Shown: piece by piece, positions 1 to 64,000 of the stretch
Layout: the number at the start of each line of letters is the position of its first letter
How positions within the stretch are numbered: the first letter of the stretch is position 1
Source: an uncultured Methanobrevibacter sp.
GTDB lineage: Archaea; Methanobacteriota; Methanobacteria; Methanobacteriales; Methanobacteriaceae
Direction: 5' to 3'
DNA: 64,000 bases
Assembly (NCBI GenBank): GCA_902774685.1
Contig: CACYJH010000011.1
Span: 23,814 to 87,813, forward strand
Notes under the pieces: generated by a model
What the model saw: only the letters and a program-made list of their open reading frames with translations
The model's database searches: none
Told to the model about the DNA's origin: nothing
Program-made: the position numbers and the translations under genes

Positions 1-119
1 AAATAAATTAAAAAATAAACTTTATAAAAATAGCTTTTTTTAAAATTAAAAAATTAATTAAAAAAAATAAAATAATTAATTGCAAAAATAACTTTTTTTT
101 AAAAAAATAGAATAATTAT

Positions 120-944
120 TTATTCAATATTATCATCAGAATCTTCTTTTTTATTAGTAACACCTTTTATAACAGGTTTACCATCTCTGAATTCAATGAT
201 TAATCCTAAATCAGGGCTTTGACCATTAATGCGTTCTCCACCAATCCTAACCACTCTTGGATTTAAATCAATGGATCCTAAATCCTCATCAGATACATTG
301 TATGGATTAAAGGAAGTGTTTGAACTGGAATCCAATGACCCGCTCAAATCCTCGAATTCATGAGAATACTTGTTGGTCTTTTCATTATCATCATCAAAAT
401 ATGACAAGTCCTTATCCAAATCAAAGAAAGATGGACTGAGCTTTTCTCCATCCATATCCTCAATCTCTTTTTTAATCTCTTCCAAATCCTCAAACATCAA
501 ATCCTGATTTGAATCTGAGTAATGTCCTACCTCAAAAGTGGTTGGCATACCATAGGAGTCATAAGCTTTCATTGTTTCCAATGAGTATGGCTCACAAACA
601 ATTATATGGAACGGACCATGCTTGGAAAATGTAATCAAGTCTGCATGAGATGGACTTGCATTATGTCCTGGGTGAGAGTGTACTGAACCCCACTTTTTCT
701 GAGTAGGGGGAATCATCCAATCGTTAAAGGTAGCGCTTGTATGAGACCTTTCACCAGGTAAAAAGAGCAATCCGGTAATGTAGAGAACATTATTCTTAAC
801 ATGACCATCAAACATTGCTAAAAATTCATTGGGATATGACTTTTTAGAATAAAATACTACAGAATCAATTACTCCTTGGTCAACACAAACCTTTTCAAAC
901 TGATTCTTTTCATTCATTTTTGAGACCAAATCTTCAAATCCCAC
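120..944 (-). CDS. JAMM/MPN-domain metalloprotease-like protein
   Basis: A 274-residue protein whose first half is a JAB/MPN (JAMM) domain. The zinc motif is visible as HSHPGHNASPSHAD at about residues 90-103 (H-x-H-P...S-x2-D), with upstream acidic residues that could supply the glutamate. JAMM proteins are zinc isopeptidases that often remove ubiquitin-like modifiers; the substrate here is unknown. The second half is an acidic, Asp/Ser/Asn-rich linker of about 90 residues followed by a short strand-rich tail (RVVRIGGERING and onward). Translation probably begins at a GTG, because GAGGTGG lies 4 bases upstream on the minus strand. The domain call is firm. Catalytic activity is inferred. Confidence 0.82.
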   Translation of the reverse strand: MGFEDLVSKMNEKNQFEKVCVDQGVIDSVVFYSKKSYPNEFLAMFDGHVKNNVLYITGLLFLPGERSHTSATFNDWMIPPTQKKWGSVHSHPGHNASPSHADLITFSKHGPFHIIVCEPYSLETMKAYDSYGMPTTFEVGHYSDSNQDLMFEDLEEIKKEIEDMDGEKLSPSFFDLDKDLSYFDDDNEKTNKYSHEFEDLSGSLDSSSNTSFNPYNVSDEDLGSIDLNPRVVRIGGERINGQSPDLGLIIEFRDGKPVIKGVTNKKEDSDDNIE

Positions 945-1041
945 ATTACCACCTCATTAACTTTAGAATAAATAGTCAATAAATCATATTAAAAAAATGA
1001 AATATTAAAGAAATAATAGTATAATAATTTCTCCACAGCAT

Positions 1042-1803
1042 TTATAATTTTTCAAAAAAGTCCTTATTGAAAATATCCAATTCATAATCAACAAAAACTT
1101 CACTGCGAGTAGATATTGTTTTCTCTTGCTTTTTAGGATTGAATCCTTCTATTTCCCATGACCTTTTATAAATTCCGATTCCTCTCTTTTTCCAATTTTC
1201 AACATCATTAAGATTGATTCCTCTCTCAAAGAGCATATCATGGATGTCACTTGATTTCAATCCTTTGATTTTTTCATTTGCTTGCTTATCATCGTATTCT
1301 TTTTTCAGTGCCCATATGCCATATCCATTGATGCAATTTCTCCAACATTCATCTTGTCTCCATTTGAAGTAGCTACATATAGATGCATCATCAATTGGAA
1401 TTATTCTTGAATCAAAGGATATAGGAAATACATTATTCCTATCATTATCTGATAACTTATCCAGATTAAATTCATTAGAATAATCGTTTAATAAATAATA
1501 TGTAAAGGAACTTGAGGCCAGTGAGGAGAATACAGAATTGATCTTTTCGATTCTGCCTGAAAATGGAATTTCATCCAAAAGAATACTAATTTCATCGGAG
1601 AATGCGTAAATGAACTTAGGTGAAAACTGATTGAAGATATCCAAGCATACATTTGTGATAATATTATAGAAATTCTCATCATAAGGCTTTTCAAGATCCA
1701 ATCCCTTTGCCAAACTATGAAACTTACGCCCATCCAAACGTAGAATTATATTTGAGTTCTTTGGAACTTTCATTGTTGAGTAAATTTCATAATCCTTCAT
1801 CAA
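1042..1803 (-). CDS. tRNA(His) guanylyltransferase / Thg1-like 3'-5' polymerase
   Basis: A 253-residue Thg1-family protein. The two metal-binding carboxylate motifs of the palm domain are visible: RLDGRKFHS near residue 22 and YAFSDEISILL near residue 67. Archaeal Thg1-like proteins add nucleotides in the 3'-5' direction to tRNA 5' ends, either G-1 on tRNA-His or repair of truncated tRNAs using the template strand. The length matches the family. AGGTGAT precedes two consecutive ATG codons (1803 and 1800), so either may be used. The gene stands alone between the JAMM and nadX genes on the same strand. Family assignment is confident; whether it is tRNA-His specific cannot be seen. Confidence 0.87.
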   Translation of the reverse strand: MMKDYEIYSTMKVPKNSNIILRLDGRKFHSLAKGLDLEKPYDENFYNIITNVCLDIFNQFSPKFIYAFSDEISILLDEIPFSGRIEKINSVFSSLASSSFTYYLLNDYSNEFNLDKLSDNDRNNVFPISFDSRIIPIDDASICSYFKWRQDECWRNCINGYGIWALKKEYDDKQANEKIKGLKSSDIHDMLFERGINLNDVENWKKRGIGIYKRSWEIEGFNPKKQEKTISTRSEVFVDYELDIFNKDFFEKL

Positions 1804-1877
1804 ATCACCTAAATTAAAAATTTTATGATTATATAAATTTTATTAACTTATTTCTTTAAAAAAACATTAATTTCAAA

Positions 1878-2636
1878 TTATGTTCCTACTGAGAAACATT
1901 CGTTAAAGCTTTTCAATAACTTAATAGCTGAAAATGCTGCTAACATGCTTGTTTTTGGATTTGCAGCAAACGGATAGTTTTCAGAGCTTGTTCTGAATTC
2001 ACCGAAGTCACCTTTCACTACCACTTCATGAACATTTCTATCAACTTTAGGGTCTACGATGATCTTTACATCAATATCCATATTGCAGGCAATACTCAAA
2101 GAAGCAGCCACATTAATGTTTACCGGGAACTTCTCTACAGCTTCGGAAGCCTTTCCTTCAAATAGGATCTCTTCCTCTTCAACTTCTCTGCCTAATGATT
2201 TAGGTGCCTTTCTTGTAGTGAGTGAAGCCTGATTTATCTTACCGATTGATGCTGCCTTGATACCATCCAAACCTACTATAGCACCAGATGGAGCATAAAC
2301 CTTTGCCTTATGTTCTTGAGCAGTCTTGTGGACATTTTCTCTAAATTCCTTATCCATCAATGCACCTACACTCATGACCATCAAATCCACACCTTCTTCC
2401 AAAACAGGTATGGCAATGCCTTTTAAAGCCATTGGAGAAGCTGCTTCTACTATCAAATCAACTTTTTTTATCATATCCTCAAGCTTTATAACAGCTATAC
2501 CATTTGCAATCTGTGCAAGGTTTTCAGCTCTTTCTATATCACGGTCATAGAAATACTTGATATCTATTCCATCTTCAGATATTTCATTAACTATTGTATT
2601 TGCAATAGCTCCACACCCTACTATACCTACAATCAT
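1878..2636 (-). CDS. nadX: L-aspartate dehydrogenase
   Basis: A 252-residue NAD(P)-dependent aspartate dehydrogenase that makes iminoaspartate, the first step of de novo NAD synthesis in archaea lacking aspartate oxidase. The Rossmann motif [10 protein letters not shown] opens the protein at residues 4-13. The C-terminal catalytic half contains the [11 protein letters not shown] segment with its family-typical Asn/Ala pattern, and a [12 protein letters not shown] motif near the end. GGAGATG lies just upstream of the ATG. Its pathway partners nadC and nadA also lie in this window (about 43.6 and 46.5 kb), not in one operon. Length and motifs agree with the family. Confidence 0.92.
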
Positions 2637-3003
2637 TAGTTCATCTCCGATATAATTTTGAATATTTATATATTTATCCTTAATATTAATAAATTTTTAT
2701 TAAATAAAAAACTATCTGATTATTTAAGTCTTAAATTAAAATCTAAAAAAATAATCAATCAGATAAGCAATCCAATATTCATAATGAAAAATGAAAATTT
2801 GTAAACCATTTATTATAAATTGTTAATAACATTGATAATAACAGAAAAAATAGAAAAGATCACTTCATGAAAATAAAATTAAAAAAGAGAAAATAAATTA
2901 AATATGTTAATTAATCTGAAACTACATTTAGAAAAACAGGCTAATAATCAAAGGATATGGTAAAAAATCTCAAAGATTAATAACATATTTGCTTAATAAA
3001 GAC
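2637..3003. other. AT-rich intergenic gap upstream of nadX
   Basis: No ORF with a convincing ribosome binding site. It contains a distant inverted repeat (TATCTGATT near 2713, AATCAGATA near 2756) whose right-to-left reading is followed by a T-rich run. This could be a terminator for the PRC-barrel transcript or part of the nadX leader. The rest is unstructured A/T sequence. Confidence 0.4.
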
Positions 3004-3411
3004 TTATACTTTTGGTACAGGAGCTTCTACAGGAGCTTCTCTTGGAGCTTCTCTAATAGGCTCAGGTCTTGGGCGTACAGAGATTTCTTCGCCAGCTACA
3101 GGAGGTTTTGGTCTTTTTAAGTCTTGAGGATCAATTAACATAATGTCTCCAATAGCAGTTACTCTGTCAAACTCAATATTAAGTAAGCCTTCTTGGAAGG
3201 TTCTGCCTACTTCTTCTTCAGGTACGAATTGGAATCCGCCTCTAAAGATATCTCTGAATCCTGCGCTTTTTCTTTCAGGTTCTAAAGCTTTTACTTGGAG
3301 TCTAGAGATAGTTCCGTATCTTATATTGAGAACTACGTCATGAACTTGTCCTACATACTGACCAGCTAATGTGTATATATCTAAATCGTAAAGAGTTGAA
3401 ACTTCTACCAT
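3004..3411 (-). CDS. PRC-barrel domain protein
   Basis: A small cytoplasmic protein of about 135 residues with an N-terminal PRC-barrel: EVSTLYDLDIYTLAG, then VHDVVLNIRYGTISRLQV, ending in MLIDPQDL. The C-terminal 30 residues form a Pro/Glu/Arg-rich tail with a repeated EAP pattern. PRC-barrels occur in RNA processing and photosynthetic reaction-centre proteins. Methanogen versions are common and often present in several copies, with no settled role; they have been linked to archaeal cell division. The ORF can start at 3423, but GGTGA lies 6 bases before the ATG at 3411, so I prefer that start. A wide AT-rich upstream region separates it from its neighbour, implying its own promoter. Confidence 0.85.
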   Translation of the reverse strand: MVEVSTLYDLDIYTLAGQYVGQVHDVVLNIRYGTISRLQVKALEPERKSAGFRDIFRGGFQFVPEEEVGRTFQEGLLNIEFDRVTAIGDIMLIDPQDLKRPKPPVAGEEISVRPRPEPIREAPREAPVEAPVPKV

Positions 3412-4060
3412 TTTTTTCACCATCTAACTCAATAAATCAAATAAAAATGTTTGTGATCAATGTTAAAAAACATTGAAATTATCCTTTAATTTTTAAAAAT
3501 TTTAGCCTATAAAGAATGAATTAATAATTAAAGTATGAATTTTCAATTTTTGATAATTATAAAGAAATTCATAAGAAATTTAACAATTAAACACTAAATA
3601 AGCTTATTATATAATATATGTATATTTGCTTATATAAATACTTTATGTTTTTTAACTGAAAATTAACTAATAAAATCAAAAATTACTACGAAAATTTAAA
3701 GAAAAATTAAAAATAATAATTAAAATTTTCTAAAAATAAAAAAATAAGAAAAATTTAATATCAAACCCAAAAAATAAGAAAAATTTCATCAAAAAAATTC
3801 AAAATTTTCGAAAAAATGATAATAACATGATATTATCATCAAAAATTACATGAAATCTGAAAAAAATGTTAATATCATTGTAATATCAAAAAGGAAAAAT
3901 CTAAAAGTAATAATGAAAATGAAAAAATTATTAATTAAATTGCAGATGACAAAATAAATTGAAAAATTAAAATTCTAAAAAATTAGATAAAAAATGAAAA
4001 AATAGTTTCAAAAAATAAAATAAAAATAAAAATAAAAAAATGGAAAAATAGAAAAATAGA
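3412..4060. other. long AT-rich intergenic region with imperfect palindromes
   Basis: About 650 bases without a supportable gene. TATA-like sequence lies near 3615-3645 and could drive the PRC-barrel gene leftward. Between about 3817 and 3890 there is a near-perfect 22-bp palindrome (TGATAATAACATGATATTATCA) followed by a diverged relative. I see no tRNA-like or coding signal. Confidence 0.45.
3817..3838. repeat. near-perfect 22-bp palindrome
   Basis: TGATAATAACATGATATTATCA matches its own reverse complement at 20 of 22 positions. It lies in a non-coding region about 400 bases upstream of the PRC-barrel gene. It may be a protein-binding site or a chance feature of AT-rich sequence. Confidence 0.35.
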
Positions 4061-4067
4061 AAAAAAG

Positions 4068-4090
4068 AAGAAGTTTTGATTAAACTTCTT
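4068..4090 (-). terminator. hairpin terminator of the tRNA-binding protein gene
   Basis: A perfect 9-bp stem (AAGAAGTTT / AAACTTCTT) with a 5-base loop lies about 23 bases past the stop codon. Read leftward it is followed by a T-run (A-run at 4061-4066 on the plus strand). Confidence 0.6.
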
Positions 4091-4112
4091 TAAAAAGTTA
4101 GGAAAGTTTGGG

Positions 4113-4838
4113 TTAGTTATCTAAAAAGTTTGTAATCATGTTTTTGGTTTCATTTAATGATTCCATAGGTATTCCATTAGGCATTTGACCTAATTCACCT
4201 TGAACATCCTTTAAAATGCTACCATTCATTCCTAAAAACATTCCTTCAGAAACAATTTCCATAAATGTAGCAGGAGGAAGCAAGGAAACACCTACCCTGT
4301 TGCCTTCCTTAACTGTCAAGTCATTGGTAACTACCTTTAAGGCTCTTTTACCAAGGTTTACATTACAGATCATCAATGAATCAGCATTAGGATGTTTGCT
4401 GACACTCATGATTTCTCCAACCTTTACGTCAATTCCAACGATTGGATCATCAATAGGTCCAAATTTGAATCTTGCCCTAAGTCCTAAAATGGTGTCCAGG
4501 AAGAATCTTACCTTAGCGATATTCTCTTCTGTCTTTTCCCTTTCATCCTTTGGAGCGCCACTCATAAACTTATGTGCCCAATCTTCACCACCAAGGAAAT
4601 CGACAATTCTAGTAGCCTTATCTTCAAGCTTTTCAACATCTTCACAATTGGCTAATGTATCTCCTTCAAGATAACAGTAAAGCAAGGACTTTAAGTCTGG
4701 TTCCATCTTTTTAGCTTCTTCGATTGCACCTTTCTTATTCCAATTACCTCTAAAACTTCCAGTTTGTACGGTTCTTAAGAATAATTCACGAGCATGCATA
4801 GCTATCAATATTCTATAATCTTTTGCAGTGTCCCACAT
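4113..4838 (-). CDS. tRNA-binding (EMAPII/Arc1-type OB-fold) domain protein
   Basis: A 241-residue protein with a helical N-terminal half (about 1-120) and a C-terminal tRNA-binding OB-fold. The family signature is visible: VGIDVKVGEIMSVSKHPNADSLMICNVNLG, then VSLLPPATFMEIVSEGMFLG near the end. These domains bind tRNA non-specifically and usually act in trans with aminoacyl-tRNA synthetases. Stand-alone methanogen versions with this N-terminal extension are common, and their partner is not established. CGTGAT precedes the ATG. It is monocistronic, with a clear hairpin terminator after the stop. Confidence 0.85.
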   Translation of the reverse strand: MWDTAKDYRILIAMHARELFLRTVQTGSFRGNWNKKGAIEEAKKMEPDLKSLLYCYLEGDTLANCEDVEKLEDKATRIVDFLGGEDWAHKFMSGAPKDEREKTEENIAKVRFFLDTILGLRARFKFGPIDDPIVGIDVKVGEIMSVSKHPNADSLMICNVNLGKRALKVVTNDLTVKEGNRVGVSLLPPATFMEIVSEGMFLGMNGSILKDVQGELGQMPNGIPMESLNETKNMITNFLDN

Positions 4839-4968
4839 AATATCACGATTGATAAAAATAAATTTGAAATAAATATTCAGTTTTTTAATTAATAATTATT
4901 TTATTCTTCTTTAAATTAATACTTTTTTAAAAATATGATCAATTGAAAATGTCAAATAATCATCAAAA

Positions 4969-6384
4969 TCATTTGCAATTGAATGCAATCAATTTGCTTT
5001 TGCACATGTCTTCAACTGCATACTTGATTCCTTCCTTGCCTATTCCACTTGACTTGAACCCACCGAATGGCATGGCATCTGTTCTGAATGTAGATTCCTT
5101 ATTGATTAAAACGGAACCTGCATCGATTTCATTGGCGCATCTAAGTGCATTTCGAATGCTTTCAGTGAAGACTCCTGCCTGAAGACCATATTGGGTATCA
5201 TTCGCCGCCTTTATTGCCTCATCAATTCCGTCAACTCTGATGATTGGTGCAATCGGACCGAATGTCTCATTTGCAACAAGACCCATTTTCATATTGACAT
5301 TATCCAAAATGGTAGGCTCATAGAAACAATCCTTACGGTTTCCACCTAAAAGAAGTTCTGCACCATCTTCAATAGCACTGTTTACTGATGTTTCAATATT
5401 GATTGCAGCACTTTCATTGATTACAGGACCAATATCAGTTGATTCGTCCATTGGATTTCCCATCTTGAGCTTGCTTGCTTCCTTTACAAAGAAATCGATG
5501 AATTCATCAGCAATCTTATTGTCAAGGATGATTCTTTTAACTCCTATGCAAACCTGACCTGAGAATAGAAATGCACCAGATGTTGCTGCACTTACTGCCT
5601 TTTCAATATCTGCATCCTCAAGAATGACCAATGGGTCATTTCCTCCAAGCTCCATAGTAAGCTTTTTCATACCTGCTCTTGATGATATGAATAATCCTGT
5701 AGCTACACTGCCTGTAAATGATATCTTGTTTATACCAGTTGACACCACCATAGCATCTCCAACTTCACTGCCATAACCGGTTACTGAGTTTATTACCCCA
5801 TCAGGAAAATGATTGTTGATAATTTCAGCTAATCTTAAGGCAGCTAAAGGCGCTTCCATTGATGGTTTCATGACAACTGTGTTTTTAGCTGCAATCGCAG
5901 GAGCTATCTTATGCAAAGCCAAATTGACAGGATAATTGAATGGAGTTATTGCTCCCACAACACCAAGAGGAACCTTCTTAGTAAATGCTAAAAACCTTGC
6001 ATCAACTGGGCCAGTGGCATCTATAGGTACAGATTCCCCATAGATTCTTTTTGCTTCCTCTGCTGCAAACTGCAATGTTTCTACAGATCTTTGGAGTTCA
6101 CCAATAGCTTGCTTGTATGGTTTTCCAGCTTCACTGACAATCAGTTTCGCTATGCTTTCGCTTTCCTTTTCAAGCTCCTCGCAAGCATCCAAAAGATTGT
6201 TTGAAACTTCTCTTGCAGACAAGTCATTTAAGGCTTTCTTTGCATTGTTTGCCGCTTCAATAGCATTATCTGCATCACTTCTATATCCAATCGGAACTGT
6301 ATCCACTATTTCGCCATTGTATGGATTGATAACATCATAATGGTCTGATTTATCTATAGATTCACCATTGATTAAGAATTTCAT
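4969..6384 (-). CDS. NAD(P)-dependent aldehyde dehydrogenase (lactaldehyde dehydrogenase-like)
   Basis: A 471-residue aldehyde dehydrogenase. Motifs appear in family order: VGAITPFNYPVNLALHK, KPSMEAPLA, FTGSVATG for cofactor binding, ELGGNDPLV with the general-base Glu, and FLFSGQVCIGVKR with the catalytic Cys near residue 280. The C-terminal end carries PFGGFKSSGIGKEG. In methanogens the closest functional model is lactaldehyde dehydrogenase (CofA), which supplies lactate for coenzyme F420 synthesis. That role is plausible but not provable from sequence alone. CAGGAG precedes the ATG. It stands alone between non-coding gaps. Confidence 0.87.
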   Translation of the reverse strand: MKFLINGESIDKSDHYDVINPYNGEIVDTVPIGYRSDADNAIEAANNAKKALNDLSAREVSNNLLDACEELEKESESIAKLIVSEAGKPYKQAIGELQRSVETLQFAAEEAKRIYGESVPIDATGPVDARFLAFTKKVPLGVVGAITPFNYPVNLALHKIAPAIAAKNTVVMKPSMEAPLAALRLAEIINNHFPDGVINSVTGYGSEVGDAMVVSTGINKISFTGSVATGLFISSRAGMKKLTMELGGNDPLVILEDADIEKAVSAATSGAFLFSGQVCIGVKRIILDNKIADEFIDFFVKEASKLKMGNPMDESTDIGPVINESAAINIETSVNSAIEDGAELLLGGNRKDCFYEPTILDNVNMKMGLVANETFGPIAPIIRVDGIDEAIKAANDTQYGLQAGVFTESIRNALRCANEIDAGSVLINKESTFRTDAMPFGGFKSSGIGKEGIKYAVEDMCKSKLIAFNCK

Positions 6385-6531
6385 GATTTTGACTCCTGAA
6401 TTTGATTTAATTAAATAATTTACTTTTTAATTCAATTAATTTTTAAATAATTATTAAACTATTTGTTTTATTGAATAATAAATTTTAGTAAAAGCAAATA
6501 AATAAAAATAAAACTTAAAATAAAAGTTAAA

Positions 6532-6753
6532 TCATTCAAATCTTGAAGCAATATCACTGAATGAACTGTTTAATGATTTCATTTCATTAGAACCTATTTC
6601 AGTTCCTAAATCAGACAAATATGATTTATACATTGAAACCACCACTAAAATAATCACGATTATTCCTCCAACAATCAGAATCAATTCAGCAGAACCTTGT
6701 CCTTTCTCATCATTAATTAAACCATTTAAAAGATTGATTTGACCATATTTCAT
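6532..6753 (-). CDS. class III signal peptide (pilin-like) protein
   Basis: A 73-residue protein with a short charged N-terminus, the sequence DEKGQGSAELILIVGGIIVI (residues 18-37) and a small C-terminal domain. The QGSAE start to a hydrophobic helix is the archaeal class III signal peptide cleaved by the EppA prepilin peptidase, so the mature protein should be a type IV-like pilin subunit of about 50 residues. GGAGGTC lies 5 bases before the ATG. It follows the TadC-like gene by 14 bases, so the two are probably co-transcribed and form part of a pilus assembly system whose ATPase is outside this window. Confidence 0.85.
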   Translation of the reverse strand: MKYGQINLLNGLINDEKGQGSAELILIVGGIIVIILVVVSMYKSYLSDLGTEIGSNEMKSLNSSFSDIASRFE

Positions 6754-6767
6754 AATTGACCTCCAAA

Positions 6768-7700
6768 CTAGACCAATCCAAAGAAACCTGCTCCGAAGTT
6801 ATTGATCAGATAGAATATCAAAAAAGCGGAACATGTAATTGGAATTGAATATCTGAGCCCTTTCCTTAAGTCCCCATACATTATCAATGCTATCAAAAAC
6901 CCAGCCAGAACAGAATGGATTATCAAGTAGATTTCTGCTGCAAGAGGTGCAACTTCACAAATGGCTCCTCCTTTGCCTAATTCAATCATGAATGTTGAAT
7001 AGACTCCAACCATCCCCAGTGCAAAGGGAGCTGCAAATGTGGAAGCTATTAGCAGAAACATGATTGACATCATCACACCTGCCTTTCTTTCTCTCTTCAA
7101 TATCAGCATAGCCCTTAAATCATCACTTACATCAAGAATGATATCAGACAAGGATCCTCCACTTTTATGAGCATTCAAAATGATTTTAAAACTGCGTTCA
7201 AGATCCTTTGAATTGAGTCGGAATGCCATGTTATTAAAGGATTCATCTAAACTTTTTCCCATCCTTATCTCTACAACAACTCTCCTTAATTCATCATACA
7301 ATGGCCCTTTTCCATGATTTGACATGTCAACCAAGGCATTTTCCAAACTCAAGCCCACCTTCAGCATTGAAGACAATTGCCTTAGGAAATCTGGAATTGA
7401 ACTTTCTATTTCAGTTGTCCTTCTTTCTATTTTTATGAATAGGATTAGAACAAAAGTTATTGTTGGAATGAAAATGGCTAAAATTATGGAAAATAGCATG
7501 TTAAATGAAAATACTATCGAAAGCAGTGAAAATAGAATAATAAATGCCAAATAGACAATTATAATTATTGACAGCAATTGAGAAGCCAGTGTAAATATCC
7601 CTGCTTTTAGCAAGTACTCCTGAAAGCTAATTAAAATAGATTGATTAAGCCTATTTTCTATTAAATCTGATAATTTAATTATTAAATCTTCAATAAACAT
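6768..7700 (-). CDS. type II/IV secretion platform protein, TadC (T2SSF family)
   Basis: About 310 residues with a membrane segment near the N-terminus, a cytosolic T2SSF domain ([22 protein letters not shown] through [14 protein letters not shown]) and several C-terminal membrane segments. Proteins of this kind form the inner-membrane platform for archaeal type IV-like pili. The pilin gene follows 14 bases downstream, which supports the assignment. The ORF is open to an ATG at 7775, but the extra 25 residues are Leu/Asn/Lys-rich and look like translated spacer. The ATG at 7700 begins family-like sequence ([12 protein letters not shown]). Neither start has a good ribosome binding site, so the N-terminus is uncertain. 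Confidence 0.8.
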
Positions 7701-7895
7701 TGATAATAGATTTGTATAAGTTATTAATAAATTTAACTTAATTTTAGACTTAAAAAAACAATTTAAATAGAACATTATAAAAAATAAGAAAAATTAGAAT
7801 TAATCTATAAAATTAAAGTGATTTAAGGAAATTAAAATAAATAAAAAATTAAATTAATAATAAAAAAATTAAATCAATGAAAAAATAATAAAAAA

Positions 7896-8939
7896 TTATA
7901 AAATTTGAGGCAAATTACCAATCAATTTACCCTTTTTATCAACTAAAACCATATCCTCTATCCTTACTCCAAACTCACCTTCAAGGTAGATTCCAGGTTC
8001 TATAGTAACAATCATATTATTCTCCAAAACAGTTTGATCCCTAAGGGATACAGAAGGATTTTCATGAATGTCCAAACCTAGGCTATGGCCTGTGCTGTGA
8101 ATGAAATTATCACCATATCCATACTCAGCAATGATGTCCCTTGCCACCTTATCAACTTCACAAGCCTTCACTCCTGCTTTCACTGCATCAACGGCTTTAT
8201 CATGAGCTTCGAGAACAATATTTGAGATTTCTTCCTGCCTTTCTGTGTAGATGAATGTTCTGGTTGTGTCACTGCAATATCCTTCAAACTTGCATCCGTA
8301 ATCCACTAAAACAGGAGTGTCAAGTACATGATGCCTTGGAGTTGAATGAGGCAAGCTTGATACTGGACCTGATGCGAATATTGTGTCAAATGATTCGACA
8401 CTTGCACCATTCTTTCTCATCAAATAACCTAATTCATAGGCACATTCCCATTCCTGAGCTCCTTTTTCCTGTTTATCACGCACATCCAATTCAATCAACG
8501 ACTTATGTGCAATATCTGTTGCCTTAAGAATCTTTTCAATCTCATCATCAGACTTTATCATTCTTTCAGTGGATATTACATCAGAGATTGTGAGATTGAA
8601 GTCATTGAACTTTTGATAGACATTTGCAGTCAAGTCTGATTCGATAGCCAAGTTCTTGATTTGCTCTTCCTTCAAACACTCAATCATCTTATCATATGAT
8701 TCGTACTTTACAATATCAATGGAAGAGGTGTTTTTTGCATTTTCCATATCCATTCCAGAGACGAATATGATTGGATTTTCCTTGATAATCAGGAATGCAA
8801 AGCTGGTTGACAGGTAGCCTGAGAGGTAATAGATATTATTGAAATTAGCCACCAACATGGCATCCAGATCTTTTTCTTCCAATTTTTTTAAGATATTTTT
8901 TATGTGAAAGTTATGAACATTATTTTCCTTAATTTGCAT
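7896..8939 (-). CDS. M24 family metallopeptidase (Xaa-Pro aminopeptidase-like)
   Basis: A 347-residue creatinase/aminopeptidase-fold protein. The N-terminal third is the creatinase-like domain. The C-terminal pita-bread domain shows all five metal ligands: LVDYGCKFEGYCSDTTRTF (two Asp), HSTGHSLGLDIHE (His), EPGIYLEG (Glu) and GVRIEDMVLV (Glu). It should remove N-terminal residues preceding proline, with two divalent metals bound. Length agrees with archaeal Xaa-Pro dipeptidases and aminopeptidases. An AGAGGC stretch lies upstream of the ATG. It is divergent from ycaO across a gap of about 180 bases. Confidence 0.88.
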   Translation of the reverse strand: MQIKENNVHNFHIKNILKKLEEKDLDAMLVANFNNIYYLSGYLSTSFAFLIIKENPIIFVSGMDMENAKNTSSIDIVKYESYDKMIECLKEEQIKNLAIESDLTANVYQKFNDFNLTISDVISTERMIKSDDEIEKILKATDIAHKSLIELDVRDKQEKGAQEWECAYELGYLMRKNGASVESFDTIFASGPVSSLPHSTPRHHVLDTPVLVDYGCKFEGYCSDTTRTFIYTERQEEISNIVLEAHDKAVDAVKAGVKACEVDKVARDIIAEYGYGDNFIHSTGHSLGLDIHENPSVSLRDQTVLENNMIVTIEPGIYLEGEFGVRIEDMVLVDKKGKLIGNLPQIL

Positions 8940-9122
8940 TTAAAGGCCTCTGACAAATTATTTATTTTCTTCTATAAATTGTTATATCCTTTATTATTTA
9001 AAAATTAAACGAATAATTTAAAAGTGGCTATAACAATTATTATAAATAATCAATTACATAATATAAATATTACAAATCTTAAAAAAATCTAAATAAATTA
9101 AAAATGGCTAAGGATAAAAAAC

Positions 9123-10376
9123 ATGTTTGAAGACATTCCAATAAAATTCTTTAAGGGAACTCATAGAGTGAGAGACCCAAAGGAAACAATTGAAATAAAC
9201 GAAGACAAGCTAAGAACTGCAGGGATAACCAGATTAACTGACATTACAGACCTTGACAGAATCAAGATCCCAGTGTTTTCTGCAATTCGCCCTACTGCAC
9301 AGTCAGGAAGTGTAAGCGTCTATGCTGGAAAGGGAGCCACAAAAGAACAGGCTAAGGCATCAGCAATGATGGAAGGGTTTGAAAGATACTCTGCAGAAAG
9401 GCAAGACATTGATGGTGAAAGAACCTTTGTAGACACCTACAACAACATCAAGGATACCAAAAATGTTCTTGACCCTAAAGACCTTCTCTTGCCAAAGAAT
9501 TACGGCAATGAAAATGTGGAAAATTCAAGGCTTGAATGGATAGAAGCAGAGGACATCATAAGTGAAGAAACAATATATGTCCCATCAAATGCAGTTTTCC
9601 ACCCATATATTCCTACAAGGGAAGTAAGTCCTAGCCCAATAGCTATTTTTAAAGGAAACACAAATGGTCTTGCATCTGGAAACATCATAGAGGAATCCGT
9701 TTTGCACGGCATCTTTGAAGTTGTAGAAAGGGATGCATGGAGCATTTTTGAACTTACCAAAAGAAACAAGAAGGAAATCAGCCAAGAAAATATCGATAAT
9801 GAAATAATCAATGATCTTTTAGACAAATTCCATAGCCAAGGAATTGATATTAAGCTAATGGACATCACAGCAGACCTTAAGATTACAACCGTAGCTGCAA
9901 GTGCTGATGATACCGTCCTTAAGGATCCTGCACTTTTGACCTTAGGTGTTGGAACTCATTTGAACCCAGAAGTTGCTGTTATCAGAGCATTGACTGAAGT
10001 TGCACAAAGCAGGGCAACCCAAATTCATGGAACCCGTGAAGATACAATAAGAGCGGATTTCATGAGAAAATCAGGCTATGAACATATGAAAAGGATGAAC
10101 AGACATTACTTCCAAAGGGAAGAAGAAACAATTGATCTTTCAGACATTGAGGATAAAAGTTCACATTCCATCAAAAAGGATATTGAAACAAGCATTGAAG
10201 AGGCACAAAAGGTTGGATTCAATCAAATACTATACACTGACCTTACAAGAGATGAAATCGGAATCAATGTTGCAAGAGTAATCATTCCAAAGGCAGAACT
10301 GTATTCATTGGATGAAGAAAGATTAGGTAACAGGGCTTTGGAATATGATAGAAAAGCACGTAGAGGATTGGTTTAA
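9123..10376 (+). CDS. ycaO: YcaO-type McrA-glycine thioamidation protein
   Basis: A 417-residue YcaO cyclodehydratase-superfamily protein. YcaO proteins activate a peptide amide with ATP. In methanogens the YcaO/TfuA pair converts a glycine of McrA (methyl-coenzyme M reductase) to thioglycine. Visible family features include SGSVSVYAGKG, a Glu-rich helix KASAMMEGFERYSAER and LHGIFEVVERDAWSIFE, which provide ATP- and magnesium-binding carboxylates. The C-terminal region has GINVARVIIPKAEL. tfuA follows 71 bases downstream, the standard partnership, and a larE-like gene lies after that. AAGGAT upstream is the likely ribosome binding site. Confidence 0.93.
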   Translation: MFEDIPIKFFKGTHRVRDPKETIEINEDKLRTAGITRLTDITDLDRIKIPVFSAIRPTAQSGSVSVYAGKGATKEQAKASAMMEGFERYSAERQDIDGERTFVDTYNNIKDTKNVLDPKDLLLPKNYGNENVENSRLEWIEAEDIISEETIYVPSNAVFHPYIPTREVSPSPIAIFKGNTNGLASGNIIEESVLHGIFEVVERDAWSIFELTKRNKKEISQENIDNEIINDLLDKFHSQGIDIKLMDITADLKITTVAASADDTVLKDPALLTLGVGTHLNPEVAVIRALTEVAQSRATQIHGTREDTIRADFMRKSGYEHMKRMNRHYFQREEETIDLSDIEDKSSHSIKKDIETSIEEAQKVGFNQILYTDLTRDEIGINVARVIIPKAELYSLDEERLGNRALEYDRKARRGLV

Positions 10377-10401
10377 GCCGATGAATTTAATTCATTAGGC
10401 T
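10376..10401 (+). promoter_or_regulatory. intergenic hairpin between ycaO and tfuA
   Basis: AGCC at 10376-10379 pairs with GGCT at 10398-10401, and ATGAA with TTCAT inside, giving an imperfect stem that overlaps the ycaO stop region. No T-run follows, so it is more likely an RNA-processing or stability element within the transcript than a terminator. Function is inferred. Confidence 0.35.
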
Positions 10402-10447
10402 AATCCCATTATTAATTAATCTAATTTAATTTTATAGAGATTTTAAA

Positions 10448-11083
10448 ATGAGCAAGAAGATCATAGTTTATTTAGGGTTATCCATTTTAGAGGATGAAGC
10501 AAAAACCATATTGGATGCTGACTATAGACCTCCAGTGAAAAGGGGAGACATCCTAAAGGCAATCAGCGAAAAGCCAGATGTTATAGGAATTATCGATGGT
10601 GCATTCCACCACACCCCTGCAGTTGCACATAAGGAAATCATGAAAGCATTGGACAAGGGAATAACTGTAGTTGGTGGAAGCAGTATGGGAGCTTTAAGAG
10701 CATCAGAGCTTGATGACCTTGGAATGGTTGGAATCGGTTATGTCTACAAAGCATACAGATCTGGACAAATAACATCAGATGATGATGTGGCCCTTAGCTT
10801 TGACCCTGTAAGAAATGTGCCAATATCTGAAGCTCTTGTAAATGTCGACTACAAATTGGATTTGGCAGTTAAGGAAGGAATAATCACAGAAGATGAAAAG
10901 GATTACATCCATGACATTGCCAAAGAGATCTATTATCCTAAACGGTCTTACCAAAACATATTCTCCAAAGTGGAAATGGAAGATGCTAAGAAAACCAAGC
11001 TTATTGATTTTGTATTGAAGGAAAAGGACATCAAATATCGGGATGCAATTGAAGTCTTGGAATACATAAAAAACTTAAAATAG
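10448..11083 (+). CDS. tfuA: TfuA-related McrA-glycine thioamidation protein
   Basis: A 211-residue TfuA-family protein. The family core is visible: YLGLSILEDEAKTILDADYRPPVKRGDI at the start, GIIDGAFHHTPAVAHKEIM, and VVGGSSMGALRASEL with its small-residue loop. TfuA proteins partner with YcaO in thioamide formation and are thought to deliver or activate sulfur. Together with the upstream ycaO this gene identifies the McrA thioglycine system. The start ATG has only a weak AGAG upstream. An imperfect hairpin separates it from ycaO. Confidence 0.92.
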   Translation: MSKKIIVYLGLSILEDEAKTILDADYRPPVKRGDILKAISEKPDVIGIIDGAFHHTPAVAHKEIMKALDKGITVVGGSSMGALRASELDDLGMVGIGYVYKAYRSGQITSDDDVALSFDPVRNVPISEALVNVDYKLDLAVKEGIITEDEKDYIHDIAKEIYYPKRSYQNIFSKVEMEDAKKTKLIDFVLKEKDIKYRDAIEVLEYIKNLK

Positions 11084-11243
11084 CCTTATTTTAAAATATA
11101 ACGTTGATATAGAAAATTTTAAAAGCAATAAATAATATAACAATAGTTAATTTATTATTTTTTATATGATATGATAATTTAATTCGGGCGATTAATCAAT
11201 AATTAATAATAAATTGTTAATTATTTTGTAAAAGAGGCCAATT

Positions 11244-12308
11244 ATGAATATAAATGTCAAAATCAACAGAGTTAAAGAAATATTAAAGGATAAAAAGATA
11301 GCTTTAGCTTTTTCTGCTGGGGCAGATAGCACATTGCTTGCATACCTTGCAAAGGAAGCTGGCGCAGATGTGCTTGCAATCACCTATGACAATCAGATTT
11401 TTCCAAGTGGATTCTTGGAATTTGCAAAAAAAAGAGCAGATGAAATTGGAATAAGACATGAAATTATTGAAAATAATTTTCTTGATGTAGATGACATAGT
11501 TGATAATACCCCTCAAAGATGTTTAGTGTGCAGAAGATTAATGTATGGTGCAATTAAACAAAAGGCTAATGAAGAAGGTTATGAAATAATCATAGACGGA
11601 AACAATATAACAGACCTTACTCATGATAGGCCTGGGATACTCATGAAATATGAGTATGAAATTGAAAGCCCATTCATTGATGCCGAACTTGAAACATATG
11701 AAATTCATCAATTCCTTGAAGAAAACAATATTCCTTACTCCAAGTCAACAACCTGTCTTGCAACAAGAGTCAAGACAAATGAAACCGTCACAATCGATAA
11801 GGTCAATAGAATCGATTATTGTGAAGCTTTCATAAAAGAGAAAACAAATTCTGAAGTTGTGAAACTTAGGGAAGAGAATAATGTAGCCACCATTGAAATG
11901 GAGAATATTGAAAAGATTTTAGATAATGAAACTATCAATACCATTTTCAATGAACTTAAATCAGCACAATATGATAAGGTCCTATTGAATCTTAAATCTA
12001 TTGAGGATAATGATAATCTCATTGAAGACAATGAGCTTGAAAAAGGAGCAAACAATCTTATCTTAAGGAAAAGATTGCCGTTTGGCATAAACATTTCAGA
12101 AACTGCTGAAATAATTCAAGAGAATAAGAATGAGCATCTAAGCAATATAGAACCAAATGAGGAAATAGGCTACATTAAATTGAATGTTGATGAAAAAGAG
12201 TCTAAAATATTCCGTGATGGAAAAATAAGCATTGAAAACAATAAAAACAAGGAAGATGCAAAAGAATCTTTGGTAAAGATATTGCCACTCATTAGAAGAA
12301 CTGTTTAA
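11244..12308 (+). CDS. LarE-like ATP-dependent sulfur transferase
   Basis: A 354-residue PP-loop ATPase of the LarE type. The PP-loop is FSAGADST at residues 23-30, with Ala in place of the usual second Gly. Three cysteines occupy the positions expected for the [4Fe-4S]-type LarE: C93 and C96 in QRCLVCRR and C171 in TTCLATR. Residues 195-250 match the LarE C-terminal region. About 95 further residues (260-354) form an extension I cannot assign. LarE enzymes donate sulfur to the nickel-pincer cofactor. Here, 160 bases after tfuA on the same strand, a role in sulfur supply for McrA thioamidation is an attractive inference. AGAGG lies upstream of the ATG. Confidence 0.8.
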   Translation: MNINVKINRVKEILKDKKIALAFSAGADSTLLAYLAKEAGADVLAITYDNQIFPSGFLEFAKKRADEIGIRHEIIENNFLDVDDIVDNTPQRCLVCRRLMYGAIKQKANEEGYEIIIDGNNITDLTHDRPGILMKYEYEIESPFIDAELETYEIHQFLEENNIPYSKSTTCLATRVKTNETVTIDKVNRIDYCEAFIKEKTNSEVVKLREENNVATIEMENIEKILDNETINTIFNELKSAQYDKVLLNLKSIEDNDNLIEDNELEKGANNLILRKRLPFGINISETAEIIQENKNEHLSNIEPNEEIGYIKLNVDEKESKIFRDGKISIENNKNKEDAKESLVKILPLIRRTV

Positions 12309-12317
12309 AGTTCTTCT
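12294..12317 (+). terminator. hairpin terminator of the larE-like gene
   Basis: AGAAGAAC pairs with GTTCTTCT across an 8-base loop that contains the stop codon, followed by a T-rich run. Confidence 0.6.
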
Positions 12318-12389
12318 TTACTATTTTTTTAAATTAATTAGTATTTTTCTAATTATTAATTTTTTAATAATATTTTTTAATACTATTTT

Positions 12390-12929
12390 CTAATTACTAT
12401 TTTTCTCTCTTTGCTGTCTTGCAAATTCCTTAAATGACATCTTCTTTTCAGTTGGTATGTTCTTTTCAACTAATTTTTCTACTTTTGAATCGCTTTCTCT
12501 CCAGTCTTCAACTTCAGATTCATTGCTGTTTAGAATATTTATCTTATCCAAAATGCCTTTTGAGTATTCCTCTTTTGATGAAAGCCCTTTTAAAGCAAGT
12601 ATTTTACCATCTAAACGTAGGTTTTGGTCATCTGCCTTGACTTCCTGAAGATGAATCTCAAATCTGCTTGCCTGACTGATTTCATCATCGGTAATAAGAT
12701 TGTATTTTAAAAAGAGATTTTCATGTGGAATGACCTCATTCACAGTTCTTTTGACTGAAGACTCAAAAAGATCCACCAAGTTTTCAATGACTGGAAGACC
12801 ATTGTCCCAATAATAAGCAAGAATGACGCTTAATTGGATTTCATGTTCAGAGAATTCCTCTCCAACTCTTGCTCTTATACCAATTGTTGAATCATTATCC
12901 TTTATAACTAAAATAGGTTCTTCAGACAT
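12390..12929 (-). CDS. hypothetical protein
   Basis: A 179-residue soluble protein I do not recognise. The first 120 residues look like a compact alpha/beta domain (ILVIKDNDSTIGIRARVGEEFSEHE and onward). The last 60 are charged and helical, with a basic end (FKEFARQQREKNSN). There are no membrane segments, cysteines or nucleotide-binding motifs. GTGAT lies 4 bases upstream of the ATG, and the reading frame has normal gene-like composition, so it is a real gene. It is convergent with the larE-like gene. Function unknown. Confidence 0.65.
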   Translation of the reverse strand: MSEEPILVIKDNDSTIGIRARVGEEFSEHEIQLSVILAYYWDNGLPVIENLVDLFESSVKRTVNEVIPHENLFLKYNLITDDEISQASRFEIHLQEVKADDQNLRLDGKILALKGLSSKEEYSKGILDKINILNSNESEVEDWRESDSKVEKLVEKNIPTEKKMSFKEFARQQREKNSN

Positions 12930-13280
12930 TTTATCACATGAAAAATAAAATATTTTAAAAAATTAAATTATAAGATTAAATTATAAAATTGAATACTAAA
13001 ACATTTATTGAAACTAGTATAAATATTTTAAAATTAAAAAATAGAAAAAATAACTAATAAAATAGTACAAAAATGTTAAGTGAATTCTAAAAAGAATTCA
13101 AATAACACCAAACAAGTCAATTTTAGGACTAATAATAATCCATGAATATAATATAAATTTTTTTGTATATAAATTTACTGAAAATTTAGAAAAAATGACA
13201 TAATATTAAAAAGGAAAAGTCCACCTAGGAAAATTTCAACCTAACTTTTTTTACCATGGGATTTTATTATTAGGATATGA
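12930..13280. other. non-coding region downstream of the membrane micropeptide
   Basis: AT-rich region holding a 7-bp stem hairpin at 13082-13101 (TGAATTC / GAATTCA). It also has a TCCACCTAGGA segment near 13220 resembling an anti-Shine-Dalgarno sequence. On the minus strand it lies 3' of the 24-residue ORF and 5' of the hypothetical gene. Apart from those, nothing recognisable. Confidence 0.4.
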
Positions 13281-13355
13281 TTATTCAATGAAAATTAAAA
13301 TAAAACTAATTATTGCACTAAGCAATAACAGAAAAAATTTTAATGACCATTCCAT
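13281..13355 (-). CDS. 24-residue membrane micropeptide with a perfect ribosome binding site
   Basis: A short ORF in an otherwise empty 770-base gap. It begins MEWSLKFF, continues as an unbroken hydrophobic helix of about 16 residues, and ends FIE before TAA. GGAGGTGAT, the full complement of the 16S rRNA 3' end, lies just before the ATG on the minus strand, a better site than those of most larger genes here. A single transmembrane helix flanked by charged residues resembles small regulatory or toxin-like membrane peptides, but no family is recognised. The upstream leader can form two competing hairpins, one covering part of the ribosome binding site. Translation is inferred; conservation in related genomes would settle it. 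Confidence 0.6.
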   Translation of the reverse strand: MEWSLKFFLLLLSAIISFILIFIE

Positions 13356-13361
13356 AATCAT

Positions 13362-13414
13362 CACCTCCTAAAAATTAGACTTGTTTGTAAATTTTTTAGG
13401 TGGCGAAACCTAAA
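13362..13414 (-). promoter_or_regulatory. switch-like leader with mutually exclusive hairpins upstream of the micropeptide
   Basis: On the minus strand the leader contains TTTAGGT-TTCGCC-ACCTAAA (13395-13414), a 7-bp stem. The same ACCTAAA arm continues into AAATT (13390-13400), which can instead pair with AATTTTTAGG (13367-13376), the start of the ribosome binding site region. The two structures cannot coexist, so one would expose and the other partly hide the site. This is an inferred RNA switch or attenuator; the ligand or trigger is unknown. Confidence 0.45.
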
Positions 13415-13640
13415 GACATATTTGATTTTTAAAATTAATAAAACTTTCTAAAAATGCTCTAATTATAAAATTAAAGCAATTTTATAATTTAAAATTAATT
13501 TATAAGATAATTACTATCCTATATTAAAATTAAAGCAAAATTATGTAATAAAAATAATATTCCAATTAAATTACAAGATTATAAAAAATAGTAAAGATTA
13601 ATATAAAAATTAAAAAATAGATACTAAAATAAAAAAAAGA
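13415..13640. other. AT-rich gap between the micropeptide leader and the CBS gene
   Basis: No coding signal. TATA-like sequences suitable for leftward transcription of the micropeptide lie near 13460-13485. A short motif (AATTAAAGCAA) occurs twice, near 13471 and 13529. Confidence 0.35.
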
Positions 13641-13693
13641 ATGGTTAAAAAACCATAGAAAAAGTTTTGGTCAAGGTTTTGCCTAAGGCAAAA
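13641..13693 (-). terminator. bipartite terminator-like element after the CBS gene (copy 1)
   Basis: Two hairpins separated by a conserved linker. The outer hairpin is ATGGTT/AACCAT (13641-13656), bordered by an A-run that is a T-run on the minus strand. The inner hairpin is TTTTGCC/GGCAAAA (13677-13693). The linker reads AAAAAGTTTTGGTCAAGG on the plus strand. Nearly the same linker, also between two hairpins, occurs at 20367-20430 after iorB. Probably a transcription terminator that belongs to a dispersed family. Confidence 0.55.
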
Positions 13694-13701
13694 GCTTGAA
13701 C

Positions 13702-14538
13702 TTAAAGTAAAGTTTTAATTAAATCACTAGCTCTGACGAGTCCAACGAGTTCTCCTTCAATTCCTAAAACAGGTAATTGCTCAACATCGAGAGATCTCAT
13801 TTTTTCAGCACATACAGAGACTTTGGTTTTGGTGTTTGCAGTGACTACGTCTTTAACTGCAACATCCTTAAATACCTTATCAGTAAATTTGAGATGGTTT
13901 TTCTCAATGTACAATACGGAAGTACTGTCCCATGACCATTTGTCTCCTTCAGTACCTACTGAAGAGCTGTGTTCGGTTCTTTCAGAGATGATTTCACTTT
14001 CAGCAATGAAATCGGTTTCAGTCAAAATACCGGTCATCTTGTTGTTGGAGTTTAATCCTACAATAGATTTTAATCCGAAGAATTTCATTACTTCAAATGC
14101 TACATTCAATGGAGTTTCATCCCAAGTTGCAGGAATGGTTTTGATCATATAATCTTCTACAGGCTCTTTGATTCCCATATCTGCAATAGCTAAAGCTACA
14201 ATATCAAAAGAAGTTACGATTCCTACTAATTCATCATCATCGTTTATTACAGGAATTCTTCTAATGTTGTTTTCAACCATCTTTTCTGCAACGGTTTTTA
14301 ATTCATCATCCATTTTTGCAGTAATTAAATCTCTAGTCATTAACATTGCAATTTGTTCTTCATCAGGATTGGTGATCATATCAGAACGAGTTAATATCCC
14401 GACTAATTTGTTAGTATCATTTTTAATAACAGGCACTACAGATACATCCTCTTTTTTCATGATTCTTAAAGCATCTTCTCTGCTTCCTGGAACAGTTACA
14501 TGAATAACATCTGTAGACGCTACATCTTTTACTTTCAT
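13702..14538 (-). CDS. four-CBS-domain protein
   Basis: About 278 residues made of two CBS pairs. Each domain shows the typical ending: PVIKNDTNKLVGILTRSDMI, PVINDDDELVGIVTSFDIV, GLNSNNKMTGILTETDFI and PVLGIEGELVGLVRASDLI. A roughly 30-residue insert with GTEGDKWSWDSTSVLY separates the third and fourth. CBS pairs bind adenosyl nucleotides and act as energy sensors. Stand-alone versions in methanogens have unknown partners. The ORF is open to an ATG at 14550, but GGTGTT lies 6 bases before the ATG at 14538, which I prefer. A double-hairpin terminator element follows the stop. Confidence 0.88.
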   Translation of the reverse strand: MKVKDVASTDVIHVTVPGSREDALRIMKKEDVSVVPVIKNDTNKLVGILTRSDMITNPDEEQIAMLMTRDLITAKMDDELKTVAEKMVENNIRRIPVINDDDELVGIVTSFDIVALAIADMGIKEPVEDYMIKTIPATWDETPLNVAFEVMKFFGLKSIVGLNSNNKMTGILTETDFIAESEIISERTEHSSSVGTEGDKWSWDSTSVLYIEKNHLKFTDKVFKDVAVKDVVTANTKTKVSVCAEKMRSLDVEQLPVLGIEGELVGLVRASDLIKTLL

Positions 14539-14884
14539 AAGTAACACCATAATTGATTTTTAAATAAGATTGAAATTAAATAGTATTATGATAATTCATG
14601 TGTTTAAAAATTAGAAAGTCCATCTTGTTTTTCTCTTTCCCAATTATCACATACTTAAAATATTTTTGTTAAATTTTAACAAAAAGTAAACTTCTTATTA
14701 AACATTTGTTAATATATTTTTTATCCTTTAAATAATTTTAGTATAAATCATGAAAAATTAGTAAAAAAAATAGGAAATTAATGGATTATCGAAAAATTTT
14801 ATATTAAAAATAGAAAAAATTATAAAAAATTTTATAAAAAATGTGCAAAAAAATAAGAAAAAAATAATTAAAAAAAGAAAAGAT

Positions 14885-15328
14885 TTAGTGCACAACCAGT
14901 ACACTGCATTTAGCTGATCTTACAACCTTATCAGCTACACTTCCCATAAGCAATATGTCAATTCCAGACTTTCCAGAACTTCCAATGACGATAAGGTCAA
15001 CATCTTCAGCTTCAGCAACTTCCAAAATGGTTTTTGCAGGAGACCCTTGAGCTATTTTTGTAGTGATCTTTACATCCAATCCTTCATCATCTCTAAGCTT
15101 TTCCACCTTTTTGAGATTTTCCATTGTCTCCTCCTCAAGCAATTCATTGATTTCAGCTACAGTCTCTCTTCCGGAAAGATTCATAGGCAATGAATTTTCA
15201 ACAACACTTAATGCAATTATTTCAGCACCGCTTGCTGCTGCAATAGCTAAAGCATGTTTTTCAGACTTGTCCGCATATCTGGAACCGTCAGTAGGTAATA
15301 ATATTTTTTTATATAATTGTTCAGCCAT
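14885..15328 (-). CDS. universal stress protein (UspA family)
   Basis: A 147-residue single-domain UspA protein. It opens with KKILLPTDGSRYADKSEKHAL and ends with the ATP-binding pattern VIGSSGKSGIDILLMGSVADKVVRSAKCSVLVVH (G-x2-G-x9-G-S). Such dimeric proteins bind ATP and are induced under stress; individual roles in methanogens are unknown. The ORF extends to a GTG at 15337, but AAGTGAT lies just before the ATG at 15328, which is the likely start. It stands alone between the CBS protein and the amidohydrolase, all on the minus strand. Confidence 0.9.
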   Translation of the reverse strand: MAEQLYKKILLPTDGSRYADKSEKHALAIAAASGAEIIALSVVENSLPMNLSGRETVAEINELLEEETMENLKKVEKLRDDEGLDVKITTKIAQGSPAKTILEVAEAEDVDLIVIGSSGKSGIDILLMGSVADKVVRSAKCSVLVVH

Positions 15329-15425
15329 TTCAATCACTTAGATAAATTAATAACAAAACTTTAAATTGTTAACTATATTAAGATTTATAAAACAATAATA
15401 ATATATTTTTTGGAAAAAAAATTGT

Positions 15426-16568
15426 TTAAAAAATATCAATGATGTCATCAACTTCTGTCCTATTGATCAAGCTCAAATACGGATTGTTTGATTTCTGATT
15501 TACAATCATGAATTCTGCATTTTGACCTTCTTCAATGTAGGATTTGTTGATTTTTTCACTTAATGAATCTGTTATACATACATTGGTTGTTGCCATTTTC
15601 AATATTTCAATAGGAGCTATGTAATTCTTGGATATTCCCTTCATTATCTTTAAAGTAAACTCCATTTCTCTAAATAGATTAGGTCTATTTATCATTATAT
15701 TGTCACTGCCTATCAAAGGCTTGACTCCTGTTTTCAATACATCAAAAAGTGGAATCATTCCAACACTTAATGCACCATTTGATCTTGGGCAGATTGTGAG
15801 TGAACTATTTGATTTTGAAAGCTGATTTATGTCATCTTCCTTTGGATTGGTCATATGGACTACCTGATTGAATCCTGCATCAAATGCCCTTTGAGGTTCG
15901 GTCTTATTGGTTTTCTCAAGAGATGTGAATTGATTGTTCTCATTTTCAGCCACATGAATTGAAGAGATCTTTCCTGCTGCTTCACATTTTTCACAAATTA
16001 TTTCTGCAACAGTTGTATCAATTTCACCAAAACCGCTTAAACCGATTCCATCAGCATGCTTCAAAAGCTTTCTGATAGCAACCTTGACTTGATGATAATT
16101 AGGGTCTTCGCCATAGAAAGAGCTGTCTCTCCCAAGTATGATTGGAGTTATTGGAATATCCTTGGACGCATCTTTGAGAAGCTTGACTCCCTCAAGGCCT
16201 CCTTCACGATAGTCAATGAAATGACTGATTCCAAGATTGTACATGTCCCACATGGATTCTCTCATAGCTTCAATGAGCTCATCATCGCTTGCAGATTCCA
16301 AAGCCTTGTGCTTTATTCCATTAGGGGGCTTTACAACCTCATCCAAACTTAATCCATCACCTTCATCCTTGATTATTGAGTCACCGATATGGGTATGTGC
16401 ATTGATGAACCTTGGGCATACTATCTTGCCTGATGCATCTATGACTTCTCCTTCCTTTGCATCCTTGGAGATTTCAATGATCTTGTTTTCATCATCAATG
16501 ACAATGTTTTCCTTTACTGGATTCAAATCAATTCCTTTTAGGATCAATCCATTTGCTATAGTCTTCAT
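15426..16568 (-). CDS. amidohydrolase family protein (cytosine deaminase/chlorohydrolase-like)
   Basis: A 380-residue metal-dependent amidohydrolase. The metal motif FINAHTHIGDSI lies near residue 58. Later come SSIHVAENENN (metal His), VVHMTNPKEDD (catalytic His) and LIGSDNIMINRPN (metal Asp). An N-terminal composite beta domain matches enzymes such as guanine and S-adenosylhomocysteine deaminases, but the substrate cannot be told. The longest frame uses a TTG at 16571; the next codon is ATG (16568) and is more likely the start. There is no strong ribosome binding site. It is divergent from the DUF2124 gene with about 86 bases between. Confidence 0.82.
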   Translation of the reverse strand: MKTIANGLILKGIDLNPVKENIVIDDENKIIEISKDAKEGEVIDASGKIVCPRFINAHTHIGDSIIKDEGDGLSLDEVVKPPNGIKHKALESASDDELIEAMRESMWDMYNLGISHFIDYREGGLEGVKLLKDASKDIPITPIILGRDSSFYGEDPNYHQVKVAIRKLLKHADGIGLSGFGEIDTTVAEIICEKCEAAGKISSIHVAENENNQFTSLEKTNKTEPQRAFDAGFNQVVHMTNPKEDDINQLSKSNSSLTICPRSNGALSVGMIPLFDVLKTGVKPLIGSDNIMINRPNLFREMEFTLKIMKGISKNYIAPIEILKMATTNVCITDSLSEKINKSYIEEGQNAEFMIVNQKSNNPYLSLINRTEVDDIIDIF

Positions 16569-16654
16569 CAATAATAATTTTAAAATAAGTTTTATATATT
16601 TTTATTTAAAAATCATTAATCAAGAAGACTTAATTTTATCAAGGATGTGAAATC

Positions 16655-17119
16655 ATGGAAACAGTTAGTGAATTTAAAGGATTGAACGGAAACATTGTAG
16701 CGTTTAAGGAAGCAGTTGGAGATGTTGAAAAGGTCACTTTCTTAGGAACTCCTGGTGTCTGCACTCCTTTTGCAGCATTATTCTCATATGCAATAAGAAA
16801 TAAGGAATCACATTTCATTAGTGGAACTGACATAGACGCTTGCCACCAATTTGAATTCAAGCCATATGGAATGCAACTTAATGAAGAGGTATCTGACCCT
16901 CATGACTCTGATGCAGTTGTCCTATTAGGCGGACTTACCATGCCTAAAGCCAATACTGATGTTGATGAATTGAATGAAACCATTGCAGAAATCCTAAAAG
17001 AAGATGGGAAAATCATTGGTGTTGGATACATGGATATGTTTACCAAAGCAGGATGGTTGGATAAGGTTGACTTTGACTGCATTGTAGATGGAACATTGAC
17101 TGGAGTCACTAAAAAATAA
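16655..17119 (+). CDS. DUF2124 family protein
   Basis: A 154-residue protein of the methanogen-restricted DUF2124 family. Recognisable stretches are VTFLGTPGVCTPFAALFSYAIRN and DAVVLLGGLTMPKANTDVDE, ending GVTKK. The alternating strand/loop pattern suggests a flavodoxin- or Rossmann-like fold. The conserved Cys in GVCTPF and in IDACHQFEF may be functional. No biochemical role is known. GGATGTGA precedes the ATG. It is monocistronic and divergent from the amidohydrolase. Confidence 0.8.
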   Translation: METVSEFKGLNGNIVAFKEAVGDVEKVTFLGTPGVCTPFAALFSYAIRNKESHFISGTDIDACHQFEFKPYGMQLNEEVSDPHDSDAVVLLGGLTMPKANTDVDELNETIAEILKEDGKIIGVGYMDMFTKAGWLDKVDFDCIVDGTLTGVTKK

Positions 17120-17224
17120 GAATAAAAAAGATAAAAATTAATTAAAAAATAAAATATTTAAAAAAAATAGAATAAAAAGGTAAAAAGTAATTAAAAAAAG
17201 AAAAGAAAAATGAATTATCCATAT

Positions 17225-17656
17225 TTAATCGTTGGATAATTCCAATTTTTTATTTATATCCCTTGCTTGAAGAGTGTAATATACATAAAATCCTGCCCAG
17301 AATATTGCAGCGAAGATGCAAGCTATTACAACCCAAGTAATTATTGGACCGATTCCTAAGTTGATTGGCATCCATTGCAAGTAAACTGCCACAGCAAACA
17401 ATACGCCCATACCAATTACCATTTGGAATATTACTTGAAGTGGAAACGGAACTTCTTCCTTTTCATAAATGAGTCCGCTTAAGCTGAATGCCCATCCAAC
17501 AACTATTGATCCAAAGAATGCACCGATTATTTCAGTCCCACTAAATGAAACATTTCCAGGACCTGCAATATAAGTTCCCAACACCATTACAAGCATTACA
17601 ACGAAGCATCCTACAAATGCTCCCATTGATAATCTTTCTATTAAATCCAATTTCAT
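17225..17656 (-). CDS. DUF3021-like membrane protein
   Basis: About 143 residues with four predicted membrane helices and a short cytosolic C-terminus (LQARDINKKLELSND). The topology and the position directly after a LytTR regulator match the DUF3021 proteins that accompany LytTR regulators in Firmicutes and may modulate their activity. The ORF extends upstream to 17686, but AAAGGTGG lies 5 bases before the ATG at 17656, which decides the start. It lies 36 bases after the LytTR gene, so they are co-transcribed. Confidence 0.78.
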   Translation of the reverse strand: MKLDLIERLSMGAFVGCFVVMLVMVLGTYIAGPGNVSFSGTEIIGAFFGSIVVGWAFSLSGLIYEKEEVPFPLQVIFQMVIGMGVLFAVAVYLQWMPINLGIGPIITWVVIACIFAAIFWAGFYVYYTLQARDINKKLELSND

Positions 17657-17692
17657 ATAACCACCTTTACAAAATAGCATAATCAATAAATA

Positions 17693-18157
17693 TCATAAGT
17701 CAAGAGCTTCCTTAAAATCGGATAGGTATTTTCTTGAAATGTTATCCTTCAATCCGTTCTTAAGCTCAATAAACATCATTCCCCTTAAGGAAGGAGCTAC
17801 CCTTTTTATCTTTCTCAAATTGACAATAGTTGCCTTTGAAACCCTTACGAAATTAGAGTCAAGATTCTCTTCAATCTGATAGAGAGGTTTTTTTACCAAA
17901 TAATCCTTATTTTCAGTATAGACTTTGGTCTGCTTTTCCTCAACTCTGATCATAAAGATGTCTTCAAAGTCCAATAGAACAATATCCTGTCCCTTCTTTA
18001 CAGCCAATATTGAATTGTCACCAATTCCTTCCTCTTCGTATTCATCTTCATTTTCCAAAAGAACCATTGCCTTTTGAATATTGTCAGTCAATGCATCTGT
18101 ATAGATTTCTGCATAAGGCTCTTCCAGGTCTTTTGAAACAAACAAATTCACTTTCAT
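17693..18157 (-). CDS. LytTR-type DNA-binding transcriptional regulator
   Basis: A 154-residue regulator. The C-terminal half is a LytTR domain: LLDFEDIFMIRVEEKQTKVYT, then VRVSKATIVNLRKIKRVAPS and a DNISRKYLSDFKEAL end. There is no receiver domain. The N-terminal 60 residues are a short alpha/beta segment. LytTR domains bind direct-repeat promoter sites and are typical of bacteria, so the gene is probably of bacterial origin. The next gene encodes its usual DUF3021 membrane partner, and a 2TM-domain gene lies 82 bases upstream. The likely start is the ATG at 18157, where family-like sequence begins; the frame is open to 18193. Confidence 0.87.
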   Translation of the reverse strand: MKVNLFVSKDLEEPYAEIYTDALTDNIQKAMVLLENEDEYEEEGIGDNSILAVKKGQDIVLLDFEDIFMIRVEEKQTKVYTENKDYLVKKPLYQIEENLDSNFVRVSKATIVNLRKIKRVAPSLRGMMFIELKNGLKDNISRKYLSDFKEALDL

Positions 18158-18239
18158 AAAATTACCAAACAATTTTTTATAAATAATAATCAATTTAAAA
18201 TATTGTTTTTTAATAAAATAAACATTTTTAAAATAATGC

Positions 18240-18515
18240 TTATTTTCTCATCTTTTCCATTTCCTTTTCAATCATTTGATCTCTGTATTTTTCATCAAAT
18301 TTCTCAAAGAAAACAAAGGTCTTAAGATAATGGGATACTAAACCGATTCCCCAGAAAAGAGTTACCCAATAAAACCACCATTCGCCACGTGAAAACAAGA
18401 CATTTATAACAATGAGGACTATGTTTACAGCAACGAAACTGTATAAATGGCGATAAAAGTCCATCTTTTCATCTACTCTTTTTTCTGCTCTACCATATAA
18501 TTCACTTTCAGACAT
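18240..18515 (-). CDS. 2TM domain protein
   Basis: A 91-residue membrane protein with two transmembrane helices (VAVNIVLIVINVLF and WFYWVTLFWGIGLVSHYL) joined by a short SRGEWW turn, then a charged tail (FDEKYRDQMIEKEMEKMRK). This is the 2TM domain pattern, often found near LytTR or sensor kinases in bacteria. It is the first gene of the 2TM/LytTR/DUF3021 group, all on one strand, so it may take part in membrane sensing. GTGTGAT lies upstream of the ATG. Confidence 0.8.
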   Translation of the reverse strand: MSESELYGRAEKRVDEKMDFYRHLYSFVAVNIVLIVINVLFSRGEWWFYWVTLFWGIGLVSHYLKTFVFFEKFDEKYRDQMIEKEMEKMRK

Positions 18516-18876
18516 AAAATCACACTTAATTATAATTTGTTTTTTTTAATTTTCTAAATGATTAATGAAATTCCATTTGACTTTAGATAATATTAGTTAG
18601 ATTATTCATATATAAATGAATACTTATCCAAATTAATAAGATGCAAAAATTGCATGCTGAAATGCAAATAATGAGGATGAGATGAAAATGGAAAAATGCA
18701 AAATGCAAAAACTTGACACTAAAATGCAAATAATGATGATGAAATAAAATAGATATTCTTAAATATATTCTTTTAGAGAATTTTATAAGTAATGATGAAA
18801 AAGAATCATTAGGAAAAATCAAAAGCATTTTAAAGTTCTATAAACCAAAGTTTACAATGATCAGAAGAGTAATAAA
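18516..18876. other. intergenic region with ATGCAAA repeats
   Basis: Divergent region between the 2TM gene and the HEAT gene. It has a repeat-rich centre (18641-18750) and otherwise AT-rich sequence. An 81-residue minus-strand frame across it is low-complexity and overlaps the repeats, so I do not call it a gene. Confidence 0.4.
18641..18750. repeat. clustered ATGCAAA heptamers and a 28-bp imperfect direct repeat
   Basis: ATGCAAA occurs at 18641, 18662, 18696, 18703 and 18724. Around 18661 and 18723 a longer unit (AATGCAAATAATGAKGATG...) is repeated with a 62-base period. It lies about 130 bases upstream of the HEAT gene and may be an operator array or a duplicated leader. Confidence 0.5.
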
Positions 18877-19509
18877 ATGTCAAACAATGCAAATGATAAG
18901 GAAATAATAAAAGAATTAAGAACCATTACAAAGGATAAGGAAAGCTGGAAAGAAAACATAGATTATGTTGCTCTTAAATTGAATGATGATTATTCTAATG
19001 CTATAAAAGCAAAGGCATTATGGATTATTGGAGAAATGGGTTTGAAATATCCTGAAGAAATAGAACCATATGTCAATGATATTGCAGCTTACCTTGAAGA
19101 TGATGATTCCAAATTAAGGGAAAGGTCAACTAATGCAATTGGAAGAATAGGAAGAGCGGACAAAGATTTGATAATCGATCAACTGGGCACATTGATGAAA
19201 ATGAAAGATGACGAATCCGAAAATGTCAGACATGCATTTATTTGGGCTTGTGAAAACATAGCTGTAAACGCTCCAGAACTATTTTGTGAAAAGCTTGACA
19301 TCTTTTATGAAATGATTTCAGATTCTGAGGATAAGGTTAGAATAGAAGCTCCCGAAATGTTTAGGGTTGTTGGAAAAAGAAAACCTAATTGCGTAAAGCC
19401 TTACTTGGAAAGATTAGAATACGTTGCAGAAAATGATGAAAACCAAACTGTCCGCATTCACAGTGCAGGTGCAATCAGAATTACCAAAAAGGCATTGAAA
19501 GAACTTTAA
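18877..19509 (+). CDS. HEAT-repeat protein
   Basis: A 210-residue all-helical protein with about five HEAT repeats. Examples are IKAKALWIIGEMGLKYPEEI, LRERSTNAIGRIGRADKDLI and VRHAFIWACENIAVNAPELF, each a pair of helices with the conserved Arg/Asp turn. HEAT arrays form protein-protein scaffolds; the partner here is unknown. The ribosome binding site is weak. The upstream region carries ATGCAAA repeats. A second HEAT protein lies at about 57.3 kb, but it has a different architecture. Confidence 0.82.
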   Translation: MSNNANDKEIIKELRTITKDKESWKENIDYVALKLNDDYSNAIKAKALWIIGEMGLKYPEEIEPYVNDIAAYLEDDDSKLRERSTNAIGRIGRADKDLIIDQLGTLMKMKDDESENVRHAFIWACENIAVNAPELFCEKLDIFYEMISDSEDKVRIEAPEMFRVVGKRKPNCVKPYLERLEYVAENDENQTVRIHSAGAIRITKKALKEL

Positions 19510-19688
19510 ATATTTCATTAAAAATAACTATTTTAACAGTTATTAAAATTGATTTAAAAAATTTAATATATTATTAAAACATACTAATATTACTATAAAA
19601 TTTAATTATTTTTTCTTATTTTTTTTAAAAATTTTATAAGCTAATAATTGAGCAATCACATCTAATCGACTTTAATGGAGGTGTTAGG

Positions 19689-20261
19689 ATAGAAACTAAT
19701 AATATAAGATATTTTTACAGAAATATTGTAAAGTCCGGTAAGAAATATCGTATAAAATATAATAACAAGGATTATGGCGAATTCAGTAAACTATCCGATG
19801 CACTCTATGAAAGGGATTGCTTATTTTACTGCAAGTTTGATTACGATTTGCTTGTGGAATGTGATTTGCCTAACAGATATGAGGATATGGAACTTCCCCC
19901 ATTTCCAGAAAGCCGTCCAAGGGGACGTATTGAAGGAAATCTGAAATTCAAAAAAGATCTGGAAGGGGAAATCGTATTCAACCATAAGGAACGTAAGTTC
20001 TGTGTAATCAGAGGGGAAGAAAATTACGGCCAATATGACAGTATGGTTGAAGCTTATTTTGTAAAAAAGACACTTATGGAACATGATTGGGATAGAGCTT
20101 GTCTAATTCAAAACAGGAAAATCAGAGAAGACATTTTCCTTAATCAGAAAGTCAAGCCAACTAAGCCACAACTTCCAAAATACTGTCCTCAATGCGGGAA
20201 TAGGATTAAGGAAGAAGATACAATATGCAAAATCTGCGGTATAAAATTACATGGAAAATAA
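19689..20261 (+). CDS. duplicated-domain protein with C-terminal zinc ribbon; start codon apparently AUA
   Basis: About 190 residues if read from the ATA at 19689. Two related segments are visible, YRIKYNNKDYGEFSKLSDAL (20-39) and a second one around FCVIRGEENYGQYDSMVEAY (104-123). They resemble the short beta/helix repeats of AP2 or integrase-arm domains. A zinc ribbon ends the protein (YCPQCGNRI...CKICG). The first ATG/GTG/TTG in frame is a TTG at 19848, inside the first repeat unit. Upstream, GGAGGTG at 19677-19683 sits 5 bases before ATA, so either AUA initiates or the start codon has been mutated. The 3' end is tandemly duplicated. Confidence 0.6.
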   Translation: METNNIRYFYRNIVKSGKKYRIKYNNKDYGEFSKLSDALYERDCLFYCKFDYDLLVECDLPNRYEDMELPPFPESRPRGRIEGNLKFKKDLEGEIVFNHKERKFCVIRGEENYGQYDSMVEAYFVKKTLMEHDWDRACLIQNRKIREDIFLNQKVKPTKPQLPKYCPQCGNRIKEEDTICKICGIKLHGK

Positions 20262-20336
20262 GAATTATTTATAAAATAATTTTAAAAGTATAAAACTACA
20301 TGGAAAATAAGAATTATTTATAAAATAATTTTAAAA
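20239..20336 (+). repeat. 49-bp tandem duplication of the zinc-ribbon gene's 3' end
   Basis: Units 20239-20287 and 20288-20336 differ at one base. The unit carries the last codons (Ile-Lys-Leu-His-Gly-Lys), the stop and 29 bases of 3' flank. The single difference (TTA to CTA) would be silent. Confidence 0.85.
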
Positions 20337-20342
20337 AAAAGT

Positions 20343-21023
20343 TTAAAATAAAAATAAAAAAAGAAATAGTTGGAAACTCCCAACTAGTAAAAAGATTTTG
20401 GTCAAGGTTTTATAGCCGAAGGCTATAAAAGCATTATAACCATTTTCAATAGCTTTTAAATTCATTTCATGGAATTTAGGAGCTAAATTGTTTTTCATTG
20501 CAGTTTCAACGGTTTCCTTTGAAAGTGGGAAATCCTCATTTGCAACACATGCACCTAAAAGCACCATATTCAAGGATAAGATACTTCCAGCATCCACTGC
20601 AAGCCCATTTCCTTCAATTGGGAAAACTGAATCAAAATTGTCCTTAAGATTCCTTACAATGTCATCAATTTCAGGATAGGTCTCTCCAGTTTGAGTCAAT
20701 GTTGAAGGCACAATAGGGAAAGTATTGAAGATTAAGGTTGTGTCCTTGTTTGCCTTGTTCAATCCTCTTAAGACTTCAATAGGTTCAAAAGCAAGAATCA
20801 AGTCTGCCTTAGATTCCTCTACAATTGAGGATTTGAAATTTCCTATCTTAAGTTCAGTTGACACGGATCCTCCCCTTTGACTCATACCGTGAATCTCACT
20901 CATTACAACATCATAACCTTCAAGCATTGCAGCTTCACCAATGATTACAGATGTTTTGATAATTCCTTGACCACCTACACCGGAAATGTAAATACTGTAA
21001 TTGTTTTTATCATTACTCGCCAT
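20343..21023 (-). CDS. iorB: indolepyruvate:ferredoxin oxidoreductase, beta subunit, with an abnormal C-terminal tail
   Basis: A 226-residue gamma-type pyruvate oxidoreductase-family subunit. It begins YSIYISGVGGQGIIKTSVIIGEAAM, has SEIHGMSQRGGSVSTELKIG, and pairs with IorA to oxidise aryl-pyruvates to aryl-acetyl-CoA with reduction of ferredoxin; in methanogens it may also run in the synthetic direction. GTG at 21032 is possible, but AAAGGTGA precedes the ATG at 21023. The family sequence ends near residue 197 (AIENGYN). The last 29 residues, ending in Phe/Leu runs, are translated from a two-hairpin terminator element, so the original stop appears lost. The gene starts next to the iorA stop. 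Confidence 0.9.
   Translation of the reverse strand: MASNDKNNYSIYISGVGGQGIIKTSVIIGEAAMLEGYDVVMSEIHGMSQRGGSVSTELKIGNFKSSIVEESKADLILAFEPIEVLRGLNKANKDTTLIFNTFPIVPSTLTQTGETYPEIDDIVRNLKDNFDSVFPIEGNGLAVDAGSILSLNMVLLGACVANEDFPLSKETVETAMKNNLAPKFHEMNLKAIENGYNAFIAFGYKTLTKIFLLVGSFQLFLFLFLF
20367..20430 (-). terminator. bipartite terminator-like element inside the 3' end of iorB (copy 2)
   Basis: Outer hairpin TAGTTGG/CCAACTA (20367-20386), then a linker with GATTTTGGTCAAGG, then a 10-bp inner hairpin TTTTATAGCC/GGCTATAAAA (20408-20430). An A-run at its left is a T-run on the minus strand. Same order and linker as at 13641-13693, but here the iorB frame reads through it. Confidence 0.6.
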
Positions 21024-21024
21024 C

Positions 21025-23016
21025 TTAATCACCTTTCTTTACTCCAATAGCTTTGTTCGGACAGACTTGTATACAAACGGTACATGATTTACATAATGCT
21101 TCATCAACAACTACCTCATCATTCAGATAAGAGATAGCAGGACATGCAAGAGTCTTTACGCAAGTAAGGCATTTTACACAATTGTCCTTAATGACCATAG
21201 GTGCCTTTTTCTTTTGTCCTTTAATCAATGTACATGGGTATCTTGCAATTACAACAGCAACACCATCGTATTCAAGCGCTTCCTTGTAAATGTCAACAGT
21301 CTTTTTGATGTTGTGAGGATTTACAATCTTCAAGAATTTTACTCCAATGGCTTCCACAATATCTTCAATGGAAACAGCAGGAGCTTCATCTCCCATTCCA
21401 TCAACTGGAATACCTGGGTTTGGCTGACCACCAGTCATTGCAGTGATTCTGTTATCTAAAATTGTAAGCACAAACTTGTTCTTGTTGTGAACTGCATTTA
21501 CAAGTGGAGATAATCCGCTGTGGAAAAATGTAGAATCTCCAATGAAACTCATTACATGCTGATTGGTTGCTATTGAGAATCCGCAACCGTCACCTACAGA
21601 TGAACCCATTGCAAGCAAATAGTCTGCAGTTTCATAAGGAGGAGAAATTCCTAAGGTATAACATCCAATGTCAGATGCAAAAATCATATCCTCTTTTGCA
21701 TATCCAAGCTCTTCGTAAGCCTTTACAGCCGCATAATAAGCGGATCTGTGGGAACAGCCTGCACATAATGTTGGAGCTCTTGTTGGAATGCTTTCTATAA
21801 GTTGGTTCAATCCATCTGTAAATTCCATCTTTTCAACGATTTCTATTAAATCTCCATCAAGGTCTTTGCCGTTTTCTGATTTGTACTCTTCTAAAAATTC
21901 TTTATCTTCAACCAAATCAGAAACAACCTTGTTGATGGATTCCTTTACAATGTCTGGATTGTATTCATGAACCATTGGGAAAGTTCCATCAAACTTACCA
22001 TAGACAGGACAATCCAAATTATTCTCACCAAGAACAGCAAGAACATCCCTTTCAAGTACTGGATCAACTTCCTCTACAATGAATACTCCTTCCAAGTTCT
22101 TACAGAAGTCATAAATCAAGTCCTTTGGAGTTGGGAAAGAAAATGCCATTTTAAGGATATCCATTCCTAAGTTCTCTTGTGAAACAACATCATAAGCATA
22201 ATTAAAAGCCCCTCCAGAGGAAATTATACCAAACTTACCTTGAAGTGAGCCGTTTTCAAATGAATATACTTCATTGACAGGACTTTCATTTGCCACTTCT
22301 TCCATTTTCTCCATTTTCTCTGCAAGTCTTGAATGCATTGACAATGAATTTGCAGGTACGGGTACGAATTCGCTTGGATTCTTAACGAAATATCCTTTTA
22401 ACCAATGGTTATCTGTTTCAGTTGCCTTTGTAGTGGATTTAGGTTTTTCTATTCCACCGCATTCCACAATTCCTCTCATATGAGATACACGAGTGCTTGT
22501 TCTGAGAATTACTGGAATTCCAAACTGTTCGGATAAGTCAAATCCATAAACCATCATGTCCTTTACTTCCTGAGGATTTGAAGGTTCTAAAATTGGAATG
22601 GAAGAAAGTCTTGAATAGTTTCTTGTATCCTGTTCATTCTGTGAAGAGAAGAGTGAAGGGTCATCCGCTACAAGAATGATCATTCCTCCCTTAACTCCTG
22701 AGTAGGCAGTTGTCATGAATGAGTCAGCAGCTACGTTCAATCCTACATGCTTCATGAAAGTAAATGATCTGAGACCACTTGCAGCTGCAGTAGCTGCAAC
22801 CTCCATAGCCACCTTTTCATTTGCAGAAAATTCAAAGTACATTTCTGCATTTTTAGCAACAACTGATAATATGTTACCTATTTCAGAAGAAGGAGTTCCT
22901 GGGTAAGTTGCTGCAACTGATACGCCAGCTTCAATAGCTCCTCTAACAGCAGCTTCATTACCTAAAAGGAAAAGCTTATCTCCTTTTTCACTAGTTACTA
23001 ATTGATCATAAGCCAT
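21025..23016 (-). CDS. iorA: indolepyruvate:ferredoxin oxidoreductase, alpha subunit
   Basis: A 663-residue subunit. The N-terminal half is the pyrimidine-binding domain (GVSVAATYPGTPSSEIG). The thiamine diphosphate domain holds SDIGCYTLGISPPYETADYL and IGDSTFFHSGLSPLVNAVHN. The C-terminus has two 4Fe-4S motifs (CVKCLTC...CP and CKSCTVCIQVCPNKAIGV). It oxidises indolepyruvate and related aryl-pyruvates with CoA and ferredoxin. Length fits the family. AGGTGTGGTGA precedes the ATG. iorB follows directly. The pair is divergent from tfrB across about 380 bases. Confidence 0.95.
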   Translation of the reverse strand: MAYDQLVTSEKGDKLFLLGNEAAVRGAIEAGVSVAATYPGTPSSEIGNILSVVAKNAEMYFEFSANEKVAMEVAATAAASGLRSFTFMKHVGLNVAADSFMTTAYSGVKGGMIILVADDPSLFSSQNEQDTRNYSRLSSIPILEPSNPQEVKDMMVYGFDLSEQFGIPVILRTSTRVSHMRGIVECGGIEKPKSTTKATETDNHWLKGYFVKNPSEFVPVPANSLSMHSRLAEKMEKMEEVANESPVNEVYSFENGSLQGKFGIISSGGAFNYAYDVVSQENLGMDILKMAFSFPTPKDLIYDFCKNLEGVFIVEEVDPVLERDVLAVLGENNLDCPVYGKFDGTFPMVHEYNPDIVKESINKVVSDLVEDKEFLEEYKSENGKDLDGDLIEIVEKMEFTDGLNQLIESIPTRAPTLCAGCSHRSAYYAAVKAYEELGYAKEDMIFASDIGCYTLGISPPYETADYLLAMGSSVGDGCGFSIATNQHVMSFIGDSTFFHSGLSPLVNAVHNKNKFVLTILDNRITAMTGGQPNPGIPVDGMGDEAPAVSIEDIVEAIGVKFLKIVNPHNIKKTVDIYKEALEYDGVAVVIARYPCTLIKGQKKKAPMVIKDNCVKCLTCVKTLACPAISYLNDEVVVDEALCKSCTVCIQVCPNKAIGVKKGD

Positions 23017-23397
23017 ATAAATTCACCACACCTGAGATTAATCTTTTAATCTCTAAAATTTTCATAATAATTGTAAATATAAGATAATAATTAAAAATTC
23101 ACTAAAATTTAAAAAATTTTAAAAAATTCCATAAATTATCATAAATAAATATTAGTCTCTTAACATATTTAATATGTGGCATTTTTAAGGAAATTTTAAA
23201 GGGATTGCTAAGGATTAAATGAAAGAATTGTGAAGATTGAAAAAATACTAAACTATATAATAAAATAAATAAAAATATATAAAGTGATTTATTATTAAAT
23301 TATATAAAGTAAAAAACAAATGAAATTTAAAGAAAAATATTAAAATCAGTACAAAATTAATTATAAAAATATTTGATAGTTTTAAATAGGGATTGTT
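23017..23397. other. AT-rich divergent promoter region between iorA and tfrB
   Basis: About 380 bases, nearly all A/T, with several TATA-like stretches on both strands (for example around 23250-23285). A 67-residue minus-strand frame here is Phe/Ile/Tyr-rich low-complexity and not a gene. No clear palindrome. Confidence 0.4.
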
Positions 23398-24909
23398 ATG
23401 ATAACCGTTTATGTAAAAAGATTCAATAAAGAAACTGATGAGGAACCTCATGTTGAATCTTATGAAATTGAAGAATATCCTGGAATGAAAGTGCTTGATG
23501 CATTGGAAGAAATCAACAGAAAATATGATGCTGACATCAGCTTCAGAAGCTCATGCCTTGCAGGACAATGCGGTTCCTGCGGAGTGAAAATCAATGGAAA
23601 CGGTGCACTTGCATGTAAGGCCGAAATTAAGGATAACAGATTAATCGAACCATTGGATTTCCCAGTCATTAAGGATTTGATTGTGGATAGAAGTTCAGCT
23701 GATGAAAAGATCAAGCAATTGCAGTTAAGCCTTGATTGCGACAGCGAAACTTCCCATGAAAAGCTTAAGCCAGAAGACATCAAGGACACCAAAAAGGTCA
23801 GAAGCTGCATCGAATGTTACACCTGTCTTTCCACTTGTCCTGTTGTAAAGCACTTTAAGGAAGACTTCCTCGGACCTTATTACTTAAGATACATCTCCAA
23901 GTTTGACTTCGATCCAAGAGATGAATATGACAGACTTATAGAAGCTCTTGACAGCGGAATGTATGCTTGTACAAGCTGCGGCAAATGCGGTTCAATCTGT
24001 CCAAAAAACATCAACAGTTTTGGAGATGCAATCGAAAAGCTTAGAGCAATGGCTTATGCAAGAGACCTTGGACCACTTGATGCTCATAAAGTATTTAAAG
24101 ACAATGTAGTTGCTAGTGGACGTTCTGTAAGCAAACCTGAAGAGCCATTCATTGAAACCGTTCATAAGAAATGGGATGAAGAAGGCAAATACTACATCGA
24201 TGAAGATGAAAACAAGGAAAAGGTTGCATTATTCACCGGATGTATGGTGGATTACAGAGCACAAGATGTTGGATATGCACTTCTTGATGTATTGAAGGCA
24301 AACAACATTGAAATTGACATTCCAGAAGGACAAGTATGCTGCGGTTCCCCACTCTTAAGAACCGGTCAAGTTGATGTGGTACAAGACCTTGTAGACAAGA
24401 ACAAGGAAGTCTTTAAGGATTATGACAAGGTTATCACTATCTGTGCAGGTTGTGGAGCAACATTAAAAAATGACCATCCGAAATATGGATCCAACCTTAA
24501 TGTACAGGACATCAGCGAATTCCTTGTAGATAAGTTAGATGCAAGCAAAATGAAGGAAGTCAATACTAAAGTGACTTGGCATGACCCATGCCACTTGTCA
24601 AGAGGCCAAGGAATCAAAGACCAACCAAGAAAAATCATTGAAATGATTCCAGGAGTTGAATTTGAAGAGCTCGAGCTTCCTTGCCAATGCTGTGGTGCAG
24701 GTGGAGGAATCAAATCCGGTAAGCCTGAAATTGCATTGGAACTTGCAAAGGACAAGGCTGAAATGGTGAGAGTTACCGGTGCAGACTATGTTACTACAAT
24801 CTGTCCATTCTGTCAAATAAACATTCAAGACGGTTTGAATGAAATTGGTCTTGAAAATGTTAAAACTTTAAATCTTATTCAATTACTTAAAATGGCTTAT
24901 GATGAATAG
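23398..24909 (+). CDS. tfrB: thiol:fumarate reductase (CoM/CoB) subunit B
   Basis: A 503-residue protein joining a fumarate-reductase iron-sulfur subunit to an HdrB-like domain. Domains in order: 2Fe-2S ferredoxin fold with C53, C58, C61 and C73; two 4Fe-4S motifs (CIECYTCLSTCPVVK and CTSCGKCGSICPKN); then two cysteine-rich CCG domains (GQVCCGSPLL with CAGCGATL, and CQCCGAGGG with CPFCQ). This is TfrB, which oxidises CoM-SH and CoB-SH to the heterodisulfide while TfrA reduces fumarate to succinate. tfrA is not in this window. The ribosome binding site is weak. trmJ follows 62 bases later on the same strand. Confidence 0.93.
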   Translation: MITVYVKRFNKETDEEPHVESYEIEEYPGMKVLDALEEINRKYDADISFRSSCLAGQCGSCGVKINGNGALACKAEIKDNRLIEPLDFPVIKDLIVDRSSADEKIKQLQLSLDCDSETSHEKLKPEDIKDTKKVRSCIECYTCLSTCPVVKHFKEDFLGPYYLRYISKFDFDPRDEYDRLIEALDSGMYACTSCGKCGSICPKNINSFGDAIEKLRAMAYARDLGPLDAHKVFKDNVVASGRSVSKPEEPFIETVHKKWDEEGKYYIDEDENKEKVALFTGCMVDYRAQDVGYALLDVLKANNIEIDIPEGQVCCGSPLLRTGQVDVVQDLVDKNKEVFKDYDKVITICAGCGATLKNDHPKYGSNLNVQDISEFLVDKLDASKMKEVNTKVTWHDPCHLSRGQGIKDQPRKIIEMIPGVEFEELELPCQCCGAGGGIKSGKPEIALELAKDKAEMVRVTGADYVTTICPFCQINIQDGLNEIGLENVKTLNLIQLLKMAYDE

Positions 24910-24971
24910 GCAATGAAAAATGAAAATTAAGTGGCTATGAAAAATAGCTAAAAGCAATAAAGAAGATTAGC

Positions 24972-25766
24972 ATGAAAAACAAAAACAAATCAAGCGATAG
25001 AGGCAAGGTTAAGGAGATAGTTGAAGATGAAGAGACTATCAGACTTAAGGAAAACATCTACGTTGTTTTTGTAGAATGTGAATCTCCTGGAAATGTTGGA
25101 TTTTTAGCAAGAACCATGGGTAACTTCGGACTCCATAAATTGGTTCTGATTAACCCATGCACCCTTAAGGATGAAGCCTATTATCAGGCTATGCATGCAA
25201 GGGAAACCGTTGAAAATGCATTGATTTATGATACAGTTGAAGAATTTGTAAAGGACAATAACATCGATTTCATTGTCGGTTCAACTGGAGCTCCTGGAGG
25301 AAGCTATAACATTTCAAGAATTCCAATAAAACCTGAAGAGCTTGGAAAGTCAATGAACTACAACGATAAGATAGCCATCCTTTTTGGTAGGGAAGGAAAC
25401 GGATTGACAAATGCAGAAATCGAAATGTGCGACATAACAGTTAGTATTCCAACCGACCCTAGCTATCCTATTATGAACATTTCACATGCTGCTGCAGTTA
25501 TTCTTTATGAAGTCTTTAAAAACAGAAACAATTATCCTGTTGAAGGATTGGAAGAAAGCACTGCACTTGAAAAGGAATATTTGATAAGTGATATGGAAAA
25601 GCTAATCGATTCATTATCCATTCCGGATCATAAAAAGAAAAACGGATTGAAGGTATTTAAAAATATCATCAATCGTGCTTTCATTACAGGGAGAGAGGCA
25701 CATACATTCAAAGGCATTTTAAGACGTTTGAATATTAAGATAGAAGAAAAAGACAATAATGAATGA
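24972..25766 (+). CDS. trmJ: TrmJ-type tRNA/rRNA methyltransferase (SPOUT)
   Basis: A 264-residue SPOUT-class 2'-O-methyltransferase. SAM-binding knot motifs are visible: FVECESPGNVGFLARTMGNFGL at the start, ILFGREGNGLTNAEIE, and SIPTDPSYPIMNISHAAAVILYE. Archaeal TrmJ methylates ribose of residue 32 in the tRNA anticodon loop. A charged C-terminal helix region follows. It lies 62 bases after tfrB, with only a GAAGA upstream of the ATG. The family is clear; the target nucleotide is inferred. Confidence 0.87.
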   Translation: MKNKNKSSDRGKVKEIVEDEETIRLKENIYVVFVECESPGNVGFLARTMGNFGLHKLVLINPCTLKDEAYYQAMHARETVENALIYDTVEEFVKDNNIDFIVGSTGAPGGSYNISRIPIKPEELGKSMNYNDKIAILFGREGNGLTNAEIEMCDITVSIPTDPSYPIMNISHAAAVILYEVFKNRNNYPVEGLEESTALEKEYLISDMEKLIDSLSIPDHKKKNGLKVFKNIINRAFITGREAHTFKGILRRLNIKIEEKDNNE

Positions 25767-25878
25767 TTATAAAATAATTTAAGATAAAACTATTAGTTAA
25801 AAAGTTTATCAAAAACTATTTAAGTATAAATAAATTATATCTATATTAGACTTAATAAAAAATTCAAGGGACTAAACT

Positions 25879-26754
25879 ATGGACGATAAAGATAGACGAA
25901 AAGGATATTATGAAGACGTAACCACTACATTCGTTAAATACGCCTTTCACACAAGATTTTTCCTTTCTAGACTGACAAGAAAATCAAGGATATTTAAAAA
26001 AATCATTGATAAAATCCTTTTCGAAGATGATGAAGTTTATGTCCTTCCAAATAAGAATGCTGTCACTAAGACCATCACTACAAACATTGAAATCGATCAA
26101 AGCTTTGAGAAATCCGAGTCAGAATTTGTGCCAAGCCAAATCATCAAGGAAGTGATTAAAGAGGCTAATGATATTGTTATCATGCACAAATGTCTATGCA
26201 GAAGTTCTGCAAATTGCGAGGATTATCCACAAGACTTCGGTTGCATATTCATTGGCCCTGCATCACGTAGAATAGCTTCAAAATACGGTAGAAGCGCTAC
26301 TGTTGAAGAGGCTTTAGCCCATGTTGACAAGGCAGATGAATTAGGATTAAGCCACGTTATCGGAAGAAATAAAATCGATAGCGTTTGGATGAATGTAAGG
26401 CCAAAGGAAAAACTCTTGACCATTTGCCATTGCTGCCCTTGCTGCTGCCTATGGAAAGTTCTTCCAGACTTGGATGATGAAATCAGCAATAAGGTGATGA
26501 GGCTTGAAGACGTTGAAGTGCATACAGTTAATGACAATTGTAAAATGTGCAAGAAATGTTTAGGAGATAATGTCTGCTTTGGTGGAGCAATCAGTCTTGA
26601 AGACGGTAAAATAAAGATTGATCAAGATAAATGCGTTGGCTGCGGACACTGTGTTCAAACATGCAAATTTGATGCTATTGAATTGAATTACAGTCAAAAA
26701 TCAGTAGATTCAGTGCTGAACAGAATTGGAGAATTGGTTGATTATAAAAACTAA
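25879..26754 (+). CDS. 4Fe-4S ferredoxin-domain protein
   Basis: A 291-residue cysteine-rich iron-sulfur protein. The middle has HKCLCRSSANCEDYPQDFGCIF and a dense CHCCPCCCLWKV cluster motif. The C-terminus has one incomplete motif (CKMCKKCLGDNVC) and one full 4Fe-4S motif (CVGCGHCVQTCKFDAI). The architecture is known from many anaerobes, where it probably serves as an electron carrier or sensor, but a specific reaction is not established. GGGACT precedes the ATG. It is 112 bases after trmJ, so it probably has its own promoter (TATA-like sequence near 25830). Confidence 0.82.
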   Translation: MDDKDRRKGYYEDVTTTFVKYAFHTRFFLSRLTRKSRIFKKIIDKILFEDDEVYVLPNKNAVTKTITTNIEIDQSFEKSESEFVPSQIIKEVIKEANDIVIMHKCLCRSSANCEDYPQDFGCIFIGPASRRIASKYGRSATVEEALAHVDKADELGLSHVIGRNKIDSVWMNVRPKEKLLTICHCCPCCCLWKVLPDLDDEISNKVMRLEDVEVHTVNDNCKMCKKCLGDNVCFGGAISLEDGKIKIDQDKCVGCGHCVQTCKFDAIELNYSQKSVDSVLNRIGELVDYKN

Positions 26755-26876
26755 TCATCCAATAGCTTATTTTAAAAAATATTGCTCTTTTTAAAAAAAT
26801 AAAAATTGTATAAAAAAATAAAAAAACTAATAAAAACTCTTTTTAAAAAAATAAAAATTATTAAAAAAAATAGAAA

Positions 26877-26898
26877 AAAGAACTATTAAAAGTTCTTT
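26877..26898 (-). terminator. hairpin terminator of the adhesin-like gene
   Basis: AAAGAACT/AGTTCTTT, an 8-bp stem with a 6-base loop, lies just beyond the stop codon. A-rich sequence on its left is a T-run on the minus strand. Confidence 0.65.
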
Positions 26899-26913
26899 AA
26901 AAAAATAAAATAA

Positions 26914-29286
26914 TTAGCTAATTAATTTAGGACCGCCCATTTTACCTTCCTTTAATAAAGTGCAGGCAGAACTAACAGTTCCTGTTTGAATATAGCTAAT
27001 ATTATGTTTAGACATGTATTTAGCAGGATTGCTTAATGGGAATCCATAATTAGCATCCCATGCCCTTCCAATCCTATGATGAATGCTTGAAGATGCTCCA
27101 TATGGTTTTTTAAACCATAATCCTAAAACATGTGCTCCATTATAGTTTTCTACAAAATTACGGTTGCTATTCTTTAAGTCACCAGTCCACTCTTCAATGC
27201 ATCCAACATCAACACCACCGAAAACAGCAAGCAGAACAGAATTTTTACCTGTGCAGCCATATCTATAGGCAACGTTATGGATATCCGGACCGATACCTAC
27301 AATGACAGCATTGTATCCTTTAGACATAAGGGCTTTTCTTAAACTTTTAAGCATCTTTAATTCAGATCTTTTACCTCTTATATTGTCGGAAGTTAAATAA
27401 AAAGTATATTTGCCGTTATCCTTTACCTTAGCAAATTCAGAATTTGTGAAAAGAACATATTTCGGCAATCTTTTATGTTCCTTATAGAAACTTAAAGCTC
27501 TTGAAAATTCAGCTGTGTATACTTTATATGGAATTTTATAGATGTAATAGCTGATATTTGAATAGACTTTATGCTTAACTGAAGATCCCACTGCCTTTTT
27601 CACTATTTTAAGGTAACTGTCCTTATAAACAGTGTCGTAAATCTCACCGGAAGAATTTGCAGGTTCATATGCTGCAATCAAGACAATATCCTTATAATTT
27701 TTCTTATTTGCATGATTAATGGCAACTGCCATCAAATAGGAAAGTTGGGCAGTTGTATAAGTTTTGTTTTTATAAGTAAGATTAGAAGGCAAAGCCTTGT
27801 TTTTAGAAATATAATTCTTTAAAGAATTTGCCGCTCCAACAATATCATTGAATTTCACTTTAACCGCTTTAATGATAAATTGGGATTTGACTGATTTTGC
27901 TGAGTAATATGCATTTCCTTTATATTTAACAGTAATGTTATAAGATTTTGGACCATTAAATTTGAATTTGACCATTCCTTTTTCATTTGTTTTTACTTTG
28001 TAAACCTTCTTAATGGAAGGAATGGATATGGAAATTGTTCTATTTGCCAAACCCTTTCCGTTTTTATTAGTCAAATTGATTCTCAAATAACCGTTTACAG
28101 TTGAGGAAAATGAAATTTTAGGAGCCTTAATAATGGTCGGCATTTTTGTTATCACTACTTTAGAACTATTTGAAGCCCCATAATAAGAACCAGTAGCCTT
28201 AAAGCTAATGGTGCAATTATAAGTTCCGACTTTCCTTTGAAGTTTTAATTTGGCCATACCATTTGCATCAGTAGATAAATTATAAGTCTTTTTAGGTATT
28301 TTTACAATAACAGTCTTATTAGAAAGACCTCTGCCATAAACATCCTTCAAATAAATTTTAAGATATGTGTTCTGAGTCATATAAGACCTTACAGAAGGAC
28401 TGATAATGCTTACTTTCATTTTAGTGATTTTCACATTTGAGCTTGCAGATGAATTATAATAATTCGCATCTCCCTCAAACTTAACCAAAACATCATAATT
28501 GCCTATTTTAGTTGGCATTTTAATTTTTGCCACACCTTTACCATCAGTAGTTCCATTATAAACTGTTCCATTTACATTGAAACTAAGTTTTTTATTTGCA
28601 ATAGGATTGCCTTCGGAATCCACCAAAGTGGCAAATATATATGTGGCATTAGTTAAGTAAGACCTTACAGAAGGCACTTTAAGTTTAGTGGATGATTTTA
28701 AAATAGTTATTTCAGTTATTGCACTGGAAGGAGCATAAATCTCATCACCTTCAAATGAAATATTAACTTCATAAGTGCCTGCAGCATTTGAAAACTTGAA
28801 AATAGCTATTCCTTCATTATTTGTAGTAAGATTCTGTTCAAATTCATTTATTTGAACTAAAATAGTTTTTTCTGGTAATCCTATTCCATTTGCATCACTT
28901 AGATTTATCTTCAATTCTCCTTCAGATGCATAATCAAAACTGATTGGATCAGAACTGATTACGGTTTCATTTCTTGTTTGACCATCAGAATCCCCTTCAT
29001 CAGAATCATCAGGATTCCCATCATCAAGCCCGTCATCATTATTAGAACCATCATCACCATTTGAAGAATCATCACTATTAGAAGAATCATCATTTTCATC
29101 AGAAATTAAAGAATCATCCCCAATAGAACTATCTTGATTAGATGAATCATAAACAGATAAGGACTCATCAAAATCAAGATTATCCGAATAAACATCATTT
29201 AAATTTGTATCACTTGCACTAACGGATTGCACTGCCAATAAAAAAATTAGAACAAAAAGTGATACATAAAGAATTTTCTTAAACAT
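26914..29286 (-). CDS. adhesin-like cell-surface protein with Ig-like repeats and pseudomurein-binding repeats
   Basis: A 790-residue exported protein. A signal peptide (residues 1-25, ending VSASD) is followed by an acidic Asp/Ser/Asn linker (40-105). Four Ig-like domains of about 90 residues (about 112-198, 199-290, 291-382 and 383-473) each carry a pattern like GMAKLKLQRKVGTYNCTISF. A pseudomurein-binding repeat follows (about 475-530, NSLKNYISKNKALPSNLTYK), with a second, weaker one near 590-620. The C-terminal domain (630-790) contains GKRSELKMLKSLRK and IVGIGPDIH and is unassigned. It should anchor to the pseudomurein wall and act in contact with other cells or surfaces. GTGAT precedes the ATG. 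Confidence 0.85.
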   Translation of the reverse strand: MFKKILYVSLFVLIFLLAVQSVSASDTNLNDVYSDNLDFDESLSVYDSSNQDSSIGDDSLISDENDDSSNSDDSSNGDDGSNNDDGLDDGNPDDSDEGDSDGQTRNETVISSDPISFDYASEGELKINLSDANGIGLPEKTILVQINEFEQNLTTNNEGIAIFKFSNAAGTYEVNISFEGDEIYAPSSAITEITILKSSTKLKVPSVRSYLTNATYIFATLVDSEGNPIANKKLSFNVNGTVYNGTTDGKGVAKIKMPTKIGNYDVLVKFEGDANYYNSSASSNVKITKMKVSIISPSVRSYMTQNTYLKIYLKDVYGRGLSNKTVIVKIPKKTYNLSTDANGMAKLKLQRKVGTYNCTISFKATGSYYGASNSSKVVITKMPTIIKAPKISFSSTVNGYLRINLTNKNGKGLANRTISISIPSIKKVYKVKTNEKGMVKFKFNGPKSYNITVKYKGNAYYSAKSVKSQFIIKAVKVKFNDIVGAANSLKNYISKNKALPSNLTYKNKTYTTAQLSYLMAVAINHANKKNYKDIVLIAAYEPANSSGEIYDTVYKDSYLKIVKKAVGSSVKHKVYSNISYYIYKIPYKVYTAEFSRALSFYKEHKRLPKYVLFTNSEFAKVKDNGKYTFYLTSDNIRGKRSELKMLKSLRKALMSKGYNAVIVGIGPDIHNVAYRYGCTGKNSVLLAVFGGVDVGCIEEWTGDLKNSNRNFVENYNGAHVLGLWFKKPYGASSSIHHRIGRAWDANYGFPLSNPAKYMSKHNISYIQTGTVSSACTLLKEGKMGGPKLIS

Positions 29287-29601
29287 AATATCACAAAATT
29301 ACAAATTTTTCCTAGTATCATAACCATTTATGATTTTTATCAATAATAATTCTTTTGAAAAAATTTTATAAACCAATAAAATTTTAAATATTCTAAATAA
29401 TTCTAAATAATCCTAAATAATTTTTTTATTTAGATATGAAAAAAATTTTTATTTGAATATGAAAACTTAAAATATAAGTTAAAATTATAAAAACTTATAA
29501 TAATAATTAAAAAGAAAAGTTATAATGTTATAATCACAAAAATAACTATTGGTTAAAATACGTAAAGATTTATTTAAAGTCATACTTATGGAGAAATATT
29601 A
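29287..29601. other. divergent intergenic region between the adhesin-like gene and glyS
   Basis: AT-rich. It contains three consecutive 10-bp copies of (T)TCTAAATAA at 29391-29420. TATA-like runs flank these copies. No gene seen. Confidence 0.4.
29391..29420. repeat. three tandem 10-bp repeats
   Basis: TTCTAAATAA, TTCTAAATAA and TCCTAAATAA follow one another. A 10-bp period matches one DNA helical turn, so this could be a bend or a protein array site between two promoters. Confidence 0.5.
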
Positions 29602-31314
29602 ATGAATCATGAAAAAATGTTTAATATTGCACGTAAAAGAGGTTTTTTATGGCCTTCTTTTGAGATCTATTCAGGAGTGTCCGGATTTACCGATTATGGA
29701 CCTCTCGGAGCAAGCCTAAAAAACAACATTATGCAAAAGTGGAGAAAGCAATACATTGCAGGAGAAGGTTTCCACGAAATAGAAGGGCCAACTGTAATGC
29801 CTAAAGAAGTATTGAAAGCATCAGGACATGTTGATAACTTCACTGACCCAATGACAAAATGTCTCTCTTGTGGAGAGGTGTTCAGAGCAGACCACATCAT
29901 TGAAGAGGCAATCGGCGAAGATGTGGAAAGTTTGGAAAACAGCGAAATGGATGAAATCGTAAAGGAAAACAACATCAAATGTCCAAGCTGTGGTGGAGAC
30001 TTGGCAAACATTTGGAACTACAATTTGATGTTTAAGACTGAAATTGGAGCAAAAGGGGACAAAGTAGGATACATGAGACCTGAAACTGCTCAAGGAATAT
30101 TCATTCTATTCAAACGTTTATCAAGATTCTTTAAAAACAAGCTCCCATTCGGTGCTGTACAGCTCGGAAAAGCATACAGAAATGAAATCTCACCAAGACA
30201 AGGAGTTATCCGTCTTAGAGAATTCACCCAAGCTGAAGCTGAAATATTCTTGGACCCTAAAGACAAGACTCATCCTAAATTCAGCCAAATAGCTGATGAA
30301 ATTTTATACTTATCATCTCAAGATGTTCAAATGAACGATAAGGAAACCTTGGAGATTACAGCTCAAGAAGCTCTCGACCAAGGTGTCGTATCTTCTGAAA
30401 CATTGATCTATCAATTATACCTTGCAAGAAAATTCTTAAAGGAATTAGGCATTCCTGATGAAGTCTTAAGGTTCAGACAACACTTGCCAGGTGAAATGGC
30501 TCACTATGCTCTTGACTGCTGGGACGTTGAATGCTTGACTGACCAATACGGTTGGGTTGAAATCATCGGTATTGCAGATAGAGGAGATTATGACTTAACT
30601 GCACATTCACAGTTCAGCAATGAGGAATTAAGCATTTACATGGAATATGATGAACCTAAACTCGTTTCAAAAACCATTGTAAAACCTAATTTAAAGCTAT
30701 TTGGACCTGCATTTAAGGGAGATTCCCCAAAAATAAAGACTTACATTGAAAACTTATCAGATGATGAAGTCTTAGCACTTAAGCAGCAGATTGAAAGTGA
30801 AGGAAAATTCACCCTTGAACTTGACAACACATTCGAGATTCTTGAAGAGCATTTGATCTTTGAGGATGTTGAAGAGGAAGTCAAAGGGGAAAGAATCATT
30901 CCTCATGTAATTGAACCTTCATTCGGTATCGACCGTATCCTTTACTGCACATTATTGCATTCCTTTAAGACTGAAGAAGATGGATGCGATAAGGAATACT
31001 TCAAATTCTCAAAGGAAATCGCACCTATTCAAGTAAGTGTCTTCCCATTGATGAACAAGGAAGGTCTTGGAGAAATAGCTATAGACATTACCCACAAGTT
31101 ACGTGAAGCAGGTTTCACTGTAGACAACGACACTTCAGGAACCATTGGAAAAAGATACGCACGTGCAGATGAAGTAGGTGTTCCAATAGCTATTACAGTA
31201 GACTTTGATACAAAAGAGGACAATACTGTAACAATAAGAGATAGGGACACTGAAGAACAAGAAAGAGTAAAAATAGAAGATTTAAAAGAAGTTATTGAAG
31301 CAAAACTTCAATAA
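29602..31314 (+). CDS. glyS: glycine--tRNA ligase
   Basis: A 570-residue class II synthetase of the archaeal/eukaryotic alpha2 type. Motifs: RRG-type entry KRGFLWPSFEIYSGVSGFTDYGPLGA, a zinc-like CLSCG...CPSCGG insertion, motif 2 GKAYRNEISPRQGVIRLREFTQAE, and motif 3 PSFGIDRILYCTLLH. The C-terminal anticodon-binding domain begins at IQVSVFPLMNKEG. It charges tRNA-Gly. GGAG precedes the ATG. T-rich sequence after the stop (31315-31392) fits an archaeal poly-U terminator. Confidence 0.97.
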   Translation: MNHEKMFNIARKRGFLWPSFEIYSGVSGFTDYGPLGASLKNNIMQKWRKQYIAGEGFHEIEGPTVMPKEVLKASGHVDNFTDPMTKCLSCGEVFRADHIIEEAIGEDVESLENSEMDEIVKENNIKCPSCGGDLANIWNYNLMFKTEIGAKGDKVGYMRPETAQGIFILFKRLSRFFKNKLPFGAVQLGKAYRNEISPRQGVIRLREFTQAEAEIFLDPKDKTHPKFSQIADEILYLSSQDVQMNDKETLEITAQEALDQGVVSSETLIYQLYLARKFLKELGIPDEVLRFRQHLPGEMAHYALDCWDVECLTDQYGWVEIIGIADRGDYDLTAHSQFSNEELSIYMEYDEPKLVSKTIVKPNLKLFGPAFKGDSPKIKTYIENLSDDEVLALKQQIESEGKFTLELDNTFEILEEHLIFEDVEEEVKGERIIPHVIEPSFGIDRILYCTLLHSFKTEEDGCDKEYFKFSKEIAPIQVSVFPLMNKEGLGEIAIDITHKLREAGFTVDNDTSGTIGKRYARADEVGVPIAITVDFDTKEDNTVTIRDRDTEEQERVKIEDLKEVIEAKLQ

Positions 31315-31392
31315 ACTTTTTTAAATTTCTAATTATTTTAATTTTTAATTATTTTATTTTTTAATTTTTAATTTTATTAATTTTTAATTTTT
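31315..31392 (+). terminator. poly-T terminator tract of glyS
   Basis: Repeated T-runs with little else follow the glyS stop codon. This is the hairpin-independent type common in archaea. Confidence 0.45.
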
Positions 31393-31459
31393 TTTAACTA
31401 GCCATACACACATCAAAAGATTCCATAAACACTATAAGCTATTTTTAAAAATAAATATC

Positions 31460-32275
31460 TCAAAGCATCTTTATGGAATTTTCCAAATATTTGTCCAATA
31501 GGATATTAGCCCATTCGATTCCTTCCTTCTGCTCATTGAGAATAAAGCAGGAATTGTCATAAAGCCCATCCTTATAAAAGAGGCTTAAGGACATGAAATC
31601 ATCACAAACAGTCAGGAATACCTTCAAATCATGATCTGCCTTTCTGATGCTTACTTGGCCTTTTTTTGAAAAATCAACCAACTCTTCATAATATTTAGAG
31701 TTCTTTAAAGATGAGAATACGTCCTCATTTGTAATGAGCAACAGATTATCTCCGTTTTCCAGATTTTCCAAAATTATTTCAAGATGCTCCTCAAGAAAGA
31801 TAGGGAGAATTATCTTCATATCTCCACATGCACCAATCAAGTCAAGATACTTATTGAATGCTTTTGAGAGATTATGCTCATCAGATTCTACAAAAACAGA
31901 GTCCTTCAACAGATAGGATTTTCTAAAGGAATCAAGTGGAATTGAGTCTATGGAATGATTCTGCCAAAAATCCCTATTGATTTGGAAAATATATAAATCT
32001 TGAAAAAGCTTTTCAAGACTTGCTGAACATAAAATTCCTTTAGTTGACAAGGAATAATTCTTAAAATCCTTTTTAATTAAATTAATGCGTTCCAATTCTT
32101 TCAAACCATGTAAAATTGAAGCTGAAGGCTTTTCCAATTCCTCCCTAAAGTCATTTAGATTACAGTCTGAATCGGATAACATCAACAGCAATGAAGGCCT
32201 CATTTTTGAAGCCAATAGAAAGCGAACAGTTATGAAATCCTCATATTTTTTAGTGAAATCTTCTTCAAATATCAT
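31460..32275 (-). CDS. winged-helix transcriptional regulator with FilR1 (DUF1724) domain, copy A
   Basis: A 271-residue regulator. The N-terminal winged helix (about 30-90) shows KPSASILHGLKELERINLIKKD, the recognition-helix pattern. The C-terminal FilR1/DUF1724 domain (about 110-265) occurs in methanogen regulators of metabolism and probably senses a ligand or phosphate signal. AGGTGATTTA precedes the ATG. A paralogue (copy B) lies 31 bases upstream in the same direction, so the two form an operon. Sequence similarity between the copies is moderate, so the duplication is old. Confidence 0.85.
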   Translation of the reverse strand: MIFEEDFTKKYEDFITVRFLLASKMRPSLLLMLSDSDCNLNDFREELEKPSASILHGLKELERINLIKKDFKNYSLSTKGILCSASLEKLFQDLYIFQINRDFWQNHSIDSIPLDSFRKSYLLKDSVFVESDEHNLSKAFNKYLDLIGACGDMKIILPIFLEEHLEIILENLENGDNLLLITNEDVFSSLKNSKYYEELVDFSKKGQVSIRKADHDLKVFLTVCDDFMSLSLFYKDGLYDNSCFILNEQKEGIEWANILLDKYLENSIKML

Positions 32276-32306
32276 TAAATCACCTAAAAGTCACCTAATA
32301 AAAAAA

Positions 32307-33110
32307 TCAGTCTAAAATCAAAGTTAAAGCATGCTCATCATAAGACCTGAAAAGATTCAATCCCCAATTAATCGCCTTTTCCTTATCAGAGAGCAATAAC
32401 CTATTTTGGTCATAAGTTCCATCCAACTTAAATAATCCAACAGAAACGAACTCATTTGAAATTGCAAGGGCAATCTTAATGTTCTCATTGAGATACTTGA
32501 TGGAAAAATTCCCATCAGCAATGCCTTTCTTAACAACATCATTTCCAATATCCTTTATGAAACCATCCAAAATATCTTTTGAAACAATTAGTTGAACCTT
32601 GATTCCCTTCAATATCAGTCTTCGAATCAATTTGGGATACTCAGGGTGCAGATAAGGAAAGACAACCTTCAAATGTTTTGAATTTTTAAACAATCTCTTA
32701 AATTCCTTATGGGTTCTGTAAATATCCATAGAACTGCATCTAATCAGTTCTGAACCCTCCAAAGAGGATAGCTTATTCAAATCATCAACAGACAATGAAC
32801 TTATGTCATGGTCAAGCCAGAAATCTGAAAAGTCACTTATCGCTGAAATCATATCATGAAAGTCCAAGAGCACAGTAATGTAAATCAATCCAAGATTTGT
32901 CAATTGAAAACTATTATGGATCTTTTCAACATATCCCTCATCACATAGCTTATGTATATTGCTTGAAATAGAACTGTAGCTTAGCAAGGATCTTCTATCA
33001 ATATCCCTAATCTTTAAGGGACCATTTAACAAATCTACTAAAACTTTTAATCTAATCTCCGAATTATTTAAGAATTTTAACTCATCTCCAACAATAGAGA
33101 AATAATACAT
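32307..33110 (-). CDS. winged-helix transcriptional regulator with FilR1 (DUF1724) domain, copy B
   Basis: About 267 residues with the same layout as the neighbouring copy A: winged helix (LLSYSSISSNIHKLCDEGYVEK) then a FilR1/DUF1724 domain. It is the first gene of the two-gene operon. The frame is open to an ATG at 33128, but GGTGG lies 4 bases before the ATG at 33110. The upstream gap contains three inverted repeats, among them a perfect 20-bp palindrome, which could be the operator for one or both regulators. Autoregulation is inferred from position only. Confidence 0.84.
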   Translation of the reverse strand: MYYFSIVGDELKFLNNSEIRLKVLVDLLNGPLKIRDIDRRSLLSYSSISSNIHKLCDEGYVEKIHNSFQLTNLGLIYITVLLDFHDMISAISDFSDFWLDHDISSLSVDDLNKLSSLEGSELIRCSSMDIYRTHKEFKRLFKNSKHLKVVFPYLHPEYPKLIRRLILKGIKVQLIVSKDILDGFIKDIGNDVVKKGIADGNFSIKYLNENIKIALAISNEFVSVGLFKLDGTYDQNRLLLSDKEKAINWGLNLFRSYDEHALTLILD

Positions 33111-33356
33111 TTTACCACCATATTCCATTTAGATTATCAAATCAAAAATTGATAAACTAAAAATTCATAAAAACAATATCAAAAAAAGAAAAATGAATAT
33201 GCTCTCTTAAAAAATGCCATAAGAAAGCAATTGCAAATTTCTAAAAAACCAAAGCAAAAAACTACAATTTCAACAACCTTAAACTCAAAAAATCACCCCA
33301 AATCGATAATTTGAAACTTAAAATCAAGAAATTAAAAATTTCAATTGAAAAATTTT

Positions 33357-33373
33357 GTTAACATATAGTTAAC
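33357..33373. promoter_or_regulatory. inverted repeat GTTAAC-ATATA-GTTAAC
   Basis: Two GTTAAC half-sites 5 bases apart. The central ATATA could be part of a TATA box for leftward transcription of the FilR1 genes. Likely operator or promoter element. Confidence 0.45.
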
Positions 33374-33382
33374 TCTACTAAT

Positions 33383-33420
33383 AATTTTCTTAAACATATA
33401 TATAAACATATAAGAAAATT
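33383..33420. promoter_or_regulatory. 10-bp perfect inverted repeat with 18-base spacer
   Basis: AATTTTCTTA (33383-33392) and TAAGAAAATT (33411-33420) flank an A/T spacer that contains TATATATAA, so the arms bracket a probable TATA box. Confidence 0.45.
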
Positions 33421-33439
33421 TTGAATGAAAATTTCAAAA

Positions 33440-33459
33440 TGACATCAATATTGATGTCA
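33440..33459. promoter_or_regulatory. perfect 20-bp palindrome
   Basis: TGACATCAATATTGATGTCA equals its own reverse complement exactly and is less AT-biased than the surrounding DNA. It looks like a binding site for a dimeric regulator, most simply one of the adjacent FilR1 proteins. Confidence 0.6.
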
Positions 33460-33625
33460 ACTTGTAAAAAATTTTAATAAAACTGAATAAAATTACTTTT
33501 AGAAAAATAAAAATATATGGAAAAAAGAAATAATATTAGATAACTATATTCTTACATTTACTGAAATTGCAAAAGACCAAGTTTCTAATATTGTCAATAA
33601 AACAAAGAAAAAAGAATGTGAAAAA

Positions 33626-34387
33626 ATGATTGATACACATATGCATGCCGATTCAAGAAGTAGCGAAGACTTTGAGAAAATGTTTATTGGTGGAATTGAC
33701 ACAGCAATTACCTGCTCATACTACCCATATAAGATCAATGACAACCCTGAAATTCTCTTAAACCATCTTAATAGAATATTGAATTTTGAACCTAAAAGAG
33801 CAAATGAATATGGTCTTGACTTAAAGGTTGCATTGGGAATTCATCCAGCCAATGCCTTAGAAAACAATGAAATCATCTTTGAGCAATTGGTAGAATGGAT
33901 AGAAAACAAGGACATAATTGCTATCGGAGAAATAGGTTTGGATGAAAATACAGAACTTGAAAAGGAAGTGTTTAGGAAACAGCTGGAATTGGCTGAGGAT
34001 ACAAAATCAAAAGTTATTATCCACACACCAAGAAAAAACAAGCTTGAAGTCTTAAAGGACATAAAAGAGATTGTTCTTGAAAGCATCAATCCAAAACTTG
34101 TTGTTATCGATCATATAAACCTTAACACAATCGAGGAAATCTATGATGAAGACTTTACAATTGGATTGACTGTACAGCCTCAAAAGATGGAAGTTGAAGA
34201 AGCCATCGAAATATTGGACAAATACGGTTTTGACAAATTCCTGTTAAATAGCGATATCAGCAATAAGCCATCAGATCCATTGTCAGTTCCAAAAACAGTC
34301 AGAACATTGAAAAGATTAGGATACGATGAAAAAGAGATAAATAAGGTAGCATTTGAGAATGCCAAAAAGTTCTTCAATATAGAATAA
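33626..34387 (+). CDS. TatD-like metal-dependent hydrolase
   Basis: A 253-residue TIM-barrel hydrolase. Metal-binding features: MIDTHMHADSRSSEDF at the start, ALGIHPANAL, and IAIGEIGLDEN with the conserved Glu. Then VIIHTPRKNK and VVIDHINLNT supply His ligands, and LLNSDISNKPSDP the final Asp. It resembles the methanogen branch of the TatD family (nucleases or phosphoesterases); substrate unknown. AATGTGA precedes the ATG. The gene ends near a bidirectional hairpin shared with the convergent C_GCAxxG gene. Confidence 0.83.
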   Translation: MIDTHMHADSRSSEDFEKMFIGGIDTAITCSYYPYKINDNPEILLNHLNRILNFEPKRANEYGLDLKVALGIHPANALENNEIIFEQLVEWIENKDIIAIGEIGLDENTELEKEVFRKQLELAEDTKSKVIIHTPRKNKLEVLKDIKEIVLESINPKLVVIDHINLNTIEEIYDEDFTIGLTVQPQKMEVEEAIEILDKYGFDKFLLNSDISNKPSDPLSVPKTVRTLKRLGYDEKEINKVAFENAKKFFNIE

Positions 34388-34477
34388 GAAAAAATAGCTA
34401 AAAAACTAAAAAAAACTAAAAAAATAAGTAAGAAAATAATAAAGGAATTAGTAAGAAAATAAGTAAAAAAAATTACA

Positions 34478-34496
34478 GAATAAGAAAATCTTATTC
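34478..34496. terminator. bidirectional hairpin between convergent genes
   Basis: GAATAAG/CTTATTC with a 5-base loop overlaps the stop codon of the minus-strand gene. An A-run at 34464-34472 gives the minus-strand T-run. Confidence 0.55.
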
Positions 34497-34928
34497 CTTA
34501 ATCAATTCCTCTACAATCAATGTAGCGGATTCAACCATTTTAGGACAGAATTCAGTGAAAAGATTGTTTTCAACTGCATATTCCACTCCTTCTTTAGTTC
34601 TTACATCGCAGTTTAAGAGCTCATTACAGATATAGGAACCGTTTCTGTCTGCAAATTCTTCCAAGAATTTGACACATATACCATCTGATTTAATTTTGCT
34701 TTCTGAATCGCCAATCTCAGATTGACCATATTTTAATCCTAAAACCATCAATGCTCCAGTGCATGCTCCACAAACTTCACCCTTACGCATACCGCTTCCA
34801 AAGCATCCTCCAATCTTGAGAGCCTGCTTTTCATCAAGCCCTAATTCTTCTGAAAAGCTTGCAAAAACAGCTTGAGCACAATTGAATTTCAATCCAAATA
34901 AGTTTAATGCATTATCAACATGTGACAT
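34491..34928 (-). CDS. C_GCAxxG_C_C family redox protein
   Basis: A 145-residue protein with the family cysteine pattern: FNCAQAVFASFSEE near the start, GGCFGSGMRKGEVCGACTGALMVLG (the GCAxxG-like core), and later Cys residues at GICVKFLEEF, YICNELLNCDV and TEFCPKM. It probably binds a metal or iron-sulfur cluster and is redox active, but no reaction is known. GGGGAT precedes the ATG. It lies downstream of sepF in the same direction, with a gap of about 160 bases. Confidence 0.85.
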   Translation of the reverse strand: MSHVDNALNLFGLKFNCAQAVFASFSEELGLDEKQALKIGGCFGSGMRKGEVCGACTGALMVLGLKYGQSEIGDSESKIKSDGICVKFLEEFADRNGSYICNELLNCDVRTKEGVEYAVENNLFTEFCPKMVESATLIVEELIKE

Positions 34929-35092
34929 GATTTATCCCCTAAAAATTAAAAAATACCTCAAAAATCAAAAAATTGACTAAAAAAAGAAATAGCCATATAA
35001 AAAATTAAAAATATTAATAATTAAAATAATTAAAATAATTAAAAAAAATAGAAAAAGAAAAGAGAATAGGAACAATATGAGTATTAACCTAA

Positions 35093-35500
35093 TTATTCTT
35101 TTCTAACTAATTTAACTCTGGACGGAGTTACAATAATTAAATTTTTATCTTCAGCTTGAGAAAGTAAGATTGCTTCAGCACCATATTGGCTTCTTAAGAG
35201 CTTTAAGATTTCTCCAGCTTGTCTGAATTCTCTTTCACCTTGTTTTTCAAGGAATTTTAAATCAAGAATTACAGGATTATTTTCCTCAACGATTTGATCG
35301 AAAACATAATCCATATCATCAACAGACTTTGGTCTGATTAAAATGATTTCATAAAAAGTTTGTTCTGGAGAGATGGAAGTGAATTCATCTTCATCATCAA
35401 TAAAACCAATATCGTCTCCATAATCGCCTACGCCATATGCACTGCCAAAGTCATCTTCTTCAAAACCAAGGCTTTTCTTTAAATTATCAGTAAAACTCAT
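35093..35500 (-). CDS. sepF: SepF, FtsZ membrane anchor
   Basis: A 135-residue archaeal SepF. The N-terminal MSFTDNLKKSLGFEED can form the amphipathic membrane-targeting helix. A Gly/Asp/Tyr-rich linker follows (residues 17-45). The C-terminal core (about 48-135), with EIILIRPKSVDDMDYVFDQI and PVILDLKFLEKQG, matches the FtsZ-binding fold. SepF tethers the Z-ring to the membrane in archaea that lack FtsA. GGGAAGATC precedes the ATG. ftsZ is not in this window. No operon partner is evident. Confidence 0.9.
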   Translation of the reverse strand: MSFTDNLKKSLGFEEDDFGSAYGVGDYGDDIGFIDDEDEFTSISPEQTFYEIILIRPKSVDDMDYVFDQIVEENNPVILDLKFLEKQGEREFRQAGEILKLLRSQYGAEAILLSQAEDKNLIIVTPSRVKLVRKE

Positions 35501-35823
35501 TTTGATCTTCCCTTATTTTTATAAGAAAAATTGTTTAAATAAAATTTATATTAATTGCTAAAATATTAAAAAAATTTAACTAATTTTATTATTTTATTAA
35601 TAATTATTTAAAAGTTTAATAAATCAAACTTTTGTTATGTTAAAATATATATTTTTTAATAGTTATAAAACTTATTATTTTTTAATTAAAAATTGAAATT
35701 TGAAAAATAGTATAAAAAAATAAAAATAGTCAATAAAAATTAAAAAAATTAGAAAAAAATTAAAAAAAATTAGAAATAATTAATGAAATAAAAAAGAAAA
35801 AAAGAAATAATTAAATAAAAAAC
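35501..35823. other. AT-rich gap between DUF1611 and sepF
   Basis: Almost entirely A/T. It should hold the DUF1611 terminator at its right and the sepF promoter at its left (TATA-like near 35645). No other structure seen. Confidence 0.35.
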
Positions 35824-36879
35824 TTAATTTTTATCTAAATATTCTAAAATAGCATCCAATAATTTACCTGCTCCACCAGCGTACATATCTGCTGCAGGTA
35901 AACCATATTTCTCTTCAAAGCTTTCTAAAGTCATGTCGTCATCTGCATTTCTCATATTGATAGATAAACCGACAACTTTAGTGGTAGGCACAACTGCTTC
36001 AATAGCCTTTACCTCATAATCGATACCTCTTGGTTCACGATATGGGTGGTTTGGTCTGTGACCTACAATGACTGCATCAGGATCTGCACCGATTAAGATA
36101 CATGCAGACAATCCTCTTGGGTGAGGATTTCCATCTTCAGTCAAGCTTGATTGACCTTCAATAAAGATTATGTCTGGACTGTCATGCTCTTCCACATATT
36201 TCATGGAACTGAGTATGGCAGAAGGAACATCCATTGAGGATAAGCTGCCTGCTCTAAAGTTAAATGCAGTAGGCTTTTCCAAACCCATTTCATCAGTAGA
36301 AATAATGGAAGCTTTCAATCCTCTTTTTTCTGCTTCAATACCAAGGGATTTGGTTGTAGTCCTTTTACCACATTCTTGGGAAGTTCCACCAACAAAGACC
36401 ACTTTAGCCTTAGGTTCATAAGAGATCTTAGGCAATACTTCACAACATTTTTCAGGCGCTACACCGCAAATCTTGCGGACAACATCCAATCTTGGACTAA
36501 TCTCTTTTATACAAACGTCATTTTGTTCTGCTAATTTCAATAATGATTCATTTTCAGACAATGATAATGATCTAAATGAAACAACTGCATTCTTACCGTT
36601 TGCCAATGCTTGAACTGCATATTTGAGTGCGGTTCCTTCAGCACCAATAGGCAACATGATTGCTACAGTGTTTGCTTCAGTAGATTCAAATAAATCTGAT
36701 AAGTTTGAAGCGACTTCAAGACCACAGAAAGGTTTTCCTTGTTTTGCAGGGTTGTCATCAAGGAATCCTACTGTTTCAATTCCTTCAAGGTTAGAGAATT
36801 TTTCTCCTCCGCCCCCACATCCAATAATAATATAAGGATTCAATTCTTGAAGATCTTCAACAGAAGTTATAGAATACAA
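35824..36879 (-). CDS. DUF1611 family protein (COG3367)
   Basis: A 351-residue two-domain protein. The N-terminal Rossmann-like part ([12 protein letters not shown]) recalls a dinucleotide-binding loop. The C-terminal part holds a P-loop-like [20 protein letters not shown] at about residue 157, plus [20 protein letters not shown] and [16 protein letters not shown]. Bacterial relatives have been linked to D-glutamate metabolism, but the methanogen role is unknown. The start is a TTG at 36879, supported by GGAGTGAT upstream; no ATG fits. It is divergent from ZPR1 with a gap of about 530 bases. Confidence 0.8.
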
Positions 36880-37405
36880 GTAATCACTCCTCTTTAAAAA
36901 TTGTGTAATTTTGATTAATATAAATTTGATAAATTTTTTAAATATTGAACTGTTTCAAAAATATATATTAAGTACTAATGCAATAAATATTAGAATATCC
37001 AACATTATAGAATTTATCTTATTGTATGTATATATCTATTATTATTAATAAATATTGGCATGAGAATTATTAAAAATTTATTTGAAATTAATTCTATACT
37101 AATTTTATATTAATTTGATATTAATTAAAAATTGATTTGAAATATGAAAAATCTATTAATGGGAAAATATTAAAATTATAAATTATAAAAAATAGAAAAT
37201 TAATATAGAAAAATAATTAGAAAACTAAAAATTCTAAATTTAAAAATTGGAAAAATGATTAATTGTTAAAATATAGTTAGCCACCTATATATCCTAACAA
37301 TCGAAAATATGCATTTGAAAATAACTATTAAGAATATTGCATAGAGACATCATAATTTCAATAGCTATTATCTTGATATGAAAAATAAATAAGGAGAAAA
37401 ATCAT
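36880..37405. other. divergent intergenic region between DUF1611 and ZPR1
   Basis: AT-rich with TATA-like sequences. Near 37278 the pair GTTAG/CTAAC flanks CCACCTATATATC. I looked for a small minus-strand gene after its AGGTGG but found no start codon in place. Otherwise empty. Confidence 0.35.
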
Positions 37406-37999
37406 ATGAACGTGGATGATGTAATTACTGGAAAAAGTGCTGAAATGAAAATAGATTGTCCAGTATGTGGAGGAAAAAATACAGCAACTTACACTACTCA
37501 AACTCATGAGCTTGCCTACTTTGGAGAAATTGTTGAATCAACCATCCAATGTGAAAAATGTGGATTCAGACACAATGACATTTTGGCAACTGAACAGAAG
37601 GACCCTGCCAAACATAGCTTGATCATCAGCAAAAAGAATCTTGACTCAAGAGTGGTCAGATCCCAATCAGCTACAGTTTCACTTCCTGAGATTGGAATCA
37701 AAGTTGAACCTGGCCCAAAATCAGAAGGGTACATTTCAAATGTTGAAGGTGTTATTGTGAGATTCATTGAAGCAACCGAAAGGGCATTGAATATGTTTAA
37801 GGATGACTTATCTCAAGAAAACGGTAAAAAAGTGCTTGAAAACTTAAACAAAGTTTTAAATGGTGAAATGGAAACCCTTTTGCTTATAGAAGACCCATTC
37901 GGACAAAGTAAAATCATGGATGTCCGTGCAAAGACAGAACCTTTAACAGATGAAGAATTGAAAAATCTAAAAACAGGTTTCACTGTCATTGAAGAATAA
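37406..37999 (+). CDS. ZPR1 zinc-finger domain protein
   Basis: A 197-residue single ZPR1 module. The C4 zinc finger is CPVCGGKNTA...CEKCGFRHNDI (residues 19-51), followed by the double-stranded beta-helix region. In eukaryotes ZPR1 binds and folds translation factor EF-1A; archaeal single-module forms are taken to be related, but this is not proven. AAGGAG lies 8 bases upstream of the ATG. Length agrees with archaeal homologues. It converges on the ATP-grasp pair. Confidence 0.88.
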   Translation: MNVDDVITGKSAEMKIDCPVCGGKNTATYTTQTHELAYFGEIVESTIQCEKCGFRHNDILATEQKDPAKHSLIISKKNLDSRVVRSQSATVSLPEIGIKVEPGPKSEGYISNVEGVIVRFIEATERALNMFKDDLSQENGKKVLENLNKVLNGEMETLLLIEDPFGQSKIMDVRAKTEPLTDEELKNLKTGFTVIEE

Positions 38000-38093
38000 G
38001 AGAAAAATTATAGAATTAGTAAGTTAAAAAAAATAAAAAAAAGAAAAGAAAAGATCTTAAAAAAATGAAAAAATAAAAAAAGATTAGGAAAAA

Positions 38094-39791
38094 TTATCTT
38101 TTTGAAGCAATGACCATTTTTCCGAATCCATGTAATGGCAATTCTATTCTTAAATCCAAAACCTTGATGAGGGCTTCAACACCGGCCCTACCATGAGGGA
38201 CAAATTGATAAGTGGATTCTGGAATGAGAATTATGCCTCCAACCTTAACCCTATCAATTATTCTTAAGAATAGATAAGCTATCTCATCATTCCTTAAATC
38301 AACAATGCTCTTATTCAGATTGACAACAACAGAATTGAAGTCACCTTTAACATCATCAATTTCATCAGGAGCAACTTGCAAGAAGTCCGCACCATCCAAC
38401 TTTTGATCAGTTACAAAAAGTTGAGACCCATAGCCTTTAACTCTCTCTAAAAGGGATCTAATCTCATCTAAAGACACATCAACATCTATAAACTCTTTTT
38501 TATCTGAATCATCACTTAAAACAAGATCAAAAGCCTGTTTTTCAACGCTGCGTAAAAAATCAAGATCCTGCTGAAGCACATATCCATCCTCATGAACCAA
38601 ATAAACGGTACCTCCTGTGGTTTCAAGGTCTTGAGTCTTAACAAATAACTGAGCATCCTCCATGATTCCTTGAGAAGTCTTATAGTGACTTTTCAACCTA
38701 TTGCTGATATGAGTCATAGGATAAGACTCTGCTATAATGTCCCTTGGAACAATGAAATGCTTTATACAACCGTGAGCATATAACCTATAACCTTTGTTCC
38801 TCTCGAAATAAAATTTATCAGGATTTAAATATGAATCAAGAATACTGTCAGTTTCATGCTGGCCAGAAATCATATCTACATACACAGCATCCAAATTAGA
38901 ACCCATTGGGCGGCAATTTACTTCTATTAAGACCGGACCTTTATCATCAATCAGGTATTCCCCATGAACAGGACCATATCTAATTCCCAGTGCGTCTGCA
39001 ACATCATAAGCATACTCAACAAGTTCCGCTTCACCAAGACCTAATTCATAAACGAAACTAGTTGTATCATAAACATTTCCACCTTCTTCAGTTTTAGCCT
39101 TGATATGCTCCCAAATAGTGGTTACACGATGGTCACCATTACAGGAAACAGTGTTTACAACATATTCCTCACCGTTAATACGTTCCTGAACAAGCATTTC
39201 AGTAAGTTTATCACCATATATGTTTGCACTATCAAATAGTTCATTAAGGGAATCAACCATCTCATTCTTATTGGAGCATAACCTCACACCAACAGAACCA
39301 GCACTATAGATAGGCTTAACAACAACCTCATCAAAGCCTTCTTCATCATAATAGGCAATTGCCTCTTCAACAGAACGAACAACACGACCACGGATATGCC
39401 TAAGACCTGCTTCTGCAAGCCTTTCCTGCATCTTATCCTTTAAAGTCATTGCATCAATATTTTCAATATTGTTGCATTTGAGACCTAAATCATTAGATAA
39501 TTTAGTTGCTAAAACAACCCCTCTTTCACATCCAGGGACAATTAACAATGGATCGTAGTTCCTAACCATTTCAAGAGTCTCTTCATAACTGTCTTTTTCC
39601 TGAAGAACCTCCGCATCGAAATCAATCTTTTCATTTGCAATGCGAATCATTTCTATATAAGCTTGATTCTCTTCAGTCTCTTCAATTCTTGTATTTAATA
39701 TTAGGGGATTGTAATTTCTATTGACAATATCCCTAATAAAATTAGCACCAGTAGATATAGCTTCCACTACAATAATATTTCTCATAAGCAT
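38094..39791 (-). CDS. ATP-grasp protein with C-terminal methyltransferase-like domain, copy 2
   Basis: A 565-residue protein. Residues 1-100 form a pre-ATP-grasp Rossmann part. The ATP-grasp core (about 110-310) shows VVVKPIYSAGSVGVRLC, EYVVNTVSCNGDHRVTTIWE and GPVLIEVNCRPMGSNLD with the magnesium-binding Glu/Asn. The C-terminal 130 residues, ending VKVGGIILIPESTYQF...GFGKMVIASKR, resemble the second half of a Rossmann methyltransferase without a visible SAM-binding glycine motif. ATP-grasp enzymes ligate carboxylates to amines; the substrate is unknown. It is a tandem paralogue of the upstream gene of exactly equal length. AAAGGGAAAG precedes the start. Confidence 0.78.
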   Translation of the reverse strand: MLMRNIIVVEAISTGANFIRDIVNRNYNPLILNTRIEETEENQAYIEMIRIANEKIDFDAEVLQEKDSYEETLEMVRNYDPLLIVPGCERGVVLATKLSNDLGLKCNNIENIDAMTLKDKMQERLAEAGLRHIRGRVVRSVEEAIAYYDEEGFDEVVVKPIYSAGSVGVRLCSNKNEMVDSLNELFDSANIYGDKLTEMLVQERINGEEYVVNTVSCNGDHRVTTIWEHIKAKTEEGGNVYDTTSFVYELGLGEAELVEYAYDVADALGIRYGPVHGEYLIDDKGPVLIEVNCRPMGSNLDAVYVDMISGQHETDSILDSYLNPDKFYFERNKGYRLYAHGCIKHFIVPRDIIAESYPMTHISNRLKSHYKTSQGIMEDAQLFVKTQDLETTGGTVYLVHEDGYVLQQDLDFLRSVEKQAFDLVLSDDSDKKEFIDVDVSLDEIRSLLERVKGYGSQLFVTDQKLDGADFLQVAPDEIDDVKGDFNSVVVNLNKSIVDLRNDEIAYLFLRIIDRVKVGGIILIPESTYQFVPHGRAGVEALIKVLDLRIELPLHGFGKMVIASKR

Positions 39792-40098
39792 CTTTCCCTT
39801 TAGTTAAAAAAAGTTCAATAGATTCATTATTATATAAAAATTTGAAAACAGACATATATAAAGATTTTTGAATGTAAGCACTTACTTACACGCTTAAATT
39901 ATTAAAAAAAGGAATAATAACTATTATTTTAATAAATAACGAATATATAAATCCATAATCCTAAAAAAGAAAAATAAAAAAGATAAAAAACTTAATAAAA
40001 AATAAAATAAAAAGAGAAGAAGATTAAAAAAAAAATAAAAAAGAAAATAAAAAGAAAAGAAGATTAAAAAAAATAAAATAAAAGATAAAAAACAATCA
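39792..40098. other. gap between the ATP-grasp paralogues, with poly-purine tract
   Basis: The right half (39957-40085) is an A/G tract on the plus strand, giving T-rich RNA from the minus strand, and probably terminates copy 1. The left half holds the promoter block of copy 2. A Phe-rich minus-strand frame over the tract is an artefact. Confidence 0.5.
39856..39899 (-). promoter_or_regulatory. promoter block with palindrome, ATP-grasp copy 2
   Basis: On the minus strand a palindromic site (plus strand GTAAGCACTTAC, 39874-39885) sits just upstream of a CTTTATAT TATA box (39856-39863), about 65 bases before the start codon. The 44-base block aligns without gaps to 42009-42052, with 34 identical positions by eye. 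Confidence 0.55.
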
Positions 40099-41796
40099 TC
40101 ATTTTGAAGCAATGACCATTTTTCCGAATCCATGTAAAGGCAATTCTATATTTAAACCCAATACTTGAATAAGCGCTTCAGCACCTAATCTTCCATGTGG
40201 AATATATTGGTAAGTGGATTCTGGAATAAAAATCAACCCGCCGATTTTTACCTTATCGATTATCCTTAAAAAGAGGAAAGCAATTTCATCATCCTTCAAA
40301 TCAACAAGGGTCTTATTCAAATTGATAACAACACAATTGAATTCACCTTGAACATCCTCAATTTTATCTGGAGATACTTTCCTTATGTACAAATCGTCAA
40401 ATTTTTGATCGCTTACAAAAAGACAAGAGCCAATAGCTTTAACTTTTTCTAAAAGTGATCTGATTTCATCCAAATCCAAATCCTCTTCGGAAAATACATT
40501 TTTTTCTCGAACTTCACTTAAAACCAATTCAAATGCACGCTTTTCAACACTGCGCAAAAATTCAAGGTCATTTTGAAGCACAAATCCATCCTCATGAACC
40601 AGATAAACAACTCCTCCACCTGTTTCAAAGTCTTGGGTTTTCTTAAAGAATCTGGACCCATCAATCAACGCATTGGAAATTTTATGATAGCTTTCCAATT
40701 GTTTGCTGATATGATTCATAGGAGAAGATTCGACAAGCATATCCTTAGGAACAATAAATGACTTCAGACAACCATAAGCATATAACTTATATCCTCTGCC
40801 GCGTTGGTAATGAAAGTTATCCGGATTCAAATATGAATCAAGTATACTGTCTGTTTCATGCTGACCGGAAATCCTATCCAAATACTCAGCATCCATACTT
40901 CCTCCTGCCGGACGGCAGTTTACTTCAATGAGAACAGGACCCTTCTCATCAACCATATACTCTCCATGAACAGGACCATATTTAATTCCTAATGCATCCG
41001 CCACATCATAGGCGTATTCAACTATTTCAGCTTCACCGAGTCCCAAATTATGAACAAAATGAACGGAATCATAAACATTCCCACCTTCATTTGTTTGTAT
41101 CTTATGATACTTCCAAATAGTGGTTACACGATGATCGCCATTACATGAAACGGTATTGACAACATATTCCTCACCTTTAATATATTCCTGAACAACCATT
41201 TCTGTAATCTTATCACCGTATAAATTTGGCTCATTAAATACTTCATTAAGAGAATTAATCATTCCATCTTTGTCATGACAGATTCTTACACCAACAGAAC
41301 CTGCACTGAGAACAGGCTTCACTACAACTTCTTCAAGCCCTTCTTTTTCGTAATACTCAACAGCCTCTTCAACAGAACTTACAACTTGACCTCTAATATG
41401 CCTAAGACCTGCCTCAGCAATTTTTTCCTGCATTTTATGCTTTAAGGTCATTGCATCAATATTTTCTATGGGATTTCCTTTAAGACCTAAATCACTTGCC
41501 AATCTAGTAGCCAAACCAACTCCCGCTTCACTACCTGGTAAAACCAACAAGGGATCATATTTCCTAACCATTTCAAGAGTTTCAGCATAAGTGTCCTTTT
41601 CATGAATCAATTCATAATCCACATCAATACGTTCATAGTCACTGCAAACCATTTTTTTATATTCATCATTATCTTCAGTGCCAACAAATTTAACATCCAA
41701 TATTATAGGATACAAATCCCTATTGGCAATATCCCTTAAAAAATTAAAACCGGTTGAACCAACTTCAACAACAATAACATTTCTCAAATTCATCAT
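40099..41796 (-). CDS. ATP-grasp protein with C-terminal methyltransferase-like domain, copy 1
   Basis: A 565-residue paralogue of the gene downstream, collinear over its whole length and highly similar throughout. It has the same ATP-grasp core (VVVKPVLSAGSVGVRIC, GPVLIEVNCRPAGGSMD) and the same methyltransferase-like C-terminus (IPHGRLGAEALIQVLGL, GFGKMVIASK). The most divergent part is a linker around residues 420-470, which may tune specificity. AAAAAGGG precedes two adjacent ATG codons. Each copy has its own promoter with the same palindromic site, so they are probably co-regulated but transcribed separately. Substrate unknown; a peptide- or cofactor-ligase role is inferred from the fold. 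Confidence 0.78.
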   Translation of the reverse strand: MMNLRNVIVVEVGSTGFNFLRDIANRDLYPIILDVKFVGTEDNDEYKKMVCSDYERIDVDYELIHEKDTYAETLEMVRKYDPLLVLPGSEAGVGLATRLASDLGLKGNPIENIDAMTLKHKMQEKIAEAGLRHIRGQVVSSVEEAVEYYEKEGLEEVVVKPVLSAGSVGVRICHDKDGMINSLNEVFNEPNLYGDKITEMVVQEYIKGEEYVVNTVSCNGDHRVTTIWKYHKIQTNEGGNVYDSVHFVHNLGLGEAEIVEYAYDVADALGIKYGPVHGEYMVDEKGPVLIEVNCRPAGGSMDAEYLDRISGQHETDSILDSYLNPDNFHYQRGRGYKLYAYGCLKSFIVPKDMLVESSPMNHISKQLESYHKISNALIDGSRFFKKTQDFETGGGVVYLVHEDGFVLQNDLEFLRSVEKRAFELVLSEVREKNVFSEEDLDLDEIRSLLEKVKAIGSCLFVSDQKFDDLYIRKVSPDKIEDVQGEFNCVVINLNKTLVDLKDDEIAFLFLRIIDKVKIGGLIFIPESTYQYIPHGRLGAEALIQVLGLNIELPLHGFGKMVIASK

Positions 41797-42160
41797 CCCT
41801 TTTTATACACAATTTTAAAATAATATTCATTATTGATAATTGCATAAGATTTTAAAATAGTTTAACTTTGAAATGAATAAACAAATGAAAAAAAACAAAA
41901 AAATAAAATCATTCCCTAAGATTATAAAAAAGTAAATATGGAAAAGATTTGCTATTCATCCCTTTATTAAACATAATATGTTTCAATAAAAATTTTATAA
42001 AAAAGAATATATAAAGATTAGCGAATGTAAGCGCTTGCTTTACTGTTTAAATCATGAAAAAAAAGGATTTAAGCTTATAAAAAAATAGAAACCTATAAAA
42101 TAGTTAGAAAAATAAAATATCAAAAATCGATTATTAAAAAATAAAAAAAGAATAGAAGAA
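41797..42160. other. upstream region of ATP-grasp copy 1
   Basis: Holds the palindrome/TATA block at 42009-42052, about 210 bases before the start codon. That implies a long leader or a second, closer promoter. The remainder is AT-rich with no visible gene. Confidence 0.4.
42009..42052 (-). promoter_or_regulatory. promoter block with palindrome, ATP-grasp copy 1
   Basis: Contains plus-strand GTAAGCGCTTGC (42027-42038), with a perfect AAGCGCTT core, next to a minus-strand CTTTATAT TATA box (42009-42016). It matches the block in front of copy 2. Confidence 0.55.
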
Positions 42161-42511
42161 TTATTCTTCTACTTCTTCATCTTCTTCTTGTTTTGTCATA
42201 GATAATGGAGTGAATTCATCTTCATCTACGACATCTTTTAATTTGAGAGTTTTTTGTACATCCATAGCTAATGCATCACAATCTGCTTTGATAGCGTTTA
42301 AGTGTAATAAGATTCTTTCTTTTTCTTGGTTGATTCTTTTGATGTTAGTGTATGGATAGGTTGACTCTTTAAGCATTTCATACTCAATAGTGGTATATGG
42401 GTACTCGTTAAGTTGTTGACAAACTTGTTTAAGAATATCTCCTAAGAATTTGTTCATTTCAACTTTTACTCTTTCCCTAATCATTTTGTCACTATCAAGG
42501 TTTTGTTTCAT
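42161..42511 (-). CDS. histone-fold-like small protein with helical C-terminal extension
   Basis: A 116-residue protein from the first ATG. The sequence looks coding about 13 codons further upstream, reading [15 protein letters not shown] before the ATG, with ATA at 42548-42550 in the start position. With that extension, the first 65 residues resemble an archaeal histone: an LPFA-type helix 1, a long helix 2 ([20 protein letters not shown]), then a [11 protein letters not shown] loop like the histone RKTIKAEDI segment. The rest is a charged, probably coiled-coil helix and an acidic tail. A DNA-binding histone variant is a moderate-confidence inference. No ribosome binding site is visible at either start. 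Confidence 0.55.
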
Positions 42512-43191
42512 TAAACGAACAACTTCTGCTTTAGCGAAAGGTAATTTTATTAATAGTTTACAACTGAATTATCAACTGGCTAATGCAATAATTAGTTCAT
42601 AAAAATTTATTATTTTAAATGATTGATTATAATATGAAAATAATAAAAATTCTAATATTAATAAAATTTTTCTAAATTTCAAATAAATCATGAAAAGCAA
42701 TTGAAATATAAATTTAGATAAAAAATTCAAATTATTTTTCAATAAAAAATGATTTAAAATCTAAAAAATTCATTTGCTTATCTAGATGTAATCATATATT
42801 TATTTAAAGAAATATATAAAGGTATCGCATTATTTTAATTTTATGATTATTTTTTCATATAGTTTATTCTATAACTATATGAATAATTATAGCAAAAGTC
42901 AATAATTTTGATAGCTTATAAAAATTGAAAAATCCCTTTTTTAAAATTATGAATTCTATAAAAAATATAAAAATTATTAATTGAAGAATCAATGAAAATA
43001 GTTGTAAAAAATAGAAATAATATACTATATTTGAAACAATTAATGAAAAAGCAGTGAAAAATTTTTTGAAAATAAAAATAATAATAAAATGATAAAATAA
43101 TAATAAAATAATAAAATGAAAATAATGAATGAAATAATAAATAAAAAATAAAATTAAAGTTAAAATTAAAATCTTATTTTAAAACCAATAT
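42512..43191. other. 680-base AT-rich gap with strong inverted repeats
   Basis: Apart from the possible 5' extension of the histone-like gene (42512-42550), nothing codes here. It contains a 24-bp near-palindrome at 42794-42817 and the 11-bp-stem hairpin at 42854-42883. An undetected small RNA or an elaborate promoter is possible. Confidence 0.4.
42854..42883. promoter_or_regulatory. 11-bp perfect inverted repeat
   Basis: TTCATATAGTT and AACTATATGAA flank TATTCTAT. It lies about 310 bases upstream of the histone-fold-like gene. Operator or RNA hairpin; no T-run follows on either strand. Confidence 0.45.
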
Positions 43192-43449
43192 TTAGTCAGC
43201 ACAAGGATCAAGATTGAAAGCATATCTGTATTCTTGGTTTACGATATTGGAACCTTCGTATCTTCCATCGATTATGCTTGAAATCTTTTCAATGGAATCA
43301 AGTGAAAGCTCTTTTCCTTCTGCTATTGGGAAGAAGAAAGTGATTACATCATCAGTTATAAGATAATTCAATTCAAAGTCTTCCTTTTCTAAATCTGCTT
43401 TAAATACTTCAGTGAGTTTTTCTTCAATATTCTTTTCAAGATTTGTCAT
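43192..43449 (-). CDS. hypothetical protein
   Basis: An 85-residue soluble protein, not recognised. It has a helical N-terminus (EKNIEEKLTEVFKADLEKEDFEL), a short strand-rich middle (YLITDDVITFFFPIAEGKEL) and ends in NLDPCAD. GAGGTGAAATC before the ATG is a strong ribosome binding site, so the gene is real. It lies 140 bases after nadC on the same strand, but nothing ties it to NAD synthesis. Confidence 0.65.
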   Translation of the reverse strand: MTNLEKNIEEKLTEVFKADLEKEDFELNYLITDDVITFFFPIAEGKELSLDSIEKISSIIDGRYEGSNIVNQEYRYAFNLDPCAD

Positions 43450-43589
43450 GATTTCACCTCATATTAAAAGTTATATTTACATTAAGCAATAAGGCATATA
43501 AACTTATCCATAAGTCCACAAGCCGAAAATGTTTTTATTCAATAAAACAAAAATTTAAAAAAATGCTATCAAAAACCAGGATCTCAGAA

Positions 43590-44420
43590 TTAATCCATGT
43601 CCAAACTGAAGTTCAAGCTGCTTGCCTGATGGGTTATTGAACCTAAGGAAATAATGTCAACATCCAATGGAGCATAATCCAAGATGTTGTCTTCAGTGAT
43701 TCCACCGGAAATCTCAATCAACACATCTTTTCTCAAATCATTTTCCTCTAAAGCATTTAAAGTATCTTGGGCTTCATCTGGAGACATATTGTCAAACATT
43801 ACAATGTCTGCACCATTTTCACATGCAATGATTGCATCTTCAGTTGATTCAACTTCAATTTCAATCTTTTTGGAAAAGCTATTGTTCTCTTTAGCTAATC
43901 TGAGGGCTTCCTTAACAGAACCTACAACAGCAATATGATTGTCCTTAATCAAGATCATATCATCCAATGCAGACCTATGAGGGTCTCCGCCACCAATGGC
44001 AATAGCTAACTTATCATACTTTTGAAGTGCAGGAGCAGTCTTACGAGTTCCAGCAACCCTTATTTTAGGATTCACTTCATGTACCTTATTGACTATTCTG
44101 TTGGTAATGGTAGCTACACCAGACATTCTCATAAGCAAATTAAGTGCAGTACGCTCTAAAAGGAGGATTTTACGAGCATTTCCTTCAAGTTCCAAAAGGA
44201 CATCCCCTTTGGCAATTTCATCCCCTTCCTTTTTAGAGGAAATGATTTCAATGCCATATTCTAAAAACATTTCCTTTATGATTTCAATACCTGCAAGGAT
44301 TCCATCATCTTTAGAGATCAATTTAGCATAAAATATTTTATTTTCTGGAATTAAAGCATTTGAAGTGATGTCTCCAAACCCTTCGTCTTCCCTAAGCATA
44401 TATCTTATAATTTCATCCAT
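43590..44420 (-). CDS. nadC: nicotinate-nucleotide pyrophosphorylase (carboxylating)
   Basis: A 276-residue quinolinate phosphoribosyltransferase. Motifs: REDEGFGDITSNALIPE at the N-terminus, ERTALNLLMRMSGVATITN, RVAGTRKTAPALQKYDKLAIAIGGGDPHRSALDDMILIKDNH in the PRPP/quinolinate site, IEIEVEST, MFDNMSPDE, and the ISGGI and SLGSITH phosphate loops. It converts quinolinate and PRPP to nicotinate mononucleotide. GGTGT precedes the ATG. The promoter region carries a perfect 31-bp direct repeat, which may affect its expression. nadA and nadX lie elsewhere in the window. Confidence 0.95.
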   Translation of the reverse strand: MDEIIRYMLREDEGFGDITSNALIPENKIFYAKLISKDDGILAGIEIIKEMFLEYGIEIISSKKEGDEIAKGDVLLELEGNARKILLLERTALNLLMRMSGVATITNRIVNKVHEVNPKIRVAGTRKTAPALQKYDKLAIAIGGGDPHRSALDDMILIKDNHIAVVGSVKEALRLAKENNSFSKKIEIEVESTEDAIIACENGADIVMFDNMSPDEAQDTLNALEENDLRKDVLIEISGGITEDNILDYAPLDVDIISLGSITHQASSLNFSLDMD

Positions 44421-44434
44421 TTTTACACCAAAGC

Positions 44435-44503
44435 ATTCTTTCTAATTAAAATAATATTTGTTTTAAGCAATGATTCTTTCTAATTAAAATAATATTTGTT
44501 TTA
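44435..44503 (-). repeat. 31-bp direct repeat duplicating the nadC promoter region
   Basis: Identical 31-bp units at 44435-44465 and 44473-44503 (38-base period), starting 15 bases upstream of nadC. On the minus strand each unit includes an AT-rich ATTATTTTAATTAG segment that could be a TATA/initiator region. Confidence 0.85.
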
Positions 44504-44630
44504 CAGCATTAATATATTTTATATATTTAAATTAACAAAATATTATTATAAATATAAGGATTATGAAAATAAATTAGAAAATTAGTTAAACAAACTAATT
44601 CATTAACTATTCAAGATATTAAGTGATTTT

Positions 44631-45578
44631 ATGGAAATAACATTTTTAGGAACCTCATCTGCTGTACCTTCAAAATATAGGAATCATGCGGGAATTATTT
44701 TAAAATACTTTAAAGATACAATTCTCTTTGATTGTGGAGAAGGAACACAAAGGCAATTGACTTATGCCAAAATAAGCCCTATGAAAATAGATAAGATCTT
44801 CATCACCCATTTTCATGGAGACCATATTTTAGGTTTGGCAGGGCTTATCCAATCCATGGGTTTCAGAGGAAGAGAGGAAGATTTAGACATCTACGGACCT
44901 AAAGGATTAGGAAAGATAATCTATACCATTTCCAACTATGGATATTTCCAAATAAACTTCAATATCAACATTCATGAAATTGATGAAGGAACAGTTGTTG
45001 AAACTGATGAGTACATCATCAAATCAATCATTGCAGAGCATAATATTGAAAATCTTGCCTACTCCATCTACGAAAAGAAAAAGCCACGTTTCCTAAGGGA
45101 AAAGGCTATTGAACTTGGAGTTCCTGTAGGTCCCGCCTTTGGTAAGCTCCACAACGGTCAGGAAGTGGAAGTTGATGGAAAGATAATCAAGCCGGAACAG
45201 GTATTAGGCCCTCCAAGAGAAGGTAAAAAGGTCACCTATTCAGGCGATACAAGACCTTGTGATAAATTGATTGAACTTGCTAAAGACAGCGATGTTTTGA
45301 TTCATGAAGCAACCTATGAAGATGCAGACAAGGACAAGGCAATTGAAAACTGCCATTCCACATCAAAGGAAGCTGCAGAAATAGCTAAAGAAGCAAATGC
45401 AAAGCTATTGGTACTGACTCACATAAGCACAAGATACACTACTGACATAAACATCAAGGATGAAGCAAAAGAGATATTTGAAAATACTGTAGTGGCTAAT
45501 GACTTTACAGAAATAAATATTGGGAAGGACAAAACAACAATTAATTTTAGGAATATCCTAACTGTAAACAATGAATAA
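44631..45578 (+). CDS. rnz: ribonuclease Z (tRNase Z)
   Basis: A 315-residue metallo-beta-lactamase-fold tRNA 3' endonuclease. It begins MEITFLGTSSAVPSKYRNHAG, has the zinc motif ITHFHGDHILGL (residues 58-69), and AEHNIENLAYSIYEKKKPRFL typical of tRNase Z. Then come SGDTRPCDKLIELA, ATYEDADKDKA and LVLTHISTRY. It removes the 3' trailer of pre-tRNAs. AAGTGAT precedes the ATG. It is divergent from nadC and followed closely by an mscS-like gene. Confidence 0.94.
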   Translation: MEITFLGTSSAVPSKYRNHAGIILKYFKDTILFDCGEGTQRQLTYAKISPMKIDKIFITHFHGDHILGLAGLIQSMGFRGREEDLDIYGPKGLGKIIYTISNYGYFQINFNINIHEIDEGTVVETDEYIIKSIIAEHNIENLAYSIYEKKKPRFLREKAIELGVPVGPAFGKLHNGQEVEVDGKIIKPEQVLGPPREGKKVTYSGDTRPCDKLIELAKDSDVLIHEATYEDADKDKAIENCHSTSKEAAEIAKEANAKLLVLTHISTRYTTDINIKDEAKEIFENTVVANDFTEINIGKDKTTINFRNILTVNNE

Positions 45579-45654
45579 TGCTTGAAATAAACAATGAATA
45601 ATACTAGAAAATTACAATAAATAAATGCTAAAATAAACAATGAAAGGTGGAAAA

Positions 45655-46452
45655 ATGAGTTATGTTTCTCATATAGTAGGAATAATAGAGCATCATATAG
45701 CCCTTAATAATATTCTTTACATTCTGCTCATAATTATTGGTGGAATGATTATCATAAGACTAAGTGATCGATTCCTAAGCAAAATAGAAGAGATATTTGA
45801 GTTTGATGTCACTGCCCATTATTTATTGAAGGACATCATTAAATACGTAGTTATCATTGTAGCCATCGCATGGATATTGAATGTATTGGGAATCAATCTG
45901 GAAAGTATTGTAATCAGTTTAGGAGTTGTGGGTATTGTAATAGGTATTGCATCCCAAGACATTGTTTCAAACTTTATTTCAGGAATTTTTGTCATTGGAG
46001 ACAATAAAGTTAAGATTGGGGAGGTCATTGAAGTTGATGGATTTAAGGGAACCGTCAAAAAGGTGGGTTTGAGAAACACAACCATAATCAATCAGGACAA
46101 TTATGAAATAACCATTCCAAACTCTGTCTTATCCAAAACCACTTATCAGCTATTCAAACCAGGTGAAGACCACAGATTAAGAATAATAGCAGTATTGCCT
46201 CATGGAATGAATTTGGACGAGTTCAAAAAGGACCTTGACGATATAATGTACTCCTATGATTGGGTAATCAACGATAAGACCACATTCTTTTCAAAAGGAT
46301 ACAGTGAATGGGGCCCAAAGGTTGAAGTGAGCTATTGGATTACAAAATACAAATACATAGACTGTGGAAAAATAAGAATCTTGGAAAATATAAACAGATT
46401 GGCGGATGAATATAGAAAAAACAATCCAAGGGATTATAATAACAATAGTTAA
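45655..46452 (+). CDS. MscS-family mechanosensitive ion channel
   Basis: About 265 residues. Two to three N-terminal membrane helices lead into the MscS pore helix and beta domain: VGIVIGIASQDIVSNFISGIFVI, then VKIGEVIEVDGFKGTVKKVGLRNTTI and the PNSVLSK loop, with a C-terminal alpha/beta domain. It should gate under membrane tension and release solutes during hypo-osmotic shock. The frame is open from an ATG at 45640, but AAAGGTGG lies between it and the ATG at 45655, so the latter is the start. It is 76 bases after rnz, probably co-transcribed. Confidence 0.88.
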   Translation: MSYVSHIVGIIEHHIALNNILYILLIIIGGMIIIRLSDRFLSKIEEIFEFDVTAHYLLKDIIKYVVIIVAIAWILNVLGINLESIVISLGVVGIVIGIASQDIVSNFISGIFVIGDNKVKIGEVIEVDGFKGTVKKVGLRNTTIINQDNYEITIPNSVLSKTTYQLFKPGEDHRLRIIAVLPHGMNLDEFKKDLDDIMYSYDWVINDKTTFFSKGYSEWGPKVEVSYWITKYKYIDCGKIRILENINRLADEYRKNNPRDYNNNS

Positions 46453-46542
46453 TTTTTTATGTAAAGAAACTAAAAGATAATATAACTATAAGACATAACT
46501 ATAACAATTATACTTAATTATATACTGAAGAAGGGGAATTAG

Positions 46543-47460
46543 ATGACAAGTGAATTACAGAAAGAAATTATTCAATTGAAAGAAGAAAAGAATGCAATTA
46601 TCCTCGCACATAATTACCAACCTAAGGAAATTCAGGAAATAGCTGATTTCCTTGGAGACTCATTGGAATTATGTATTAAAGCCAAAGAAGTAGAAGATAA
46701 GGACATTATTGTTTTCTGTGGAGTAGACTTTATGGCAGAAACTGCATATATGCTAAACCCTGATAAAAAAGTTCTAATCCCAGACATTGATGCAGAATGT
46801 CCGATGGCACATATGCTTACTGGAGAACAGGTCAGAGAAGCAAAAGAAAAATATCCTGATGCAGCAGTCTGCTTATATGTAAACAGTCTTGGTGAAGCAA
46901 AAGCTCAGTCAGACATTCTTTGTACCTCAGGAAATGTAAAAAAGGTTGTTGCAAGCATAGAACAAGATACAATTCTCTTTGGACCAGACAACAACCTAGG
47001 GGAATTTGTACAACCATTCACAGACAAAAAGATCATTCCTATTCCAGGAGATGGACACTGTTATGTTCACAAATTATTCCACAAAGAGGACATTGAAGAT
47101 GCAAGAAAAAAATATCCTAATGCAGACATCATAATTCACCCAGAATCCAATAAGGATGTTCAGGAACTTGCGGACTATGTCTTAAGTACTGGTGGAATGC
47201 TTTCACATGTAAGGGACAGCCCTAAGGATGAATTTGTCCTTGGAACTGAAGTTGATATGATTACAAGACTTAAATCAGAGTTCCCAGATAAGACTTACTA
47301 TCCTTTACTCGAAGGAGCAATCTGTAAAACAATGAAATTGCACACCCTTGAAAAGGTAAGGGACTGTCTTAAAAATGAGGAACCAAAAATTGTTGTTCCT
47401 GAAGAAATTGCTGAAAAATCAATTAATGCAATTGAAAGAATGCTTGAAGCATCCAAATAA
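46543..47460 (+). CDS. nadA: quinolinate synthase
   Basis: A 305-residue NadA. Triplicated alpha/beta domains carry the three conserved cysteines: VFCGVDFMAETAYML, then TSGNVKKVV and the CLYVNSLGEAKAQSD region, and GAICKTMKLHTLEKV near the C-terminus. HNYQPKEIQEIADFLGDSLEL near residue 22 is the substrate loop. It condenses iminoaspartate with dihydroxyacetone phosphate to quinolinate using a 4Fe-4S cluster. AAGGGGAATT precedes the ATG. A hairpin terminator follows the stop. Confidence 0.95.
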   Translation: MTSELQKEIIQLKEEKNAIILAHNYQPKEIQEIADFLGDSLELCIKAKEVEDKDIIVFCGVDFMAETAYMLNPDKKVLIPDIDAECPMAHMLTGEQVREAKEKYPDAAVCLYVNSLGEAKAQSDILCTSGNVKKVVASIEQDTILFGPDNNLGEFVQPFTDKKIIPIPGDGHCYVHKLFHKEDIEDARKKYPNADIIIHPESNKDVQELADYVLSTGGMLSHVRDSPKDEFVLGTEVDMITRLKSEFPDKTYYPLLEGAICKTMKLHTLEKVRDCLKNEEPKIVVPEEIAEKSINAIERMLEASK

Positions 47461-47481
47461 AAATAGTAAAATAATCAATTA

Positions 47482-47506
47482 GATAAAAAGAAAATTTCTT
47501 TTTATC
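47482..47506 (+). terminator. hairpin terminator of nadA
   Basis: GATAAAAAGAAA pairs with TTTCTTTTTATC and is followed by a T-rich run. Confidence 0.6.
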
Positions 47507-47583
47507 ATTTCTTTTTTTATAAAATTTAAAATAATTTAAAAACTGTTTTAACTGCTTTTTTTAAAATAAAATAAATTAATGTA

Positions 47584-48111
47584 TTAATACTTTTCAAAAT
47601 GAATTTTACTTTTATCAAAGTCTTCTTCTTTATAGCCTTGTTTGAATTCGGCTTTGCCTCCAATAGCTACAAGGTTCAAAACTGCATAATCATCAGGAAT
47701 ATCCAAGAGTTCCCGAATTTCCTCATCTGAAGATTTTTTCTTACCCATTCTATTGCGTATATGAACCCAACAGGCACCAAGACCATACTGTTCCACTGCA
47801 AGAAGTATATATGAAGAAGCAATTGCACCATCTTCTATCCAAAACTCTCCACGATTGAGATTAACCATTACGACAACGACGGCACTTGCACCAATGATCT
47901 GACTTCCACCTAAACTTTTACAAGTAGCTAATTCTTTTATGATATCCTGGTCCTTAACTACAACAAATTCTACAGGACGATGCCCAAATGAACAGGGTGC
48001 TGTAAGAGCAACCTTCATAATCTCATCAAGAATCTCTTGATCTATAGGTTCACCATCATATTTGCGGATAGATCTTCTGGATGCTGTCAATTCAAATAAA
48101 TCATTTTTCAT
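47584..48111 (-). CDS. nitroreductase family protein
   Basis: About 175 residues of the NADH/flavin nitroreductase fold. The FMN-binding start is ASRRSIRKYDGEPIDQE. APCSFGHRPVEFVVV, IEDGAIASSYILLAVEQYGLGACWVHIRNR and a C-terminal VLNLVAIGGKAE follow. These enzymes use FMN and a nicotinamide or F420-type donor; the substrate is unknown. The longest frame starts at 48132, but GGGGAG sits just before paired ATG codons at 48114 and 48111. Spacing favours 48111. It is the last gene of a minus-strand run (GNAT, small hypothetical, nitroreductase). Confidence 0.88.
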   Translation of the reverse strand: MKNDLFELTASRRSIRKYDGEPIDQEILDEIMKVALTAPCSFGHRPVEFVVVKDQDIIKELATCKSLGGSQIIGASAVVVVMVNLNRGEFWIEDGAIASSYILLAVEQYGLGACWVHIRNRMGKKKSSDEEIRELLDIPDDYAVLNLVAIGGKAEFKQGYKEEDFDKSKIHFEKY

Positions 48112-48162
48112 CATATCTCCCCTATAACCCAATGCAAAAACAGTCCAGACATATAAAAAAAG

Positions 48163-48447
48163 TTATTTCATATCTTCCAAGAAACTAGCGATGAAATATG
48201 TCATTTCAATCTCTTCCCTTTTTATGAAGTCTTCAAGTTTAAAGTGTGCATCATCTGAAGCAAATGGGAAGAACTTTCTGGAATAGAATATGTTTAGGAG
48301 CAAATCACCATCTTCCAAGATAGTTTCTCCTTCCAAATTATTTAATAAAAAATCCAATTCATCATCAGTTAAACCGGAAGCCCTATAGGTTACATAGTGC
48401 ATTTCATCATCGGTTTCTCCGTAATCTTCAACTTTAACACTTAACAT
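48163..48447 (-). CDS. hypothetical protein
   Basis: A 94-residue acidic soluble protein, not recognised. It reads as a small alpha/beta fold (MLSVKVEDYGETDDEMHYVTY, then TDDELDFLLNNLEGETILED). GGGATAA precedes the ATG. It lies between the GNAT gene and the nitroreductase gene on the same strand with short gaps, but no shared function is evident. Confidence 0.6.
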   Translation of the reverse strand: MLSVKVEDYGETDDEMHYVTYRASGLTDDELDFLLNNLEGETILEDGDLLLNIFYSRKFFPFASDDAHFKLEDFIKREEIEMTYFIASFLEDMK

Positions 48448-48531
48448 ATTTATCCCTTTTTAAATTCCTAATTAAACTATGTTTTTTAAAATAATAATAT
48501 TTTTCTAAATGACTTTAAGAAAAATTAAAAA

Positions 48532-48936
48532 TTATGTCCACAAATCTGTTATAAACATTGGGCTTGCATCATCTGCCTTTTCAAAACCACAATGTTCATA
48601 GAACTCAATCTCATCATTATAGGAAACAACAACTATACGTAAATAGTCCTTATACTTATCAGTTACCCTTTTCATCATTTCCTTTCCAATACCTTTTCCT
48701 TGATAATCAGGCCTAATAAGAACATAATGGACATAAGCAGTCATTATTCCATCATCCATTGCACAAACCATACCAACTAACTTTTCTCCATCCCATGCAG
48801 AACATACTGTTTCAAAGTTTTTCATGGCTATTACAAGCTTATCTGGAAAATGACCAGAAGACCAATCCACTGACAAAAATAAATCCTTCAAATCTTCTTC
48901 CTCAAATTCATGAGTATCTTTATAAGTTATTTCCAT
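48532..48936 (-). CDS. GNAT family N-acetyltransferase
   Basis: A 134-residue acetyltransferase. The acetyl-CoA loop is VLIRPDYQGKGIGKEMMKRV (Q/R-x-x-G-x-G/A). LVGMVCAMDDGIMTAYVHYV forms the preceding strands, and YEHCGFEKADDASPMF is the typical end. The substrate could be an amino acid, amine or protein N-terminus. GGTGTT precedes the ATG. Confidence 0.88.
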   Translation of the reverse strand: MEITYKDTHEFEEEDLKDLFLSVDWSSGHFPDKLVIAMKNFETVCSAWDGEKLVGMVCAMDDGIMTAYVHYVLIRPDYQGKGIGKEMMKRVTDKYKDYLRIVVVSYNDEIEFYEHCGFEKADDASPMFITDLWT

Positions 48937-48960
48937 AATAACACCAAAAATCTTTAAGAG

Positions 48961-49078
48961 TCTCTAAATTCCCTAATGAACTCTTCTAAAACATATTTAA
49001 TTTTCTCTAAATTCCCTAACAAACTCTTCTAAAACATATTTAATTATCTCTAAATTCCCTAACAAACTCTTCTAAATC
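48961..49078 (-). repeat. 43-bp tandem repeat, three copies, from the 3' end of the hydrolase gene
   Basis: Units start at 48961, 49004 and 49047 (the last partial, about 32 bases). The unit at 49047 encodes the hydrolase C-terminus (LEEFVREFRD). The other two are untranslated copies lying beyond the stop codon. Confidence 0.85.
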
Positions 49079-50044
49079 ATCTTTGACCTTAAATAATTCA
49101 TTAGAACCTACATGCCCCATACAAGAGTCAAAAATTAGCAATTTGTTGTCCTTAATCATTTTGCTCATTGGAATTGCATCAAGATTTGGTGGGAAGTATT
49201 GGTCTTGATTAATAGCTATAATCAATACTTTAGCAGTGATATTCTCCAACTGATCTGTCAAATCATAATCAAGAGAAGAGTTATTCATATAAATCAAATC
49301 ATTAGGATCTTCCTCTAAGCTTTCCTCTGCAAATTCAGCCATAGCCATTTCAATCTCTTCATTTGTCATGTTATTTCTATATTCCTCTCTTGACAATCCA
49401 TAGCAATACATTGCATCTGATGAAAGCTTTAAGCTTCTCTTTAATGAGTCTGAAAGTGGCAAATCATATGCCCCATCATTATAATCAGGGTCTGAAATCA
49501 AAATATTGTTCATGATTTTGCTTAAGGCATAATTATGTCCTCCTACCTTAAAGCTGCTTACAAGAGAAATGATAAAGTCAACTGAATCCGGATATACACA
49601 TCCCCAAGTCAATGCTTCAAATCCTCCCATAGAGTTTCCAATGAGACCTTTAAGATGGGTGATTCCAAATTTCTCTTCAATAAACTGCTTTTGGAAATTT
49701 ACCATATCCTCCACATCATACTCTGGAAACTTATTCATAAGGCCAGTTGTTGAGGGGCTTAGAGAACCTGGACAACCTAAAGCACTTAATGAAATAAAGA
49801 AGAACTTGTCTGTATCAAATATTTCCCCGCTTCCCATATCCTCGGAAATACGCCTTGCAGAGTAACAGCTTCCACTGGACCCATGGAAGTAAATAACAGC
49901 ATTTGAAATGATTCCATTATCATCATATTGTGGGGTTCCAAAGGTGATGTATTCAACCTTTACATCATTTAAAACTTCCCCGTTTTTAAATTTAAACTCA
50001 TCTAAAGTAAAATACTCGGCTTCAATAGCTTCTACATCAAACAT
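49040..50044 (-). CDS. alpha/beta hydrolase of the homoserine O-acetyltransferase (MetX) family
   Basis: About 334 residues. The nucleophile elbow is GLIGNSMGGFEAL. The acid is the Asp in IAINQDQYFPPN, and the His lies in SCMGHVGSNELF, so the Ser-Asp-His triad is complete. AVIYFHGSSGSCYSARR forms the oxyanion region. The family includes acyltransferases of homoserine and simple esterases; I cannot tell which. The frame opens at 50089, but AAGGTGG lies 6 bases before the ATG at 50044. The C-terminal coding end is triplicated by a 43-bp tandem repeat. Confidence 0.82.
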   Translation of the reverse strand: MFDVEAIEAEYFTLDEFKFKNGEVLNDVKVEYITFGTPQYDDNGIISNAVIYFHGSSGSCYSARRISEDMGSGEIFDTDKFFFISLSALGCPGSLSPSTTGLMNKFPEYDVEDMVNFQKQFIEEKFGITHLKGLIGNSMGGFEALTWGCVYPDSVDFIISLVSSFKVGGHNYALSKIMNNILISDPDYNDGAYDLPLSDSLKRSLKLSSDAMYCYGLSREEYRNNMTNEEIEMAMAEFAEESLEEDPNDLIYMNNSSLDYDLTDQLENITAKVLIIAINQDQYFPPNLDAIPMSKMIKDNKLLIFDSCMGHVGSNELFKVKDDLEEFVREFRDN

Positions 50045-50143
50045 GATATCCACCTTAAAATAAGAAAATAAAATTAGAAATAAAAGCAATTTCTATAAAA
50101 AATAATCATGTTATTATCATTATTATTGTTTTTATTATTACCA

Positions 50144-50944
50144 TTATTCTTTTAAACCTAAAAGTTTAGCGGCATTTTCATAAAGAATTAAATTTCTTTC
50201 TTCTTCTGTCAAATCAATCTTATTGAACATTGTCATCTCACTTACAGATTCCCACATTGGAAAATCAGTAGCCCATAGAACCTTATCTGCACCGTATGCA
50301 TGAATCAAGTCCTTTGCAGTTTCAGGAGACAATGCATATAAGCTTGAACTGCAGTCTACAAATAAATTAGGAGTTCCTGCCAATTCTTCAGTTGCCTTTT
50401 CCCACATGCTCCATCCAGCAAAATGAGCACCAATTACAGTGAGATCTGGGAACTCTTCAAGGAATGGCTTGAGATGTTCGGGATTGGAATAGTTGTACCT
50501 GAAATCACCGCAGTGAATCATGATAGGCAATCCTCTTTCATTGATTGCTTCTCCCATTTTAAATGCCCTTTCCTCATTTAATGCAAATTGCTGGAAATCA
50601 GGATGGACCTTTACGCCTTTTAGACCAAGTTCAAGAATGTAATCCAAGTCAGCTTCAATATCTTCACTATCTGGGTGAAGTGTTCCAAAACCAGTGAGAG
50701 TCTCTGGACGTGCCTTAACTTCCTGTGAAATAAACTCATTAATTGATTCGACCTGTTTTGGAGTTGTTGCCACTGAATGAACCAGATAATGTACAACCCC
50801 TACCTTATTTCCATCTTCAATCAAATCATCTACAGTTCCATTCAAAGACATGTGCAAGTCATAAAAATCACGTATTCCTTCAACAGCCCTTGCTGCAATC
50901 TTATTCGGATAAATGTGACAATGAGAATTAATTACTTTTTGCAT
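50144..50944 (-). CDS. amidohydrolase 2 / TIM-barrel metal-dependent hydrolase
   Basis: A 266-residue COG2159-type enzyme. It begins VINSHCHIYPNKIAARAVEGI (metal HxH), has GLKGVKVHPDFQQF, PIMIHCGDFRYNYS, VIGAHFAGWSMWEKA and ends with VLWATDFPMWES (metal Asp). Relatives are decarboxylases and amidohydrolases, so the reaction cannot be fixed. The ribosome binding site is weak. It lies 100 bases upstream of the MetX-like hydrolase on the same strand. Confidence 0.84.
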   Translation of the reverse strand: MQKVINSHCHIYPNKIAARAVEGIRDFYDLHMSLNGTVDDLIEDGNKVGVVHYLVHSVATTPKQVESINEFISQEVKARPETLTGFGTLHPDSEDIEADLDYILELGLKGVKVHPDFQQFALNEERAFKMGEAINERGLPIMIHCGDFRYNYSNPEHLKPFLEEFPDLTVIGAHFAGWSMWEKATEELAGTPNLFVDCSSSLYALSPETAKDLIHAYGADKVLWATDFPMWESVSEMTMFNKIDLTEEERNLILYENAAKLLGLKE

Positions 50945-51140
50945 ATTAAATTAACCGCCTAATAAACTTAAATTTTTTCTATTAATTAATTTGTACTAAA
51001 TCATTTAAAAAAGTTTATATTACCAGATTAAGTATTTAAAATAAAATTAAATAAAATAAATAAAAATAAATTAAAAATTTTAAAGAAGAAATCTTTAGAA
51101 AATGAAATAAATGAAAAAATAGAATCAGGAAAGTTGAAAA

Positions 51141-52517
51141 CTAAATCTCGCTTCCCTTAACTTTCCCCTTGATCAATCTGTCAACGTAAAGTTCAATATA
51201 TCCATATGCTATTACAGAACCTAAGAATCCACCTATAAGCATTCCATAATAGATTCCACGCTCTCCCATATTGAAGACAAATCCTAAGATGTATGCAAAT
51301 ATCAATACAAGTACAAATTCCCTGAAGGTAGTTAAAATAAAGGAAGTTGTTCCTTTTCCAAGCCCTTGGAATACATTACCTGCACTTGCACCGAATGGAA
51401 CATACAATATGAATAGGCACATCAATTGTATGAATGAAGCAATCAATGGTTCAAGATGTGCACTTGCCTCTGAATATGAGAATATGTATGCCACTTGATT
51501 TGCAAATACAAAGAGCAATATGCAAACAATAATTGAAGATATCAAACCTAATTTAACAGAATATCTGCATGCAGTTCTAATGTTTTCATACTTTTTAGCA
51601 CCATATGCAACACCTGCAACGGTGATTGCTGCAGTTCCAACACCAATAGCTGGAAGCAATCCTAAGGATATGATTCTCCAACCTGCAGTATAAACAGCTA
51701 CAGCAGTTGAACCTGAAACCAAAGTAAGCATATAGTTAACGGTAACTGCAAGAGCTGCCATAATCAATTGCTCCAAACTTGCTGGAATACCTACAACTAA
51801 AATGTCCTTATACATTTTAAAATTATTATGGAAATCTTTTCTGTTATATGATAAGTATGTGTCCTTTTTAACGAAAATCCAATATAACATCATAAAAAGA
51901 CCAGCGAAAGGTGCCAATCCTGTTGCAAGAGCTGCACCTGAAATTCCCCATCCGAATGTGTAAATAAATATTGGATCTAAAACCATATTGACAATAGCAA
52001 CGATTGCAATAGGGAGAGTTGCTCTTTTAACATCTCCTTCTGCCCTAAATGCTCCTCCAAAAATAGGTGGGATTAAAATAGGGGCAGTGAAAGCAAATAT
52101 GATCATACCATAATCCATTGCATATCCCATCACCTCACTTGCACCCATTACCTTTAATAAGGATTCCAATGCAAGAAGGAAGAAAACTGTAAGAACCAAA
52201 GAAATGGCTACACTTAAAATAGCTGAGTGAATTGCAGCATTATTTGCATCATCCTTTTTCTCAGCACCGATATAACGGGAGATAAGTGAAGTTGCACCTG
52301 CACCAATTCCATTTCCAAATCCTACAAGCACCATAAACAATGGGGTGACATAACCAATTGCAGCAAGAGGTCCTGGACCAAGTCCTGCAACCCAAATACT
52401 ATCTATAATATTATTTAAGAAGATCAATAACATACTAGCTATCAAAGGCCAAGCAAGCTTATTAATAGCTTTTTTAGGGTCTCCTGTAATCATTTCAACA
52501 TTTTCATTCATTTCCAT
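51141..52517 (-). CDS. MATE family efflux transporter
   Basis: About 458 residues with 12 predicted membrane helices in two related halves. The family start is AINKLAWPLIASMLLIFLNNIIDSIWVAGLG. GFGNGIGAGATSLISRYIG and the second-half LIMAALAVTVNYML are typical. It should export drugs or metabolites using a sodium or proton gradient. Frame and weak ribosome binding sites allow starts at 52526, 52517 or 52511. The promoter carries an inverted repeat around a TATA box, suggesting repression by an unidentified regulator. It is divergent from nucS. Confidence 0.9.
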   Translation of the reverse strand: MEMNENVEMITGDPKKAINKLAWPLIASMLLIFLNNIIDSIWVAGLGPGPLAAIGYVTPLFMVLVGFGNGIGAGATSLISRYIGAEKKDDANNAAIHSAILSVAISLVLTVFFLLALESLLKVMGASEVMGYAMDYGMIIFAFTAPILIPPIFGGAFRAEGDVKRATLPIAIVAIVNMVLDPIFIYTFGWGISGAALATGLAPFAGLFMMLYWIFVKKDTYLSYNRKDFHNNFKMYKDILVVGIPASLEQLIMAALAVTVNYMLTLVSGSTAVAVYTAGWRIISLGLLPAIGVGTAAITVAGVAYGAKKYENIRTACRYSVKLGLISSIIVCILLFVFANQVAYIFSYSEASAHLEPLIASFIQLMCLFILYVPFGASAGNVFQGLGKGTTSFILTTFREFVLVLIFAYILGFVFNMGERGIYYGMLIGGFLGSVIAYGYIELYVDRLIKGKVKGSEI

Positions 52518-52530
52518 AATAATCATTTCC

Positions 52531-52566
52531 TAACTATTAATTATATATAAATAGTTATATATAAAA
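52531..52566 (-). promoter_or_regulatory. inverted repeat flanking the TATA box of the MATE gene
   Basis: TAACTATT (52531-52538) and AATAGTTA (52550-52557) surround TTATATATAA, the probable TATA box. A second TATA-like run follows at 52557-52566. A dimeric repressor bound here would block transcription. Confidence 0.5.
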
Positions 52567-52719
52567 TGTTAAGAATTTAAAATTGATAAGAATTCAAGAT
52601 TGATAGGAATTTAAATTAATAATTAATTAAATTTATAAAAAATGAAAACAAATATTGATTAGTAGAAATAAAACATATTTACAGAAAATTTACTATTTAT
52701 AAAAATTATTATTGATAAA

Positions 52720-53505
52720 ATGAAATACAAGATCCTAGAAAACCCAAATTATGAAGAGACTTATGAGCTTATTGAAGAGGGCCTTAGAAAAAAGGCAACC
52801 ATATTGCTTTTTGCATGCTGTAGAGTTAGCTATGAAGGCCGTGCATTAAGTGAACTTGATTATGGTGAAAGAATAATCATGATGAAACCGGATGGATGCT
52901 TCTTGATTCACCAAGACAATAAGGTGGATCCGGTAAACTGGCAACCACCTAAATCAAGACCAAGAGCTTATATAAAAGATGAAATACTATTTTTAGAAAG
53001 CCATAGGCGCAGTCCTCCTGAAAGATTGGAAGTTGAAGTTAGAAAGGTTCATTACGCCAACTATAACTTGATTGAAGATTATGAAGAGCTTGAAAGAGCA
53101 GGCTATGAAAAGGATATGGGAGATATGATTTGGGAAAAGCCTCACATAATTGAGGAAGGATTCAAACCAAATGTAAGGGAATATGCTACAGAACATGGAT
53201 TTATCGATATTCTTGGAAAGGACAGCGAAGGAAACCTAATGATTTTAGAATTGAAAGCACGTAAAGCAGGAATAGCTGCAGTGAAACAAATCAGAAGATA
53301 CCTATCAGATTTTGAAAATAGGGAAAACAAGGAAATCAAAGGCAATAATGGGGAGAAACAAAAGATCAGAGGATTGCTTGTAGCTCCTTCAATCGGTGAC
53401 GATGCGCTTGAACTTTTGGAAGAGGAAGGAATCGAATTTGTTGCTGTAGAACCTCCGAGAGAACTTAAAAAAGATAAAAAAGTTACTTTAGATGCATTTG
53501 GATAG
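52720..53505 (+). CDS. nucS: endonuclease NucS (EndoMS)
   Basis: A 261-residue mismatch-specific endonuclease. The N-terminal half is a beta-sandwich DNA-binding domain ([30 protein letters not shown]). The C-terminal RecB-like nuclease core holds [25 protein letters not shown] (catalytic Asp, then Glu-x-Lys) and [13 protein letters not shown]. It cuts both strands at T/G and G/G mismatches or acts on branched DNA, replacing MutSL in many archaea. There is no good ribosome binding site and TATA-like sequence is close, so the transcript may be nearly leaderless. mntP follows 56 bases later. Confidence 0.94.
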
Positions 53506-53561
53506 ATAAAAAATATTAATATAAATACAACTATACTCAAACTAAATATTAACTGATTATT

Positions 53562-54131
53562 ATGGATTTTATTTCAACATTATTGATTGCAATTGCACTT
53601 GCAATGGACGCATTTAGCGTTTCACTCACAAAAGGATTCACATTAAAGAAAATCATCAAAAGCCAAGCTTTATGGTTTGCAATTTTCTTTGGAGGATTCC
53701 AGTCACTTATGCCAATCCTTGGATGGTTAGGCGGAATCCAATTAGAGTGGCTTATCACTACTTTTGCTCCTTGGATAGCTTTTATCCTGCTTCTTCTGAT
53801 TGGATCAAATATGATAAGGGAAAGTTTCTCAAATGATGAAGAAGAAGATGATGGAGACAAATTTTCATTTAAGGAACTGACCTTGCTAGCAATAGCTACA
53901 AGCATTGATGCATTTGCAGTTGGAATAACCTATGCTGTATTGAAAACAGACATTTTAATCCCAATAATCATGATTGGAGTTACAGCATTCATATTTACAT
54001 TAATAGGCCTTTATCTAGGTAAAAAAATAGGAAATTACTTTGGAGACAAGTTTGAAATCCTTGGAGGAGTAATCCTAATTTTGCTTGGATTCAAAATACT
54101 CCTTGAAGGGCTTGGAATCTTGGTTTTATAA
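53562..54131 (+). CDS. mntP: manganese efflux pump MntP
   Basis: A 189-residue membrane protein with six helices in two inverted halves. Each half has the conserved Asp motif: IALAMDAFSVSLTKGF near residue 15 and IATSIDAFAVGITYA near residue 115. The loop between halves is acidic (SNDEEEDDGDKF). It exports Mn2+. I see no bacterial-type Mn riboswitch upstream. The ribosome binding site is weak and the gene lies 56 bases after nucS, so they may share a transcript. Confidence 0.9.
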   Translation: MDFISTLLIAIALAMDAFSVSLTKGFTLKKIIKSQALWFAIFFGGFQSLMPILGWLGGIQLEWLITTFAPWIAFILLLLIGSNMIRESFSNDEEEDDGDKFSFKELTLLAIATSIDAFAVGITYAVLKTDILIPIIMIGVTAFIFTLIGLYLGKKIGNYFGDKFEILGGVILILLGFKILLEGLGILVL

Positions 54132-54223
54132 AAAAAGAATAAGAAGAATAATTGAAAAATAAAATAATTAAAATAAAAATAATAAAAATTGTAATGAGCT
54201 TTAATTAATTAAGCTCTAAAAAT

Positions 54224-54724
54224 TTAGATATCTAAAACGAATCTTTCACCGCTTAATTCTTTTAAACGTTTAATCTCTTCCATTTGATGTCTTTTAGCAT
54301 AATCATTGTATGGCTTTGGAGATAAAGTGTGTCCATCATATTCCAACTTATATATTACAAACTCATCAGTATCCAAAAATATGACATCTTTCGCTTCTTT
54401 TAATTCGAGACTGTTTAATTCATTCATAATATTTTCATGCTCTTTTTCTTCCAGTTCGATAAGCTCATCAATATCCCTTGAAGCAAAGCTTGGATTGAAT
54501 TGCATAGCAAGTCCAATCATACCATTAACTTCTTTTCCACCAATATTAAATACAGATGCCCTTATATGATCCATCTGTTTGACCATATGCTCCAAAGTAG
54601 GTTTGGTAACTGGTATTTCACTTGCAGTCCCTAAAATGTTTATCTCATAATCATTTTCCCAATTTCCAATTCTATAGACTGCATAATTAATATTATCACA
54701 ATTGATTTTTTCAACTTTAACCAT
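54224..54724 (-). CDS. hypothetical protein
   Basis: A 166-residue soluble protein I do not recognise. It starts VKVEKINCDNINYAVYRIGNW with alternating strands, has a long charged helix (DIDELIELEEKEHENIMNEL), then a strand pair and a basic C-terminus. There are no metal or nucleotide motifs. AGTGAT lies 4 bases before the ATG. The composition is gene-like and the frame is complete. It converges on mntP. Confidence 0.62.
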   Translation of the reverse strand: MVKVEKINCDNINYAVYRIGNWENDYEINILGTASEIPVTKPTLEHMVKQMDHIRASVFNIGGKEVNGMIGLAMQFNPSFASRDIDELIELEEKEHENIMNELNSLELKEAKDVIFLDTDEFVIYKLEYDGHTLSPKPYNDYAKRHQMEEIKRLKELSGERFVLDI

Positions 54725-55000
54725 TTTATCACTTAACTTTAAAAATTATTCAATGCAATATTTTTCTAAATCTGATAAATATTATTATCTTATAAGTTAA
54801 TAAAATAGTTTACCTTAATTATTTTTAAAAATTATCTTAAATTTTAAATATAAGGTTAAATAAAAAGAATAATATTAGTAAATAACTTTTTAAGTAATTT
54901 TAAAATATTCTAAAAAAATTATTAAATTTTAAAAAGATTATTGAAAATTATTGAAAAACATTTCGATTATTAATTTTATTAAATAATGGGAGGTTAAAAA

Positions 55001-56056
55001 TTGGTAAAATATTGTCAAGAGTGTGGAAATGCAAGTTACGACAGTGCACCAGTTTGTGGTAACTGTGGTGCTAAACTGCCTCCAAAATCTGAAGCAAACT
55101 CTAGACCCCCTAAAAAAGATGGAATATCTAAACAAATGGCAGTAGGGAGGAAAACTGAAGAATCCATATTTTCTGGAAAATCCGTCAGTTTTGGTGAAGG
55201 ATTATCCAAAAAATTATCTGGCTTCGATTTAAGCAAATACAGCAATACTGCTAAAGCGAAAAAAGCAAAAGAAAGTGCTGAACAAGTTAAAAGTTCCAAA
55301 CCTTCTTTCAGCAAAACTGCAACTGAAGGTTTCAAGCAAAAAGATAAGGGAATAAAAAACCCTGCTAAAAAGTTCGGCACCACAAAAGCTGAAGAAACTA
55401 CAAAGGAAATCAAAAAGGAAACTCCTAAAAAAGAGAAAAAGGCTGAACCAAAAATTATTCAAAAAACCAAGGAACAAGGTTCCAGCATTAATTTCAGAAA
55501 AGTAGCAATTGCAGCAATTCTCATGTTAATTATTCTTCTTATCGCAGGAATTGGAATCAACGGAATCCAAAACCAAACTACAGATGAAGTTAAAACCTAT
55601 ACTGATGGTGTAATAAACTACAATTACTCTGGAAATTGGTCCATGTACAACAATACTGATGGAAACGGCAATTCCAGCGATATTGCATTTAAAACTAAAG
55701 ATAACACATTGATTGGATTTACTACAATTCAAAGTGACGACATTACATATGATAAGATCATAAGTGATGTCAATGCAACTGCACAGTCCTTAAACGGAGA
55801 AGTTCTAGAAGCTAAAACCGTTTATGTTGGAGAAGTCCCATCCTTAGAAATGACAATAAGCACTGCTGATCAAGGATATTCAAGATACATATGTACCTTA
55901 CGTGATGGAATATACTACAGCTTTGTCATAAACAATGGAAAATCCAACAATCAAGACATCAGTGCTTTGAATACCACTGAAATCCAAAACATGATTAATA
56001 GTATTAGTTTTGTATCACCTGACTACAGCACTACAGATGGTGCTGAAATAGCTTAA
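55001..56056 (+). CDS. zinc-ribbon protein with one membrane helix and an extracellular domain
   Basis: A 351-residue protein. An N-terminal zinc ribbon (YCQECGNASYDSAPVCGNCGAKL) is followed by a Lys/Ser-rich linker of about 135 residues, one transmembrane helix (about residues 168-187), and a C-terminal domain of about 150 residues rich in Asn and Thr. That outer domain resembles the small PsbP-like modules found in Methanobrevibacter surface proteins. The start is a TTG at 55001, supported by GGGAGG 7 bases upstream; no ATG is nearby. Function unknown. A sensor or cell-envelope role is inferred from topology. Confidence 0.76.
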   Translation: MVKYCQECGNASYDSAPVCGNCGAKLPPKSEANSRPPKKDGISKQMAVGRKTEESIFSGKSVSFGEGLSKKLSGFDLSKYSNTAKAKKAKESAEQVKSSKPSFSKTATEGFKQKDKGIKNPAKKFGTTKAEETTKEIKKETPKKEKKAEPKIIQKTKEQGSSINFRKVAIAAILMLIILLIAGIGINGIQNQTTDEVKTYTDGVINYNYSGNWSMYNNTDGNGNSSDIAFKTKDNTLIGFTTIQSDDITYDKIISDVNATAQSLNGEVLEAKTVYVGEVPSLEMTISTADQGYSRYICTLRDGIYYSFVINNGKSNNQDISALNTTEIQNMINSISFVSPDYSTTDGAEIA

Positions 56057-56251
56057 GAAATAGCTTAAACTAATATTATTAATTTTTATTTTTCTTTTAT
56101 TTTTAAGTTCTTTTAGAATAATTCTTTTATTTTCTATTTTTCTTTATTTTTTCTTTTTAATTATTTTCTTATTTCGAATTTTTCCTTTAATTTTATACGA
56201 TTTTTAAATTTTACGACTTTAATATCTTAAACAAGCAACTGAGGTAAAAAA

Positions 56252-57106
56252 ATGAATTTGATTAAAATAGCCCTTTGTCAAATGAATGTTGTTGACAATA
56301 AGGAAGAAAACATCAAAAAAGCCATTCAAATGATTAGGGACTCTAAAAAACAGGGAGCTGATTTAGCTGTTCTTCCTGAAATGTTTAACTGCCCATATGA
56401 AAATGAAAAATTCATAGAATATGGTGAAGAATTCGAAGACAGCCCAACTTTAAATAGAATCGCTGAAACTGCAAAGGAAGAAAATATCCATGTATTGGCA
56501 GGATCAATACCTGAGATAGAAATGTCCCTTGGTGAAGATGGAAAAGATGAAAAGTCAATATACAATACCTCAGTCCTCTTTGACAATCATGGAAAAATCC
56601 TTGGAAAACATAGGAAAATGCATCTTTTTGATATCGATGTCAAAGGAAAGATCTATTTTAAGGAATCTGACACATTAAGTGCAGGCTCAAACTTTACTGT
56701 AATCGAAACAGAACTGGCAACAATTGGAATAGGCATCTGCTATGACATAAGATTTGTGGAACTTTCAAGAATCATGACACTTAACGGAGCAGAAATCTTG
56801 ATTTTCCCAGGAGCATTCAATTTGACAACTGGCCCTGCACATTGGGAAATTCTCTTTAAATCAAGAGCATTGGACAATCAAGTCTATACTATAGGGGTAG
56901 CACCTGCCTTAGATGAGACCGCAAATTATAACTCATTCGGACATTCAATAGCTGTAAATCCATGGGGAGAAGTAATTGAAGAATTGGATTTTGAAGAAGA
57001 TTTGAAGATTGTAGAAATAGATTTAAATGAAATCAAAAGAATAAGAGAGGAAATACCTATTTTAAAAAATAGACGATGCGATTTATACGAAATTAAGGAA
57101 AAATAG
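56252..57106 (+). CDS. carbon-nitrogen hydrolase (nitrilase superfamily, omega-amidase-like)
   Basis: A 284-residue enzyme with the Glu-Lys-Cys triad: LPEMFNCPYENEKF (Glu), GKHRKMHLFDIDV (Lys), and IGIGICYDIRFVELSRIM (Cys). FPGAFNLTTGPAHWEILFKSRALDN follows, as in Nit2/omega-amidase proteins. It should hydrolyse an amide or nitrile, for example alpha-ketoglutaramate, but the substrate is not proven. GAGGT precedes the ATG. It is monocistronic. Confidence 0.9.
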   Translation: MNLIKIALCQMNVVDNKEENIKKAIQMIRDSKKQGADLAVLPEMFNCPYENEKFIEYGEEFEDSPTLNRIAETAKEENIHVLAGSIPEIEMSLGEDGKDEKSIYNTSVLFDNHGKILGKHRKMHLFDIDVKGKIYFKESDTLSAGSNFTVIETELATIGIGICYDIRFVELSRIMTLNGAEILIFPGAFNLTTGPAHWEILFKSRALDNQVYTIGVAPALDETANYNSFGHSIAVNPWGEVIEELDFEEDLKIVEIDLNEIKRIREEIPILKNRRCDLYEIKEK

Positions 57107-57251
57107 AAAAATAAAAATAGGATTCATGAAATAGACATGTAATTTCATGAAAGAAAAAAAACTCAAAAAATAAAAATAAAAAAATTAATAAAACTATAAA
57201 AAAAATAAATTAAATAAAAAAAGAGCAAAAGAAATAAACTAAATTAAAAAT

Positions 57252-58103
57252 CTATTTTAATTTAGCTAATCTTTTCTCAAAGTATGCTAATTTTTTCTCA
57301 TTGTCAGCAAAGACTTCACAAGCAGTCTCCAAGACTCTGACTTCATTGTCATAATCATTCATTTTTCTATAGAGAACACATAATCTCTTATATGGAGCGT
57401 CCTTTGCTTGTTTTGATTCGACATATCTTTCATATTCCTTGATTGCCTTTTGCAAATTAGCATTTTCCATTTCCTTAATTGTGCTCATTGGAATGACTTT
57501 TACAATAGCTTTTCCTGATGCCTTAGCCTTTTTCCTTTTTTCAGCCTTTTTGATTGCCTTGTTACAGGATTTCTTAAAGTCCTTGTCATCTTCACTTTTT
57601 CTTGCCTTCTTGATGAGTGCAATAGCGTCATCAGTACCTAAATCACCTAAAGCTTGAATTGCAGCTAACTTTACACCCCAATCCTCATCATCAAGACATT
57701 TTGCAATGGTGTCCAATTCATCTTCAGCTTGAAGTTCACCTAAAGCACGAACAGCAACTTTTCTGACACCGAAATCCTCATCATCAGTGGATTCGACAAA
57801 ATAAGGAATGACCTTTGGATCTTCAGTTTCCTTAAGTGCAAAAGCCAAAAATCTTTTATCTTTTCCTTCCGCTTTGGCAAATTCTTCAATCAATTTGTCT
57901 ACAGCAAGGTCTCCCATATTTCCAAGGATCTCTGCAGCCTTAAAACGAACTTGAGCGTTTTCATCTTTAGTAGCTTCAATTAAAGGTTCGATTATTGAAT
58001 CATCAGTAACTCCAGCTAAACTTTCTACAGCCACTTTCCTAGTAGCTACATCCTCATCTTTCAATGCTTCAACAGCTTCTTCAATTGATAATTTTCCAAC
58101 CAT
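57252..58103 (-). CDS. HEAT-repeat / phycocyanobilin-lyase-like repeat protein
   Basis: A 283-residue helical repeat protein. About five HEAT units occupy residues 5-190, for example VRFKAAEILGNMGDLAVDKLIEEF, VRKVAVRALGELQAEDELDTI and VKLAAIQALGDLGTDDAIALI. The last 90 residues form a TPR-like pair (LQKAIKEYERYVESKQAKDA). Likely a scaffold; partner unknown. GAGGAT precedes the ATG. It is divergent from the Lhr helicase gene. Confidence 0.85.
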   Translation of the reverse strand: MVGKLSIEEAVEALKDEDVATRKVAVESLAGVTDDSIIEPLIEATKDENAQVRFKAAEILGNMGDLAVDKLIEEFAKAEGKDKRFLAFALKETEDPKVIPYFVESTDDEDFGVRKVAVRALGELQAEDELDTIAKCLDDEDWGVKLAAIQALGDLGTDDAIALIKKARKSEDDKDFKKSCNKAIKKAEKRKKAKASGKAIVKVIPMSTIKEMENANLQKAIKEYERYVESKQAKDAPYKRLCVLYRKMNDYDNEVRVLETACEVFADNEKKLAYFEKRLAKLK

Positions 58104-58361
58104 AATAAATCCTCTATCAATAAGATCAATCGAATAAAAATCATTAATAATCCGAATGGTTAATTTAAAAATCTTTAAAATTTGATTATTAAAAATATTT
58201 TTAATTTAATAATATTTAAGTTAAACTAATATTTAAATTAATTTGAATAAAATAAACTTAACTATAAAATAAATAAATTACATAATAAGAAAGTAAGCAG
58301 ATTAAAAAATCTAACTGAAAACACCAAAAATTAAATAGATATAATAAAATTTATTGATAAT

Positions 58362-60962
58362 ATGATTACAAAACAAACCAAAAGCTATTCAAAAAAACAG
58401 ATATATAAAAATCTCCATCCTTATGTTAAGGAATGGTTTGAGAATAGCTTTGAGGACTTTACACCTGCACAAAAACAAGCAATTCCTGAAATACATAAAG
58501 GGAATAATATTCTTGTTTCATCACCGACAGGATCAGGTAAAACATTGACTGCATTCCTATCAGTCATAAATGAATTGACAGCACTTGCAGATAAGGGAGA
58601 GCTCGAAGACAAGGTTTATTGCATCTACATATCTCCCCTTAAGGCTTTGGACAATGACATTGAAAGAAATCTTGACGAACCGCTTAGGGAAATAGAAAAA
58701 ATAGCTGGAAAGCCATTGAATATTCGTAAAGCAGTAAGGACTGGAGATACAAGCCAATATCAAAGAACAAAGATGCTGAAATCCCCACCTCATATCCTGA
58801 TTACAACCCCTGAAACATTGTCAATCCTGCTTGTTGCACCTAAATTCAGGGAAAAGCTGTCACATGTGAAATATGTGATTGTCGACGAAATCCACTCACT
58901 TGCTGAAAATAAGAGAGGTGTTCATTTGAGCCTGTCCTTGGAACGTCTTCAGGCATTGATTGGAGGATTTACAAGAATCGGATTATCCGCTACAGTCAGC
59001 CCACTTGAAGAGGTTGCAAGATTCCTTGTAGGATACGAATACGGAACGGAAAGGGATTGCATCCTTGTTGATATAAACTATCTGAAGGAATTGGATATAG
59101 AAGTAATCTCACCAGTTGATGACATTGTAATAGCTGACGATGAAGATACAAGAATGGCAACATATGCATTGATTGATGATTTGGTAATGGAACATAAGAC
59201 AAGCCTGATATTTACAAACACCCGTAGTGCAACCGAAAGATATGTCTACAATCTGAAAAAGCTCTATGGGGAGCATTTCAACAACAGCAACATTATGGCT
59301 CACCATTCCTCACTGTCAAAGGAATCAAGGTTAAGGACTGAGGAAAAGCTCAAAAAAGGAGAGCTTAAGGTTGTCGTTTCCTCCACTTCACTTGAACTCG
59401 GTATAGACATAGGTTACATTGACCTTGTAATCTTAATCAATTCACCAAAATCAGTGTCTAGAGCATTGCAGAGAATAGGCAGAAGCGGTCACAGACTTCA
59501 TGAAAAGTCAAAGGGAAGGATCATAGTCACAGATAGGGATGAACTGGTGGAATGTTCAGTTCTTCTTAAAAATGCTAAAGAGGGAAAAATCGACAATATC
59601 AAAATCCCTAAAGACTGCTTGGATGTGCTTTCACAGCATATTTATGGAATGAGCATTGAAAATCCTTGGGATATCGACTATGCCTATGACATAATCAGAA
59701 AAAGCTACTGCTATAAGGACTTGGATAAGGATGATTATGAGGATGTCCTAAGCTATTTGGCAGGAGAATATGTTGAACTTGAAGACAGGTATGTCTATGC
59801 GAAAATTTGGATAGACTATAAGGAAAACACCTTTGGAAAAAGGGGAAAGCTTGCAAGAATGCTCTATTCAACAAATATCGGAACAATACCGGACACTTCT
59901 TCAGTTGCGGTGAAATGTGATGGGGAAGTGATCGGCAGGGTTGAAGAGGACTTTATGGAAAAGCTCAAAAAAGGTGACAGTTTCGTTCTCGGAGGAAGAA
60001 CCTACAGATTCAATTATGGAAAGGGAATGACAATCAATGTCTCACCGGCATCAGGACCTCCTACAATCCCATCATGGTATTCAGAACAGCTCCCTCTTGC
60101 ATTTGACCTTGCAGTTGACATTCAAAGGTTCAGATATGTCTTGGAAAGCAAGTTCCAATATGGAAGATCAAAAGAGGAGATTATGGAATTCCTCCATGAA
60201 TACCTTTATGTGGATGAGTTTGCAGCAAATTCAATCTATGAATACTTCAATGAACAGTTCCTATATGCACAGATACCTCATAAGCAGAAGCTTCTTGTTG
60301 AATACTATACTGGATTTGGAGGGCGAAAATTCGTTGTTTTCCATAGCTTATTTGGAAGAAAGACAAATGATGCAATAGCAAGGGCTGTAGCTTACGTAGC
60401 CAGTGACAGGAACAAGAGGAACATTACAATTTCAATCACAGACAATGGATTTTACTTAAGTTCAGACGGTAAAATGGGTGCATTGGAAGCATTGAAAAAA
60501 TTGACTCCAACAAACTTTGAAAACATACTCATCAGATCACTTGATAAGACAGAAACCTTGGCAAGCAGATTCAGACATTGCGCAGGAAGGTCACTCATGA
60601 CTTTAAGAAGATATAAGGGTCATGAAAAGTCTGTAGGAAGACAGCAGGTCAGAGGAAAAATATTGTTGAAGTACATTCAAGAAATGGACAATAATTTCCC
60701 CATACTCAAGGAATCCAGAAGGGAAGCCACTGAAGATTATATGGACATCAAAAATGCAAAAAGAGTCATTTCTTGGATACATAGCGGCGAAATGGAAATA
60801 AAAACCATAAATACAATCATTCCAAGCCCATTTGCATTCAATCTTGTATCTCAAGGATATCTTGAAGTTCTAAAGCAGAACGACAAATCAGAGTTTACCA
60901 AAAGAATGCACAGGGCAGTTATAGAAAAGATAAAAGAACAGATGGAAAATGATTATTATTGA
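58362..60962 (+). CDS. Lhr-type ATP-dependent DNA helicase
   Basis: An 866-residue superfamily 2 helicase of the Lhr-Core kind. Motifs: [16 protein letters not shown] (Q motif), [12 protein letters not shown] (Walker A), [13 protein letters not shown] (Walker B DExH), GLSATVSP (III), and [11 protein letters not shown] (VI). Then comes a winged-helix plus the Lhr-specific beta domain ([19 protein letters not shown]). Lhr proteins unwind DNA and DNA:RNA during repair. There is no clear ribosome binding site, and a TATA-like GATATAATAAAA lies close upstream, so the mRNA may be leaderless. Confidence 0.92.
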
Positions 60963-61131
60963 TTTGAAACATGCAAAAAAGAATTATTTAGACCAATGCA
61001 GAATATTAAGCTATTAAACTGATTTAAATCCATTTATAGTTTAATATAGTAAATTTAGAACAAAATAAAAATGTTTAAATACTATAAAAATATATTGTAT
61101 TTAGTTAATATTGATGATTGGAGGGTGACAA

Positions 61132-61557
61132 ATGTACTTGGAATTTTGGATAGTGCTTGCAATCATATTTTTAATTGGGGAATTGATGACTGGGGGCTTC
61201 TACCTATTATCCATAGGAATAGGAGCAATAGCTGCAGCCATACTGAATTATCTCCAATATAGCATTACAACCCAAATAATCGCATTCATTTTGATTACAC
61301 TGATTTTCATATTGATTTCAAGACCATTATATAGGAAATTGAATCAGAATACTGTTGATAAGAAATCAAACACTGAAAGGCTGATTGGGTTGAAGGCAAA
61401 AGCTACAGATGATATCGATTCACATAAGATCGGAACAATCAATGTGAATGGAGAAATCTGGAAGGCGATTTCTGATGAAATGATATCCAAAGGAGAAGAA
61501 GTGGAAATCATTGATATAGAAGGAGTCAAGTTAAAAGTTAAGAAATTAGATAATTAA
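61132..61557 (+). CDS. NfeD-like membrane protein
   Basis: A 141-residue short-form NfeD protein. Two to three N-terminal membrane helices (FWIVLAIIFLIGELMTGGFYLL and following) precede a C-terminal OB-fold (about residues 85-141) with GLKAKATDDIDSHKIGTINVNGEIWKA. NfeD proteins pair with stomatin-like SPFH proteins in membrane microdomains. The SPFH gene follows 35 bases downstream, confirming the pairing. GGAGGGTGA precedes the ATG. Confidence 0.9.
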   Translation: MYLEFWIVLAIIFLIGELMTGGFYLLSIGIGAIAAAILNYLQYSITTQIIAFILITLIFILISRPLYRKLNQNTVDKKSNTERLIGLKAKATDDIDSHKIGTINVNGEIWKAISDEMISKGEEVEIIDIEGVKLKVKKLDN

Positions 61558-61592
61558 ATAGAAATTTATGAAATCTTTTAGAAGGTGAAAGA

Positions 61593-62549
61593 ATGAGCAT
61601 CATATTATTAATTTTAATCATAATAATCCTTGTAGTATTCGCATCAAAAACTTTGCAAATCTTGAGACCTTATGAGAAGGGTGTTGTAGAAAGATTAGGA
61701 AAATATAACAGAACTGTTGAAAGCGGTTTGAACATTATCGTCCCATTTGTTGAAACAATAAGAAAAGTTGATTTGAGGGAACAGGTAGTGGACGTTCCTC
61801 CTCAAGAGGTAATCACTAAAGATAACGCAGTTGTAGTTGTTGATTGTGTAATCTTTTATGAAGTCATTGACGCATTCAATGCGGTTTATAATGTTGCAAA
61901 CTTCTATCAAGCAATTACCAAACTCGCTCAAACTAACTTAAGGAACATCATTGGGGATTTGGAATTGGACCAAACCTTGACTTCAAGGGAAATGATCAAT
62001 ACAGAATTGCGTGAAGTTCTTGATGTAGCAACTGACAAATGGGGAACAAAAGTAGTTAGAGTGGAAATTCAAAGAATTGAACCTCCAAAGGACATTGTTG
62101 AAGCAATGAGTAAACAGATGAAAGCTGAAAGGTTCAAAAGAGCAACCATCTTGGAATCTGAAGGTTATAAGGAATCTGAAATCCAAAAGGCTGAAGGGGA
62201 CAAGCAAGCAAAGATTCTTGCAGCTCAAGCAGAAGCGGAAGCCATCAAACAAGTTGCAGATGCTAACAAATACCGTGAAATAGCTGTTGCAGAAGGTAAG
62301 GCAAAAGCTACTGAAATAACCTATAATGCAATTCACACAGGAAATCCAACTAATGACCTTATTGCAATCAAATATTTGGAAGCTCTTGAAAAAGTTGCTG
62401 ATGGAAATGCCACTAAAATCTTCTTGCCAACTGAAGTTTCAGGGATTTTAGGATCTGTTGGAGGAATTGCTGAATTGTTTAAGGAAGATTCAGACAAATC
62501 CAAAGATTCTAAACTTATAGAAGATATTGTGGAATATGATGAAGAATAG
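61593..62549 (+). CDS. SPFH/stomatin-like membrane scaffold protein
   Basis: A 318-residue stomatin/prohibitin-family protein. An N-terminal membrane helix is followed by the SPFH domain (LQILRPYEKGVVERLGKYNRTVESGLN, VDLREQVVDVPPQEVITKDN) and a coiled coil around residues 175-240 (KQMKAERFKRATILESEGYKESE). Such proteins assemble into ring-like membrane scaffolds that regulate proteases or lipid domains. It is co-transcribed with the NfeD-like gene upstream and the DUF5518 gene downstream. AAGGTGA lies 5 bases before the ATG. Confidence 0.92.
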   Translation: MSIILLILIIIILVVFASKTLQILRPYEKGVVERLGKYNRTVESGLNIIVPFVETIRKVDLREQVVDVPPQEVITKDNAVVVVDCVIFYEVIDAFNAVYNVANFYQAITKLAQTNLRNIIGDLELDQTLTSREMINTELREVLDVATDKWGTKVVRVEIQRIEPPKDIVEAMSKQMKAERFKRATILESEGYKESEIQKAEGDKQAKILAAQAEAEAIKQVADANKYREIAVAEGKAKATEITYNAIHTGNPTNDLIAIKYLEALEKVADGNATKIFLPTEVSGILGSVGGIAELFKEDSDKSKDSKLIEDIVEYDEE

Positions 62550-62584
62550 AAATCTGACTATTGAAACCAAATAGAGGTGATATC

Positions 62585-62959
62585 ATGGCAAAGATGAGTT
62601 CTGTATTATTGGGATTTATCCTGACATTAATCGTTTATTTATTCTTTGGACACTATGAGTTCTGGGGCCTTTTGATTGTAGGATTCATAGTAGGATATGT
62701 TGCTCACGAAGGAATAGTTGGTGGAATGTGGAATGCAGCACTTGCAGGTGCATTCGGTACAATTGTAGCGGCATTCCTATTCGTATTGCTCGTAACCGTT
62801 GGAGGAACAGCATTGATGGGTCCTCTTGGAGGGCTTACCGGATTTACCATATCTGGAATTTCAAGCCTATTTGCAGTTATCTTCGAAATAATCAAATATA
62901 TGATTGTTATGGGAATAACAGGTGCTGCAGGTGGAGCATTAAGCAAAGAGAAAAATTAA
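62585..62959 (+). CDS. DUF5518 family small membrane protein
   Basis: A 124-residue protein with about four membrane helices, very rich in Gly and Ala (GGTALMGPLGGLTGFTISGISS). It fits DUF5518 membrane proteins common in methanogens and other archaea; function unknown. The frame extends upstream to 62561, but AGAGGTGATATC directly before the ATG at 62585 marks the start. It lies 35 bases after the SPFH gene, so it is likely part of the same membrane-domain operon. A T-rich terminator tract follows (62975-63025). Confidence 0.8.
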   Translation: MAKMSSVLLGFILTLIVYLFFGHYEFWGLLIVGFIVGYVAHEGIVGGMWNAALAGAFGTIVAAFLFVLLVTVGGTALMGPLGGLTGFTISGISSLFAVIFEIIKYMIVMGITGAAGGALSKEKN

Positions 62960-62969
62960 ACTAAATAAA

Positions 62970-63025
62970 ATTTTAATTTTTCTTTTTTATTCTTTTTTTC
63001 TTTTTTTCTTTTTTACTTTCTAAAT
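62970..63025 (+). terminator. poly-T terminator of the NfeD-SPFH-DUF5518 operon
   Basis: Several long T-runs separated by single bases follow the last gene of the operon, the usual hairpin-free archaeal terminator. Confidence 0.5.
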
Positions 63026-63194
63026 ACCTAAGGAATTTTATTTATTCTATTTTTTTAAAAATAATTTTTTATAATTTCTCTTTTTATGAAAAAAATATTA
63101 AACTTTAAATTATATGAAAAATAAAGATTTAATAAGATATTTTAAAAAAACAATAATCTTTGAGGAATATAATAAATTAGTTTTAGGTGATTTG

Positions 63195-63728
63195 ATGGTA
63201 GATGCAGAAAAGGCAAAAAAACCTAAAGGAAACAGAAATAAAAATTCGAATTTGCCGGATATAGATTTGAAATCATTAATATTCGGTGCAGCGGCATACG
63301 CATTTTTCCCACTTATATCATACCAATATGGTCAAGATATACTTATGGCATTTGCAGCTATTGGACCACTTTATATAGGTTATAAAGCAAAAACCAATTT
63401 AAAAGCTGTTCTTTTAGGAATTGTCGGTGCAACACCATTGCTCTATTTTGCCTATGGAGGATTTATAGGACCTTACACACCAAGCGAAATAGGAGATCTC
63501 GTTACAGCTTTAGTCATCCTTGGTCTTGGTGGAATTATGGCATTCTTCGGTGCTTACCTCTACAGAAGCAGAGCTAAAGACATTGCTGATTACGAAGAAG
63601 CATCCAGCTACAAAGGAACCAAAAATGTCCCAATAAAAATGAAAAAAATGGAAGACACCGGAAGTGTAGCAACAAATATCCGCAACCTCTTCTTGCCACA
63701 AAGAAAAAAGAAAGATGATGATGAATAA
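63195..63728 (+). CDS. hypothetical membrane protein
   Basis: About 177 residues. A Lys/Asn-rich cytosolic N-terminus is followed by four predicted membrane helices (about residues 25-125: SLIFGAAAYAFFPLISY through LVTALVILGLGGIMAFFGAYLY) and a basic C-terminus ending in a Lys/Asp run (KKKDDDE). No family recognised. The frame can be read from 63114, but AGGTGAT lies 3 bases before the ATG at 63195. The upstream codons are AT-rich and of low quality. A strong hairpin terminator follows the stop. Confidence 0.68.
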   Translation: MVDAEKAKKPKGNRNKNSNLPDIDLKSLIFGAAAYAFFPLISYQYGQDILMAFAAIGPLYIGYKAKTNLKAVLLGIVGATPLLYFAYGGFIGPYTPSEIGDLVTALVILGLGGIMAFFGAYLYRSRAKDIADYEEASSYKGTKNVPIKMKKMEDTGSVATNIRNLFLPQRKKKDDDE

Positions 63729-63739
63729 AACAAAAAAAC

Positions 63740-63764
63740 AATTAGAATTGAATCAATTCTAATT
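63740..63764 (+). terminator. hairpin terminator
   Basis: AATTAGAATTG pairs perfectly with CAATTCTAATT around a 3-base loop, followed by a T-rich run. It ends the upstream membrane-protein gene and may also serve the opposite strand. Confidence 0.7.
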
Positions 63765-63903
63765 ATTTCTCTTTTTTTATAAATTTTTAAAAGCAATTTT
63801 AAAATCAGATAAGAATAAGCTATTTTTCAAGAATTAGTTTTATAACTATCGAACTAATTATTGTGAAATAAAAAAAGAAAAAATAATGAAAAGAAAATTA
63901 TGT

Positions 63904-64000
63904 TTATGTAATGATCTTTTCAAATCCACCGTTTTCGAGTGCCATTTTAATTTCACGTGCAACTCTTCTTCCCATACTCATACCTTCACCATATTTGAGG
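63904..64000 (-). CDS. C-terminal fragment of an unidentified protein (truncated by window edge)
   Basis: The last 31 codons of a minus-strand gene run into the right edge. They read LKYGEGMSMGRRVAREIK and continue to a stop after EKIIT. The stretch has no stop codon and gene-like composition. I cannot identify the protein from this piece. Confidence 0.55.
   Translation of the reverse strand, partial: LKYGEGMSMGRRVAREIKMALENGGFEKIIT

What the first reader, a model, noticed from the sequence alone, without database searches (positions are those of the whole stretch)
13281..13414. Unannotated 24-residue membrane micropeptide with a perfect ribosome binding site and a switch-like leader
Seen directly: an ORF of 24 codons on the minus strand, almost entirely hydrophobic between charged ends, with GGAGGTGAT (full complement of the 16S 3' end) just before its ATG, inside a gap with no other genes. 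Its leader holds TTTAGGT/ACCTAAA, and the ACCTAAA arm can pair alternatively with the TTTTTAGG that begins the ribosome binding site region. Inference: translation of a small membrane peptide is controlled by a two-state RNA. It could be a toxin-like or regulatory peptide. Too short for standard gene callers, so it may be undescribed.
Basis: partly seen in the sequence, partly recalled or inferred. Interest (0 to 1): 0.75.

Follow-up and report, generated by a model that had tools for sequence, protein, structure and literature searches.

The report
Archaeal membrane toxin with RNA antidote
A gut methanogen carries a tiny gene for a 24-residue hydrophobic, likely toxic peptide, and close by a second, likely transcribed small RNA gene whose sequence matches the first gene's ribosome binding site and changes together with it from copy to copy, so the pair is predicted to work as a toxin with an RNA antidote, a kind of system that the papers searched report only from bacteria.

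Summary
The 24-codon ORF (13281-13355, minus) belongs to a multicopy Methanobrevibacter family. I tabulated 26 modules in 10 of 19 genus genomes, 25 with an intact toxin ORF. In 26 of 26 the RNA's best local target is its own toxin's ribosome binding site, although the recognition letters differ (cognate mean -26.8 kcal/mol; between subfamilies -9.8). Where modules share a genome, the cognate RNA is best in 23 of 23 rows. Five RNA genes stand without a toxin, two at the window's own locus. The mRNA leader pairs with the mRNA's 3' end with compensatory changes (131 of 138 cells). This is the anatomy of a bacterial type I toxin-antitoxin system with a hok/aapA-like closed mRNA; my searches found none reported from archaea. 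Toxicity, transcription and repression are inferred.

The parts
13434..13443 (-). TATA-like box of the peptide mRNA, about 30 bases before the leader hairpin
   Evidence: most of the 26 upstream segments show an AT-rich TATA-like box at similar spacing, judged by eye; no transcript data
13395..13414 (-). Leader hairpin TTTAGGT/ACCTAAA near the predicted 5' end of the mRNA; its 3' arm alternatively pairs with 13221-13227
   Evidence: 91.2% of cells paired; pairing with the 3' end covaries
13364..13387 (-). Antisense target: CAAACAAGTCTAATTTTTAGGAGG, spacer plus Shine-Dalgarno
   Evidence: best local target of the small RNA here and in the other 25 tabulated modules
13360..13368 (-). Shine-Dalgarno GGAGGTGAT
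   Evidence: GGAGG or GGGGG in all 23 tabulated T1-T4 modules (whose script looked for that pattern)
13281..13355 (-). 24-codon hydrophobic peptide gene, the likely toxin
   Evidence: 24 codons in 22 of 23 T1-T4 modules (the script preferred the start giving 24 where it had a choice), the other being frameshifted; pN/pS below 1
13215..13252 (-). 3' hairpin of the peptide mRNA (AAAAGTTAGG..CCTA..ACTTTT, by eye) that leaves TAGGTGG (13221-13227) to pair with the leader arm
13166..13173 (-). TATA-like box of the small RNA
   Evidence: in the toxin-less loci of G015 and G004 conservation begins about here
13069..13143 (-). Small antisense RNA gene, the predicted antitoxin: 5' hairpin 13126-13141 that holds the anti-Shine-Dalgarno UCC, recognition stretch 13108-13127, 3' hairpin TGAATTC/GAATTCA 13081-13100, U-rich end

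Best explanation
The peptide gene and the small RNA gene close to it are most likely a type I toxin-antitoxin module of an archaeon: the RNA is reverse-complementary to the peptide's ribosome binding site and would block its translation, and the hydrophobic peptide would likely damage the cell membrane when the RNA is lost. Shown from sequence: the conserved 24-codon frame, the second gene with its own TATA-like box, the locus-specific complementarity that diverges together on both sides, RNA genes without a toxin, one frameshifted toxin copy, and compensatory pairing between the mRNA's two ends. Inferred: (1) both RNAs are transcribed; (2) the full-length mRNA folds its 3' end back on its leader and is kept inert or stabilised, as in hok and aapA mRNAs; (3) the small RNA opens from its 5' hairpin, pairs with the spacer and Shine-Dalgarno and stops initiation or triggers decay; (4) the peptide inserts into the membrane and is toxic; (5) each copy has drifted to a private recognition sequence, so that co-resident modules hardly silence one another.
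For: Models built on one partner found the other. A model of the small RNA alone (R1) gave 17 hits in 9 of 138 family genomes, 9 of them new; 5 of the 9 lie beside a gene of the peptide family, 3 have no peptide gene in the flanks read, 1 (G016 C56) lies too near a contig end to tell. The expanded model R2 added 12 further loci in the 19 genus genomes: 8 with 24-aa peptides, 2 with 39-aa peptides, 2 without. A leader-to-start-codon model (R3) gave 24 hits at E up to 1.5e-6, 10 new; all 24 precede a 24-aa-family ORF (one frameshifted) and 23 of 24 have the RNA, the other ending at a contig edge. Over 26 tabulated modules cognate duplexes average -26.8, non-cognate between subfamilies -9.8 (sd 3.3, n=552); 0 of 100000 shuffles as low; within T4b, whose peptides are nearly identical, 2 of 5040 permutations as low, namely the true pairing and a swap of two identical RNAs. 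In 26 of 26 the best target within the local same-strand flanks is the cognate ribosome binding site; in the whole window, both strands, no site outside the RNA's own locus scores better. In the 7 genomes with two or more tabulated modules the cognate RNA is best in 23 of 23 rows, the strongest other match being -21.9. At the window's own locus G015 and G004 keep the RNA from TATA-like box to terminator while the toxin is gone. Fold-back: 131 of 138 cells paired against 111.0 (sd 3.2) in shuffles, 0 of 20000, three of six pairs changed on both sides. Own genome: four modules, contigs C11, C10, C30 and C1.
Against: No transcript, translation or toxicity data. Duplex energy alone is not exceptional: 137 ribosome-binding-like sites in the window average -19.4 for their best nearby match, GC-rich ones reach -27.0, and the peptide's own site is not among the 15 strongest listed. 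The 26 modules were tabulated because both partners had been found. The cognate RNA is not the strict best in 6 of 26 rows (five T4a with near-identical RNAs, and G016_C100); T1, T4a and T5 permutations say little. The T6 RNA was located by eye through its complementarity. ViennaRNA gives the 5'-3' fold-back a mean pairing of 0.38 or more in 15 of 26 mRNAs and 0.02 or less in all six T4a, and does not show that it hides the Shine-Dalgarno more than the truncated form does. The small RNA's own hairpins show no both-sided change in the first 8 sequences. No DNA match on plasmids or phages, so a mobile-element role is unsupported. Most genomes are drafts.
Confidence: 0.72

Rival explanations
1. 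The peptide is a harmless small membrane protein, for example a subunit or stress regulator, whose translation is tuned by a dedicated small RNA; there is no toxin.
For: Nothing here shows toxicity; the paired small RNA and the covariation would look the same. Peptides are under purifying selection.
Against: Up to five different copies per genome, each matched best by its own RNA, five RNA genes kept without a peptide gene in the flanks read and one frameshifted peptide with its RNA present: these fit a toxin better than a subunit.
Confidence: 0.18
2. One long transcript: the antisense stretch is part of the same RNA and folds back in cis as a riboswitch-like element.
For: In T1-T3 the RNA gene starts 193-225 bases after the peptide's start codon on the same strand, so read-through is possible.
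Confidence: 0.05
3. The small RNA mainly regulates other genes in trans, and its match to the peptide mRNA is secondary.
For: Copies exist without a neighbouring peptide gene.
Against: The recognition stretch changes with the neighbouring peptide's leader locus by locus, which shared trans targets would forbid; in the window no other site scores better. Whole genomes were not scanned for targets.
Confidence: 0.03

Closest known systems
hok/Sok (plasmid R1 and E. coli chromosome)
   Same: Hydrophobic membrane toxin; antisense RNA that binds a ribosome binding site in the toxin mRNA; mRNA activated by 3'-end processing and refolding; chromosomal homologues, many of them decayed (passages of PMC8309996).
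   Different: Archaeal; 24 aa instead of 52; the RNA gene is a separate same-strand gene; no family match (Pfam and NCBIfam). A mok-like overlapping frame was not looked for.
aapA/IsoA (Helicobacter)
   Same: Several chromosomal copies, small peptide, full-length mRNA closed by a 5'-3' long-distance interaction, metastable hairpins (passages of PMC6733600).
   Different: IsoA overlaps the toxin gene on the opposite strand; here the RNA is encoded apart on the same strand, downstream (T1-T3, T5, T6) or upstream (T4).
tisB/IstR-1, ibs/Sib, Fst/RNAII and zor/Orz (recalled, apart from tisB/IstR1 named as trans-acting in PMC8309996)
   Same: Very small membrane peptides (Ibs about 19 aa, recalled) under RNA antitoxins, some encoded apart from the toxin.
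   Different: Bacterial; other gene arrangements (recalled); no family match.
CreTA (haloarchaea, type VIII)
   Same: RNA-based toxin-antitoxin known from archaea (passages of PMC9458426).
   Different: There the toxin is an RNA and the antitoxin guides CRISPR Cascade to the promoter; here the toxin would be a peptide and the RNA matches its mRNA. CRISPR elements were not looked for near the modules.

Membership tests
Type I toxin-antitoxin | Toxin gene codes for a small protein, usually under 60 aa and hydrophobic | tested here: met
   24 aa (T1-T4), 25 aa (T6), 39 aa (T5); hydropathy 1.09 to 2.35 for the six 24-25 aa peptides checked, 0.18 for the one T5 peptide checked
Type I toxin-antitoxin | Antitoxin is an RNA complementary to the toxin mRNA | tested here: met
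   Complementarity in 26 of 26 tabulated modules, co-diverging
Type I toxin-antitoxin | The antitoxin RNA is a separate transcript | tested here: inconclusive
   Own TATA-like box, terminator-like end, copies without a toxin; no transcript data
Type I toxin-antitoxin | Peptide is toxic when made without the RNA | not testable with these tools
   Needs induction in a laboratory strain
Type I toxin-antitoxin | RNA represses toxin translation or triggers mRNA decay | not testable with these tools
   Needs reporter or in vitro translation
hok/Sok family | Peptide matches a curated family such as Hok | tested here: not met
   0 Pfam and 0 NCBIfam families at E up to 10 for 8 peptides; very short peptides score poorly against such models
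hok/Sok and aapA/IsoA mechanism | mRNA 5' and 3' ends pair | tested here: met
   131 of 138 cells over 23 T1-T4 modules, both-sided changes at three of six pairs; thermodynamic support in 15 of 26
aapA/IsoA | Antitoxin overlaps the toxin gene on the opposite strand | tested here: not met
   The RNA gene is on the same strand at a distance
CreTA | Antitoxin resembles CRISPR repeats and needs Cascade | not tested
   No repeat search was run for this purpose

The most novel reading that the evidence does not exclude
The first type I toxin-antitoxin family in Archaea: a multicopy family in rumen and gut Methanobrevibacter that independently reached the closed-end toxin mRNA of hok and aapA, in which each copy carries its own private antisense code, co-resident copies are mutually insulated, and RNA-only remnants persist as free-standing antidotes.
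Probability: 0.62. Interest if true: 0.92.

Novelty: new variant of a known kind. Interest (0 to 1): 0.86.

Why it matters
PMC12390103 (passages) says that type I systems had been found only in Proteobacteria, Firmicutes and Tenericutes, and adds one from cyanobacteria. A natural archaeal family, with 26 cognate pairs in many sequence versions, would show that this regulatory plan arose or spread beyond bacteria, would give a ready data set on how antisense codes co-evolve and stay insulated inside one cell, and would offer a candidate peptide that acts on the membranes of methanogens that live in livestock.

Tried and rejected
(b) A chance ORF (conservation). (c) Known plasmids or phages (no DNA match at 1e-5); the two viral contigs that matched the RNA's hairpin pattern look by eye like unrelated coding DNA. 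(d) Other genera: three R2 hits at E about 0.2 lie by eye in coding DNA; none of the other 119 family genomes gave a convincing hit, but searches of more than 40 genomes ran with stricter filters and divergent subfamilies would be missed. (e) A known RNA family (0 Rfam matches at gathering score in the window) or protein family. (f) Raw duplex energy as proof (not exceptional). (g) Covariation inside the small RNA: on the first 8 sequences its hairpins were too conserved to test. (h) Weaker R3 hits: of five looked at, L119 is a true module (T6), L117 a possible one without a standard start codon, L118 a different small peptide, L120 and L121 ordinary genes; the other weak hits, a list that was cut, were not read. 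A weak R3 hit in the window at 2634-2684 is an ordinary gene's start. (i) In one search my pattern picked the wrong leader hexamer for one row; one search repeats it correctly. (j) I had first counted G016 C56 as an RNA without toxin; its contig ends 134 bases upstream, so it is left open.

Full report
OBSERVATION. The peptide is MEWSLKFFLLLLSAIISFILIFIE. The gap lies between a CBS-domain gene and a gene without a Pfam family.

RELATIVES. A DNA search of 80 genomes and a closer comparison of seven fetched stretches gave eight full modules (window, G009 twice, G005 twice, G002 twice, G008) and one cut by a contig end (G010). All nine carry a 24-codon ORF. Conserved blocks lie outside the ORF too: the leader hairpin; a 3' block AAAAAAGTTAGGTT..TCCT.GRTGG.CTTTTCC; a TATA-like box; and a block GGATT..TCC..GAATTC..GAATTCA..TAAC that starts 193-225 bases after the start codon, 214 in the window.

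THE SECOND GENE. That last block is a small RNA gene. Its stretch GTCCTAAAATTGACTTGTTTGG is reverse-complementary, with small bulges, to CAAACAAGTCTAATTTTTAGGAGG, the spacer and Shine-Dalgarno of the peptide. ViennaRNA folds it as a 5' hairpin that holds the anti-Shine-Dalgarno UCC, an open recognition stretch and a 3' hairpin before a U-rich end.

INDEPENDENT TEST. A covariance model made only from the RNA (R1) was run on 138 family genomes: 17 hits in 9 genomes, all in one genus. Eight were the training loci. Of the 9 new, 5 lie beside a gene of the peptide family (one frameshifted), with complementarity; 3 have no peptide gene in the flanks read (up to 420 bases before, 500 after); 1 (G016 C56) has 134 bases before the contig ends, so it cannot be judged. 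The expanded RNA model R2 gave 30 hits in 10 of 19 genus genomes, 12 of them further loci: 8 with 24-aa peptides, 2 with 39-aa peptides, 2 with none in the flanks read; one of the 30 is the reverse strand of a palindromic hairpin. The model R3 of leader to start codon gave 24 hits at E up to 1.5e-6, 10 of them new. Eight of those 10 coincide with R2 hits, and for the other two the RNA was seen upstream in the sequence.

CATALOGUE. I tabulated 26 modules in which both partners were found: T1 3, T2 4, T3 3, T4a 6 (one with a frameshifted ORF), T4b 7, T5 2 (39 aa), T6 1 (25 aa). They lie in 10 of the 19 genus genomes. Measured start to start, in T1-T3, T5 and T6 the RNA gene follows the peptide's start codon by 187-233 bases; in T4 it precedes it by 286-361 bases. 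Left out of the table: G010 C2 (contig end), G009 C1:487k (no standard start codon), five RNA genes without a toxin (G015 C75, G004 C26, G009 C2:171k, G016 C88, G006 C16, the last with what looks like a remnant of the toxin mRNA's 3' end) and G016 C56 (contig end). The RNA of T6 was located by eye through its match, so it is not independent. The genome of the window has four modules (C11, C10, C30, C1).

SPECIFICITY. RNAduplex energies of each leader against each RNA: cognate mean -26.8; between subfamilies -9.8, sd 3.3, n=552. The cognate RNA ranks first in 20 of 26 rows; five of the other six are T4a rows, where all RNAs are nearly alike, and one is G016_C100. No shuffle of 100000 reached the observed sum. 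Counting the true pairing itself, within T2 1 of 24, within T3 1 of 6 and within T4b 2 of 5040 permutations are as low; T1 (2 of 6), T4a (720 of 720) and T5 (1 of 2) say little. Within each of the 7 genomes with two or more tabulated modules the cognate RNA is best, 23 of 23 rows; the strongest non-cognate match there is -21.9, in G002. Scanned against its own same-strand flanks (981 to 1661 bases), each RNA's best target is its own toxin's ribosome binding site, 26 of 26. In the whole window, both strands, no site outside the RNA's own locus scores better than that site, -29.2. Raw energy alone would not have shown this: of 137 ribosome-binding-like sites the best reach -27.0, and the peptide's own site is not among the 15 strongest listed.

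CLOSED mRNA. The leader arm pairs with a hexamer near the mRNA's 3' end: CCACCU/AGGUGG (window and T3; UGGUGG in the other two T1), CCAUCU/UGAUGG (T2), CUACCU/AGGUAG (T4a, one AGGUGG), AUAUCU/AGAUAU and ACAUCU/AGAUGC (T4b). Over 23 T1-T4 modules 131 of 138 cells pair, against 111.0 (sd 3.2) when the 3' parts are shuffled, 0 of 20000; three of six pairs change on both sides (one search had one row wrong). The elements were cut out with patterns written after looking, and many rows are related, so the shuffle is a guide, not a probability. T5 and T6 were left out of this count. ViennaRNA gives the pairing a mean of 0.38 or more in 15 of 26 full-length mRNAs and 0.02 or less in all six T4a, and the Shine-Dalgarno is not consistently freer in the truncated form, so the on-off sense of the fold-back is inferred from hok and aapA.

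TOXIN LOSS. At the window's locus 14 of 19 genomes have the downstream gene. Near it the RNA is found in 4 (G000, G009, G015, G004) and the leader in 2 (G000, G009) of the 14; in G010 the gene sits at a contig start, so that one is open. In G015 and G004 the sequence is conserved from about the TATA-like box of the RNA through its terminator while the toxin part is absent. This argues that the RNA is a gene of its own, and that the toxin can be lost while the antidote stays. G006 C101 has its RNA with a frameshifted peptide.

SELECTION AND NAME. pN/pS of the 24 codons is below 1 in the five subfamilies tested (T1-T4b), least clearly in T2 (0.64). No Pfam or NCBIfam family matches the 8 peptides given; no Rfam family matches the window. 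Records with the RNA's strict hairpin pattern are all Methanobrevibacter drafts (5 of 5 stretches from four genomes): RUG748, RUG11428, RGIG2528 (goat jejunum) and Rep2_Bin008; their contig lengths equal those of G008, G004, G015 and G005.

LITERATURE. Searches showed no archaeal type I system in the listings I saw; I did not open most of the listed papers. PMC12390103 (passages) states that type I systems had been found only in Proteobacteria, Firmicutes and Tenericutes, and adds one in cyanobacteria. PMC6523106 (passages) reports antisense RNAs to type II systems in Halobacterium. PMC8309996, PMC6733600, PMC9458426, PMC6563280 and PMC4147584 were seen as passages only. The type I database paper PMC8594479 was not held.

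WEIGHING. That a paired RNA controls this peptide is, on the co-divergence, very likely. That the peptide is toxic rests on analogy and on the pattern of copies, losses and RNA-only loci. I therefore file it as working like a type I system, with membership open on three untested points: transcription, repression and toxicity.

Noticed in passing
L118 (G002:C33), minus strand, R3 match at locus 918-980: A different small hydrophobic peptide (MGEAVSIISCISLVITALFAVLRFMQEK) with a GGGGGTG ribosome binding site and, right after its stop codon, a hairpin-like TAGGGGGTAAATCCCCTA whose CCCC could pair with that site.
   Followed up: no
L117 (G009:C1:487566-487624): A possible further subfamily, by eye: leader CACTCC and 3' GGAGTG could pair and a downstream CTTGAAAATGGG matches the leader, but the long hydrophobic frame has no ATG, GTG or TTG start.
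   Followed up: partly
L083 (G016:C10) and L079 (G002:C45): Sister subfamily T5 with 39-residue peptides, found by borderline RNA-model hits (E 0.06 and 0.09), so the family probably reaches beyond these models.
   Followed up: partly
L055 (G004:C26) and L131: At the window's locus in G004 what looks by eye like the end of an unrelated coding sequence directly abuts the toxin-less RNA's TATA-like box.
   Followed up: partly
window 9123-12308 (+): YcaO, TfuA-like and PP-loop (QueC/ThiI-type) genes in a row; recalled: YcaO-TfuA pairs thioamidate methyl-coenzyme M reductase.
   Followed up: no
window 12390-12929 (-): A conserved 179-aa protein without a Pfam family, found in 14 of 19 genus genomes.
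   Followed up: no
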